From: Lachnospiraceae bacterium
GTDB lineage: Bacteria; Bacillota; Clostridia; Lachnospirales; Lachnospiraceae
Assembly: GCA_021201095.1 (NCBI GenBank)
Contig: JAJQFO010000119.1
Location: forward strand, 12,529 to 57,255
Direction: 5' to 3'
Length of the DNA stretch: 44,727 nucleotides
The translations under genes and the position numbers were made by a program. Positions 1 through 44,727 of the stretch are shown piece after piece (within the stretch, counting starts at the first letter, position 1; each line of letters begins with the position of its first letter). The notes beneath the pieces are model-generated. The model did no database searches. It saw only the letters and a program-made list of their open reading frames with translations, and had not been told where the DNA came from.

Positions 1-541
1 CTGCATTCGTCGATTCACCCGCATTTGCCGTATCGTCTGTATCCGCCGATTCTCCTGCATCTGCCGTATCATCTGCATCCGCCTCCCGGATGCTCGCCGA
101 ATCAAAATACAATGTATACTCGATCTCGTGCGGCGTGCTCATCGCGGTCGTATCAGCTGTTACTGCGATCTCACAGTCAAATCCGGCGACCGGTATCTCA
201 AACGTAGAATTGCCCTCTTCATTTACCGGCTCATAGCGCGCCCCATCAATGAGCATGTAGTCATAATAAGGACTGCTGAAAACGATCGTTGCCGTGATCT
301 CCCCATCATCCGCCACAATCGTCGCCGGGCTCTCCACGCTCGCCTTCCCCGAACCGCCCGAAAGAGTCACATCAACCAGCCAGATACCATCTGCAAGAGC
401 AAGATCCGCGGCGGTTACCAGTTCCGTTCCGGATGCAGCCAGAACGGGTGCGGGTTTTGTCTGGACAGGCACAAGCACCATTCCTGCCGCAGCCAGAAAA
501 ACTGCCAGCGAGGTTTTCATACAGTTTCTTTTCCTATTCAT
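1..541 (-). CDS. Secreted NEAT/Shp-like domain protein (3' end outside window)
   Basis: The reading frame begins at 541 (MNRKRNCMKT) behind an AAGGAG ribosome site and runs off the left edge after 180 codons. A signal peptide is visible (MKTSLAVFLAAAGMVLVPV, then a cleavage region near VLAAS). Residues about 40-160 form one beta-rich domain starting LADGIWLVDVTLSGGSG, with SPYYDYMLIDGARYEPVNEE and ending in the stretch STPHEIEYTLYFDSASI. Tyr-rich patterns of this kind occur in NEAT or Shp-like haem/iron surface domains; the assignment rests on pattern only. After it comes an Asp/Ala/Glu/Ser-rich low-complexity spacer built of repeated ADDTADAGES-like units, where the window ends. It lies downstream of the cbiK-like gene, which has a related C-terminal domain, so both probably serve uptake of a metal or tetrapyrrole. 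Confidence 0.7.
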   Translation of the reverse strand, partial: MNRKRNCMKTSLAVFLAAAGMVLVPVQTKPAPVLAASGTELVTAADLALADGIWLVDVTLSGGSGKASVESPATIVADDGEITATIVFSSPYYDYMLIDGARYEPVNEEGNSTFEIPVAGFDCEIAVTADTTAMSTPHEIEYTLYFDSASIREADADDTADAGESADTDDTANAGESTNA

Positions 542-679
542 ATTCCTGCTCCTTTGTGAAATCTCAGTATAGCTTCTACCTGTTCGCTCCTAATGCTTTT
601 CGTCCGAAGAGATAATCATGTTGCGCGGCAGGCATAAGCCAAACACAGGAATTTCAGAGAGCCTTCCTAATTAGAGTGA

Positions 680-712
680 GAAAACAGCCGGAGGAATCCT
701 CTCTCCCCCGGC
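680..712 (-). terminator. Intrinsic terminator between cbiK-like gene and next gene
   Basis: On the minus strand a 9-bp stem (GCCGGGGGA / TCCTCCGGC, one G-U pair) is followed by TGTTTTCT. It lies about 150 nt past the cbiK-like stop and about 140 nt before the next start. It could end the first transcript or attenuate read-through into the second gene. Confidence 0.55.
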
Positions 713-741
713 CGCCTTGTAAATCCCTGTAATCTGCTAAT

Positions 742-848
742 CGGACAGAGGTCTCCTTCACCCCATCCATCCGGCGCATGGTACGCCACAATATCTTTCG
801 CGTTCCTGTGCCCCATTTCACCAGCACAGGCAGGATAAAACCTGTCCG
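742..848 (-). ncRNA. Candidate structured RNA between two secreted-protein genes
   Basis: After the cbiK-like stop codon the minus strand can fold with a closing helix CGGACAG (842-848) / CTGTCCG (742-748). Inside is a hairpin CCTGTGC (824-830) / GCACAGG (805-811). The 3' side reads GAAGGAGACCTCTGTCC, which resembles the end of a cobalamin riboswitch (AGGAGACCTGCC), but the other conserved B12 boxes are not recognisable. An intrinsic terminator follows at 680-712. It may be a divergent aptamer, a decayed riboswitch or just a 3' untranslated structure. Confidence 0.3.
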
Positions 849-859
849 TGCAAGTTTTT

Positions 860-2497
860 TTACTCTTCTACCGCTACCGGGTCGGAAACGCTGACCTTAT
901 GGTCATACCAGACGCCCTTAGTCCCGATCAGAGCGACATCAAATTCTGTATCCAGTGCCGGCACCGGAATGTCAAATCCATAGACCTCCTCGGTCGTGCC
1001 GTCGCTATAGGTAACCGTGTCAATCGTCGGCTGAAGCAATTCTGCTCCTTCTGTTTCAGCATCCGCAGCCAGCCCGTAATAGAGGTTCACAATGCTCTGA
1101 GAAACCAGAGAAACATGGACAGTCATCTCTCCGTTTTCCACGGTCAGGGTTCCTTTGCCGTCCAGTGCCTCATTTACGTGAAACATGCTGCTGTCGGTGT
1201 CAAAATTTACCGTGTAAACGCCATCTGCAAGAGCTGCCGTCTCTGTAGCGTCCTCTGTCTCTGCTTCATCAGCGGATGCGTCGTCACTCAGTCCCAGAGA
1301 ATCGATCGCCGCCGCAGTATGTGCTACATAAAGATCCTCAATCGCTTCAATCCGGCCCATGCCTTCGATCTGCGTATCGACACTCTCAAAATAGCCTGAC
1401 GCATTGAACATGCTCAGCCAGGAATCCTCATCCTCACCAGCCATATCGTTGTTCGCGTGGTCACCAGCCACTACCATCAGCGGGCGAAGGATGACTTTTG
1501 TATAGCCTGCAGCTGCGACTGTCTCGATGACATTCTCGCATGCAGTCTCTTCCGGCTCGCCTTCAACGGTACCGATAAATACGTTGTCATAGCCAAGCTC
1601 TTCCATCTGGGTCTGCATCTGGCTGTAGGAAACCTTCGCCGTATGAGAGGTACCATGACCCATCAGCACGATCGCGGTGCCATCCTCTGCAGCAGCCTCC
1701 AGGCTGTCATAATCAGAGCTCTCCACAGCCGCAGCAACAATTGCTTCCGCTACCGCTGCCTTGTCTTCATTGATCACGGTCGCGTCATCGCCCACCTCGC
1801 CGAGCAGCGGCTCCGCAACAACAACACTCTCAAACTGATCTGCGTACTCTTCCACTGCCTCGACCAGCTCATCGTACTCTGCACCGTGCATCAGATGGGT
1901 CGGCTGCACCACCAGATTTTTCACGCCGTTAGCCACAGCACGCTCCAGAGCCTGCTCCATATTGTCAATCGCCTCACCGTCGCGAGCCTGCACATGGTTG
2001 ATGATAATCTGAGCCGTAAACGCTCTTCTCACCGACCAGTCCGGATAAGCCTCGGCAATCGCGTCCTCAATCGCCTTGATATCCTCTACACGGCTGTCGT
2101 TAAAGGAAGTACCGAAGCTAACCACCAGGATCTCATTCTCGCCGATCTCGTCCGCATTTCCCGGATCATCCAGAGAAGCATCGCCGGTATCTCTGCCAAA
2201 ATAATCCGGATCCGCATTCTCACCCTCGACCAGCTCCTTCTGCTCGTCGGTCAGCGCGTCCCAGGCTTCCTTCGCCGCCGCGCACTGCTCGTCCGTGTCT
2301 TCTGTTCTTGTCTGTACATAGATTGCATCGATCAAAGCCGCCACCTCATCGGCCGCTGCCTGATCCTCATCCGATACCTCGGCCGCAGCCTCCGCTGCTT
2401 CCGTTTCTTCCTCCGCAAGCACATTCGCGGAACCCATCGCAAATACGGTGGTCATCGCGAGCGCGACTGCGAGCGCCTTCACTGTTCTTCTCTTCAT
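860..2497 (-). CDS. cbiK: Secreted CbiK-like chelatase with C-terminal NEAT/Shp-like domain
   Basis: The 545-residue protein starts at 2497 (MKRRTVKALA), 12 bases after an AGGAGG site; longer upstream starts lack one. Residues 1-27 are a signal peptide. Residues 45-95 hold an acidic helical spacer ending EAWDALTDEQKELVEG. Residues 122-400 are a CbiK (anaerobic sirohydrochlorin cobaltochelatase) fold: LVVSFGTSFNDSR (125-136), QPTHLMHGAEYDEL, MGHGTSH with His281 and His285, and VVAGDHANND with His347, matching the family's metal-binding histidines. Residues 423-545 form a beta-rich domain (LADGVYTVNF...) like that of the downstream gene. Cytoplasmic CbiK inserts cobalt into sirohydrochlorin; exported relatives (periplasmic CbiK of Desulfovibrio, FetB/IhtB of Porphyromonas) bind haem. 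Export plus a haem-domain-like tail suggest binding or metal exchange of a tetrapyrrole outside the cell. A cobalamin riboswitch lies just upstream. Confidence 0.85.
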   Translation of the reverse strand: MKRRTVKALAVALAMTTVFAMGSANVLAEEETEAAEAAAEVSDEDQAAADEVAALIDAIYVQTRTEDTDEQCAAAKEAWDALTDEQKELVEGENADPDYFGRDTGDASLDDPGNADEIGENEILVVSFGTSFNDSRVEDIKAIEDAIAEAYPDWSVRRAFTAQIIINHVQARDGEAIDNMEQALERAVANGVKNLVVQPTHLMHGAEYDELVEAVEEYADQFESVVVAEPLLGEVGDDATVINEDKAAVAEAIVAAAVESSDYDSLEAAAEDGTAIVLMGHGTSHTAKVSYSQMQTQMEELGYDNVFIGTVEGEPEETACENVIETVAAAGYTKVILRPLMVVAGDHANNDMAGEDEDSWLSMFNASGYFESVDTQIEGMGRIEAIEDLYVAHTAAAIDSLGLSDDASADEAETEDATETAALADGVYTVNFDTDSSMFHVNEALDGKGTLTVENGEMTVHVSLVSQSIVNLYYGLAADAETEGAELLQPTIDTVTYSDGTTEEVYGFDIPVPALDTEFDVALIGTKGVWYDHKVSVSDPVAVEE

Positions 2498-2765
2498 TTT
2501 GATTCCCTCCTGTGATAATAAGTAAGGGTTTAAAAAAACCCTCTTACACAGGGTAAAAGGGTGAGCTGAACCGAACTGTTTGATAATTACCAGTCCATCC
2601 GCAGACCAATTCCCCGTGGTCGGGAGCATTCTCTAAATCTATCAGGAAACAGCGAAAATGAATTCTCCTACCTGCTCCTATACGGACACAGGCAGCGACA
2701 GACTCATCTGTCCGCCATTCATGATACCGTTCCCATTCGATCCGTAAAAAATACTCCATTGCGCA

Positions 2766-3141
2766 CAACAGGCAGGTCTCCTGACTTACGGGCTGCGCAG
2801 GCCGCCTTCCCAGTTTCCCAGTGGCATCGTGACCGCGCATGGTAAATATGAAAGCTGAGTAACTATTTGTGAAAATATTGAAAGTTACGAAGCTGTTTAT
2901 GAAATGCAGACCTTTTGATCTTTGTCCGCATCCTGCTTCTCAGCCGCAAATTTACCCGAATACAGTGACGGGATCGCACAGGATTCACACCTGTTTCCCT
3001 CTTAGCTGAACCAAAAATCCTTTCGCCTGCTGTCCGCCGGACGGCAATGCTCTCATCCGCTGTCCGCCAGACGGCATTCCTCTCAACTGCCACCACACGA
3101 AACAGTATCAAAAGGCTTTTCAGCTCAGAACCTGCTGTGAT
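2766..3141 (-). promoter_or_regulatory. Cobalamin riboswitch controlling the cbiK-like gene
   Basis: Read on the minus strand, the class signatures appear in order: P1 strand GCAGGT (3130-3135), GGGAAACAGGTGTGAATCC (about 2991), a C-G-CCCG-TCACTG segment, CCACTGGGAAACTGGGAAGG, and the B12 box GTCAGGAGACCTGCC, whose ACCTGC (2772-2777) closes P1. The element is long (about 375 nt). Part of that comes from a 30-bp tandem duplication in its 5' peripheral arm (3030-3089) and part from about 100 nt between the core and the B12 box. It starts about 10 nt after the predicted transcription start and ends about 270 nt before the gene. B12 riboswitches normally switch genes off when cobalamin is plentiful. 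Confidence 0.93.
3030..3089 (-). repeat. 30-bp tandem duplication inside the cobalamin riboswitch
   Basis: Two adjacent 30-bp units (3030-3059 and 3060-3089) match at about 25 positions. Each contains a small palindrome (GTCCGCCGGACGGC in one unit, GTCCGCCAGACGGC in the other). The duplication lies in a peripheral arm of the riboswitch, outside the conserved core. Confidence 0.8.
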
Positions 3142-3155
3142 TTATAACGAAACCA

Positions 3156-3184
3156 AGTCTACTACAAACCCTATTAAAAATCAA
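3156..3184 (-). promoter_or_regulatory. Promoter of the riboswitch-cbiK transcript
   Basis: On the minus strand a TTGATT box (3179-3184) and a TAGACT box (3156-3161) are separated by exactly 17 bases. This places the transcription start near 3149, directly before the riboswitch P1 helix. Confidence 0.7.
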
Positions 3185-3341
3185 GAGTCTCTTTCATCTC
3201 CCACGGCAGCACAGTGAGCACCCGATTACATCTCATACTCGCGTCACACCTCCCGCTGCGGGACACGGGATGTCCAATGACTGTCTGTTCAGATCAGGAA
3301 ATACCATAAATCTGGTCCAGGCGTAACTTTCAGCAAGTACA

Positions 3342-5678
3342 TTACAGCCGCTCCATCTCCTCCATCCACAGCCGCACACAGGCATCGCTTGGCATCCGCA
3401 GATCCCCGCGCGGAGAGAGCGCGACGCTGCCGACCTTCGGCCCGTCCGGGACGCATGAGCGCTTAAACTGCTGTGCGAAGAACCTGCGATAAAAGGTCTT
3501 CAGCCATTTCAGAATCGTTGCCTCATCATAAACATCCGCAAATGACTGTTTTGCAATCCGGAAGATTTTTGCCGGAGGAAAGCCAAACCGCAGCATATAA
3601 TACAGGAAGAAATCGTGCAGCTCGTAGGGTCCGACGATGTCCTCGGTTTTCTGAGAGATCTCACCGTCCTGCGGCGGAAGCAGCTCCGGGCTGACCGGCG
3701 TATCCAGCACATCATAAAGGATGGCGCTCACCCGTTCATCCCCGCAGGTATCCGCATAGTAGCGGACCAGATGGCGCACCAGCGTCTTGGGGACAGAACA
3801 ATTGACCCCGTACATCGACATATGGTCGCCATTGTAGGTCGCCCAGCCCAACGCCAGCTCCGACATATCGCCGGTGCCGATCACCATGCCGCCCGTCTTA
3901 TTCGCGATGTCCATCAGGATCTGCGTCCGTTCCCGGGCCTGGCAGTTCTCATAGGTCACATCATGAACCTCCGGGTCCTGACCGATATCGCGGAAATGGA
4001 TGTTCACAGCGTCCCGGATATCCACCTCAAGCAGCTGCGCTCCAAGGCTGCGTGTCAGATCACACGCATTCCGATAGGTCCGCCCGGTCGTCCCAAATCC
4101 CGGCATCGTCACCGCAATCATCGTCTCACGCGGAAGCCGCAGCAGATCACAGGCCTTTGTCATCACCAGCAGAGCCAGCGTTGAATCCAGACCGCCGGAG
4201 ATGCCGACCACGAGGCTTTTGGAGTTCGTGTGTTTCATCCTCTTTTTCAGTCCAAGTGCCTGAATCGTCAGAATCTCCTCACAGCGGTCGCTGCGGTTTT
4301 TCTCGTCAGACGGCACGAAGGGGGCTGGCGAAAAGGTACGCGTCAGGGCCGTTTTCTCTTCTTTTAATTGAAAACATACCTTTGTGTATCCGCCCTGAAT
4401 TCCAGAACTGCAGTAAAAATTGTCACCCATGAAGGAATCCAACGCGCTCCTGCCGTCCAAACTCCCTCCCTGCCGTAACATTGAAGCATTATCTGAATAA
4501 CAAGCGTTCTGCAAAGGAGTCCCGGCAGAACGAATTGTTGTCACCCGGCTCTCCTGATCCTGCTCTGCCCCAAATGTCGTCATCCGTCTTCTCTCCGCAC
4601 GAAGGCGGCTGATATCCAGCTCTGCGTATGTGATTCCACAGCACAAAGAGTCTTCCGCGCCGCTTACTGTTTTTTTATCACCAGCAGCCTCCGATTCGAC
4701 TGGCATATGTCCGTTCTCCGCATGGCTGTCAAAAATCTGCTCTGAGCCCACTGGCGAATGCTCATTTTTAGCATTTTCGCTTTGATTTGACTCCGTCCCC
4801 GCCAGTGCGTGCCCGGACTCCGCATTACCTCCGTAAAACCGTTCTGATTCCGCCAATATATGCCCATTTTCCGCGATCAGACAATGTCCTCCGTAGACCA
4901 CATCCTGCGTCGATTCTCCCTCTCCCGCGCTCGCATAAATATAGCCGCAAAGCAGCCGCGCCGACTGTCCGGAGACCAGAGAGCTGCGGTACTGGCGCTT
5001 TCCGACTACCTCATCGCTTGCAGAGAGGTTGACAATCACATTCGCCCCGGCAAGCGCGTGCGCCGTGCTCGGCGGGTTCGCCGTCCACAGATCCTCGCAC
5101 AGCTCCGCCGCCACGCAGAGACTGCCTGCGTCAAAACTGCTGCCTGAATCATTGCCTAAACTGCCATTCACACTACCGCCTGAACGCCACGGCAAATCAG
5201 ACTTTTCTGAGGCAAAGAGCAAATTCATTCCAAACGGCACCAGCTTCCCGCCAAAATCAACACAGGACACTTCCCGACTGCCCGGCGTGAAATGTCTCGC
5301 CTCATAAAACTCATTGTAATTCGGCAGGTGGCGTTTCGGCACCAGACCAAGCAGCTCGCCATCCGAGAACGCCGCCGCCACATTGTAGAGCTTTCCTTCT
5401 TTTTCCCAGGGAAGTCCGACGAACGTCAGCGTGTCCCGGCCCGCCGAATGCTCCACCAACGTGCAAAGTGCCTGACGGGCAGCGCAAAGAAGCTTCTCCT
5501 GCCAGAACAGATCGCCACAGGTGTAGCCCGTCACACACAGCTCCGGAAACACCAGAATCTTCACATGCTCCCGCGCAGCCTCGTCCATCTGCGCACAGAT
5601 GCTCTGCGCATTAAAAATACAGTCCGCAACCCGAATCTCCGGCACCGCCGCAGCCACTTTTATAAATCCATCCTTCAT
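3342..5678 (-). CDS. nadE: Glutamine-dependent NAD+ synthetase with repeat insertions
   Basis: The 778-residue enzyme makes NAD+ from deamido-NAD+ with ammonia from glutamine. The start at 5678 (MKDGFIKVAA) is chosen because a GGAGGAGGAG site lies 8 bases upstream; a longer GTG start would place that site inside the gene. Residues 1-270 are the nitrilase-type glutaminase with Glu46 (FPELCVTGY), Lys115 (LVPKRHLPN) and Cys194 (AELCEDLW). Residues about 465-778 are the synthetase with the SGGLDST loop at 494-500. Bacterial homologues are about 640 residues. The excess comes from three insertions: Gly/Ser-rich at about 156-186, four 17-residue tandem repeats at 269-336, and a linker at about 385-433. 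Catalytic residues are intact, so the enzyme is probably active. It follows hslO by 32 bases, likely in one operon. Confidence 0.95.
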   Translation of the reverse strand: MKDGFIKVAAAVPEIRVADCIFNAQSICAQMDEAAREHVKILVFPELCVTGYTCGDLFWQEKLLCAARQALCTLVEHSAGRDTLTFVGLPWEKEGKLYNVAAAFSDGELLGLVPKRHLPNYNEFYEARHFTPGSREVSCVDFGGKLVPFGMNLLFASEKSDLPWRSGGSVNGSLGNDSGSSFDAGSLCVAAELCEDLWTANPPSTAHALAGANVIVNLSASDEVVGKRQYRSSLVSGQSARLLCGYIYASAGEGESTQDVVYGGHCLIAENGHILAESERFYGGNAESGHALAGTESNQSENAKNEHSPVGSEQIFDSHAENGHMPVESEAAGDKKTVSGAEDSLCCGITYAELDISRLRAERRRMTTFGAEQDQESRVTTIRSAGTPLQNACYSDNASMLRQGGSLDGRSALDSFMGDNFYCSSGIQGGYTKVCFQLKEEKTALTRTFSPAPFVPSDEKNRSDRCEEILTIQALGLKKRMKHTNSKSLVVGISGGLDSTLALLVMTKACDLLRLPRETMIAVTMPGFGTTGRTYRNACDLTRSLGAQLLEVDIRDAVNIHFRDIGQDPEVHDVTYENCQARERTQILMDIANKTGGMVIGTGDMSELALGWATYNGDHMSMYGVNCSVPKTLVRHLVRYYADTCGDERVSAILYDVLDTPVSPELLPPQDGEISQKTEDIVGPYELHDFFLYYMLRFGFPPAKIFRIAKQSFADVYDEATILKWLKTFYRRFFAQQFKRSCVPDGPKVGSVALSPRGDLRMPSDACVRLWMEEMERL
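4671..4874 (-). repeat. Four 51-bp in-frame repeats inside nadE
   Basis: Four consecutive 17-codon units encode AENGHILAESERFYGGN, then AESGHALAGTESNQSEN, then AKNEHSPVGSEQIFDSH, then AENGHMPVESEAAGDKK. The first unit is the normal NadE sequence after GGHCLI; the others look like diverged copies of it. All stay in frame. Confidence 0.85.
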
Positions 5679-5710
5679 CTTGTCCTGCTCCTCCTCCACT
5701 GACAGAATTC

Positions 5711-6601
5711 TCAGTGCCGGCTCTGTTTCAGCAGCTCCTTCAGCTCGTCCACACTCACCTGATATTTCTTATCGCAGAACTGACAGTTCACCTCGATCGG
5801 CTCGCCATCCGCGATCATATCCTCCAGCTCCTTTTTCCCCAGACTGATCAGCACGCGCTCTATCCGCTCACGGGAACAGTCGCAGTGGTACTCTGTCGGT
5901 ATTGTATCCAGAATCTCCAGTCCGAATTCACCCAGCAGCTCATCCAGAATCTGCTCCGGACTCATCCCGGCATCCAGCATGGCCGTGACCGGCCTTACTT
6001 CACTGATCTTTTTCTCCAGCCGGTCAATCACCTCGTCCGAGGTATAGGGCATCAGCTGAAGGATAAAGCCGCCCGCCTGGCTCACCTGCCCGGCCCGGGC
6101 ACCGTCCCTCTCCAGCAAAACGCCCAGTCCCACCGAGGACGGCACCTGCTCCGACATCGCAAAATAATAGGTCAGGTCGTCTCCGATCTCCCCGGTCTGC
6201 AGCTCACACTGTCCGATGTACGGCTCCTTCATTCCCAGATCGCGGATCACGCGCAGGCTTCCTCTGCCCACAGAGCCGCCCACATCCAGCTTACCTTTAG
6301 CTGTCGCCGGCAGATACACGCCCGGATTCTGCACATATCCTTTGACACGCGCCGACGAATCCGCGGTAACCGTAATTCCGCCGATCGGACCGTCTCCGAG
6401 GATCTGCAGCGTCAGAAGATCCCGCTCGCCCTTCATCATCGCGCCCATCATCGCGCCCGCCGTCAGCAGACGCCCAAGCGCGGCTGTCGCCACCGGACTC
6501 GTATCGTGATATCCTCTCGCCGTCTCCGTCAGCTCCCTCGTCGTTGCCGCAAACGCGCGGATCTGCTCATCCGCCGCCACAGCTCTCACTATATAATCCA
6601 T
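5711..6601 (-). CDS. hslO: Redox-regulated chaperone Hsp33
   Basis: The 296-residue cytoplasmic chaperone holds unfolding proteins under oxidative stress. It begins MDYIVRAVAADEQIRAFAA, typical of Hsp33. The C-terminal zinc switch is complete: Cys240-x-Cys242 (YHCDCSRERIERVL) and Cys273-x-x-Cys276 (NCQFCDKKY). Zinc release and disulfide formation at these cysteines activate the family. Length is normal and no insertion is seen, unlike nadE downstream. It is probably co-transcribed with nadE, 32 bases away. Confidence 0.96.
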   Translation of the reverse strand: MDYIVRAVAADEQIRAFAATTRELTETARGYHDTSPVATAALGRLLTAGAMMGAMMKGERDLLTLQILGDGPIGGITVTADSSARVKGYVQNPGVYLPATAKGKLDVGGSVGRGSLRVIRDLGMKEPYIGQCELQTGEIGDDLTYYFAMSEQVPSSVGLGVLLERDGARAGQVSQAGGFILQLMPYTSDEVIDRLEKKISEVRPVTAMLDAGMSPEQILDELLGEFGLEILDTIPTEYHCDCSRERIERVLISLGKKELEDMIADGEPIEVNCQFCDKKYQVSVDELKELLKQSRH

Positions 6602-6951
6602 TATGATATCCTCTCTTCCATATTTCTATACCGCTTTTATACCACTTATATGCGGCACGCATCTCAACCAATAGCACGCAGTTCCACACCGCATTCATGG
6701 CACACAAGCTGATCATACGCATATCCGTATTACTCCTGTTCTGCCATTCATCACTTTGAAGACTGATTTTACCATACTCAAAGGGGATTTTCTATAAAAA
6801 CATGAATTCAGGCAAACATTTTATATCTCATGGACAAATTCTATGGTACAATAATGAAAGCTGTGCTATGAAAAATCACTGCGCGAGTACGAACATATAA
6901 AATGAAAGCCGTGCAGCTAAACAACAAACCATTCAATAGAAAGGACAATCT
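6602..6951. other. Intergenic region between divergent hslO and serine hydrolase
   Basis: The 350 bases separate two divergently read genes and must hold both promoters. A TACAAT sequence near 6846 on the plus strand could be a -10 box, but no convincing -35 box is at the right distance. No further gene or strong repeat is seen. Confidence 0.4.
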
Positions 6952-8118
6952 ATGAACAGCAAAAGAATCGACCGTGCAGCCGACTGCATGGAAGCCATCT
7001 TAAGAGAAGAAATCGCGCTCGGAGGCCTCCCGGGGGCGTCCTTTGCCGTCCTTTACCACGGGGTAACCGTCATGAAGCGTCATATCAATTACGCGCCGGA
7101 CGCGATTTTCCGTGTATACTCCATGAGCAAGCCCATCACTGCCGTCGCCGCGCAGATCCTCTGGGAGCGCGGAATGCTGGACTGGAGCACGCCCCTTTCC
7201 CACTACCTGCCGGAATATGCGGATATGGACGTCATCACAGAGCATGGCCTGGAGAAGGCCAACCGCCCCATTTATCTGATCGACCTGCTGCGGATGACCT
7301 CCGGGATCGTTTATCCGGGCGAGGACGCAGCCGGGGCAAAAATGGACACGCTCTTTCGCCGCATTCAGGATGAAATCGCTCATGGAAAGCAGACTCCGAC
7401 ACAGGAGCTCTGCCGCCTGATCGCCGAACAGCCGCTGGCCTTCCATCCAGGTGAGCGATGGCGCTACGGACTGAGTTGCGACATCATGGGCGCTGTCATT
7501 GAAAAAGTGGCAGATCAGCCTTTGAGTGAATTTTACGAAAAAGAAATCTTCCGGCCGCTCGGCATGAAGGATACCGGTTTTTACGTGCCTGAAGAAAAAC
7601 AGGCGCGCTTTACCACGCTCTATGAGCAGACCGCAGGAGCCGCGTCCCCGCTTCGCTACAAGGAAGCGGCCGGCCGTCACCTGTGCCTGACCAAATGCCT
7701 GACCCCTCCCGCCTTTGAATCCGGCGGCGCCGGCATCGTATCGACTCTGGACGATTACAGCAAATTTGCAGACATGCTCGCGCATTACGGTGTTGGCAAT
7801 GGATGCCGGATCCTTGGGCGCAAGAGCGTCGAATGCTTCGAGTACGCCCAGCTTGACGACGCACAGAAAAAGACCATCGACTTTGAGCATATCCATGGCT
7901 TCAGCTACGGTCACTTCATGCGCGTCTACGACGACCGTACAGAAGCCGCCACCATGGGAGATCCCGGCGAATTCGGCTGGGATGGATGGACCGGGCCCTA
8001 CTTTTTCGCAAACCCGAAGGAAGAACTCGCCTACGTACTGATGCTGCAGGTCGGCGGATACTGCAACGCACAGATGACCCGCCGGCTGCGCAACGCGGTG
8101 TACTCCATCGTAGTCTGA
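6952..8118 (+). CDS. Serine hydrolase, class C beta-lactamase family
   Basis: The 388-residue protein starts at 6952 behind an AAAGGA site. It has the active-site tetrad Ser57-Met-Ser-Lys60 (VYSMSKPIT), a second motif at Tyr172 (WRYGLSCDIMG), and a C-terminal WTGPYFFANPKEELAYVLM segment at the usual place of the third motif. The layout matches class C-like esterases, transesterases and D-aminopeptidases in general. No signal peptide is visible, so it is probably cytoplasmic. A true antibiotic-resistance role is unlikely: members of this broad family with no signal peptide and a Tyr-Gly-x-Ser motif are usually esterases or of unknown substrate. It stands alone on the plus strand, followed by a large array of palindromes. 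Confidence 0.85.
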   Translation: MNSKRIDRAADCMEAILREEIALGGLPGASFAVLYHGVTVMKRHINYAPDAIFRVYSMSKPITAVAAQILWERGMLDWSTPLSHYLPEYADMDVITEHGLEKANRPIYLIDLLRMTSGIVYPGEDAAGAKMDTLFRRIQDEIAHGKQTPTQELCRLIAEQPLAFHPGERWRYGLSCDIMGAVIEKVADQPLSEFYEKEIFRPLGMKDTGFYVPEEKQARFTTLYEQTAGAASPLRYKEAAGRHLCLTKCLTPPAFESGGAGIVSTLDDYSKFADMLAHYGVGNGCRILGRKSVECFEYAQLDDAQKKTIDFEHIHGFSYGHFMRVYDDRTEAATMGDPGEFGWDGWTGPYFFANPKEELAYVLMLQVGGYCNAQMTRRLRNAVYSIVV

Positions 8119-8143
8119 AAATCACCGGATATCTGGACACAAT

Positions 8144-8590
8144 CGGATAGGGGAACGCTTTTCTCCCCTATCCGCCTGCGCGGGGTATGCCATAAGGATT
8201 GCCGACGAAGTCGGAGGATTCCTTATGGCTATGGCGCGGGCAATGTCACAAGGATTGCCGACGAAGTCGGAGGGCACTGAGTGCCAGTGGCACTCGGTTA
8301 GCCCTCGCCGGGTTATGTCCACAATCTCCGATTGTGGATGCGGGCATCCCACGCTTCGCATGGGATATTCGCCGACCGAAGCGGCGCTGATCGTCCGGTG
8401 GACGATCGTTTAGCGCGGACCGAAACGAAGTGTAGAAGCGTAGACCCTTATGGCTACGAGCCGGGTGCGGCTTTAGCCGCAAAACTCCTTGCCCGGCTCT
8501 GTGATCGAGTAGGAGACGGCTTGTCGGCTCCTACTCGCCCGCGCGAGCCGGTGCGGCTTTAGCCGCAATACACCTTGCCCGCTCTGTGCA
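8144..8590 (+). repeat. Mosaic array of about ten intergenic palindromes
   Basis: Hairpins follow one another after the hydrolase stop: 8144-8174 (CGGATAGGGGA stem, 11 bp), 8191-8227 (CATAAGGA stem with inner CCGAC/GTCGG), 8279-8295, 8319-8337, 8346-8366, 8389-8407, 8458-8499 (GAGCCGGG outer stem, inner TGCGGCTTTAGCCGCA), 8507-8536 (GAGTAGGAG stem), and a second copy of the GGCTTTAGCC core at 8545-8587. A 24-bp segment is repeated exactly at 8194-8217 and 8250-8273. The first 38 bases (8144-8181) and the core at 8458-8490 recur together, in inverted orientation and without the middle part, at 22965-23034. No protein is supported here. Confidence 0.9.
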
Positions 8591-8591
8591 T

Positions 8592-8635
8592 AAAAAGGGT
8601 GCAGCCCCAGACATTCTGGCAGCTGCACCCTTTTT
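8592..8635. terminator. Bidirectional terminator between hydrolase and glnN
   Basis: A perfect 14-bp stem (AAAAAGGGTGCAGC / GCTGCACCCTTTTT) encloses an inner CCAG/CTGG stem, with a T-run on either strand. It can end transcripts from both sides. A second 10-bp palindrome (ATCCCAGGTG / CACCTGGGAT) follows at 8638-8662. Confidence 0.85.
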
Positions 8636-8713
8636 CGATCCCAGGTGCGGCACACCTGGGATTCCGTATCATTTCATTATTTACTGAATCAGGCTTTAAA
8701 GAACATGCCTGCA

Positions 8714-10825
8714 TCAGACCTCAAAGAGCAGGTCGCCGTAGGACGGCATCGGCCACATCTCTTTATCTACAATCATTTCCAGCTTGTCGACCGGCTCGCG
8801 CAGGGCGCTCATGGCGGTCATGACGCTGTCGTGATAGTATTTAGCCTGATCGGCACCTTCTGCCATCGCACCGGCAGTCGCGGTAATCTCAATCAGTTTC
8901 GCAAGAGCAGCTTTGGTCTCTACCAGCAGGGCACTGGTCTCAGAAAGGAGCTCTGCCTGTACGGAAGCGTCTGCGCCAGCGGCCTTGACCGTGTTGATCG
9001 TGTCTGCAAGACTCCTGGTATATTTGATCACGGCCGGAATGATCTGCTTGCTGGCAATGTCGATCATAGACTTGGCCTCGATATTAATCGCTTTCGAGTA
9101 GTTCTCATACTTGATCTCCACGCGGGACTCAAGCTCAGCCTTGGTAAATACACCAAATTTTTCGAACATAGCTACGGAGCTGTCAGTCACGAGGGACGGG
9201 ATTGCGTCTACCATGGACTTGATGTTCGGCAGACCTCTTCTTTCTGCTTCCTCTACCCACTCAGGCGAGTATCCATTGCCGTTGAAGACGATACGCTGGT
9301 GCTCGGTCAGCTGACGCTTGATGAGGCTGTGTACCTCAGCATCGAAGTCCGGTGCCTTCTCAAGAATGTCGCAGGCGTCGCAGAACGCTTCCGCAACGAT
9401 CGTGTTGAGGACGATGTTCGGGGAAGCGATGGAGTCGCGGGAGCCTACCATACGGAACTCAAACTTGTTGCCGGTGAAGGCAAACGGTGAGGTACGGTTA
9501 CGGTCGGTCGCGTCCTTCTCCAGATCCGGCAGAGTCTTAACACCAGTCTTAAGGATACCGCCCTTGTTGGAGTGCGTCGCTTCACCGGTGCTGACAAGCT
9601 GGGAAACTACGTCCTGCAGCTGCTCGCCAAGGAATACGGAGATGATAGCTGGCGGTGCCTCATTTGCGCCCAGTCTGTGATCATTGCCCGGGTCAGCCGC
9701 TGACTCGCGAAGCAGATCTGCGTGGGTATCTACCGCCTTCAGGATGCAGGAAAGCACCAGCAGGAACTGGATATTTTCGTGCGGAGTCTTACCAGGATCA
9801 AGAAGATTGATGCCATCGTCGGTCGTGATGGACCAGTTGTTGTGCTTACCGGAGCCGTTAACACCAGCGAACGGCTTTTCATGCAGCAGGCACTTCAGAC
9901 CATGCTGGCAGGCCACACGCTTCAAGGTCTGCATGACAATCTGGTTCTGATCGACAGCTACGTTGGCCTCAGAATAGATCGGTGCCAGCTCGTGCTGAGC
10001 CGGTGCTACCTCATTGTGCTGGGTCTTAGCCGGCACACCGAGCTTCCAGAGCTCTTTATTGACATCCTTCATGAAGGCAGCGATGCGCTGACGAATCGTA
10101 CCGAAATAGTGATCGTCGAGCTCCTGTCCCTTCGGCGGCATTGCTCCGAACAGTGTACGGCCGGTGAAGATCAGGTCTTTTCTCTGCATAAATTTCTTCT
10201 CGTCTACCAGAAAGTACTCCTGCTCCGGTCCTACAGACGGAGTCACCTTTTTCGACGTGGTATTTCCAAACAGTCTCAGCAGACGCAGGGACTGAGTATT
10301 GATCGCTTCCATGGAGCGCAGCAGCGGAGTCTTCTGGTCGAGTGCCTCGCCTGTATAGGAACAGAATGCGGTCGGGATGCACAGGATCGCGCCTGCCGCA
10401 TCATGACGTACAAATGCCGGTGATGTGCAGTCCCACGCTGTATAGCCTCTCGCCTCGAAGGTTGCTCTCAGGCCGCCTGAAGGGAAGGAGGACGCATCCG
10501 GCTCGCCCTTGATCAGCTCCTTGCCGGAAAATTCCATCAGAACAGTCCCGTCCGGATTCGGCGCGGTGATAAAGGAGTCGTGCTTCTCAGCGGTCACACC
10601 GGTCAGCGGCTGGAACCAGTGCGTATAGTGAGTCGCACCCTTCTCGATCGCCCAGTCCTTCATCGCAGCAGCGATGACATCAGCTGTCGCCAGATCCAGC
10701 TCCTTGCCTTCTTCAATGGTTTTCTGCAATGCTTTGTAGACTTTTTTCGGGAGGCGCTCCTGCATTACCTTTTCGTTGAATACGTCTTCGCCGAAAATGT
10801 CTGCCACGTTAAAATACTCGCTCAT
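8714..10825 (-). CDS. glnN: Type III glutamine synthetase (GlnN)
   Basis: The 703-residue protein makes glutamine from glutamate, ammonia and ATP in the cytoplasm. The start at 10825 ([14 protein letters not shown]) follows a GAGGAGAAGATT site; upstream in-frame codons lie in the leader. Length and motifs fit the GSIII family of Bacteroides, cyanobacteria and clostridia: [20 protein letters not shown] near the N-terminus, [11 protein letters not shown] (metal-binding glutamates), [20 protein letters not shown] and [10 protein letters not shown] (catalytic core). It has its own promoter and a hairpin with a T-run in the leader, so control by attenuation is possible. The gene stands alone between a bidirectional terminator and fba. 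Confidence 0.97.
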
Positions 10826-10878
10826 AATCTTCTCCTCTTTTTCCTGATGAAAATAAAATACGTATGGACATATAACGT

Positions 10879-10915
10879 AAAAAGGGCATTCCATCAACTT
10901 CATTATGGAACGCCC
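10879..10915 (-). promoter_or_regulatory. Terminator-like attenuator in the glnN leader
   Basis: On the minus strand GGGCGTTCCAT (10905-10915) pairs with ATGGAATGCCC (10884-10894) across a 10-nt loop and is followed by TTTTT. It begins about 9 nt after the predicted transcription start and lies about 50 nt before the start codon. Read-through would have to be regulated for glnN to be expressed from this promoter. Confidence 0.65.
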
Positions 10916-10930
10916 TCGTCACCTGTGTTT

Positions 10931-10959
10931 AAAATACTCTATTCTCCTGCAAAATGCAA
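10931..10959 (-). promoter_or_regulatory. Promoter of glnN
   Basis: On the minus strand a TTGCAT box (10954-10959) and a TATTTT box (10931-10936) lie 17 bases apart, placing the start near 10924. The remaining bases towards fba (10960-11178) show no clear element; no obvious fba terminator was found. Confidence 0.55.
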
Positions 10960-11178
10960 GTGGAAATTTCGGTAAAATCTCAAATTTCCATATTTTTTAC
11001 GAAACGCGGCGGACTATCACGCAGTTCCTTGTGAAAATTGTTCGCTTTCATCCGCAGCTGCTGTACGATTCATTCGCTCAGAGCCGCGGACATTGTAAGA
11101 ATCATTCACGAAAATCCGCACATTTCCCGCAAAGCCAACAAAAACCAGCCAGCTCCCCGCACATTATATAAAATCTGC

Positions 11179-12147
11179 TCAGGCCTTTCCTTCGCTGCCA
11201 AGTACAGTCTTAATCTTGTGAGCAACTACAGCCTTTACATTCGCACGGCCAACAGTCAGATACTGTCTCGGATCAAAGTATTCCGGATGCTCAAAGAATA
11301 CCTGACGGCAGCCGGCGGTCAGACCAAGGCGAAGGTCAGAATCAATGTTGATCTTGCATACAGCAGATCTTGCAGCCTGACGCAGCTGATCCTCCGGTAC
11401 GCCGATTGCATCCTTAAGTGCGCCGCCGTTCGCATTGATGATCTTTACATATTCCTGCGGAACGGAAGATGCGCCGTGCAGTACGATCGGGAAGCCCGGC
11501 AGTCTCTTGGATACTTCCTCAAGGATGTCGAAACGCAGAGGCGGCGGAAGAAGTACGCCTTCTTCGTTGCGTGTGCACTGCTCCGGAGTGAACTTGTAAG
11601 CGCCGTGGCTGGTGCCGATCGCGATAGCCAGAGAATCTACACCCGTACGGTCTACAAACTCTTCTACCTCTTCCGGCTGGGTGTAGGAGGAATCCTCTGC
11701 GGATACGTTTACATCATCCTCGATGCCTGCCAGCTTGCCAAGCTCTGCCTCTACAACTACACCATGCGCGTGTGCATACTCAACAACCTTCTTCGTAATC
11801 TCAATATTCTCATCAAAGGAATACTTGGAAGCGTCGATCATGACGGAGGTGAAACCGCCATCAACACAGGACTTGCAGGTCTCGAAATCCGGGCCGTGAT
11901 CCAGGTGCATAACGATCGGGATGTCCGGGCACTCAATGACAGCAGCCTCTACCAGCTTCTTTAAATAGGTCGGGTTCGCATACTTTCTTGCGCCTGCGGA
12001 TGCCTGCAGGATAACCGGGGAGTGCAGCTCAGCAGCTGCCTCGGTGATCGCCTGCACGATCTCCATATTGTTTACATTGAAAGCGCCGATCGCGTAGCCG
12101 CCTTCATAAGCCTTCTGGAACATTTCCTTGCTTGTTACTAATGCCAT
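11179..12147 (-). CDS. fba: Class II fructose-1,6-bisphosphate aldolase
   Basis: The 322-residue zinc enzyme splits fructose-1,6-bisphosphate in glycolysis and makes it in gluconeogenesis. The start at 12147 (MALVTSKEMFQKAYEGGYA) follows a GAGAGG site. Class II residues are visible: MHLDHGPDFE (catalytic Asp and zinc His), VEAELGKLAGIEDD (zinc Glu), GTSHGAYKF (zinc His), VLHGASSVP (zinc His, phosphate loop) and NIDSDLR (NxDTDxR signature). Length is normal. It is a single-gene unit with a good promoter upstream. Confidence 0.97.
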   Translation of the reverse strand: MALVTSKEMFQKAYEGGYAIGAFNVNNMEIVQAITEAAAELHSPVILQASAGARKYANPTYLKKLVEAAVIECPDIPIVMHLDHGPDFETCKSCVDGGFTSVMIDASKYSFDENIEITKKVVEYAHAHGVVVEAELGKLAGIEDDVNVSAEDSSYTQPEEVEEFVDRTGVDSLAIAIGTSHGAYKFTPEQCTRNEEGVLLPPPLRFDILEEVSKRLPGFPIVLHGASSVPQEYVKIINANGGALKDAIGVPEDQLRQAARSAVCKINIDSDLRLGLTAGCRQVFFEHPEYFDPRQYLTVGRANVKAVVAHKIKTVLGSEGKA

Positions 12148-12289
12148 GATAATCAACCTCTCTTTGTGATGTTTTATGTGTAGTCGGGCAAGAAGCAACT
12201 CCCGCCCGCCGCGCAGGCTGAGTCTGACGAAGCTGGAAAATACCTCGGGCAGCACTGCGCATAACACGGAACTTGTGTAAGTCAGTCAC

Positions 12290-12318
12290 AGTATACTACA
12301 CAATCCCGTTTGTATCAA
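12290..12318 (-). promoter_or_regulatory. Promoter of fba
   Basis: On the minus strand TTGATA (12313-12318) and TATACT (12290-12295) are separated by 17 bases, a near-consensus housekeeping promoter. The leader is about 135 nt. Confidence 0.75.
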
Positions 12319-12410
12319 TGAAATTTTTATTTTTTCCGGTCTGAAAATCCCAAATTTTACCGTTTGGAGTCGTTTGAACGGTGAGCTGCCCATTATCTGA
12401 AGTCAAAGAG

Positions 12411-12436
12411 ATTGCGGTCAGCTTATTTCAAACGGA
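12411..12436 (-). repeat. Short dispersed repeat after a stop codon, copy 1
   Basis: The 26 bases just downstream of the minus-strand gene ending at 12443 match the sequence at 16769-16794 at about 22 positions (shared blocks ATTGCGGTC and TTATTTCAAACG). Both copies lie just past a minus-strand stop codon in the same orientation. Confidence 0.55.
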
Positions 12437-12442
12437 CACCTC

Positions 12443-13387
12443 TCAGTTTTCCTGTTCGTCCTCGTCCGGATCCTCAACAATCAGCAGCAGCGTCTCTCTG
12501 TTTGACGTGTATCCTGAGGTGTCCGTTACATAATAAACGAGCTGGTAGATACCGGCAATGCTGGTGTCATAGCTTCCTTCCACCTGAATTCTGCGCCAGA
12601 GTGTGTACTTATTGTCGTAGTCGTCTGTAATCTCATCTATATAAGACAGGGAATCAAACTCATCGCCCTTCTGAATGGTCACCCGATTCGTTGTCAGGGT
12701 CAGCACCGGCGCGTAAGGAGATGAAGTCTCCACCGTTGTTGACTGCTCATCCTCCGTGTCCTCTGTTTCCTCCGACAGACCGGATTCCTCAGAGGTCCCT
12801 GCCGCATTTGCTGTCACAGCCTCACCAGACGTATCGGATAAGCCGGCTGCAGTGGTTTCCCCACTCTCCTGTTCCGTCTCTGTCTGTACTTCCTCATCTG
12901 TAATGACAGCTGCTGCACCCCCGAGCACGTCCGTACTCCCGAGCGCCTCCGCGTCTTCTTCCTCCGAATCGCTCTCCGGCTCCGTCTGAGCTTCCGTCTC
13001 GGTCTCAGTCTCAGTCTCGGTTTCCGTCTCTGATTCGGTTTCCGTCTCTGATTCGGTTTCCTCCTCAGATGCTTCATACGCGACTGTACGCGTCGCTTTG
13101 GCAATGTTATTACTGCTGTCCTTCGCAGCGTAGGTCACAGTTGCTGTCTCTGTTGTATCGTTTGTCACCACACGCTCTACCGTCAGGCTGTCAGAGACAT
13201 CCCCGTCCTCCTCGTCTGTCGCGATCACGCCCTCGAGCAGCTCCTCCTCTTCCATCCCATCCAGATAAACCAGATCGCCAGAGCAGGAAATCACAGGGGC
13301 ATTTCGGTCTCCTGAATAATTCAGGTAAAGCATCCCGCATCCGGCAAAGATGCATATCACGATAGCGACATATACAAATTTCTTCAT
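12443..13387 (-). CDS. Surface protein with Ig-like (DUF5011-type) repeats and acidic linker
   Basis: The 314-residue protein starts at 13387 (MKKFVYVAIVICIFAGCG) behind an AAAGGGGG site. An N-terminal membrane segment or signal anchor (residues 4-23) is followed by one Ig-like domain (APVISCSGDLVYL..., ending ATRTVAYEA), a linker of about 110 residues rich in Glu, Thr and Ser including a SETETETE run, and a second Ig-like domain (APVLTLTTNRVTIQKGDEFD..., ending VEDPDEDEQEN). The two domains resemble the DUF5011/HYR type found in wall-associated proteins of Firmicutes. No catalytic motif is seen; an adhesive or structural role outside the membrane is likely. It lies 22 bases after cpsB and is probably co-transcribed. 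Confidence 0.75.
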   Translation of the reverse strand: MKKFVYVAIVICIFAGCGMLYLNYSGDRNAPVISCSGDLVYLDGMEEEELLEGVIATDEEDGDVSDSLTVERVVTNDTTETATVTYAAKDSSNNIAKATRTVAYEASEEETESETETESETETETETETETEAQTEPESDSEEEDAEALGSTDVLGGAAAVITDEEVQTETEQESGETTAAGLSDTSGEAVTANAAGTSEESGLSEETEDTEDEQSTTVETSSPYAPVLTLTTNRVTIQKGDEFDSLSYIDEITDDYDNKYTLWRRIQVEGSYDTSIAGIYQLVYYVTDTSGYTSNRETLLLIVEDPDEDEQEN

Positions 13388-13409
13388 TGGTACATCCCCC
13401 TTTATCCCC

Positions 13410-14141
13410 TTATTTTGCACGTATTCCCTTTTGAATGATCTCTTCCGGGTGGTCTACCAGAAGACTTTTCGCGACAGAATAGCCATATTTTCTCTCCAGC
13501 CAGGCAAAACACTTGCCCAGATTCGGCTTGCGGTCCTTCAGGTTATGTGCATCCGACGCGACATACCAGACCAGATCTTCCTCAATCAGATCCCGGCAGT
13601 ACTGACGGGTCTGGCGTCCCATATCTCCTAAAAGACTTCCCGCATTGATCTGGATGCGCGCACCCATCCGGAAAAGCTCCTCCGCGTGTTCAAACTCATC
13701 GCTCATGCATTTATAGCGTTCCGCATGCGCGATAATTGGAAAATATCCGGCGGAGCGCAGCGCGCTTACTCGTTCTTTTATATAGGAAAACGGAGTGCTT
13801 TCCCGAAACTCCGTCAATACATACCGGCTGCCGGCCATCGTCGGCCGTCGGCCGCTTTTTAATGTTTCCACCATCTCCATGTTGGCGTGAAACTCACATC
13901 CCATATAAATCTGCAGATCTGGTGCGAGAGCAGCCGCCTCGTCGCAGGTGTCCCAAAATGCCTGATATACCCGCGCCAGCTCCGGTTCAAACATTTCCAC
14001 CCGGTAATGCGGCGTGACAATGATCGTCCGCACACCGTCCTCATATTCCTGGTACAGCAGCCTGCGCGTCTCTTCGATGGAATGAGAGCCGTCATCCACG
14101 CCCGGGAGAATATGACAATGAATATCGTAAAGTCCCAGCAT
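13410..14141 (-). CDS. cpsB: CpsB/Wzh-type tyrosine-protein phosphatase (PHP fold)
   Basis: The 243-residue protein begins MLGLYDIHCHILPGVDDGS, the hallmark metal-binding HxH-PGVDDG motif of CpsB/YwqE phosphatases. Further metal ligands appear in IIVTPHYR, MGCEFHAN, PIIAHAERY and VASDAHNL. The family removes phosphate from the tyrosine cluster of the BY-kinase CpsD and so controls capsule or exopolysaccharide chain length. No kinase or Wzz gene is in the window; only the Ig-domain protein shares its operon, so the partner must lie elsewhere. Confidence 0.92.
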   Translation of the reverse strand: MLGLYDIHCHILPGVDDGSHSIEETRRLLYQEYEDGVRTIIVTPHYRVEMFEPELARVYQAFWDTCDEAAALAPDLQIYMGCEFHANMEMVETLKSGRRPTMAGSRYVLTEFRESTPFSYIKERVSALRSAGYFPIIAHAERYKCMSDEFEHAEELFRMGARIQINAGSLLGDMGRQTRQYCRDLIEEDLVWYVASDAHNLKDRKPNLGKCFAWLERKYGYSVAKSLLVDHPEEIIQKGIRAK

Positions 14142-14200
14142 GTGATCCTCTCAAAAATCTATATTTATAATCGTTATCTATCCGTTTTTATCTAACCCAA

Positions 14201-14229
14201 AGTATACACGGACGTTCCCGGTTTTTCAA
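14201..14229 (-). promoter_or_regulatory. Promoter of the cpsB operon
   Basis: On the minus strand TTGAAA (14224-14229) and TATACT (14201-14206) are separated by 17 bases, placing the start about 55 nt before cpsB. Confidence 0.75.
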
Positions 14230-14244
14230 GAAAAACATTGCTTT

Positions 14245-14886
14245 CTATTGAATATCCTGAAAGAAAACCGGAAGACGGTTCTGAAAAATGCCGAGAATCT
14301 GCCCGGAAATCTCGCGGATCTGCGGATGTGCGCCCGCCGCATGACGCAGCTTAAGAAAATGCCTCCACTCGCGCAGATCCATAGTCATCACAATCTCGGT
14401 TTTCAAAGAATTAGGCAGAATCGACCGCGCCTCCTGCGCTGACGCGCCGGCGGAAAGCATCTCAAAGTAATACTTTTCCGCGCTCTCCATCGCCCGCGTC
14501 CAGATCTCGTATTTCTTGCGATCCGCCGGATCGTCCAGATTGTAATGAAATCCCGTCGCGAGATCAATCACCGAAATCTGGTTCTGAAATTTATCTTTGG
14601 AATAATTGCAATAACGTGTACTCTCCTGGGAATAGCTTGCAAGTCTGTGCCGCACAATCTCGTGAGTCACTCCGCGGTCGCAGGTCACCTTGACCGTCAC
14701 ATTCTCATGTTCGATCACCGACTCGTGACCACTTTTGAGAATCCCGGCGATGAATTTTTCTGCCGTTCCCTCTCCGATCCGGTCCTCGCTCTTATAGCAG
14801 ACTCTGCCGATCCGCTCGATTTTCTCCAGGATCGTCTGGTAGTCCGCCATATCGATGATCTCTACTTCTGGTTTTACAATAAGCAT
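14245..14886 (-). CDS. thyX: Flavin-dependent thymidylate synthase
   Basis: The 213-residue enzyme converts dUMP to dTMP using FAD, NADPH and methylene-tetrahydrofolate. The ThyX signature RHRLASYSQESTRY is at residues 79-92 (RHRxxSxxxxSxRY). The start at 14886 follows GGAGGGGCAAA. Length matches the family. No thyA is seen in the window. It is likely the first or a separate gene before the group read from 16333 to 15020. Confidence 0.96.
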   Translation of the reverse strand: MLIVKPEVEIIDMADYQTILEKIERIGRVCYKSEDRIGEGTAEKFIAGILKSGHESVIEHENVTVKVTCDRGVTHEIVRHRLASYSQESTRYCNYSKDKFQNQISVIDLATGFHYNLDDPADRKKYEIWTRAMESAEKYYFEMLSAGASAQEARSILPNSLKTEIVMTMDLREWRHFLKLRHAAGAHPQIREISGQILGIFQNRLPVFFQDIQ

Positions 14887-15019
14887 TTTGCCCCTCCGGC
14901 CTGATTTTATTCTGATTTTGCGTTATCTCTGGTTCTGCGTTTGCAAATGGCTCCTGTAGCTTCCTCAAAAAGCGAATTTACCTTCCTGAACAAACAACCC
15001 ACAATCGCCCGGCGGCCTT

Positions 15020-15349
15020 TCAAAGAAATGACATCTGGTCATCATCACTGCGCGCTTTGGGGACAGCTTTTTTCCCGGCTGCGGGAGTAAATATTCCCAG
15101 CGCCACAAAAATTGCCCAGATATACGGTGCGCCAAAGGCATTCAGCTTTTTCGGGCCAGTGATCTCCTGCGGTGTCTCCTGAATCCTCTCATACGCCTTC
15201 GCAATCGTGGCGCGGGTGATGGATTTTTCCCGGCGGTCTACAAACAGCTCGCCGCCCTTTATGGTGTAGTGAAACGGGAGTCCCTTCACGGTGAAAAAAG
15301 TCTCCCCCTGATGCTTCGTCAGCAGCTCCCATAATTCTTCCTGGCTCAT
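15020..15349 (-). CDS. Small conserved protein of unknown function
   Basis: The 109-residue protein starts at 15349 (MSQEELWELLTKHQ) behind GGAGGTACAAAGG. Residues 1-80 are soluble and include GELFVDRREKSITRATIAKAYERI and KKLNAFGAPYIWAIF; the conserved look of the SITRAT...KLNxFGAPYIWA stretch suggests a real family. The segment APYIWAIFVALGIFTP is hydrophobic but short. It begins 18 bases after the GH26 stop, so the two are probably co-transcribed. No function can be assigned. Confidence 0.75.
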   Translation of the reverse strand: MSQEELWELLTKHQGETFFTVKGLPFHYTIKGGELFVDRREKSITRATIAKAYERIQETPQEITGPKKLNAFGAPYIWAIFVALGIFTPAAGKKAVPKARSDDDQMSFL

Positions 15350-15367
15350 CCTTTGTACCTCCGCCGA

Positions 15368-16333
15368 TCATAATTTCTTCGGCAGATCCTCGAAGGAAAC
15401 CGCGTATTTGCTGTGGTAGTTCGCATAGAGCTGTTTTTTGTCAGTAAACTCTTCCGTCGCTCCGAAATCGTTGGACCAGGTCATATACCAACACCAGGGG
15501 ATCTGCTCGTCCATGATGGCATCCACGTCCGGCATCGGGCCGACCTCCGCCAGCGCACAGATTTTCTCCGTCGGTGTGATCTGGATCAGTTCACGGTATT
15601 CGTCAGCGAAGGAGGTATGTACATGCGCAGGCGCGTAGATATCTCTCGAAATGATATCCACCACTTCGTCTCCCGGATACCATTCGGGCACCGCCGAATT
15701 CCACACCCAGATCAGATTGTCCAGGTGCTTTACTTCCGTAAAATACTGATACATAAACCGATACAGCCCCTTCGCCGCATCAGCTCCCTTGCTGCCCCAC
15801 CAGAACCAGCCGCCGTCCGCCTCGTGGAACGGTCTCCAGAGAATCGGAATCCTTTCCTCTAAAAAGCGCTTCAGCTGAACCGCCGTCAGATCCAGGTCGC
15901 GGATCATGGCCCGATGCTCCTCGGTGCCCTCAATCAGCGCCTGACGCGGGTCAAAATCCGTATTTTCCGTATAAAAGCTCTTATCTTTTCCACCGACCGG
16001 GGAATACCAGTGCCAGGTAATCGTCACGATGCCGCCCTTTCTCCCCCAGGCAAGTGCGTTCTCGATCGTACCGTTATTTTCATAGATTTCCGTAAGACAC
16101 GCCTCATTGCAGGTGTCCCATTGAATGTTTCCGGAATAGGCAAGCATCTCAAAACCGCAGATCGCGGGCTGTTTCCCCGTCACTTTCTGAATATAGGCCA
16201 GCTCCTTCGGCTGCCGGGTCTGCGTGTGCTGTCCAAGCAGGACGCCCTTTCCGGCCACCTCATTCAGATACTCCATCAGGCGGATGGCTTCCTTCGTCGC
16301 GTTAGGATTGCATGGAGTCTTTATTCTGCTCAT
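15368..16333 (-). CDS. GH26 family glycosidase (mannanase-like)
   Basis: The 321-residue enzyme starts at 16333 (MSRIKTPCNPNATKEAIRL) behind GGAGAAAAAT. The GH26 layout is clear: GKGVLLGQHTQ near the N-terminus, acid/base Glu171 in WRPFHEADGGWFWWG, and nucleophile Glu263 in CALAEVGPMPD. GH26 enzymes usually cut beta-1,4-mannan by a retaining mechanism. No signal peptide is visible, so it should act in the cytoplasm on short oligosaccharides brought in by a transporter. Substrate specificity beyond the family is not readable. Confidence 0.9.
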   Translation of the reverse strand: MSRIKTPCNPNATKEAIRLMEYLNEVAGKGVLLGQHTQTRQPKELAYIQKVTGKQPAICGFEMLAYSGNIQWDTCNEACLTEIYENNGTIENALAWGRKGGIVTITWHWYSPVGGKDKSFYTENTDFDPRQALIEGTEEHRAMIRDLDLTAVQLKRFLEERIPILWRPFHEADGGWFWWGSKGADAAKGLYRFMYQYFTEVKHLDNLIWVWNSAVPEWYPGDEVVDIISRDIYAPAHVHTSFADEYRELIQITPTEKICALAEVGPMPDVDAIMDEQIPWCWYMTWSNDFGATEEFTDKKQLYANYHSKYAVSFEDLPKKL

Positions 16334-16474
16334 ATATTTTTCTCCTCTGGAATTTTTATTATGTAAGCTTCTTCTATGAAAGATTTTTCTGTGAAAACCG
16401 CGCTGTCAAAATCGGTATTGTCCTTAAATTATTATATAAATCAAAATATTCTATGCGAATGTATAATATATCCT

Positions 16475-16625
16475 GTACGAAATGAGGGATAAGCCTCGTA
16501 GCTGTAAAAGTGCTGGACCCTTACGAACATTAGTCTCACCAGGGGCCATGAAAAATCCGGCAGCTTCGCGGAAATAAAAAACAAACATGATCATCAGCGA
16601 GACACTTCCTTAGTATATATAGAAA
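16475..16625 (+). ncRNA. Candidate structured RNA
   Basis: Downstream of a TATAAT box the plus strand offers nested pairing: CTC and GCTG (16495-16504) with CAGCGAG (16595-16601), TGCTGGA (16511-16517) with TCCGGCA (16556-16562), and CCCT (16518-16521) with AGGG (16541-16544). The rod-like fold is reminiscent of 6S-type RNAs. No -35 box or proper terminator was found, so this is tentative. Confidence 0.28.
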
Positions 16626-16768
16626 TGCAGATTTTTTCAAGATAGTTTTGAGGAATTTGCACAAACCTTTTTAAGATCTCTTTAGAGATCTTCTGTGGAA
16701 ATACTGCCTGCTGTGAAAATGCGGTCTGCCGTGGTCTCCCCTTCGTCTGACGCGCAAAAGCCAATGCA

Positions 16769-16794
16769 ATTGCGGTCGGTTTATTTCAAACGAA
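16769..16794 (-). repeat. Short dispersed repeat after a stop codon, copy 2
   Basis: It matches 12411-12436 and lies about 14 bases past the stop of the small membrane protein gene, on the same strand relative to its gene. Confidence 0.55.
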
Positions 16795-16807
16795 TCCGCG
16801 CAGACGC

Positions 16808-17119
16808 TCACGAAAATACCACCCAAAACAGATACAGCAATGCGATCACCAGGCCGCAGCCGACGATGTACACCAGCGCGACCAGCAGCCCCGCTCTGAG
16901 AGCCATCCACGTATATTTCATCCTCTCCCTGCGGGTAAACAGCGGCTGTTTCATACCATCCGCACCGTCCTGCGCTGTGTTCCGACCGGAAGCCGCGCTG
17001 TCCTTTTGCCTGTCCGAAAGGCTGCGCGGAAGATGCCCAAACATTCCCGGCCTCTCGACCTGGCTCATATCAGCAATGGTGCGGCCATCGTCATCATCGT
17101 ATACCTTTTTATTTCTCAT
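16808..17119 (-). CDS. Small membrane protein with KVYDDDDGRTIADMS motif
   Basis: The 103-residue protein starts at 17119 (MRNKKVYDDDDGRTIADMS) behind GGAGTGACAGAAA. The N-terminal 75 residues are soluble, with the acidic KVYDDDDGR motif and a Pro-rich segment; residues about 78-102 form one membrane helix (ALRAGLLVALVYIVGCGLVI). From memory, this short-motif-plus-one-helix design recurs in Lachnospiraceae hypothetical proteins; its role is unknown. It lies at the end of the ldhA-rarA group. Confidence 0.7.
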   Translation of the reverse strand: MRNKKVYDDDDGRTIADMSQVERPGMFGHLPRSLSDRQKDSAASGRNTAQDGADGMKQPLFTRRERMKYTWMALRAGLLVALVYIVGCGLVIALLYLFWVVFS

Positions 17120-17331
17120 TTTCTGTCACTCCATGTCATCTCGAAAATAATCCCGCTTCCAGTCAGCCAATATTCAGTTTGGCCTTTAAGCTTTGTACGT
17201 GTTGTAACTATATAAATGTTATTCACCCGTTTTTCTGTCCACGCAAGAAACGGTTCCCTGCGCTGCTTCCGATCGGCGGCTCTGGCGGCTGCTTCCTTTG
17301 TCAATGCCGATGAGCTGCTTCCGCCTTCCAC
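17116..17331 (-). CDS. Possible small ORF overlapping rarA 3' end
   Basis: A 71-codon frame (MEGGSSSSALTKEAAARAADR... WSDRK) overlaps the last 31 bases of rarA and ends in a TGA that shares four bases (ATGA) with the next start. That overlap would permit translational coupling. A GTG start at codon 36 (VNNIYIVTTRTKLK) is an alternative. No clear ribosome site or known domain is seen, so it may be an accidental frame. Confidence 0.25.
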   Translation of the reverse strand: MEGGSSSSALTKEAAARAADRKQRREPFLAWTEKRVNNIYIVTTRTKLKGQTEYWLTGSGIIFEMTWSDRK

Positions 17332-18710
17332 TCTTTGATTTTCTCCAGCCTGTCCTTGTAATCCCGCTCCGCTCCCTGCCCAGCCGGGCGATAATACTCC
17401 CGGCCAAGCAGAGAATCAGGCAGACACTGCATATTTGTCAGCTTTTCTTCCGTATCGTGGGCATACTGGTAGCCCTCGCCATATTTTTCATCCCGCATCA
17501 GCTGCGTGACGCCATTGCGGATGACGAGCGGCACCGGCTCGGCAAGCTGCCGCTGGGCGTCCTCCCTAGCCTCGCCATAGGCCACATAGAGGGCATTTGA
17601 TTTTGGCGCCAGCGACAGGTAAACCACCGCCTGCGTCAGATGCACATTGCACTCCGGCATCCCGAGGTAATGGCAGGCCTGATACGCCGCAATCGCCTGT
17701 GGAAGCGCCTGGGGATCGGCAAGTCCCACATCCTCGCTCGCGAAGCGGACAATCCGGCGGGCCACATACAGAGGATCCTCCCCAGCCTCCAGCATCCGGG
17801 CCAGCCAGTAAACGGCCGCATCCGGATCGGAGTTGCGCATAGATTTATGTAAAGCAGAAATCAGGTTGTAATGCTCCTCGCCTTTTTTGTCGTAAAGCAG
17901 GGATTTCTTAGAGATGCACTGCTCCAATGTCTCCCGGGAGACACGCACCACACAGTCCTGCGCAGAATCCGTCAGAATGGGCGGCACATCCTGCCCTCCG
18001 GCATCACGTGACGGCGTTTCCAACACCGTTCCGCTCCTGATCTCTCCGTTTAAAATCACCATCTCCAGCGTGGAAAGTGCCGCGCGCGCATCACCGTTCG
18101 CAAAATTCGCGATCAGCTCCGGCATATCCGGCTCCATCTCAATCTTCTGACTGCCAAATCCGCGCGGGTCTTTCAGTGCCCGGGAAATAATTTCGACCAG
18201 CTCCTCTGTGCTTAAGGCGTGCATCACAAAGACCTTGCACCTCGACAGCAATGCCCCGTTGACCTCGAAGGACGGGTTTTCTGTCGTCGCACCGATCAGG
18301 ATGATGCTGCCTTTTTCTACAAAGGGCAGAAACGCGTCCTGCTGTGCCTTATTGAAGCGGTGAATCTCGTCTACAAACACAATCGTCCGCTCTCCGAACT
18401 GACGGTTCTGCTCCGCCTGCTGCATCACCTGGCGGATCTCCTTAATCCCGCTCGTCACTGCGGAAAAATCAATGAAGGCTGCTTTCGTATGACCGGCGAT
18501 GATGCGGGCCAGCGAGGTCTTGCCGGAGCCGGGCGGCGACCAGAAAATCATCGACGAGATCTGATCACTCTCGATCATTTTCCGCAGTACCTTCCCGGGG
18601 CCGAGCAGGTGCTTCTGCCCCACAAACTCGTCCAGTGTGCGCGGGCGCAGCCGCTCCGCCAGGGGCTGCATATCCGTGTAAAGAAGATCCCCAAAGCTCA
18701 TCTGTTCCAT
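17301..18710 (-). CDS. rarA: Replication-associated recombination protein A (RarA/MgsA)
   Basis: The 469-residue AAA+ ATPase acts at stalled replication forks. The start at 18710 (MEQMSFGDLLYTDMQPLAERLRPRT is the N-terminal stretch) follows AGGTGATAAG. Walker A is SPPGSGKT (58-65), Walker B is FVDEIH (Asp113, Glu114), and sensor 1 is IGATTENPSF. The C-terminal tetramerisation domain is present (YWLARMLEAGEDP, RRIVRFASEDVGLADP). Residues about 222-253 form an extra polar loop (TPSRDAGGQDVPPILTDS) at a place where relatives run straight on. It lies 52 bases after ldhA. Confidence 0.94.
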   Translation of the reverse strand: MEQMSFGDLLYTDMQPLAERLRPRTLDEFVGQKHLLGPGKVLRKMIESDQISSMIFWSPPGSGKTSLARIIAGHTKAAFIDFSAVTSGIKEIRQVMQQAEQNRQFGERTIVFVDEIHRFNKAQQDAFLPFVEKGSIILIGATTENPSFEVNGALLSRCKVFVMHALSTEELVEIISRALKDPRGFGSQKIEMEPDMPELIANFANGDARAALSTLEMVILNGEIRSGTVLETPSRDAGGQDVPPILTDSAQDCVVRVSRETLEQCISKKSLLYDKKGEEHYNLISALHKSMRNSDPDAAVYWLARMLEAGEDPLYVARRIVRFASEDVGLADPQALPQAIAAYQACHYLGMPECNVHLTQAVVYLSLAPKSNALYVAYGEAREDAQRQLAEPVPLVIRNGVTQLMRDEKYGEGYQYAHDTEEKLTNMQCLPDSLLGREYYRPAGQGAERDYKDRLEKIKEWKAEAAHRH

Positions 18711-18762
18711 CTTATCACCTGCCCTCTCCGATCAAATTCCATAACGCCTCTGCAACGTAACT

Positions 18763-19752
18763 TTACAATTCATTCGGTCCGACTTCTCCCCGCGCAAAGG
18801 CAAGCGCGTTTTCCATGGTAGTCTCGCTGATCGCACGCATGGCCTCTTCCGTGAAAAATCCCTGGTGAGAGGTCACTATGACATTCGGGAAGGAAAGCAG
18901 CCGCGCTACTGTCGAATGCTGCATGATTTCATCGGACAGATCCTCAAACACAGAATCGTCCTCTTCCTCATAGACGTCCAGGCCAACCGCGAAAAATTTA
19001 TTGTCGCGGATTCCCTTGATCAGATCGTCTGTCCGGATCAGGCCGCCGCGGGAGGTATTTACCAGAATCACGCCGTCCTTCATTTTCCCGATCGTCTCCA
19101 GATTGATCATGTGATGCGTCTCCTGGGTCAGCGGGCAATGCAGGGAAATCAGATCCGATCTGCCAAGCAGCTCGTCCAGCTCCACATATTCCACAAAATC
19201 CAGGCTTTTGTTCGGATACATGTCATAAGCAAGCACCCTCATACCAAAGCCGTGGCAGATCCTCGCCATCGCCGCTCCGATGCGCCCGGTGCCCACTACG
19301 CCGGCCGTGCGCCCATAAAAGGAAACGCCCAGCAACCCGTTGAGGCTGTAGTTATTCTCACGCACTTTAATATAAGCCTTATGAAGGCGCCTGCTCGCGG
19401 TCAAAGCCAGTGCCATCGCATGCTCCGCAACCGACTCCGGCGAATAGCCCGGCACACGGGCGACACGAATCTGGTATTCTTTTGCCTTCTCCAGATCCAC
19501 GTTGTTAAAGCCCGCACATCGCATCAGAATCAGCCGGACACCGCACCGATGCAGCAGCTCCACCGTCTGCTCTCCAAGATCCATATTGACAAACGCGCAA
19601 ACTGCGTCATATCCGTCCGCCAGCTGCGCCGTATTCGGCGTCAGGTCCGCCTCAATAAACTTGATATCGATATCTGCATATTTTTCCTGCTCCATCAGGG
19701 GAAGGAAATATTTTTTATCATAGCCTTTCGCACCAAAAAATAACAGTCTCAT
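18763..19752 (-). CDS. ldhA: D-lactate dehydrogenase (2-hydroxyacid dehydrogenase family)
   Basis: The 329-residue NAD enzyme reduces pyruvate to D-lactate. The start at 19752 (MRLLFFGAKGYDKKYF) follows AAAGGGG; upstream codons lie in a repeat region. Visible are the NAD loop GVVGTGRIGAAMARI, catalytic Arg in VNTSRGGLIRTDDL, Glu in the GLDVYEEEDDSVF region, and His in VTSHQGFFTEEA. Length and residues match LdhA rather than glycerate or phosphoglycerate dehydrogenases. It is the first gene of a group with rarA. Confidence 0.93.
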   Translation of the reverse strand: MRLLFFGAKGYDKKYFLPLMEQEKYADIDIKFIEADLTPNTAQLADGYDAVCAFVNMDLGEQTVELLHRCGVRLILMRCAGFNNVDLEKAKEYQIRVARVPGYSPESVAEHAMALALTASRRLHKAYIKVRENNYSLNGLLGVSFYGRTAGVVGTGRIGAAMARICHGFGMRVLAYDMYPNKSLDFVEYVELDELLGRSDLISLHCPLTQETHHMINLETIGKMKDGVILVNTSRGGLIRTDDLIKGIRDNKFFAVGLDVYEEEDDSVFEDLSDEIMQHSTVARLLSFPNVIVTSHQGFFTEEAMRAISETTMENALAFARGEVGPNEL

Positions 19753-19785
19753 TGAAGTCCCCTTTCCTGCCGCGCCCCTCGCTAT

Positions 19786-19933
19786 GCGATTCTTTATTGC
19801 GCGGCTCTCCTTATTACGTGTCCGTACTCGCCTGCGAGTATGGACGAAGGCAATGTTCCGATTTTCGCAGAAAATCGAGAACGGCACCGCGCCAATCGCG
19901 AAGCGATTCTTAGTTGCGCGGCTCTCCTTATTA
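19786..19933. repeat. Palindrome cluster with a 117-bp spaced direct repeat
   Basis: A 31-bp segment occurs at 19786-19816 and 19903-19933 with two mismatches. Between and within the copies are palindromes: GTCCGTACTCGC / GCGAGTATGGAC (19820-19845, one G-U), GATTTTC / GAAAATC (19860-19876), and AATCGC / GCGATT (19894-19908). The first palindrome, with its trailing GGACGAAG, recurs in related form at 40088-40117. It lies upstream of ldhA. Confidence 0.8.
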
Positions 19934-20057
19934 TACCCGGAAATCAGGAAATTACAACATCAGCTGAAACCTTATTTCCGCAGCTCAAATCATGGAGGCA
20001 TCTCAATCAGAAGATTCCGCCGCGGATTTTTTGTGTCATTTTTGTGAATTTTCACCG

Positions 20058-20086
20058 TTGATTTTTTCACCCGGCAACTATAAAAT
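20058..20086 (+). promoter_or_regulatory. Possible promoter of a long leader before the DUF2798-like gene
   Basis: TTGATT (20058-20063) and TAAAAT (20081-20086) lie 17 bases apart on the plus strand. The transcript would have a leader of about 365 nt. A small hairpin GGCAGAA / TTCTGCC follows at 20096-20112. Confidence 0.5.
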
Positions 20087-20200
20087 AATGCGAGCGGCAG
20101 AAGAGTTCTGCCAGTATCATTATCATGAAAATGCCTGCCGGGCAAGGATGACAGCTTCTTCCTCTCCTGCCTCGGTTCAAAAACTGAATAGCACATGAAC

Positions 20201-20294
20201 GACACAAGTGGTGCCATGCACGTAAATCTGATCACGGAACTATGTAAGACTAGAGAAGGGATCGGAGCGGACATGAACGCTTGTGTCTTTTTTT
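20201..20294 (+). promoter_or_regulatory. Candidate leader RNA ending in a terminator
   Basis: GACACAAG (20201-20208) pairs with CTTGTGTC (20280-20287), immediately followed by seven T. The enclosed 71 nt contain further pairing (GTGC/GCAC and CTGATC/GATCGG). This resembles a riboswitch-terminator layout but fits no class I recognise. A second possible promoter (CTGACA-17-GATATA, 20327-20355) and another stem GCCGGATG / CATCCGGC (20365-20422) lie between it and the gene. Confidence 0.4.
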
Positions 20295-20458
20295 GTCTGA
20301 CAAAGGGGATATCCAGTCTTCTTTAGCTGACAAAAGTCACGCGAACTGCGATATAAGGTTGTGTGCCGGATGATTATACAAGAAGATCGTTGGCGGGCCT
20401 TGATGCGGCTTAAGCATCCGGCCAGGCATTTTCAGCATCAAAAAGGAGATTGATTCAT

Positions 20459-20998
20459 ATGCCAAAAAACCAGTTTCAGCGAATGATTTTCGCACTCATC
20501 ACAGTTATCATCACCGTACATGGATATGTTTTTTACAGCCTTTATGTGGTGAACGGAGCGACACTCATGGAAGTAAACCAGGCTGACAGCGTCCTTCACG
20601 CAATCCAGGCGCAGGGCGGTGTGTACATGTTCGGGCGCATGCTTCCCATCTGGGCTCTGATCCTGATTGAATTCTGCTTTGCCTACGCACTGGAATGCCT
20701 GCTGGGCAGCCCCTGCTCCTTTAAGCTGGCCTGCATGAACTTTGACCCGAAGGAAACGCATCCCGTCATTTTTGAGAGCGCGGTGATCTGCTCGACCGTC
20801 GGCCTGATGGTCCCCACAATGAGCTTTCTGGCAGCGCTGTTTTACTATCCGTATTACAACGGCTTCCATATCCTGACCTTCCTGGCGAACTGGCTGAAGC
20901 TGGTGTGCTACAACTTCCCGTTTGCCTTCTTCAGCCAGCTGTTTTTCATCCAGCCGCTGGTGCGGAAGATTTTTAAGCTGATCTTCCGGAATAACTAA
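20459..20998 (+). CDS. DUF2798-like four-helix membrane protein
   Basis: The 179-residue protein starts at 20459 (MPKNQFQRMIFALITVIITV), 10 bases after AAGGAG; a TTG at 20450 is too close to that site. Four hydrophobic helices are visible: about 8-28, 63-83 (RMLPIWALILIEFCFAYALE), 106-128 and 142-164. Two helix pairs with similar spacing fit the DUF2798 type. Function is unknown. The gene stands alone on the plus strand behind an unusually long leader. Confidence 0.75.
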   Translation: MPKNQFQRMIFALITVIITVHGYVFYSLYVVNGATLMEVNQADSVLHAIQAQGGVYMFGRMLPIWALILIEFCFAYALECLLGSPCSFKLACMNFDPKETHPVIFESAVICSTVGLMVPTMSFLAALFYYPYYNGFHILTFLANWLKLVCYNFPFAFFSQLFFIQPLVRKIFKLIFRNN

Positions 20999-21006
20999 AA
21001 AAACTC

Positions 21007-21034
21007 TGGACATTTTTCTGATGTGTGCTATAAT
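21007..21034 (+). promoter_or_regulatory. Promoter of the Mn riboswitch-oadB transcript
   Basis: TGGACA (21007-21012), 16 bases, then an extended -10 box TGCTATAAT (TATAAT at 21029-21034). Transcription should start near 21041, about 145 nt before the riboswitch. Confidence 0.75.
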
Positions 21035-21071
21035 GCCCCCAGATGTGCAAAAGATCTGCACCCTGTAAGCA

Positions 21072-21136
21072 CTTTACAAACGCCTTATAAACGCATATAA
21101 ATGTCTTGTAAATGCCTTGTAAGGGTCTTATGAGTG
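21072..21136 (+). repeat. Tandem array of degenerate 11-bp units in the leader
   Basis: About six units of 10-12 bases follow each other: CTTTACAAACGC, CTTATAAACGC, ATATAAATGT, CTTGTAAATGC, CTTGTAAGGGT, CTTATGAGTGA. They lie in the transcribed leader between the promoter and the Mn riboswitch. Confidence 0.55.
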
Positions 21137-21186
21137 ATCCTGTCCGCATCAGGAACAGGTTTTAAAACAGCGGATCTGCAGCCGGG

Positions 21187-21278
21187 ATAAAAGGGAGTAG
21201 CCGCCGCCGTCTGGCGGACTTTAAGGCGTCAGGACGATAGAAATATCCGCTTTTTAGTTGAAATGGCAAGACTTTTAT
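21187..21278 (+). promoter_or_regulatory. Mn2+ riboswitch (yybP-ykoY class)
   Basis: P1 is ATAAAAG (21187-21193) with CTTTTAT (21272-21278). The class signatures are present: GGGAGTAGC after the 5' P1 strand, GGCGTCA-GGAC before a GATA-GAAA-TATC hairpin, CGCTTTTTAG after it, and GGCAAGACTTTT at the 3' end. The variable arm contains the palindrome GCCGTCTGGCGGAC (21206-21219). The 3' P1 strand is shared with a terminator, so Mn2+ binding should favour P1, prevent termination and turn on oadB-oadG. Confidence 0.85.
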
Positions 21279-21319
21279 TGCATGCATTTATTTGTGTGCA
21301 ATAAAGGTCTTTTCTTTTT
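21270..21319 (+). terminator. Riboswitch-controlled terminator
   Basis: GACTTTTATTGCA (21270-21282) pairs with TGCAATAAAGGTC (21297-21309) over 13 bp with one G-U pair, followed by TTTTCTTTTT. It uses bases of the riboswitch P1, so the two folds exclude each other. Confidence 0.85.
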
Positions 21320-21517
21320 GCTCTGATCCCATTCATTCCTGCACAATCATACATGCGGAGACTTTCTCCAGCTAATCCTGCACAGTCAGCCAGGAGTATT
21401 CTTTCTCCATCCGTCTGTTGTGCAGAGAGCATGCAGGATATGCCGCAAAAGTTTTGTGCACAATAAGTGCAGAAACAGACAAGAGTCTAAGCAATCATCA
21501 AAACGAGGGAGGAAAAC

Positions 21518-22654
21518 ATGGAATTTTTACTGGAAGGTATTCTAAGTGTCACATGGCAGCAGATTGTGATGTATCTGATCGGAATCCTGCTGATATGGCT
21601 CGCCATTAAGAAGGGATGCGAGCCTTCGCTGCTGCTTCCGATGGGATTCGGCGCGATACTGGTCAATCTGCCTTTAACGGGAGTCCTCAACCAGACGGTG
21701 CAGGGGACGGTGGAGGTCACCGGTATCATCGAATGGCTCTATGAAATCGGCATCGGTGCCTCGGAGGCACTGCCCACACTGCTGTTTATCGGCATCGGCG
21801 CAATGATCGATTTCGGACCGCTGCTCTCCAATCCGATTATGTTTCTCTTTGGAGCCGGCTGTCAGTTCGGTATCTTTGCCGCCATTCTTTTTGCGGCTCT
21901 GCTGGGATTCCCTCTGGCGGACGCGGCATCGATCGGCATCATCGGCGCGGCCGACGGCCCCACAGCCATTCTGGTATCGCAGGTCCTGGATTCCTCCTAC
22001 ACCGGAGCAATCGCGGTGGCCGCTTACTCCTACATGGCTCTCGTACCTATTATACAGCCCATTGTCATCCGGGCAATTACAACGAAAAAAGAGCGCACCA
22101 TTCATATGGAATACCGCCCTGCTGATGTGAGCAAAGCCACACGCATCGCGTTCCCGATTGTCGTAACAATCATCGTCGGCATGGTCGCCCCCTCCTCAAT
22201 CGCGCTGGTTGGGTTCCTGATGTTCGGCAACCTGCTGCGGGAATGCGGCGTCCTGAACGCGCTCTCGGAAACCGCACAGACAACGCTGACCAACCTGATC
22301 ACGCTGCTTCTGGGACTGACGATTTCCTTCAGCATGCAGGCGGAAGCTTTTGTGACGAAAGAAACCATCCTGGTTCTGTGCATCGGCCTGCTGGCGTTTA
22401 TCTTTGACACCATCGGCGGCGTGCTGCTGGCCAAATTCCTCAATCTTTTCCGGAAAGAAAAGATCAACCCCATGATCGGCGCTGCCGGCATCTCCGCCTT
22501 CCCCATGGCGTCCCGCGTCGTGCAGAAAATGGCGGATGAGGAGGAGCATGGGAACGTTATCCTGATGCACGCAGCCGGAGCAAACGTCTCCGGACAAATC
22601 GCATCCGTAATCGCCGGCGGCCTGGTCATCCAGATCGTAGCCAGCTATCTGTAA
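21518..22654 (+). CDS. oadB: Na+-pumping decarboxylase beta subunit (OadB/GcdB/MmdB family)
   Basis: The 378-residue membrane protein starts at 21518 behind GGGAGGAAAAC. OadB-family subunits couple release of CO2 from carboxybiotin to Na+ export. About nine to eleven hydrophobic helices are present. Family motifs include LLFIGIGAMIDFGPLLSNP, the GIIGAADGPTAI segment with its key Asp, and the last-helix motif HAAGANVSGQIASVIAGG. The carboxyltransferase alpha subunit, which supplies carboxybiotin, is not in the window, so the subunit is either shared with a complex elsewhere or works alone. It is preceded by a Mn2+ riboswitch and followed by a tiny oadG-like gene. Confidence 0.93.
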   Translation: MEFLLEGILSVTWQQIVMYLIGILLIWLAIKKGCEPSLLLPMGFGAILVNLPLTGVLNQTVQGTVEVTGIIEWLYEIGIGASEALPTLLFIGIGAMIDFGPLLSNPIMFLFGAGCQFGIFAAILFAALLGFPLADAASIGIIGAADGPTAILVSQVLDSSYTGAIAVAAYSYMALVPIIQPIVIRAITTKKERTIHMEYRPADVSKATRIAFPIVVTIIVGMVAPSSIALVGFLMFGNLLRECGVLNALSETAQTTLTNLITLLLGLTISFSMQAEAFVTKETILVLCIGLLAFIFDTIGGVLLAKFLNLFRKEKINPMIGAAGISAFPMASRVVQKMADEEEHGNVILMHAAGANVSGQIASVIAGGLVIQIVASYL

Positions 22655-22731
22655 AGAAAGCGGAGACAGAGCAACAAAAAAGCCTGAATTTAAGCTAAAA
22701 ACCGCTTGAAAATATGAGGAGGAAAAGCAAG

Positions 22732-22863
22732 ATGACACGAATGGAAACCATTATCGCGGCCCTTCAGATCATGGGCAAAGGAATGGGCGGCATTTTCGTA
22801 GCAATTATCCTGATTATGCTGGTTGTATGGCTGATGGGGAAAATGACGAACCGCAAAAAATAA
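22732..22863 (+). CDS. oadG: Small gamma-type subunit of the decarboxylase pump
   Basis: This 43-residue protein (MTRMETIIAALQIMGKGMGG is the N-terminus) starts 6 bases after a GAGGAGGAAAAGCAAG site and ends in KKMTNRKK-like basic residues. It has one membrane helix (GIFVAIILIMLVVWLMG). OadG subunits are small single-helix proteins that hold the complex together and may bind zinc with a C-terminal tail; here the tail is missing. It lies 77 bases after oadB and is followed by a terminator. Confidence 0.8.
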   Translation: MTRMETIIAALQIMGKGMGGIFVAIILIMLVVWLMGKMTNRKK

Positions 22864-22900
22864 ATTGCCCGGAAATACAGTTGGACCGGACTATGCACAT

Positions 22901-22936
22901 AAAAAACGCGCCAGATGCAAATCTGACGCGTTTTTT
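22901..22936. terminator. Bidirectional terminator between oadG and glcG-like gene
   Basis: AAAAAACGCG / CGCGTTTTTT with an inner CAGAT / ATCTG stem (one C-A mismatch between them). It can terminate oadG on the plus strand and the converging glcG-like transcript. Confidence 0.85.
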
Positions 22937-23034
22937 ATGCACAGAGCCGGGAAAGGAGTTTTGAAGGAGTTTTGCGGCTAAAGCCGCACCCGGCTCGCGC
23001 AGGCGGATAGGGGAGAAAAGCGTTCCCCTATCCG
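22937..23034 (-). repeat. Palindromic 3' module after the glcG-like gene
   Basis: Read on the minus strand, just past the stop at 23038: hairpin CGGATAGGGGA with its partner (23034-23004), then GAGCCGGG with core GCGGCTTTAGCCGC, then AACTCCTT twice, CCCGGCTC and CTCTGTGCATAAAAA leading into the terminator. The first 38 bases are identical to 8144-8181, the 33-base core to 8458-8490, and CTCTGTGCATAAAAA to 8582-8596. Order and orientation relative to the upstream gene are the same in both places. Confidence 0.9.
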
Positions 23035-23037
23035 ATT

Positions 23038-23520
23038 TCACAAAATTTCCTTTAAAACAGACTGCCCGTAAATCGCCAGGCTGTCGTCCTCCTCGCCGGT
23101 CCCGCCGCTGACTGCCAGACCGCCGATGATTTTCTCTCCCACTTTCAGCGGAACGCCGCCGCCGAGGATACAAATCCTCCCATTGTCCATCTGCTCCAGT
23201 CCATAAAAGGTCTCACCCGGCTGAGAGAGCTTTGCCAGCTCCATCGTCGACATTTTCACTGCCACTGCCGTATAGGCTTTTTTGACCGCGACATCAAAGC
23301 TTACCAGAAAAGCGCCGTCCATGACATGCACCAGAACCGGATTGCCTTCCGGATTGCAGACTGCGATGACGGACTGCTGACCGCGACGGGCAGATTCCTG
23401 CTCAACTGCCTCAGTCAGCCGTTTGGCCTCCTTCAGAGTGATTTTCTGATGCGGAGCCATCTGTTTAAGCACCTCACGAACCGTGGCTTCGATGACGGAC
23501 TGATTATATTTCTCTTCCAT
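23038..23520 (-). CDS. GlcG/HbpS/PduO-C family protein
   Basis: The 160-residue protein starts at 23520 behind AAGGGG. It has an N-terminal helical stretch like those of microcompartment-associated proteins (NQSVIEATVREVLKQM) and the GlcG/HbpS fold: LTEAVEQESARRG, VIAVCNPEGNPVLVHVMDGA, KKAYTAVAVKMSTMELA, GLEQMDNGRICILGGGVPL and GLAVSGGTGEEDDSLA. Domains of this type bind haem or cobalamin-like cofactors, or occur at the end of PduO. The first 20 residues could be an encapsulation-type peptide. It is 21 bases after the PduQ-like gene in one operon. Confidence 0.85.
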   Translation of the reverse strand: MEEKYNQSVIEATVREVLKQMAPHQKITLKEAKRLTEAVEQESARRGQQSVIAVCNPEGNPVLVHVMDGAFLVSFDVAVKKAYTAVAVKMSTMELAKLSQPGETFYGLEQMDNGRICILGGGVPLKVGEKIIGGLAVSGGTGEEDDSLAIYGQSVLKEIL

Positions 23521-23541
23521 GTGTAAATACCCCTTTTCCTT

Positions 23542-24693
23542 TTAGAACGACCACAGCTTCGTATAAATCTTTACAATGTCTTCTTTGCTCGGAACCCTGG
23601 GGTTCGTCGGTGTGCAGGTGTCCTTTAATGCATTCTCCGCCATCTTGTCAACCGCTGCGAAGTACGCGTCGGGCGGAATCGTCCCCAGCTCCTGTATGGT
23701 CAGGGGGATATTCATTTCCTTTTGCATGAACTGAATCCAGTTCACCAGAGAACGCACGCTCATGACCTTATTATAATTGCTCAGTCCGAGGATGTGAGAG
23801 ATGTTGGAATAACGCTTTACCGCCGGTAAGTATTCCTGCTGGCTTCTGCTGTGTTTATTGATATCGGAGTTAAACTCTACCACATGCGGAAGAAGCATCG
23901 CGTTGGCCCGCCCATGAGGAATATGGAATACCGCTCCCAGCTGGTGCGCCATGCTGTGTGTAATGCCAAGTCCCGCCGTATTGAAGGAAAGTCCTGCCAG
24001 ACAGGAGGCCACGTGCATCTTTTTGCGCGCGTGCATATCTGTCCCGTCCAGATACGCCCGCAGCAGGAAAACGCCGCAGATCTCGATGGATTTCTCCGCC
24101 AGCGCGGAAGAAAACTCGTTGTGCTTTGTGCTCACATAAGACTCCAGAGCATGCGTAAAGACGTCCATGCCGGTATCGGCTGTGACCGAAGGCGGCACGC
24201 TCTTTACCAGCTCCGCGTCCAGGATAGCCTCGTCGGCAGTCAGCTCGCTGGACACCAGCGGATATTTGATTTTTGCATTTGTATCATTTACAACTGCAAA
24301 CGAAGTCACCTCAGAGCCTGTGCCGCTCGTGGTCGGAATGGCAATCAGACCGATCTTTCCATAATTATTGATCTGGAGCGTAAATTCACGGATCGCCTTC
24401 GCAGAATCAATCGCAGAGCCGCCGCCGACCGCGACAATCGCCTCCGGCTGATACTGCAAAAGCTTGCCGACACCGCCTGCGATTTTCTCAATCGGCGCGT
24501 CCGGTACCACATCCGAAAAAATCTCATACGCGATCTCTCCCTGTTCAAGAGGCGCCGTGATCAGATCAATCATCCCGCTCTGCACCACCACCGGGTCGCA
24601 GATGATCAGAACCTTTTTATAAGGAAGCACTCTCAGCCGATCCAGCGAATTCTCCCCAAAATGTATAACTGTTTTAATTTCAAAAGTATCCAT
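23542..24693 (-). CDS. pduQ: Iron-dependent alcohol dehydrogenase, PduQ-like
   Basis: The 383-residue enzyme starts at 24693 (MDTFEIKTVIHFGENSLDRL is the N-terminus) behind GGGGTTTACG. Group III features are clear: NAD loop VAVGGGSAIDSAKAI, IPTTSGTGSEVTSFAV, and metal ligands in DTGMDVFTHALESY, GITHSMAHQLGA and IPHGRANAMLLP. Length and pairing with a GlcG/PduO-C protein fit the propanol dehydrogenase PduQ that recycles NADH in propanediol microcompartments. Fucose or rhamnose breakdown would give that propanediol; that link is inferred. No other Pdu enzyme is in the window. Confidence 0.85.
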   Translation of the reverse strand: MDTFEIKTVIHFGENSLDRLRVLPYKKVLIICDPVVVQSGMIDLITAPLEQGEIAYEIFSDVVPDAPIEKIAGGVGKLLQYQPEAIVAVGGGSAIDSAKAIREFTLQINNYGKIGLIAIPTTSGTGSEVTSFAVVNDTNAKIKYPLVSSELTADEAILDAELVKSVPPSVTADTGMDVFTHALESYVSTKHNEFSSALAEKSIEICGVFLLRAYLDGTDMHARKKMHVASCLAGLSFNTAGLGITHSMAHQLGAVFHIPHGRANAMLLPHVVEFNSDINKHSRSQQEYLPAVKRYSNISHILGLSNYNKVMSVRSLVNWIQFMQKEMNIPLTIQELGTIPPDAYFAAVDKMAENALKDTCTPTNPRVPSKEDIVKIYTKLWSF

Positions 24694-24928
24694 CGTAAAC
24701 CCCCTGTATTTCAGACAACTCTGCTTCCAAATCTGCATCTGCGCTCTATCAGACGCTCCGGCAAAGGCTCTCCACGTGCCTCTCTCTGCCATTAACCGGC
24801 GATGCTCTCCCAGATGCCCGCCTTATCCAGCAAAATCGTCCCAATTCCATTCCGGCTAAAGAAAAGACTTGCCGAATGTTTGCCTGTCAGCTCTATCAAA
24901 TAAGCCCGAGTCCCATAAACCTGCAACC

Positions 24929-24957
24929 ATTTTATAATACTGGCAGCGATTCGTCAA
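24929..24957 (-). promoter_or_regulatory. Promoter of the pduQ-glcG operon
   Basis: On the minus strand TTGACG (24952-24957) and TAAAAT (24929-24934) lie 17 bases apart. The start near 24922 gives a leader of about 230 nt. Confidence 0.75.
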
Positions 24958-24984
24958 GCATTCGCCAATGTTTTTTATCGCTTT

Positions 24985-25060
24985 TATGTTGTTGTTTTTT
25001 ATTGTTTCTAAAATTATGATATGTTGTTTTTCGTTTTTTCTTCAATATTGTTATGTTGTT
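24985..25060. promoter_or_regulatory. Three TATGTTGTT repeats upstream of the pduQ promoter
   Basis: Exact copies of TATGTTGTT occur at 24985-24993, 25020-25028 and 25052-25060, 35 and 32 bases apart, about three helix turns. They sit upstream of the -35 box in a T-rich block and could be regulator or activator sites. Confidence 0.5.
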
Positions 25061-25375
25061 TCCTGCATATTTTGATTCGTTAAAATCAAACGAAGTCAAA
25101 GATTGCTATTTCTGAAAAAGTCAGTTACTGCTACGCGGATTCGACCGGGATCCGGGTGACAGTTTCCCTGATCAGGTCTGCTGCTGCAATTGTCATAGAA
25201 TACTCTGACATCTCTCAGAACATGCGCCCGCCGGGCGCACCGAAAGCAGCGCCTGAAGATTTATTTTCAGGCGCTTTGCATGTATTTTTATTCGAGCAAC
25301 TGTTTTTGCTGCGAGAAATATACCTCACCATAGTGATCATTTCCCGGCCGCCAGCTCGCTCTGCTGGCAGCTTTT
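25061..25375. other. Intergenic region with two palindromes
   Basis: A GCGCCC / GGGCGC palindrome (25224-25238) and a 10-bp hairpin AGCGCCTGAA / TTCAGGCGCT (25248-25275) follow the end of the ABC-CPBP gene. The second has a T-rich stretch only on the plus strand, so it is a weak terminator candidate for the minus-strand gene. No gene is seen. Confidence 0.45.
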
Positions 25376-28300
25376 TTAAGCGAAAACAGTAAGCACAATC
25401 AATGCCGCGCAGGAGAGTACAAACATGATCATGCCCACGTTGAGGTAAGCCGTCCGGAACCGGCTGCCTTTCGGAAGCTCCATCGCCGCCCGTTCAAAGG
25501 TGACGTGCCGCCAGCTGCGGCAGAACAGTACCAGACCCACGATTGCGGACACCACCAGCGCAATGACATAACCGCCGTACAGAGCCAGCTGCGGCAGCAG
25601 CGTTCCAAGGAGTTCGGGCGAAAGGCTTTCCAGACTGGCGAGACCTTCGATGCTATCCAGATTAGCCATGTTTTCAAGATTTTCCAGCGCAGACCAGTCG
25701 ATCGCCTCCAGCAGAGCGGAAGGCACAATGCTTCCCAAAAAGTTGATGCCCATGTGTAATCCTGCCGAGTAGCGCAGCTTTCCGGTTTTCAGATAGATAT
25801 ATCCAAACAGCAGCCCCAGCGCGAACGCGTAGAAAAACTGCGACAGGTTCCCGTGAAAAAGCCCGAACATCAGCGCCGAAGTGACGACCGCCAGCCTCTC
25901 CCCATAACAGCTCATCCGGTCAATCAGCTGCCTGCGGAACACATATTCCTCAATCAGCGGCGCCAGAATGACCAGAAACAGGATTTTCAGCACCAGCGAA
26001 TCCGCCAGCGCGTAAGTCGTGATGGCTGCCTCTGCTGATGTGCCGGTCAGGGCACTGAGTGCGGCAGTGACAAGATTACCGATAATGTTGCCTGCGTACA
26101 TCAGGAAGATTGCGATAAACACAGTGCGTACGAGCTGAGACGGCTTCATTGACTTCCTTGTACGTTTTTCCCTGCTGCTGGCGCCTTGATTTTTATATTC
26201 TTCTACGCTATCGCTTTCATCTGCAGCCGTATTCTTTTTTGTAAAGATGCTTTCATCAGCAATATCGTCATTACCCGCGCTGGTATTTCCATCGCTTTCT
26301 TCTTTTTCGCTTTCTTCTATCTTGCTTTCTTCTATTTTTCTACATTCTATTTTGTTTTTTTCTATTTCGCTTTCTTCTATTTTTTTACCTTCTATTTTGC
26401 CTGCACTCTGGCCCTCCCTGTCATCCATATCGAGAACGTCTTGTCTGGTGCACACTGCTTCGGAACAGGAAGGCACACGGCGGAAAATCAAAAGTCCCAC
26501 CGGCACTGCGATCACATACAGGGGCGCAAACGTGTAGACCCACAGCCCCCATGAGGTCGAGATCCATTCCGGAAAGAGCATCGCAGCGGCAATCTGCAGC
26601 ACAGAAGCAACGGCCAGGATCGCAAAGCAGCCGAAGCCGAGTGTGGAGAAGGTTTTGCGGGCTTCTTCTGCCATATTCTGAGAAATCATGTCCCTGGAAT
26701 CTGTATTCCCCGAAAAAGCTTCTTTGAAAGTCACTGCTCTGACTGCTTCTTTCTGAATCGTTTTCACCCGTGCCGCTTTATCCCTGGGATCCACAAACAA
26801 CGGCGTCAGTGCCAGGAAAACAGCGCCAAGCCCGATGTTGACCACCGCTGCCAGCACTGTGGCTGCAGCGATATGATTAAAAACAATTCCTATCGCGATG
26901 ATTGCCGCATCCGGCAGCAGCCCGAAATAAATAAATAGAATCTGCACCAGCTGTTTTACCAGCTTTCCGGCAGATATCGGCACGGACAGGTTGATGAACG
27001 TGCCGGTGGTCGTCCCGTAAAAATCAATCGAGAGAATAAATGGAATCCACGCCAGCAGGTAAAGCGGATTGACCCGGAAAACTGCTTCCGTGAGGATCAG
27101 CGCCGGAATCAGGTCGAGCAGACAGTTTGCCGTTCCTCCCAGGATTGACCAGAGCAGCTTTTTCTCCGTGCTCTCTGGTATCATCCGAAAAAATTCTTTG
27201 GAGGTATCCTCCTCCAGCGGATTCCCCATTGTGCGCCAGAACGCGAGCGCAGACAGCACAAGAACCACCGGCAGGAATCGAAATCTGTCCGTCCCAGCGC
27301 TGCCCTGCAGATATCTGCACAGCGCAGAAACACCTGCCGCCGCGACCAGATAGAATTCAGCTGTTTTCGTAAAAATTCCCAAATGCGCGAACCGGAAACG
27401 GTTGTAGAGGCTGCGGAAGAAAAAGACATTCGCCCCGCTTCCATAGCGCATTCCGTCCCGGCGGATCTTTTCGCTCCGGTCCTTTTTGCGTTTCACAAAT
27501 CCGGTGCTTTTCTCTGCCTGCCTCACCTCCAGCAGCTCGGCGGTCTCCTCCGATTTCGCCATTGCATCTTCATAAAAATCCGCTTTGATGCTCCAGATAA
27601 TCAGGATAAGCACTACACTCCCTGCAAGGAGTGCAGCCAGACACAGCAGTGCAAGCCGCGTATTTCCCGCAATCGAAAACATACAAAGTCCCTTCAGCCA
27701 TCCCCAGAACGGAATCCAACGCGTGACTTTGTGATTAAAAAATGCTGCTGCTGCCCAAAAATGATCCGAGCCATACGGTCTGCTGCTGAGGAAATATGCA
27801 GCTGCCACCACGAGTACCAGAGCGTAGACCCCTTTCCGCAAATACGGCTTCATGCCAGTATGCGTCGCCGCCAGCGTATAAAACAACACCTGAATCAGCT
27901 TGCCGATTACCAGCGTAAAAATCCAGACCAGTATGATCGCAACCGCGCCCCGGATGCCAAGCCCGAGGTTCAGCACCAGATTCGGGAGCTGCAGCATCAC
28001 ATAAATACTGGAAATCACAAGCGCGCCAATCTGCGTCATCAGCCGGAACAGCAGCACCGACTGCGGCTTCATTGGCGACGCAAACAACAAATTCACATCC
28101 GCTGGCAGAAAAATGCTGCTGAAGCTTTTGTCTGCGCCGATCATCTCAAACAAGAAGACCGCCAGAATGATTCCGCCGACAATCAGTTCAATCAGATCAG
28201 AGGTCGCGTCTTTTCCATTTATTTCAAAGACAAAATCCTCGTCTGAGATTTCAAAGATTGTTTCATCGTCATTTTTATTTCCGTCCGCGCCGAAGCTATT

Positions 28301-28495
28301 TTCATCCGATTCCGCAGCAATTTCAGACGTTTCCTCCGTCTGCTCTTCCCCGACCTCGCTTAACATGCCCGCGCCAAATCCAATCAGTCCGCCCATCAGT
28401 GCACAGGCGAGGATAAAGATCAGCACCCAGGTCTTGAACAGCTTGCGGATCTGGTTCACAAAGGAGTGCAGCGCATAGTAACCATATAATCTCAT
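25376..28495 (-). CDS. ABC exporter permease fused to a CPBP intramembrane protease
   Basis: The 1039-residue protein starts at 28495 with a 4-base overlap (ATGA) with the ATPase upstream. Residues 1-660 are a polytopic permease of the putative ABC exporter type with an early acidic loop (residues 45-90). Residues about 688-772 form a charged linker with KIEES repeats. Residues about 780-930 are a CPBP (Abi) protease domain with all three motifs: EEYVFRR (near 848), FGLFHGN (near 878) and HMGINF (near 916). Further helices end the protein. CPBP proteases process prenylated proteins or serve in bacteriocin maturation and immunity. Joined to a permease and paired with an ATPase, it may cut and export, or clear, a peptide. 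No peptide gene was identified. Confidence 0.88.
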   Translation of the reverse strand: MRLYGYYALHSFVNQIRKLFKTWVLIFILACALMGGLIGFGAGMLSEVGEEQTEETSEIAAESDENSFGADGNKNDDETIFEISDEDFVFEINGKDATSDLIELIVGGIILAVFLFEMIGADKSFSSIFLPADVNLLFASPMKPQSVLLFRLMTQIGALVISSIYVMLQLPNLVLNLGLGIRGAVAIILVWIFTLVIGKLIQVLFYTLAATHTGMKPYLRKGVYALVLVVAAAYFLSSRPYGSDHFWAAAAFFNHKVTRWIPFWGWLKGLCMFSIAGNTRLALLCLAALLAGSVVLILIIWSIKADFYEDAMAKSEETAELLEVRQAEKSTGFVKRKKDRSEKIRRDGMRYGSGANVFFFRSLYNRFRFAHLGIFTKTAEFYLVAAAGVSALCRYLQGSAGTDRFRFLPVVLVLSALAFWRTMGNPLEEDTSKEFFRMIPESTEKKLLWSILGGTANCLLDLIPALILTEAVFRVNPLYLLAWIPFILSIDFYGTTTGTFINLSVPISAGKLVKQLVQILFIYFGLLPDAAIIAIGIVFNHIAAATVLAAVVNIGLGAVFLALTPLFVDPRDKAARVKTIQKEAVRAVTFKEAFSGNTDSRDMISQNMAEEARKTFSTLGFGCFAILAVASVLQIAAAMLFPEWISTSWGLWVYTFAPLYVIAVPVGLLIFRRVPSCSEAVCTRQDVLDMDDREGQSAGKIEGKKIEESEIEKNKIECRKIEESKIEESEKEESDGNTSAGNDDIADESIFTKKNTAADESDSVEEYKNQGASSREKRTRKSMKPSQLVRTVFIAIFLMYAGNIIGNLVTAALSALTGTSAEAAITTYALADSLVLKILFLVILAPLIEEYVFRRQLIDRMSCYGERLAVVTSALMFGLFHGNLSQFFYAFALGLLFGYIYLKTGKLRYSAGLHMGINFLGSIVPSALLEAIDWSALENLENMANLDSIEGLASLESLSPELLGTLLPQLALYGGYVIALVVSAIVGLVLFCRSWRHVTFERAAMELPKGSRFRTAYLNVGMIMFVLSCAALIVLTVFA
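26290..26420 (-). repeat. KIEES-coding tandem repeats in the ABC-CPBP linker
   Basis: Repeats of about 15 bp (plus-strand TTCTATTTTGC/TTTCTTC pattern) encode KIEGKKIEESEIEKNKIE and further KIEES-type units between the permease and the protease. Base composition is much more AT-rich than in the flanking code. Confidence 0.75.
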
Positions 28496-29415
28496 TGCTT
28501 CTGGCCCTCCTCACTGCCTTCCCTGCGCGAATCGTTCCCCCCGTGGACGTCACTGCTTTCTGCATACTTCCCGGATCCGCCGTCGCCGCTTTCCGCAGCG
28601 TCAGCCGAAGCAGAGCGGAGATCGCTTCCCTCCGTCATATCAAAAAACAGCTGCTCCAGACTTCTTCCGTCCGCCGCCAGCTCGTCGCGCGTCAGATTCG
28701 CCTGAATCTTTCCTTCCTTCATAATGATGGTCCGGTCCCAAAGCATGTCCACACTGTCAATCATATGGGTACTGACCAGGATTGTCTTTCCCGCCTGCCG
28801 CATCTCCTCGATCAGAAGCTTCAACTCCTTGATCGCGTGCGGATCCAGCCCGATCATCGGCTCGTCTAAGAGCAGCATCTGCGGATCCGGCAGCAGCCCC
28901 AGACAGATATTCAGCTTCTGCTGCATTCCCTTCGAGAGCTCGTCGCCGAACTTTTTACGCTTGTCAGTCAGCTCAAACCGCTCAAACAGTTCGTCAATTC
29001 TCGCCTGGTAAGAGGCTCGCCCTGTGTGCAGCGCATCAAAATGGCCAGGGCGGCGTCCCGCATTTTTGCCATTTGATTCCGCGTTTCCGCTATTTGCCCC
29101 CGCATTTCCGCCCAGTTTATACGCCCGCGCGATAAATTCCATATGCTCGGACACTGTCAGGTTCGGATACAACGAGGGCATCTCCGGTATGTAGCCCAGC
29201 AGACGGCGTGCTTCCGGCGTTTTATTGGAAAGATTTTTAACCGTAATTTCTCCCTCATATTTCAGAAAACCGATCATCGCCTTGATGGCTGTGCTTTTCC
29301 CGGCACCATTCGGGCCTAACAAAACCGTCACCGTCCCCGGATCCAGATGAAAGCTCAGATCATCGCAGGCCAACACTTTGCCGTATTTTTTTGTCACATG
29401 TGATACATTCAACAT
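28492..29415 (-). CDS. ABC transporter ATP-binding protein
   Basis: The 307-residue protein has Walker A LGPNGAGKST, Q-loop region YIPEMPSLYPNLTV, signature ELSKGMQQKL, Walker B MLLLDEPMIGLD and H-loop VSTHMID. It overlaps the permease-protease gene by 4 bases and surely forms a complex with it. Between the Q-loop and signature it carries an extra Asn/Gly/Ala-rich stretch (GGNAGANSGNAESNGKNAG, about 118-136), and its last 45 residues are Gly/Ser/Asp-rich. Both lie outside the nucleotide-binding motifs. Confidence 0.93.
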   Translation of the reverse strand: MLNVSHVTKKYGKVLACDDLSFHLDPGTVTVLLGPNGAGKSTAIKAMIGFLKYEGEITVKNLSNKTPEARRLLGYIPEMPSLYPNLTVSEHMEFIARAYKLGGNAGANSGNAESNGKNAGRRPGHFDALHTGRASYQARIDELFERFELTDKRKKFGDELSKGMQQKLNICLGLLPDPQMLLLDEPMIGLDPHAIKELKLLIEEMRQAGKTILVSTHMIDSVDMLWDRTIIMKEGKIQANLTRDELAADGRSLEQLFFDMTEGSDLRSASADAAESGDGGSGKYAESSDVHGGNDSRREGSEEGQKQ

Positions 29416-29471
29416 TTTTCTTTTCTCCTTTGATTCAATCCCCGCCTTACAGCGGGCAAATTTCTTTTCTC

Positions 29472-29500
29472 ACTATAAATGGGCTCCATATACAAAGCAA
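29472..29500 (-). promoter_or_regulatory. Promoter of the ABC-CPBP operon
   Basis: On the minus strand TTGCTT (29495-29500) and TATAGT (29472-29477) are 17 bases apart, about 60 bases before the ATPase start. Confidence 0.65.
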
Positions 29501-29622
29501 CCAGAAAATTCTGATCTTTTCCTTAAGTTCCTGTAAAGCTCAGGTAAATTCTCGCTGCTATATATCATACGTACCTCGCAGCAGGTACGAGGCACTATCC
29601 TGAACTGTTCCAAATGTTCTTG

Positions 29623-30348
29623 TCAATTTACCTGCTGCGACCGCATGAGCATCCAGGCTGTCCCGAGTGCCAGGATAAGCGCCAGCATTCCCACGACCGG
29701 CCACATGCCGGAAGGAACTGCCGTGATTCCTTTTGCGATTCCCTGAAATACTGCCGGGCTCTCTGTCTCCGGCTCAAACAGAACATCTGCCACCCTCGGC
29801 CATCCAATCCAGAACATCATCCAGAGAATGAAAAATATGGTTCTCACCGTCTGCCCGAACCGGTTGCACAGCGTCCCAAAAAGTGCGGCTGCCGCAGGCA
29901 GCCCCAGCGCAGCCGCGATGCCATACCGCAGCAGGATTGGGAAGATGACAAATTCCGGTTCCTCCAGCGGATACAGCCTGACATTCAATGCGTCCTCCGC
30001 AGCAGCCAGCACCAGCAAAACCACCATTCCAAATGCGCTTAAGACCAGATGATTCAAAAGCACGGACACAAAAAAACCTTTTCTTGTGCAGCCAAGGGAG
30101 ATCTGCGTGTGGAATTGCGACGTATAATCCTCCCCAAAATTCGCAAACAAAAATACAAAGCCTGCAAATGCCGCAAGGATCGTCGCAAGCGGAAATGTCC
30201 CCTCTCCTTCATCGATTGCAAACCTCATCAGAATAGCGAGAACAAGCATCCCCGCTAAAAAGAAACCCAGTACGAGCAGCAAAACAGCCAGACATGTATT
30301 TTCGTTGATCTGAAACTGATTTTTGATCGCTTTTTTCATCGTAATCAT
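29623..30348 (-). CDS. ABC-2-type membrane subunit
   Basis: The 241-residue protein starts at 30348 (MITMKKAIKNQFQINENTCL is the N-terminus), 8 bases after GGAGAGG; the later Met is too far away. Six hydrophobic segments are visible, for example CLAVLLLVLGFFLAGMLVL and IRTIFFILWMMFWIGW-like stretches, with a polar SLGCTRKGFF loop between helices 2 and 3 typical of ABC-2 permeases. It is the last gene of the GntR-ABC operon. Substrate unknown. Confidence 0.78.
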   Translation of the reverse strand: MITMKKAIKNQFQINENTCLAVLLLVLGFFLAGMLVLAILMRFAIDEGEGTFPLATILAAFAGFVFLFANFGEDYTSQFHTQISLGCTRKGFFVSVLLNHLVLSAFGMVVLLVLAAAEDALNVRLYPLEEPEFVIFPILLRYGIAAALGLPAAAALFGTLCNRFGQTVRTIFFILWMMFWIGWPRVADVLFEPETESPAVFQGIAKGITAVPSGMWPVVGMLALILALGTAWMLMRSQQVN

Positions 30349-30373
30349 ATGGAAATCCTCTCCTCACCCTGCC

Positions 30374-31126
30374 TCACCTGCACACTTCTATTTTTCGCAG
30401 GCATTTTACGCTCACCGCGCCCGCTGCCGCATACAGCGCCAGTCCGATCACCGGCATCAGGGGAGAATGCAGCCATTCCAGAACCTTCTGATTAAAAATC
30501 GACGCCTCACCCTCCAGCCCCGCCATCATACCGCAGAAAAAGGCAAAGCCACCGGCAAGCACAGCATTGAAAATAATCCCGAGAGTTCTGTATCGTAAAG
30601 AAACCATGCCAAAAATGATTCCGATAAAGGCCGCAAAGTTCTCAGCGGCAAAAATCAGCGGCAACCACTCCGTCCAAAATGTCCCCATTCCAGACACGGA
30701 AAAAAGCCAGGCGATTCCGAACACAACCAGTATCACCGCTCCCTCGCAAAGCCACATGCTCAAAGCAGTCAGCCTCCTCGTGGCGTTCATGGAAATCATC
30801 GTCGTAATGGTATTATTAAAAAAAAATGTCGGACAGATCCATACAGTCACGCCGCCTGCAAGCAGAAAATAAGGCGGAAAATCTTCCAGAAACGCCAAAG
30901 CCATCCCCCATGACAGCTGCCAGCCTCCGCCCGTTTCTTCACTCACGATCGGTGCCAGCAGATCCCAGAATACTGTGACGATCAGAGCGTATCCAAGCAT
31001 CTGCAGGCAAATTCGGCCAAAGAAACCGAGCATGCGCAGTGTGCGGGATGTCTCCGCCATCTCGGGCTTTATGACTTCCTTTCTTTCGTTTTGAGCCGCT
31101 GTCCTAAAACTATTATCTACATTCAT
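30374..31126 (-). CDS. ABC-2-type membrane subunit
   Basis: The 250-residue protein has six predicted helices (for example ICLQMLGYALIVTVFWDLL and YFLLAGGVTVWICPTFFF) and a MISMNATRRLTALSMWLCEG segment between helices 2 and 3, the same position as the SLGCTRK loop in its neighbour. That shared layout suggests the two form a heterodimeric membrane part for the ATPase at 31345. It lies 25 bases before the next gene. Its start is placed at the first Met (MNVDNSFRTAAQN). Confidence 0.78.
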   Translation of the reverse strand: MNVDNSFRTAAQNERKEVIKPEMAETSRTLRMLGFFGRICLQMLGYALIVTVFWDLLAPIVSEETGGGWQLSWGMALAFLEDFPPYFLLAGGVTVWICPTFFFNNTITTMISMNATRRLTALSMWLCEGAVILVVFGIAWLFSVSGMGTFWTEWLPLIFAAENFAAFIGIIFGMVSLRYRTLGIIFNAVLAGGFAFFCGMMAGLEGEASIFNQKVLEWLHSPLMPVIGLALYAAAGAVSVKCLRKIEVCR

Positions 31127-31344
31127 TTGCTTTCCCCTCGCTCACGTACCAGTATTTTATGTTCACGCTGAGTGTTTCAATGTAACTCAAAAACATATAC
31201 TCTGATACTCCAGCCCTCCTTCTCTCTGTTTTTCTGACTTACGTTATGTCTCGTGGCCAGTTTTCTTTTAATCAGTGCTCCTCGCCGCACAGCGTCACGA
31301 ACAGCTTCATGTTATGCCCGCGCCACTTGCCAGCTTTACGTTCG

Positions 31345-32343
31345 CTACTCCCCACACAGCGCCACAAACAGCTTCTGCAGGCTCACCTTCTGAACCGTCA
31401 AGCCAGCACCTCCCCGCGCAAATCCGGGCTGCCCGCCTGCCTGATCACATTTCTCGTCTGTGTCTGCGTCCGCCAGCAGCTCCGTCCGCCCATTTTCTTC
31501 CGCGTCACCCGGTTTTGGCGCCAGAATTGTCACGCTCTTGCAGCGGCCCAGCCGCTCCACATGATGCTGGGTATATCCCGCGGTCGCGCGGTCTACCTCA
31601 TCCTCGCGTCCGCTGACACACCAGGCCCGCTCCAGCAGCTCCTCCAGGTTTTCCTTTAAAAGAACCTTTCCCTCGTCCAGAAAAATTACTTCCTCAAAGA
31701 TGTCTGCCGCCTCCTCGATGATGTGCGTTGAAACCACAAAGGTCCGTCCGGTTTCCGCAAATTCATCCAGCAGAAGGTGATAAAACTTTTCCCTCGCGAC
31801 CACATCCAGCCCCGCAACCGGCTCATCCAGAAACGTAAACTCCGCCCCGCTCGCGAGCGCCACGACAATCGTCACCATCGAGAGCATACCCTTGGAAAGC
31901 TTGCTGATCTTCTTCTTCGTGTCCAGTCCAAACTCCGCTACAAGACGGTCCGCCATCTTCTGATCCCAGTGCGGAAGAAACAGCGACGCGATCTTCAGGT
32001 ACTCTTTCACCTTCATCGTATTTGCACTGTTTCCAACCATCGTATTCAGCTCCCGTGAAAAGCAAAGATGGGAAAGTGCCTTCGGATTCTCCCAGACCGG
32101 CTCACGGTCTTTCCCCTTCCGGTCTTCCTGTTCTCCGACGCTGGCGGAGATAAGTTCCACCACTACGCTTCCCTCCGTCGCCGGATTCTGCGAGCTCAGG
32201 ATCGACAGCAGCGTCGTCTTCCCCGCACCATTGCGCCCAATCAGCCCATAGATTTTGCCCTGCTCCAGCTCCAGATCAATGCCATGAAGCACCTCTTTCT
32301 CCCCATATCGCTTCACGATACCAGATGCCACAATTTTGCTCAT
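31345..32343 (-). CDS. ABC transporter ATP-binding protein, YtrB-like
   Basis: The 332-residue ATPase has Walker A LIGRNGAGKTT, signature KLSKGMLSMVT, Walker B FTFLDEPVAGLD and H-loop VSTHIIEEA. It follows the GntR regulator by 26 bases, as in Bacillus ytrAB. Two stretches are unusual: a charged insertion after strand 3 (ISASVGEQEDRKGKDREPVW, about 65-84), where relatives continue directly to the Q-loop, and a polar segment near 280-310 (GDAEENGRTELLADADTDEK). The substrate is unknown; YtrBCDEF-type exporters respond to cell-wall antibiotics. Confidence 0.92.
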   Translation of the reverse strand: MSKIVASGIVKRYGEKEVLHGIDLELEQGKIYGLIGRNGAGKTTLLSILSSQNPATEGSVVVELISASVGEQEDRKGKDREPVWENPKALSHLCFSRELNTMVGNSANTMKVKEYLKIASLFLPHWDQKMADRLVAEFGLDTKKKISKLSKGMLSMVTIVVALASGAEFTFLDEPVAGLDVVAREKFYHLLLDEFAETGRTFVVSTHIIEEAADIFEEVIFLDEGKVLLKENLEELLERAWCVSGREDEVDRATAGYTQHHVERLGRCKSVTILAPKPGDAEENGRTELLADADTDEKCDQAGGQPGFARGGAGLTVQKVSLQKLFVALCGE

Positions 32344-32369
32344 ACCTTTTCCTCCTTGTAGTTTCCTTA

Positions 32370-32741
32370 TTACGCCTGCCCGCCATTTCCCCGGATCATT
32401 TCAATCAGCTCGTCCGTAGTGATTCCGAGGCTGGCGGCCTCCGCCATCAGCCGTTTCACATAGTCATCGTAAAAGTTCTTCTTTCTCTTCTCCATTATCT
32501 TCTTTTTCGCTCCCGCCTGGACGAACATTCCGATGCCCCTCTTTTTATAAAGGATGCCCTCGTCTACAAGCAGGTTCACGCCCTTCGCCGCCGTCGCCGG
32601 ATTGATGGTGTACGCGCGCGCCAGCTCATTCGTACTGGGCACTCGCTCCTCCTCCAGCAGGATATCCCGCAGGATATCGTTCTCTATCATCTCTTTAATC
32701 TGAATGTAAATGGATTTCTCCTGTGAAAGGATTTCATTCAT
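32370..32741 (-). CDS. ytrA: GntR-family regulator, YtrA-type
   Basis: The 123-residue protein has an N-terminal winged helix (SIYIQIKEMIENDILRDILL, then EERVPSTNELARAYTINPAT) and a short C-terminal dimerisation tail, the compact YtrA subfamily layout. YtrA proteins repress their own ABC operon and respond to cell-envelope stress or an unknown ligand. It is the first gene of the operon. A perfect 10-bp inverted repeat over the operon's -10 box is its likely operator. Confidence 0.93.
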   Translation of the reverse strand: MNEILSQEKSIYIQIKEMIENDILRDILLEEERVPSTNELARAYTINPATAAKGVNLLVDEGILYKKRGIGMFVQAGAKKKIMEKRKKNFYDDYVKRLMAEAASLGITTDELIEMIRGNGGQA

Positions 32742-32755
32742 TTACTCACTTCCTT

Positions 32756-32860
32756 TCATGCACATGCCGGAATGTTGGCGAAAAACATTTTTTTATATCA
32801 TGCACATTCCGAAGTGTGATTGAAAATTGTTTTTCACACTGTGCAGTTTCCAATACTCTA
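32756..32860 (-). promoter_or_regulatory. Structured leader of the ytrA operon
   Basis: The transcribed leader contains two copies of CGG(A/C)ATGTGCATGA (32756-32769 and about 32799-32812) and an inverted repeat AGTGTGA / TCACACT (near 32814-32843). The function is not known. Confidence 0.4.
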
Positions 32861-32902
32861 AATATCTGCTTTCGGTTTCAGCCGCATATCTGCATGTTCA
32901 TT

Positions 32903-32926
32903 GGTTCATTACTCATGTAATGAACC
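32903..32926. promoter_or_regulatory. Probable YtrA operator
   Basis: GGTTCATTAC and GTAATGAACC form a perfect 10-bp inverted repeat with a 4-base centre. It overlaps the -10 box of the operon promoter, the ideal place for a repressor. Confidence 0.8.
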
Positions 32927-32952
32927 ATAACACCGATAAGTCATCTTGTCAA
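32924..32952 (-). promoter_or_regulatory. Promoter of the ytrA-ABC operon
   Basis: On the minus strand TTGACA (32947-32952), exactly 17 bases, then TATGGT (32924-32929). The leader to ytrA is about 175 nt. Confidence 0.85.
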
Positions 32953-33025
32953 GCGATTTTTTCTTTTGGGGATCTGCAATTGTGTGTCGGCGGCACGCGG
33001 GCAGGATTTATAATTATGATTTTCG

Positions 33026-33054
33026 TTGACAAAAAATGAAATGTGAGTGATACT
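33026..33054 (+). promoter_or_regulatory. Promoter of the shell-protein gene
   Basis: TTGACA (33026-33031), 17 bases, then GATACT (33049-33054). The 150-nt leader contains CTCGCAA / TTGCGAG (33073-33132) followed at 8 bases by six T, a weak attenuator-like layout. Confidence 0.65.
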
Positions 33055-33209
33055 GACTATTATAATGTGATTCTCGCAATTTACAGCGCCTGCGCCAGAA
33101 AATTTGAGATCACCGGGCAACAAATTTGCGAGTCTGAAATTTTTTCGTGTCTGAAAACATGCAGCAGGCTTTCTATATTTTAAACGAATTCGCCGCAAAG
33201 GAGGTACCT

Positions 33210-33512
33210 ATGGCAGCTCATGATGTAAAAGTCAACGTGATGAAAACCGTCTCCGAGGGGACTAAGGAAATCATTTTAAGACGTGCAAAAATACCGGGGC
33301 TGGAGGAGCTTTTTCAAAAATACCCGGCTCTCGCTCTCGTACACGGCGATGTGTGTGATATGATTTACGCCAGCGATCTGGCGCAGAAGGCAGCTGATGT
33401 ACAGGTTTTTGAGATTATGGGCAGCTGCCCGCAGCATCTCACCTGCCTGGGCATTCTTGGCGACGCCTCCGCCGTGGAGGAAGCGGTCGCCAGGATCAAG
33501 AAGGTTCTGTAA
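33210..33512 (+). CDS. grpU: Permuted microcompartment shell protein, GrpU-like
   Basis: The 100-residue protein starts at 33210 (MAAHDVKVNVMKTVSEGTKE is the N-terminus), directly after an AAAGGAGGT site; earlier in-frame codons lie in the leader. Residue order follows the circularly permuted BMC fold of EutS/PduU: VNVMKTVSEGTKEIIL, then LALVHGDVCDMIYASDLAQKAADV-type middle and LGILGDASAVEEAVARI at the end. The motif MGSCPQHLTC (residues about 71-80) resembles the cysteine site that binds an iron-sulfur cluster in GrpU shell proteins of glycyl-radical propanediol microcompartments. No other shell gene is in the window. It converges with rlaP two bases away. Confidence 0.78.
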   Translation: MAAHDVKVNVMKTVSEGTKEIILRRAKIPGLEELFQKYPALALVHGDVCDMIYASDLAQKAADVQVFEIMGSCPQHLTCLGILGDASAVEEAVARIKKVL

Positions 33513-33514
33513 TG

Positions 33515-34594
33515 TCAACGGTCGAAACAAAGCGCCTGACGGTTTACGGATTCTACAAACGCAGCCACCTGCTCCATATCAGGCTCGTCCGGCAGACGGC
33601 TGACCCGAATGGCGCGTTCCATCTTTGCTTCATATTCAGAAAGGATCCGGTAAAAATCATCGGAAAGTACGCCCGGTTCGGACATAAACTCTCCGCGCCG
33701 GATGCTAAGCAAAAGATCCAGATCGCCTGCCTGCGTCCGGTGTGTGCGGATTTCTCCCTTTTCCAGAATGTCAATCGCCATCATATACAGGCGGATCAGG
33801 TGCATGGCGTGCTTATTCAAATGGTCATCATCCTTTTTGTGATTCCTCTTGCCGATCTTGTCATACTCCCGGATCACGTTGTTCATGGAAACCAGCATGT
33901 CTTTGTAGTCACGCAAAGGAAGATGCTTATAATCAGCATCGATAAAAATTTCCGTCTCCAGCTGCGGATTTTCCGCCTGATCAATATAAATCCGAAGCGT
34001 TCCCCGGTCGAAAGCCCTGCATTTCTGCTGCACATCCTCCCAGGCGTTTTTCACAGAATTCATGATATGGCGCTCCCGCTCCTGCTGCGGAACCGAATCC
34101 CGCGCTATCGCATTCTGAAGCCTACGGAGCTGTGCGCTGGCATACCCGCCAAAGCTTCTGGCAGCCCGTTTACTTAGAAACAGGGATTTATGTTCCAGAA
34201 TTTCCCGTCCGATTTCGGTACAAATCAGATATTGATCTTCGTCCAGGCCAAGCAGCTCGATGGTATTCGGATTGCATTGCAGCAGCAAGCGGACCATTTT
34301 ATTAAAGCCATAAATGACCGTATCCGTTTTCCGATCTTCATATTGCTCAAACGTTGTCAGGCCAATCAGATCCGACGGACTTTGCAGCGCAATTCCCCGA
34401 AAATCAACATCGCTGTTTTCGTTGTTCGTCCCGTAAGCATGGCTTCCGCCAAGTCCCAGCAGGGCAATGCGTCTGCCCAGGTGCTCATCTGTGCGCAGGA
34501 AATCGTAGGGTTCGCTGAGCATCAGCTGTCTGAAATCTATAGCCTCCGGATCTGTCTTAATACAATCTGTCATACTACTGTCAGGATTCATCAT
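33515..34594 (-). CDS. RlaP-type nucleotidyltransferase
   Basis: The 359-residue protein has the polymerase-beta nucleotidyltransferase motif GGSHAYGTNNENSDVDFRG near residue 50, followed by the long helical C-terminal half (YGFNKMVRLLLQCNPNTIEL, then HLNKHAMHLIRLYMMAIDIL) seen in PF10127 (RlaP, predicted RNA-repair nucleotidyltransferase) proteins. The SDVD pair supplies metal-binding aspartates. Its target is unknown; related genes accompany RNA repair ligases, which are not seen here. Start at 34594 or the next Met (34591), both behind GGAAAGGACAG. Confidence 0.85.
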   Translation of the reverse strand: MMNPDSSMTDCIKTDPEAIDFRQLMLSEPYDFLRTDEHLGRRIALLGLGGSHAYGTNNENSDVDFRGIALQSPSDLIGLTTFEQYEDRKTDTVIYGFNKMVRLLLQCNPNTIELLGLDEDQYLICTEIGREILEHKSLFLSKRAARSFGGYASAQLRRLQNAIARDSVPQQERERHIMNSVKNAWEDVQQKCRAFDRGTLRIYIDQAENPQLETEIFIDADYKHLPLRDYKDMLVSMNNVIREYDKIGKRNHKKDDDHLNKHAMHLIRLYMMAIDILEKGEIRTHRTQAGDLDLLLSIRRGEFMSEPGVLSDDFYRILSEYEAKMERAIRVSRLPDEPDMEQVAAFVESVNRQALCFDR

Positions 34595-34690
34595 GATCTG
34601 TCCTTTCCATCGTTCAGGGGCTGGATTTTTTACCTTAGAAGTCAGACCGACATACCACTAACTGACGTTTCCAAAACTCACCCCGGCACG

Positions 34691-35830
34691 TCAATTCCAT
34701 CTCCCCCGGATCTCGTCCAGCAGCTCCATCACGCGAAGGGTGTGCGCATGCGGCATTTCCTCGCATTCCAGCACGCCAGCCTCCAATGCTCGTTTGCAGG
34801 CCAATACCTCATATTCATAACCCGTGATCTGCGGCGGCTGCGGAATGGTTTCTACCAGCTCGTATTGATTATTATAAATACGAATTTCTTCATAATTATT
34901 GGTATTTTCCACCTCCAGGCGGCCTTCCGTGCCAAAGACAATGCCCCGGCGGTCTGAGACAGCCTCCATGGTGTTGAACAGTCCGGCTATCGTTCCGTCC
35001 GGATACACCAGATTGATAAACTCGGACTTATCCACGCCCGTCTCATAGAGCACCATAGAGGTCGAAAGGCTCTGCACATCATCGCCCAGCACCCAGGTTG
35101 CGAAATTCAGTGTGTACACACCCAGATCCAGCAGTGCCCCGCCGGCCAGCTCCGGCCGCACCAGTCGTTCCTTGTCCAGGAGAGAATAACCAAGGTTCGC
35201 AGTCAGACCAACGATTTTGCCGATCCGTCCGCCGCCCGGGCGTTTTTCGCCCGCTACGATATTCAGACCCGCAGATACTTCATATCCATACACTGTCGGC
35301 TGATTTGGTGCCATCTGATTCAGTTTCGTCCGGGGGATCCATGAAAGTATACCATTCTCCATGCTTTCCCCCGCGAACTTCATGGAAGGATCCCAGCAAA
35401 AAGCCTCCTCTCCAAACAGCAGCTGTCTCAGTTTCACAGACTGCGGAGTATAGCGCGTCCACATGGCTTCCGTGATAAACACTTTTTTCTGATGCGCAAG
35501 CTCCAGAACTTCGCGAGCTTCTGCCGCATTCTGTGTGAATGCTTTTTCACACAATACTGGCTTTCCATAGTTAATGCACAGTTTTGCGTGCTCGCAGTGG
35601 AGCGAATGCGGCGTAGCAATGTAAACCAGATCCACCTGGTCGTCCCGCAGCATTTCTTCATAGCTGCCGTAGGACTTTTCTGCACCGTATTTTTCTGCAA
35701 ACGCCTTTGCCCGTCCGCCATCGCGGGCCGCAATCGCGTACAGATTGACCTCGTCCATCTGTGAAACCGTCGCCGCCATTGTCGTTGCGATTCTTCCTGC
35801 TCCCAAAATAGCTAAATTCATTTTTTTCAT
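34691..35830 (-). CDS. Gfo/Idh/MocA family dehydrogenase
   Basis: The 379-residue protein starts at 35830 (MKKMNLAILGAGRIATTMAA), 9 bases after AAGGAGG; two earlier Mets overlap or precede that site. The NAD(P) loop LGAGRIATTMA, the family motif CEKAFTQNAAEA with its Lys, and GGALLDLGVYTLNFATWVLG are clear. Between LRQLLF and GRIGKIVGLTANLGY lies an extra stretch (about residues 139-200, including SWIPRTKLNQMAPNQPTVYG) where relatives have only a few residues. It follows the GH2 gene by 16 bases, so it may act on a sugar or glycoside released by that enzyme. Confidence 0.9.
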   Translation of the reverse strand: MKKMNLAILGAGRIATTMAATVSQMDEVNLYAIAARDGGRAKAFAEKYGAEKSYGSYEEMLRDDQVDLVYIATPHSLHCEHAKLCINYGKPVLCEKAFTQNAAEAREVLELAHQKKVFITEAMWTRYTPQSVKLRQLLFGEEAFCWDPSMKFAGESMENGILSWIPRTKLNQMAPNQPTVYGYEVSAGLNIVAGEKRPGGGRIGKIVGLTANLGYSLLDKERLVRPELAGGALLDLGVYTLNFATWVLGDDVQSLSTSMVLYETGVDKSEFINLVYPDGTIAGLFNTMEAVSDRRGIVFGTEGRLEVENTNNYEEIRIYNNQYELVETIPQPPQITGYEYEVLACKRALEAGVLECEEMPHAHTLRVMELLDEIRGRWN

Positions 35831-35846
35831 GTGAACCATCCTCCTT

Positions 35847-38444
35847 TTAGAAAGCCTCCACGATCTTTTCCGCATCCGTCAGTCCGGCGGCATGGGCGTG
35901 CAGAACAATTCTTCCGGCACCCATAATACGCAGTACCACAGAGGCGCGCCCCTGATGCATATGGATGCGGTCGGAATTAGGCGCATCCAGGCTGCAAAGA
36001 TAGCCGCAGTCCACTCCCTCGATTTCGCACGGTCCTTCCACGGAGAAGATCACCTCCTGGCTTTCGCGCGGATTCCAGACACCGTTGGCGTCTGTCGCCT
36101 TAACCGTAAAGAGCAGCTGCATTGGCTCCGCCGCCTCTTTTGCAACATACGTATTAGTCATAGCAGGCTTTGTCAGCTCCTTATCAGCAGACAAACCCGC
36201 GGCAGCGACATCTTGTCTGATCGTCTCTTTATCAAATAGCGTCTCCTCAAATTCCAGCCGTGCGGACGGCCCGCTGCTGATCAGGCGGTGGGAGCACACG
36301 ACTTCGCCGTCGTTGATCCCTTCCACCAATACCTCTCCCGGCTCCAGAGGCAAAAATCCAGTGATCATATGATTTTTGCAGTCAGCAGGCTTCGGGATAT
36401 CCAGCTCTTTTCCGTTCTGAGTAAGCCGTACCTCCTGACAATTTGTAAAGATGGCATACGGCATCGGAGCATATTGGAACATCGGATAATTCCAGCAGTC
36501 GGAAAATGGCATCTCTGACCAGTGCTCGCGGACGATCTCCATCGGCTGCGTGTAGTCCAGAATGGAAATATGTACAACCGGTTTTTCACTCCAGCAGCTC
36601 TCCCACAGCCAGGAAACCGGCTTGCGTACAAGATTTGCCTGAATCGCGGCTCCCGCCCAGCCTCTGGACGGATAGCGCATGGATTCTCCGAGATAATCAA
36701 CCCCGGCCCACAGGCAGCAGCCAATGACATAAGGATTTTTCTCGGCGTCCGGCCAGGAACCGTCTGTGCCATAGTTAAAATAATGGTTGTAGCTTCCGCG
36801 GAAAAACTGATAGGTCTCCGTTCCGAAAATCAGCTTTTCCGGAAGTGCCTCGTGGATGGCCTCATACCACTGCTCCTGATAATTCAGTCCCAGGACATCC
36901 ACTATCGCGGCAACTCGGCTGATTGCGTCCACCTTATCCTCCACATGCTCTTCCACCGGCTCTCCGTCCAGACTGGTATAATGCGGAGATAACGCCACCG
37001 TGACCGGCCTGGAGGCATCCAGATTTCGGACGATCGCGCACAGCCGCGCCAGGATCTCCAGCATCGGCGCGGATCCCTGGTCGCCTACTTCGTTCCCAAC
37101 ACTCCACATGATCACGCTCGGGCGGTTGCGGTCGCGCAATACCAGGTAAGTCAAATCCGCCTCGGCATCTGTCTCGTAAAAGCGCGAATAGGAGCCCTGC
37201 ACCCACTTGTCAAAGCACTCATCCAGCACGTAAAATCCCATCTCATCGCAGAGATCCATCATATCTTCTGAAACGATGTTGTGGCTGGTGCGGATCATAT
37301 TGCAGCCCATCGATTTGATCAGCTCCAGCCGCTGCCTCAGCAGAGACTTTGTGACAGCAGCACCGACACATCCCCCGTCGTGGTGGAGGCAGACACCTTT
37401 AAGCTTCACCGGAGTTCCATTGACCATCAGTCCTTCTCCGGGCAGAAACTCCATACGGCGGAAGCCAATGCGCAGCCGCAGTGTGAATGCATCCACGTGA
37501 AAACCGCCTTCATCAGCTGCATCCGTTTCTGTCTGCGAAGCAGCTTCGTCTTTTCCCGCCATCTCCGCTAAAGAAGCTTCATCATTACCAGTGGATGAAT
37601 TTTTGCAGTTTTTTACCTTTTTCCCCGTCGCGGAATCCAGAATCGTCAGCTTCAGGTCATACAGTCTGGGCAACTCAGCGCTCCAAGGCTCCACTTTCAG
37701 ATCCGACACGCTCAGTTCCCCATTTTCCGGGATTTTTTCGCAAAACAGGCCATCGATGGAGGCCATCACGCAGGGTGCCGCGGAACGTGCAATATGGCTC
37801 TCCGCAGCAGCCGATCCATCCCTGTCTGCTGCATTCTCCGCAGCAATCAATCCATCCTCGGCAATAGCACTATCCATTTTCATCGATGCCACATCCCACG
37901 GAAAATTCACGCGCAGCTTCAAGCTGCCCTTTCCATTTTCATAGTCCGCAGTCAGCGCCACATCCTCGTTCTTTAAAAACATCTGCGGCAGCTCTTCGAA
38001 CTCCACCGGGCGGTAAATCCCGCAGCCGCTGTACCAGCGGTCCTGCGGTACTACAGAATTATCTACGCGGACCGCAAGCAGATTCTCCCCTGGACGCACG
38101 ATATCCGTAATTTCAAAGGAAAATCCGCTGTAACCATAATGATGGGTACCCAGAAGTGCTCCATTCAAATAAACGCTGCAGCACTCAAACACACCGCCAA
38201 AACGCAAAAATCTGCGCAGCGGTTCTTCTCCAACTTTAAAGTGCAGCCGGTACCAGCCGATCCCATAACGATCAAAAAACCCCTGTTCGCCTCCATAAGG
38301 CATCTTCGGATTGCGGGCAGACGCGATCGCCCAGTCATGGGGCAGCGATATCGTCTCAAATCCGGATTCCTCGCAGGAGGGCGATGCCCCATCCGGTAAA
38401 TCTTTTTTACAAAACAGCCAGTTTTGACTTAACTTTGTTCTCAT
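35847..38444 (-). CDS. GH2 beta-galactosidase/glycosidase
   Basis: The 865-residue enzyme starts at 38444 behind GGAAGGAACTTGT. It has the jelly-roll N-domain (LPHDWAIASARNPKMPYGGE), immunoglobulin domains, and a catalytic barrel with GVCLHHDGGCVGAA, NMIRTSHN, acid/base Glu near 451 (WSVGNEVGDQG) and nucleophile Glu near 542 (FGTETYQFF). No signal peptide is seen, so it is cytoplasmic. Two hydrophilic insertions sit in the domain between jelly roll and barrel: residues about 190-216, built of 12-residue repeats (GLIAAENAADRD, GSAAAESHIARS), and about 278-313 (KNSSTGNDEASLAEMAGKDE). It is co-transcribed with the Gfo/Idh gene. The exact glycoside is not readable. Confidence 0.93.
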   Translation of the reverse strand: MRTKLSQNWLFCKKDLPDGASPSCEESGFETISLPHDWAIASARNPKMPYGGEQGFFDRYGIGWYRLHFKVGEEPLRRFLRFGGVFECCSVYLNGALLGTHHYGYSGFSFEITDIVRPGENLLAVRVDNSVVPQDRWYSGCGIYRPVEFEELPQMFLKNEDVALTADYENGKGSLKLRVNFPWDVASMKMDSAIAEDGLIAAENAADRDGSAAAESHIARSAAPCVMASIDGLFCEKIPENGELSVSDLKVEPWSAELPRLYDLKLTILDSATGKKVKNCKNSSTGNDEASLAEMAGKDEAASQTETDAADEGGFHVDAFTLRLRIGFRRMEFLPGEGLMVNGTPVKLKGVCLHHDGGCVGAAVTKSLLRQRLELIKSMGCNMIRTSHNIVSEDMMDLCDEMGFYVLDECFDKWVQGSYSRFYETDAEADLTYLVLRDRNRPSVIMWSVGNEVGDQGSAPMLEILARLCAIVRNLDASRPVTVALSPHYTSLDGEPVEEHVEDKVDAISRVAAIVDVLGLNYQEQWYEAIHEALPEKLIFGTETYQFFRGSYNHYFNYGTDGSWPDAEKNPYVIGCCLWAGVDYLGESMRYPSRGWAGAAIQANLVRKPVSWLWESCWSEKPVVHISILDYTQPMEIVREHWSEMPFSDCWNYPMFQYAPMPYAIFTNCQEVRLTQNGKELDIPKPADCKNHMITGFLPLEPGEVLVEGINDGEVVCSHRLISSGPSARLEFEETLFDKETIRQDVAAAGLSADKELTKPAMTNTYVAKEAAEPMQLLFTVKATDANGVWNPRESQEVIFSVEGPCEIEGVDCGYLCSLDAPNSDRIHMHQGRASVVLRIMGAGRIVLHAHAAGLTDAEKIVEAF

Positions 38445-38578
38445 ACAAGTTCCTTCCCTGAGTTTCAGACAAGTGTCTGTCTGACTCTCGTTTTTTCTTT
38501 GATCTGCTAAATTACTCCGCTATTGTCATGTATCCAACATCCATAGCGATGGATACGTGAATCATTTTCCCTGCTGTC
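38445..38578. other. Intergenic region with hairpin after thrE
   Basis: A two-part hairpin GTATCC / GGATAC with inner CATC / GATG (38528-38554) follows the thrE stop; no T-run, so a weak terminator at most. CAGAC / GTCTG at 38466-38480 lies before the GH2 gene. Confidence 0.4.
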
Positions 38579-39937
38579 CTATTTACGCTTTTGCCGTGCC
38601 ACGTTCCACAAACGCACAATGGTGGAAACCAGCAGAATCGCCACCGCCATGAGTCCGGCAATCGCTATGGTGTAAAGTCCCTGGTCAGCGACCAGAGAAG
38701 TCTCCCCGCGCACCAGATAATTCATCGTATAATACACACCCGCCCCCGGTATCAGCGGGAAAATGGATACGACAAGATAAGAAATCGCCGGAAATTTGCG
38801 GATACGTGCCATCGTTTCCGCATAAACCGCTGCAAACACTGTCGCCAGGAAATACGCTGTCAGTTCAGAAACGCCTAGACGCATGGCAAAAAAATACACT
38901 GTCCAGGAAAACATACCGCCCAGGCAGCAGATCATTGTGCCGATCCCGTGAATATTAAACAGGATGGAAAATCCTGCGCAGCCTGTGAAACTGGCGATTG
39001 CCTGAACCAGATACGAATATCCGGGATCCCCTCCCGCCTGAGGAGTCCACAAAAACCGCGCAGAGAGATTCCACGCAGCGCCAGTCCCCAGCGCGATTGC
39101 TGCTGCAGTCAGAAATACCTGTACCACCCGGTTGATACCAGAATTCGTGTCTCCAAAAATAATATCACGCATAGCATTTGTAAATAAAAGTCCGGGCACC
39201 AGCAGCATCAGCGCGCCAATGACCACTGCATCCGAATTGTCTGCGATTCCCCAGGCTCCCATTGCGTACGCCGGGACTGCCATTATGAATGCGGAAAGAA
39301 TCGTCACAAAAAAAGGATTCGTCTGGAATCGATCCAGAAAACGACTCACGCAGGCGATCATCAATCCGCATATCCCGGCACAGACGGCATCCTTCAGGCT
39401 GCCGTCAAACAGGATGCAAAACGCACCCGCAGCCAGATAGCTTCCCAGAAGCACTGCCGGCAGGGTATAAAATCTATGAGAATTCTTCGTCTCATCCAGC
39501 CAGCGGCGGAATGTCTCAATATCCGGTTTTTCCCGGCAGATCCGGCGGCTCAGATTGCTGAAGCGCTCAACACCGTCCAAATCGTTCCCATGGTAGCCAA
39601 TGCGGCGCATCCGCGTCAGAGACTCTCCCTCCGGTGTCCGAATGCTTACAATCAGACAGTTGGGAATGGCGAAGGCCTGTGCCTTGAGACTCTCGAACCG
39701 GCCGCTGGCAGCTGAATCATTCGAAGACTCCGCTTTTTCTGTGGTCTCCACGGTTTCTACAGTTCTTGCAGCCACAGGTTTTGTATTTCTCCCGGTTTCC
39801 GCTGAGCCCACTATTTCTACACGATAAGCATCTAATATCCGCACAATGCTTTCTTCTATCCGAAATGTTTCCGCGCCGCTGATGGCCAGCTGGTAGCCCA
39901 GCTCCGTCGCCAGATCCAGCAATGCTTCGTAGTCCAT
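38579..39937 (-). CDS. Threonine/serine exporter family protein (ThrE-like)
   Basis: The 452-residue membrane protein combines the soluble and membrane DUF1212 region (MDYEALLDLATELGYQLAIS, ISGAETFRIEESIVRIL, FAIPNCLIVSI) and the second half with about ten helices in total (for example LGSYLAAGAFCILFDGSL and GATLxP-like PGLLFTNAMRDIIFGDTNSG). Such proteins export threonine and serine. Residues about 43-85 are an extra polar Thr/Glu/Ser-rich stretch (VAARTVETVETTEKAESS) between strands that are adjacent in relatives. It stands alone; start at 39937 behind GGAGAGTGGAAT. Confidence 0.9.
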   Translation of the reverse strand: MDYEALLDLATELGYQLAISGAETFRIEESIVRILDAYRVEIVGSAETGRNTKPVAARTVETVETTEKAESSNDSAASGRFESLKAQAFAIPNCLIVSIRTPEGESLTRMRRIGYHGNDLDGVERFSNLSRRICREKPDIETFRRWLDETKNSHRFYTLPAVLLGSYLAAGAFCILFDGSLKDAVCAGICGLMIACVSRFLDRFQTNPFFVTILSAFIMAVPAYAMGAWGIADNSDAVVIGALMLLVPGLLFTNAMRDIIFGDTNSGINRVVQVFLTAAAIALGTGAAWNLSARFLWTPQAGGDPGYSYLVQAIASFTGCAGFSILFNIHGIGTMICCLGGMFSWTVYFFAMRLGVSELTAYFLATVFAAVYAETMARIRKFPAISYLVVSIFPLIPGAGVYYTMNYLVRGETSLVADQGLYTIAIAGLMAVAILLVSTIVRLWNVARQKRK

Positions 39938-39990
39938 ATTCCACTCTCCAAAATCAGACAGGGAGGTTTTCTCACCCTATCCGAAGTCCT

Positions 39991-40185
39991 CGATTTGCTT
40001 CACAAATCGGAACACATGCCGCTCCGGCTGCCTCCGGCTTTAGCCGGAATAATTCCTTACGCGGCTTATTTTACATATCTTCACATATCCGTACTCGCAC
40101 AGCGGATACGGACGAAGAGCAGGACAAGCCCGGCCCCCTACGGACGAACCGCTTTCTTACAGGGGACAGGATAGGCTTGCCCTGC
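39991..40185. repeat. Mosaic palindrome cluster upstream of thrE
   Basis: Palindromes CGATTTG / CAAATCG (39991-40009), TCCGGCTTTAGCCGGA (40033-40048) followed by AATAATTCCTT, TCCGTA / TACGGA (40088-40112) followed by CGAAG, and GCAGGACAAGCC / GGCTTGCCCTGC (40119-40185, one mismatch). The GGCTTTAGCC core plus TCCTT matches the 8458 and 22965 elements; the TCCGTACTCGC unit matches 19820-19845. Confidence 0.75.
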
Positions 40186-40360
40186 CCATTCATATGTGTA
40201 CTTTCTATTTTCCAGATGCTATATAAAGCTATTTTTCACTGCATCCGCTGCAAAATGATCTTTGCTTCATGCCGCCCATCGGATGGTTTTCCATTTACAT
40301 GTCTGGCATTATGCGAAGAAAACCGCTTCGCTTAATCTCCAGAATCTGACGATTCTGTCG
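40186..40360. other. Downstream region of galM
   Basis: CAGAATC / GATTCTG (about 40334-40351) and GCGAAG / CTTCGC (about 40316-40334) can form small hairpins just after the galM stop. Neither has a T-run. No gene is seen. Confidence 0.35.
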
Positions 40361-41410
40361 TTACTTCACAGAAAACCGATAGCTGGTCTGAGTGTCGTAT
40401 TTTTCACCCGCTTTGAGCACCGGGGAGCGGAATGCCGGCTCGTTCATCGCGTTCGGGGCAAACTGGGATTCCAGACAGAAGCCCTGACGTTTGCGGTAGG
40501 TCACGCCGTTTTTCCCGGTCTGTTCACTGATACCGTTGCCAGCGTAGAACTGGACGCAGCAGCAGTCGGTAAACACTTCCATGCAGATACCGCTCTCTTC
40601 GCTGCAAGCCTCCGCGATCTTCTGAACTGCGCCGCCGCCATCTGGCAGCACATAATTGTGATCAAATCCGCCGACGAATTTGAGCTGTTCAAAATCCACG
40701 TCGATATCAAGGCCGATCTTCTTTGCCGTAAGGAAATCCATCGGTGTACCCGCCACCGGGGCAACCTCTCCGGTCGGAATCGCCTGAAAATCAATGACTG
40801 GCGTATAGGCATCCGCTGTAAGCATCAGCGTCTGATCTTCAATGGAGCCTGACGCATGTCCCGCGAGGTTGAAATACGTGTGGTTCGTCATGTTTGCGAT
40901 GGTATCCTGATCAGAGGTCGCTTCATAATGAATCGTCACCGCGCTGTCTTCTGTCAGCGTATAGGTCACTGTCGTATCAATGTTTCCCGGGAAACCGTTG
41001 GTGCCGTCGGGAATTACGATGTGGAAGGAAACGCTGTTCGTCTCTTCATCCATCGCGGACACCACCCAGACCTTTTCATCAGCCCCATGCGGGCCGCTGT
41101 GCAAATTGTTTTCATTGTCATTGATCGGCAGCTGGAAGGTCTTTTCTCCTATCGAAAAACGTCCCTTGTCAATCCGGTTGCCGTTCGGAGCAATGACCGC
41201 GCCAAAATAGCAGCTGCCATCCACATATTCCTGCGGAGTATCATAGCCGAGCACCACGTCCACCGGATTGCCGTCGCGGTCCGGTACCAGCAGGCTCACT
41301 ACAGTCGCTCCCAGATCGGTAACGGTCAGCACTGCACCTGCTTTATTCGACAGAGTGTAGAGGGAAGCCTCCGCTCCATCCTTCAGTGTTCCAAATGGTT
41401 TCTTTTCCAT
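40361..41410 (-). CDS. galM: Aldose 1-epimerase (galactose mutarotase family)
   Basis: The 349-residue cytoplasmic enzyme interconverts alpha and beta anomers of aldoses. The start at 41410 (MEKKPFGTLKDGAEASLYTL is the N-terminus) follows AGGAGGACAAA. Family motifs are NGNRIDKGRFSIG, NLHSGPHGADEKVW (His), MTNHTYFNLAGHASG (catalytic His), FDHNYVLPDG and GFCLESQFAPNAMNEPAF (catalytic Glu). It is the last gene of a sugar operon with the isomerase and kinase; a strong hairpin separates it from the isomerase. Confidence 0.95.
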   Translation of the reverse strand: MEKKPFGTLKDGAEASLYTLSNKAGAVLTVTDLGATVVSLLVPDRDGNPVDVVLGYDTPQEYVDGSCYFGAVIAPNGNRIDKGRFSIGEKTFQLPINDNENNLHSGPHGADEKVWVVSAMDEETNSVSFHIVIPDGTNGFPGNIDTTVTYTLTEDSAVTIHYEATSDQDTIANMTNHTYFNLAGHASGSIEDQTLMLTADAYTPVIDFQAIPTGEVAPVAGTPMDFLTAKKIGLDIDVDFEQLKFVGGFDHNYVLPDGGGAVQKIAEACSEESGICMEVFTDCCCVQFYAGNGISEQTGKNGVTYRKRQGFCLESQFAPNAMNEPAFRSPVLKAGEKYDTQTSYRFSVK

Positions 41411-41532
41411 TTTGTCCTCCTGATTTTCCATCCATTGTTTTCTGTTACATTTTCAGTCGAACAGAAATCGATCATACAATTTCTGCGAGCCATCGTTTGA
41501 CCGACACAGCATCAGCCGTATAATCTTCCATT

Positions 41533-41572
41533 CGATCGGGCAGGAGGCAACCTGTCGCCTCCTGCTCGATCG
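41533..41572 (-). repeat. Strong hairpin between isomerase and galM
   Basis: CGATCGGGCAGGAGGC / GCCTCCTGCTCGATCG form a 16-bp stem (one wobble) with an 8-base loop, 19 bases past the isomerase stop. No T-run follows. It matches the 8504-8537 element in plan and most bases (GATCG, AGGAG, TTGTCG/CTGTCG loop, CTCCT, CTCG). It may stabilise or process the operon mRNA. Confidence 0.8.
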
Positions 41573-41591
41573 CGCAATTATGATTCAATTT

Positions 41592-43076
41592 TTATGCAAA
41601 CGGATTCTCCGTGCGGTACGGAAGTCCTGCCGGATGATTGTAGCCAATCTCATCCGGACATACGCCGATGAGCTTGAATACTTCATACAGTGCTTTCCCA
41701 TAATGGCCAAACGCAACTGCACCGTGATGCGGGAATCCGCCCTCGATCAGAACATGTCGATAGAAACGACCCATCTCCGGAATCGCGAAAATACCTACGC
41801 CGCCGAAAGAGCGGGTGGCTACCGGAAGCACTTCACCCTGTGCGACATAAGCGCGAAGGATGTTGTCCGATGTACTCTGCAGGCGATAGAACGTGATGTC
41901 GCCAGGAACAATATCGCCTTCGATGGTGCCGTTTGTTACCTCGGCCGGAAGGCTTCTGGCCATGATCATCTGATATTTCATCGTGCAGGAGGTCAGCTTC
42001 TTCGAGCAGGTGTTGCCGCAGTGGAAGCCCATGAAGGTATCCTTCTGTGTATAGTTGAACTTGCCCTTGATATCTTCTTCGTAGATATCTGCAGGTACAG
42101 TATTGTTAATGTCGAGCAGAGTCACGACATCGTCGCTGACGCAGGTGCCAATGAACTCGCTGAGTGCGCCGTAGATGTCCACCTCGCAGGATGCCGGGAT
42201 GCCGCGTCCGGTCAGACGGCTGTTCACATAGCATGGCACAAAGCCAAACTGAGTCTGGAATGCCGGCCAGCACTTGCCTGCGATCGCCACATATTTGCGG
42301 TAGCCTCTGTGAGCTTCCACCCAGTCAAGCAGCGTCAGTTCGTACTGAGCAAGCTTAGAAAGAATCTCCGGTTTCTGATTTCCTTCACCAAGCTCTGCCT
42401 CCATATCCTTTACCACATCCGGGATACGCGCGTCGCCTGCGTGCTTATTAAATGCCTCGAACAGATCCAGCTCGGAATTCTCCTCGATCTCTACGCCAAT
42501 GTTATACAGCTGCTTGATCGGCGCATTGCATGCCAGGAAATTCATTGGACGCGGGCCAAAGCTGATGATTTTGAGATTCTGCAGACCTATCACTGCACGC
42601 GCGATCGGCACGAAATCGTGAATCATGTCTGCGCACTCTTCTGCAGTACCCACCGGATATTCCGGTATGTAAGCATGGATATTGCGCAGCTTGAGATTAT
42701 AGCTGGCGTTAAGCATGCCGCAGTAAGCGTCGCCGCGGCCCTGAATCAGATCCTTGCCGGTCTCCTCCGCTGCTGCCACGAACATGGCCGGGCCGTCAAA
42801 ATGCTTTGCAAGAAGCGTCTCAGAAATCTCCGGACCGAAGTTGCCAAGATATACGCAAAGCGCGTTGCAGCCGGCTGCCTTGATGTCCTCAAGCGCCTGT
42901 ACCATATGAATTTCGCTCTCCACGATACAGATCGGGCACTCATAAATATCTGTCTCATCATACTTTGCCTTGTAGGCTTCGATCAGCGCCTTCCTTCTGT
43001 TGACAGAAAGTGACTCAGGGAAACAGTCACGGCTCACCGCGACGATACCGATTTTTACCTTTGGAATGTTTTGCAT
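41592..43076 (-). CDS. L-fucose/L-arabinose isomerase family protein
   Basis: The 494-residue protein starts at 43076 (MQNIPKVKIGIVAVSRDCFP is the N-terminus); AAGGAGG directly abuts an earlier ATG but sits 9 bases before this one. It has the N-terminal Rossmann-type domains of the family (ALCVYLGNFGPEISETLLAK, then VAAAEETG), a central segment with GKCWPAFQTQFGFVPC, and the C-terminal domain GITFYRLQSTSDN-like and EGGFPHHGAVAFGHYG. Family members interconvert L-fucose, D-arabinose or L-arabinose and their ketoses with Mn2+. It is shorter than classical FucI (about 590). The adjacent xylulokinase suggests that the product is a pentulose; specificity cannot be read. Confidence 0.88.
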   Translation of the reverse strand: MQNIPKVKIGIVAVSRDCFPESLSVNRRKALIEAYKAKYDETDIYECPICIVESEIHMVQALEDIKAAGCNALCVYLGNFGPEISETLLAKHFDGPAMFVAAAEETGKDLIQGRGDAYCGMLNASYNLKLRNIHAYIPEYPVGTAEECADMIHDFVPIARAVIGLQNLKIISFGPRPMNFLACNAPIKQLYNIGVEIEENSELDLFEAFNKHAGDARIPDVVKDMEAELGEGNQKPEILSKLAQYELTLLDWVEAHRGYRKYVAIAGKCWPAFQTQFGFVPCYVNSRLTGRGIPASCEVDIYGALSEFIGTCVSDDVVTLLDINNTVPADIYEEDIKGKFNYTQKDTFMGFHCGNTCSKKLTSCTMKYQMIMARSLPAEVTNGTIEGDIVPGDITFYRLQSTSDNILRAYVAQGEVLPVATRSFGGVGIFAIPEMGRFYRHVLIEGGFPHHGAVAFGHYGKALYEVFKLIGVCPDEIGYNHPAGLPYRTENPFA

Positions 43077-43242
43077 TTGATTCATCCTCCTTAAAAATAA
43101 TGATTTATTTTTACCTTGCCAGAAATATCTGAAGCAGAGCAACTGTCCGCAGCCGTTCCAGACGGAATGAGTCAATGAGTCTTTCGCGTAACATGGCTTA
43201 AAGTGCTGTGTATGAATCATTTCTCTGCTTCTGTCGATATTC

Positions 43243-44727
43243 TCAGCTTATGATATCAAAAAGCGGCTTGCAGGTCGGATAGATCTGCTTAAACTGCTCA
43301 TATCTGGCTTCGTACTTCGCTACAAGCGCAGGATCCGGCTCGATCGTGTCAATCACATGTACAAGCTTCTGTGCAGCCTCCTCAACCGAGGCATACTCCC
43401 CACAGCCGACCGCCGCCAGCATCGCACCGCCCAGTCCCGGGCCTTCCTCGCTCTCAATCACATCGACCTTCAGATTCAGGACATTCGCGATGATGACCTT
43501 CCAGAGAAGGCTCTTCGCGCCGCCGCCGCAGATCTTCGTGCGCTCGATGGTGATGCCCAGGGACTTCGCCACCTCCAGAGAATCACGAAGTGCAAAGGCC
43601 ACGCCCTCCAGCACTGCCTGCGTCATATCCGCGCGGGTCGTGTCCATCGTCATACCGATAAAGGTCGCGCGGGCGTTCGGATTATTGTGCGGGGAACGCT
43701 CGCCCATCAGATAAGGCAGATAAAATACATGGTTCTCGCCCAGCTTCCCGGTATTTGCCGGGTCTTTCGCATCATAAATCTGCGCCTGCTCCGCCGCGTA
43801 ATCCTTCGTGCCGATGATCTCATCCATCCACCACTTGTTGCAGGATGCCGCGCTGAGCATGCAGCCCATCAGATGATAATGCCCGTCCGCATGGGCGAAA
43901 GCGTGAAGCGCATTAAATTTGTCCACGCCAAACTTTTCCGAAGAGATGAAAATCGTGCCGCTGGTACCGAGCGAAATGTTGCACTGTCCGTCGCCTACTG
44001 TGCCGGTGCCGACTGCAGCCGCCGCATTGTCTCCTGCTCCGGCGATCACCTTTACCCCTTCCGGAAGATCCAGTGCTGCCGCAATTTCCGGAAGCACGGT
44101 GCCGACCACCTCATAGCTCTCAAAGATCTGCGCCATCTGCTCTTTGCGGACGCCGCAGATATCCAGCATTTCCTGAGACCAGCAGCGGTTCTTCACATCA
44201 AAAAGCAGCATGCCGGATGCATCCGACACATCCGTGCAGTGTACGCCGGACAGACGATACGCAAGATAATCCTTGGGAAGCATGATTTTCTCAATACGTG
44301 CAAAATTCTCCGGCTCGTTTGCCTTCACCCAGAGAAGTTTCGGAGCGGTAAAGCCCGCGAAGGCAATGTTTGCCGTGTACTCCGAGAGCCTTTCACGCCC
44401 GATCTCGTTATTCAGATAATCACACTCTTTGGTGGTACGTCCGTCATTCCACAGGATTGCCGGGCGAATCACCTGATCGTCCTGATCCAGAATAACCAGT
44501 CCATGCATCTGGCCGCCGAAGCTGATGCCCGCCACCTGGCTGCGGTCGCAGCCGCTAAGCAGCTCCTTTAAGCCTTCCATGGTCTGCGTATACCAGTCCT
44601 CCGGATTCTGCTCCGACCAGCCCGGATTCGGGAAATACAGCGGATATTCCTTCGAAACAATCTTCTGAATCCGTCCATTCCCCTCCATCAGTTGTTTATT
44701 GATTGGGGTTGTTCCTAGATCTACACC
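43243..44727 (-). CDS. xylB: Xylulokinase (N-terminal few residues outside window)
   Basis: The frame is open from the right edge to a TGA at 43243, 494 residues. The edge begins GVDLGTTPINKQL, the phosphate loop that normally follows the first few residues, so only the start codon region is missing. FGGY motifs are present: GISFGGQMHGLVILD, AILWNDGRTTKECDYL, AGAGDNAAAAVGTGTV, NISLGTSGTIFISS, YLPYLMGERSPHNNPNARAT (substrate and family signature) and ICGGGAKSLLWKVI. The sequence most resembles XylB, which phosphorylates D-xylulose; other pentuloses are possible given the neighbouring isomerase. It heads the isomerase-galM group, 166 bases upstream of the isomerase. Confidence 0.93.
   Translation of the reverse strand, partial: GVDLGTTPINKQLMEGNGRIQKIVSKEYPLYFPNPGWSEQNPEDWYTQTMEGLKELLSGCDRSQVAGISFGGQMHGLVILDQDDQVIRPAILWNDGRTTKECDYLNNEIGRERLSEYTANIAFAGFTAPKLLWVKANEPENFARIEKIMLPKDYLAYRLSGVHCTDVSDASGMLLFDVKNRCWSQEMLDICGVRKEQMAQIFESYEVVGTVLPEIAAALDLPEGVKVIAGAGDNAAAAVGTGTVGDGQCNISLGTSGTIFISSEKFGVDKFNALHAFAHADGHYHLMGCMLSAASCNKWWMDEIIGTKDYAAEQAQIYDAKDPANTGKLGENHVFYLPYLMGERSPHNNPNARATFIGMTMDTTRADMTQAVLEGVAFALRDSLEVAKSLGITIERTKICGGGAKSLLWKVIIANVLNLKVDVIESEEGPGLGGAMLAAVGCGEYASVEEAAQKLVHVIDTIEPDPALVAKYEARYEQFKQIYPTCKPLFDIIS

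Follow-up and report, generated by a model that had tools for sequence, protein, structure and literature searches.

Background

The closest described relative of the leader reported here is the Mn2+ riboswitch of the yybP-ykoY type (RF00080), with which it shares the L1 sequence GGAGUA, the layout of the helices P1, P1.2, P2 and P3, the overlap between P1 and a terminator, and an L3 adenosine within UCA, as in A41 of L. lactis. It differs from this class in that it is not reported by RF00080, shows no visible P4 and has a pair of genes for OadB and OadG as its target. Genes for MntP (PF02659) and P-type cation ATPases stand behind the same switch in this bacterial family, as one and the same covariance model shows, but these proteins are unrelated to OadB-OadG, for which Mn2+ export is putative. 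UPF0016 and TerC are further families behind the Mn2+ switch. Passages of PMC6754395 describe how an adenosine in L3 (A41 in L. lactis, A48 in X. oryzae) reads Mn2+ through its N7.

The closest described protein is the OadB of StOAD (PDB 6iva/6iww; PF03977; TIGR01109). According to passages of PMC7274780, Na+ and H+ bind competitively to the StOAD beta subunit, OAD exchanges Na+ without substrate, and residues 61-84 of gamma are needed to hold alpha; R304A and N311A inhibit the enzyme only moderately, and Glu40 is critical for decarboxylation. The OadB described here matches 6iva over nearly its full length (E = 3.2e-91) and keeps Asp203, Ser382, Asn412 and Glu40, but has 378 residues instead of 433, with Ala and Thr in place of Arg304 and Asn311. 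Unlike ordinary OadBs, it lies across a branch with SH-aLRT 99 and has no alpha or BCCP genes adjoining. The accompanying OadG resembles OadG and OadG_rel_small (PF04277, NF040909) in its N-terminal transmembrane part, but it has only 43 residues, with no linker or alpha-binding tail, and both matches are below the curated cut-offs.

Results and discussion

An Mn2+ riboswitch ahead of oadB and oadG

The window (the whole stretch of 44,727 nucleotides that was analysed) carries on its forward strand a sigma-70-type promoter-like site at 21007-21034 (TGGACA-16-TATAAT, with TG ahead of the -10), which agrees with 11 of 12 consensus positions; it is assigned by consensus scoring only, the start not being mapped. 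An earlier reading of the DNA, made from the sequence alone (the sequence-only reading), had named the same extended -10 promoter. Between this site and the aptamer, the leader contains an 11-base repeat in some 4.5 copies (21074-21122; 79% matches).

The aptamer extends from 21187 to 21278 and consists of P1 (21187-21193/21272-21278), P1.2 (21200-21202/21265-21267), P2 (21204-21208/21213-21217) and P3 (approximately 21218-21258). The L1 sequence GGAGTA (GGAGUA in the RNA), a hallmark of the Mn2+ riboswitch, is located at 21194-21199, and in alignments with relatives the A at position 21231 in L3 falls on the Mn-sensing A41 and A48. Folded alone, the aptamer formed P1, P1.2, P2 and P3 and left L1 open (-27.0 kcal/mol). 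A P4 helix was seen neither in the fold of the window sequence nor in the structure of our covariance model R1 (see below), so that the junction appears three-way; the sequence-only reading, which had spoken of a complete yybP-ykoY element, was right about the Mn2+ aptamer (70.3 bits with R1), though 'complete' seems too strong a word.

The expression platform is an intrinsic terminator at 21268-21311, a stem of 19 pairs (5 G-C) followed by a T-rich tail, TTCTTTTT. Since it takes up the 3' strand of P1, the two structures are mutually exclusive, as had been claimed before, and when the aptamer was folded together with the downstream hairpin, the terminator displaced P1. All 39 switch leaders described below have a hairpin like a terminator that overlaps the 3' strand of P1, compared with 172 of 2000 random places; one of these leaders (L164) is degenerate and lacks the GGAGTA of L1.

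Downstream, oadB (21518-22654; 378 aa; PF03977, 487.9 bits) is followed by a minimal oadG with one transmembrane helix (22732-22863; 43 aa; PF04277 23.1 bits, below the cut-off of 27). The start of the 43-residue form at 22732 has a ribosome binding site and looks right, in accordance with the gene order and length originally given; a 49-aa form of the same protein reached 19.3 bits with the NCBIfam model OadG_rel_small (NF040909), below its cut-off of 25. The gap of about 200 bp between terminator and oadB, for which a separate promoter had been considered, contains no promoter-like site on the + strand at a threshold of 9/12 in a consensus scan.

Two other features of the window are a cobalamin riboswitch (2754-3045, - strand, 62.4 bits) and a gene for a 1039-aa protein with a putative ABC exporter domain (PF16962) and a CAAX protease (Rce1-like) domain (25379-28495, - strand).

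Assignment of the leader by its relatives

RF00080 does not recover the copy in the window, neither at its gathering cut-off (45 bits) nor at E ≤ 5, a result that counts against the sequence-only reading by the condition it had set itself, and the class assignment therefore rests on relatives. These were collected by scanning contigs with the window OadB protein and keeping the best 80 of 594 confirmed places, in 20 of which a pattern of L1 and the strand following L3 was found upstream of oadB. One further match, 54 bases long and ahead of an ordinary OadB (L066), was left out as chance-like; R1 gave no match there. From 16 of the other oadB leaders, with the window excluded, we built the covariance model R1, the structure of which was set by hand. 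Four leaders were kept out of it, three because the junction differs or aligns badly (L008, L009, L031) and one because of a long insert (L040). All four were nevertheless found by R1, with scores of 56.4, 29, 23 and 22.9 bits.

In the alignment of 16 leaders, 94.3% of the cells were paired and 19 of the 23 pairs showed two-sided changes, with P1, P1.2, P2 and P3 all covered. None of 500 shuffles scored as high on any of five measures. Sliding by 1-3 columns reduced the pairing to 29-41%, a control that is biased towards the structure, since this had been chosen on the same alignment. Applied to the window, R1 matched 21184-21281 with 70.3 bits (E = 2.3e-15), and this was its sole window match up to E = 10. 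Its match to the mntP leader of E. coli was weak (20 bits, E = 0.078).

How much weight the silence of RF00080 deserves can be seen from 14 control genomes, among them E. coli, B. subtilis and L. lactis, which we take to carry the Mn2+ riboswitch: only 2 of the 14 passed the gathering cut-off, and 9 gave a match at the loose E ≤ 10. We therefore set this cut-off, which looks strict, aside as the sole judge. At E ≤ 10, RF00080 picked up the oadB leader of four relatives among the 20 whose genomes were searched, none above the cut-off (L029, 35.5 bits, E = 3e-8; L017, 33.6 bits, E = 2.2e-7; and, more weakly, L068, 19 bits, E = 0.002; L040, 13.2 bits, E = 0.26). Two weak RF00080 matches in the genome of the window (L001, L002; 17 bits) had no L1/L3 pattern and were dropped. 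Other Rfam matches in the leader at E ≤ 5, to microRNA families, were treated as chance, and so was Streptococcus SSRC10 (17.4 bits), which aligned onto the same L1 and P1.

Targets of the switch in the bacterial family

R1 gave a match at E ≤ 0.001 in 96 of 150 genomes of the same family. For the best 73 R1 matches, the first of six reference families within 700 bases downstream was taken as the target: MntP in 27 cases, a P-type ATPase in 26, OadB in 7, a CaCA exchanger in 4, CNNM in 3 and a Na+/Pi cotransporter in 1, with 5 belonging to none of the six. The share of OadB may be inflated, because R1 was made from oadB leaders. Mn exporters as the usual targets of this class (MntP, UPF0016, P-type ATPases, TerC) had been put forward by the sequence-only reading; of these, MntP and P-type ATPases are seen here too and together make up 53 of the 73. 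The five unassigned targets are, by eye, three ABC transporters, one MgtE-like protein and one SPFH protein. Look-alike ABC transporters (an ATPase, then a large membrane protein, by eye) follow an R1 match in L198, L203 and L220 and may be one more type of target for the Mn2+ switch.

In 35 of the 39 switch leaders, including that of the window, no gene separates the switch from oadB. In the other four, a single gene intervenes, which encodes CNNM (L151, L153, L154) or a Na+/Pi cotransporter (L007). Furthermore, the switch of L011 stands ahead of a P-type ATPase gene, with oadB some 2 kb away, and L016 has a gene for such an ATPase divergent to oadB. A second R1 match in the genome of the window (L120, contig C67:20591-20688, - strand; 38.3 bits, E = 1.6e-5) has a terminator and represents an Mn2+ switch ahead of a gene whose small product (114 aa) matches no Pfam family.

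The orphan OadB clade

Across the 150 genomes, the OadB matches listed form two groups that are clearly apart in identity, one with 61-100% identity to the window protein (35 genomes; one match, at 75%, is partial) and one with at most 50%. In a tree of 119 proteins, 74 orphans are split from 45 ordinary OadBs by a branch with SH-aLRT 99, so that the orphan clade is set apart in the phylogeny that the sequence-only reading had called for. Two orphans from genomes already represented (L160, from the genome of L011, and L183, from that of L003) were removed from the tree, the neighbour counts and the ligand comparison, but stay in the residue and OadG counts; one genome is counted twice per side in the residue counts.

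With R1 at E ≤ 1, the switch was detected ahead of 39 of 75 orphan oadB genes, the window included, and ahead of none of the 45 ordinary ones; in 36 of the 75 no switch was detected. Thus, the pair of switch and orphan oadB recurs in 38 further loci. Nine of the 39 switches score below 30 bits (19.8-29.3; L008, L009, L031, L164, L169, L170, L172, L178 and L181), all nine at the expected position upstream of oadB. The switch is present in early and late branches of the tree, with 21 label changes by a quick method. We regard the riboswitch and its tie to the orphan OadB clade as solid. This link was not reported in the open-access papers that we searched.

The relic explanation, in which the leader is a remnant or a sibling class with a different ion as its ligand, oadB being in effect constitutive, can appeal to the blindness of RF00080 to the window copy, the 36 orphans with no switch detected and the degenerate L164, but it is very improbable in view of the conserved L1, Mn-sensing adenosine and P1/terminator logic, the strong covariation and the R1 matches at mntP and P-type ATPase leaders.

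Probable separation from the decarboxylase

The window oadB has no gene for an alpha subunit, a carboxyltransferase or a BCCP beside it. By tblastn, OadA, carboxyltransferase or biotin-carrier genes were found within 2.5 kb of only 1 of 75 orphans, compared with 41 of 45 ordinary OadBs (mean total flank 3.9 kb and 4.3 kb, respectively). One orphan, L042, adjoins OadA and BCCP genes. An OadG-like short ORF of 31-89 aa follows oadB in 65 of 76 orphan rows. It has fewer than 60 residues in 56 of the 65 and at least 60 in nine; the finder was a simple pattern, and the remaining eleven rows gave none. With its 43 residues, the OadG of the window leaves no room for the alpha-binding tail.

Among the Na+-site residues (StOAD numbering), Asp203, which is Asp146 in the window protein, and Ser382 are kept in 76 of 76 orphan rows and Asn412 in 75 of 75, and Glu40, Tyr229, Asn373 and Arg389 are conserved as well. 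Arg304, on the other hand, is retained in just 5 of the 76 orphan rows compared with 39 of 46 ordinary ones, and Asn311 in 46 of 76 compared with 43 of 46. Decarboxylation has likely been lost in the orphan clade, judging from these comparisons, but the residues alone do not prove it, because Glu40 is kept and R304A and N311A have moderate effects in StOAD.

A proposed cation carrier under Mn2+ control

We propose that, when Mn2+ is absent, the nascent leader would form the terminator at 21268-21311, and that Mn2+ bridging L1 and L3 would hold P1 and sequester the 5' arm of the terminator, so that the polymerase could enter oadB-oadG. We infer that Mn2+ should turn oadB on, because a P1 stabilised by Mn2+ should block termination, as the geometry and passages of PMC6754395 indicate. 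A passage of PMC11477304 labels Mn switches as 'OFF' switches; we did not adopt this label, since the same geometry and passages indicate antitermination. The products would be an elevator-type beta subunit as in the biotin-dependent Na+ pumps and a bare transmembrane gamma helix, freed of the carboxyltransferase and biotin machinery. Most likely, OadB-OadG would then be a cation carrier that works by itself and brings internal Mn2+ down, through exchange of Mn2+ for Na+ or H+ or through Na+ movement in support of Na+-coupled exporters, e.g. CNNM.

A decarboxylation-free cation exporter that relieves Mn stress was one of two functions that the sequence-only reading had considered, and it is the one that our results favour. 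The evidence is that 74 of 75 orphans have no nearby OadA, carboxyltransferase or BCCP gene, that the OadG is short and Arg304 mostly lost, and that the gene shares control with, or is likely co-transcribed with, genes for MntP, P-type ATPases, CNNM and CaCA exchangers. It is also backed by the genome of the window (99.4% complete by estimate, 5.35% contamination), in which we found no match to MntP. The only candidate for a P-type ATPase in this genome is a short match to PF00690 (31.1 bits), which seems to lie near the end of contig C185. The exporter reading is weakened by the retention of Glu40 and Arg389, by our finding no new metal ligand, by the 36 of 75 orphans with no switch detected, by the low scores of nine of the 39 switches, and by the single-OAD_beta genomes and OadB-less clusters described below. 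A complementarity between orphan OadB and MntP was likewise unsupported, as MntP is absent from 3 of 35 orphan-bearing genomes compared with 19 of 115 others. On balance, we lean slightly towards the Mn2+ riboswitch being a transcriptional ON switch for a decarboxylase-free OadB-OadG cation carrier in Mn stress.

A first alternative makes the orphan OadB a spare beta subunit, used by a biotin-dependent decarboxylase with genes elsewhere in the genome and induced by Mn2+ since the carboxyltransferase partner or the metabolism is Mn-linked. The conservation of Glu40, Asp203, Tyr229, Asn373, Ser382, Arg389 and Asn412 would suit such a role, and so would the position of L042. Moreover, the absence of an alpha subunit, noted by the sequence-only reading, holds beside oadB but not for the whole genome, which contains a cluster of OadA, carboxyltransferase, BCCP and OadG genes on contig C345. 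This cluster, however, has an ordinary OadB of its own, and a second full-length OAD_beta gene is present not only in this genome but also in 19 of 24 tested orphan genomes. The other five have only one (G015, G017, G020, G085 and G137; G017 with an additional fragment). PF02436, an OadA-type domain that also occurs in pyruvate carboxylase, was found in the genome of the window, in 21 of 24 orphan-bearing genomes and in four of these five; the one with no match, G015, a genome of unspecified completeness, has both the switch and an orphan OadB, which speaks against such a role.

In G085 and G137, there is a carboxyltransferase-OadG-BCCP-OadA cluster without its own OadB, so that the orphan OadB could be used in trans there; but the orphans of these two genomes have no detected switch. 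Carboxyltransferase, BCCP and OadA without OadB could also form a transcarboxylase. The loci L190 and L191 are carboxyltransferase-OadG-BCCP-OadA clusters with no OadB gene, and these might be transcarboxylases or users of orphan OadB. Since, in addition, the OadG falls below alpha-binding length in most orphan rows, we consider the spare subunit rather unlikely.

A second alternative is that OadB-OadG carries Na+ only (Na+/H+), re-exporting or balancing Na+ while CNNM and CaCA proteins move Mn2+ or other divalent ions. The Na+ site is conserved and no clade-specific acidic or soft metal ligand stands out in the orphan OadBs, which argues for Na+, not Mn2+, as the ion carried. The competition of Na+ and H+ in the StOAD beta subunit and the substrate-free Na+ exchange (passages of PMC7274780) are in keeping with this alternative, as is the gene order with CNNM and the Na+/Pi cotransporter. 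On the other hand, 53 of the 73 best switch targets belong to the MntP and P-type ATPase families, and in 35 of 39 switch leaders the oadB gene follows the switch directly. We think that a carrier of Na+ alone is unlikely.

Returning to a carrier that would lower internal Mn2+, we consider direct Mn2+ export by OadB-OadG plausible and testable. In its strongest form, this would make the orphan OadB and the bare OadG helix an undescribed class of Mn2+ exporter, i.e. an elevator carrier derived from a biotin-driven Na+ pump, working without the decarboxylase under an Mn2+ riboswitch in many Clostridia, and the main Mn2+-switch exporter in the genome of the window with no MntP match. This stronger form we put forward tentatively, as a possibility that we would not yet bet on.

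Conclusions

In summary, our results suggest that a pump subunit has been re-used in many Clostridia against excess manganese. If this is true, a transporter type from a primary Na+ pump would join the families behind the Mn2+ switch, and the large clade of orphan OadBs that is now filed under 'decarboxylase subunit beta' (TIGR01109) would gain a testable role. It would also provide an example of a pump subunit cut free of its energy source.
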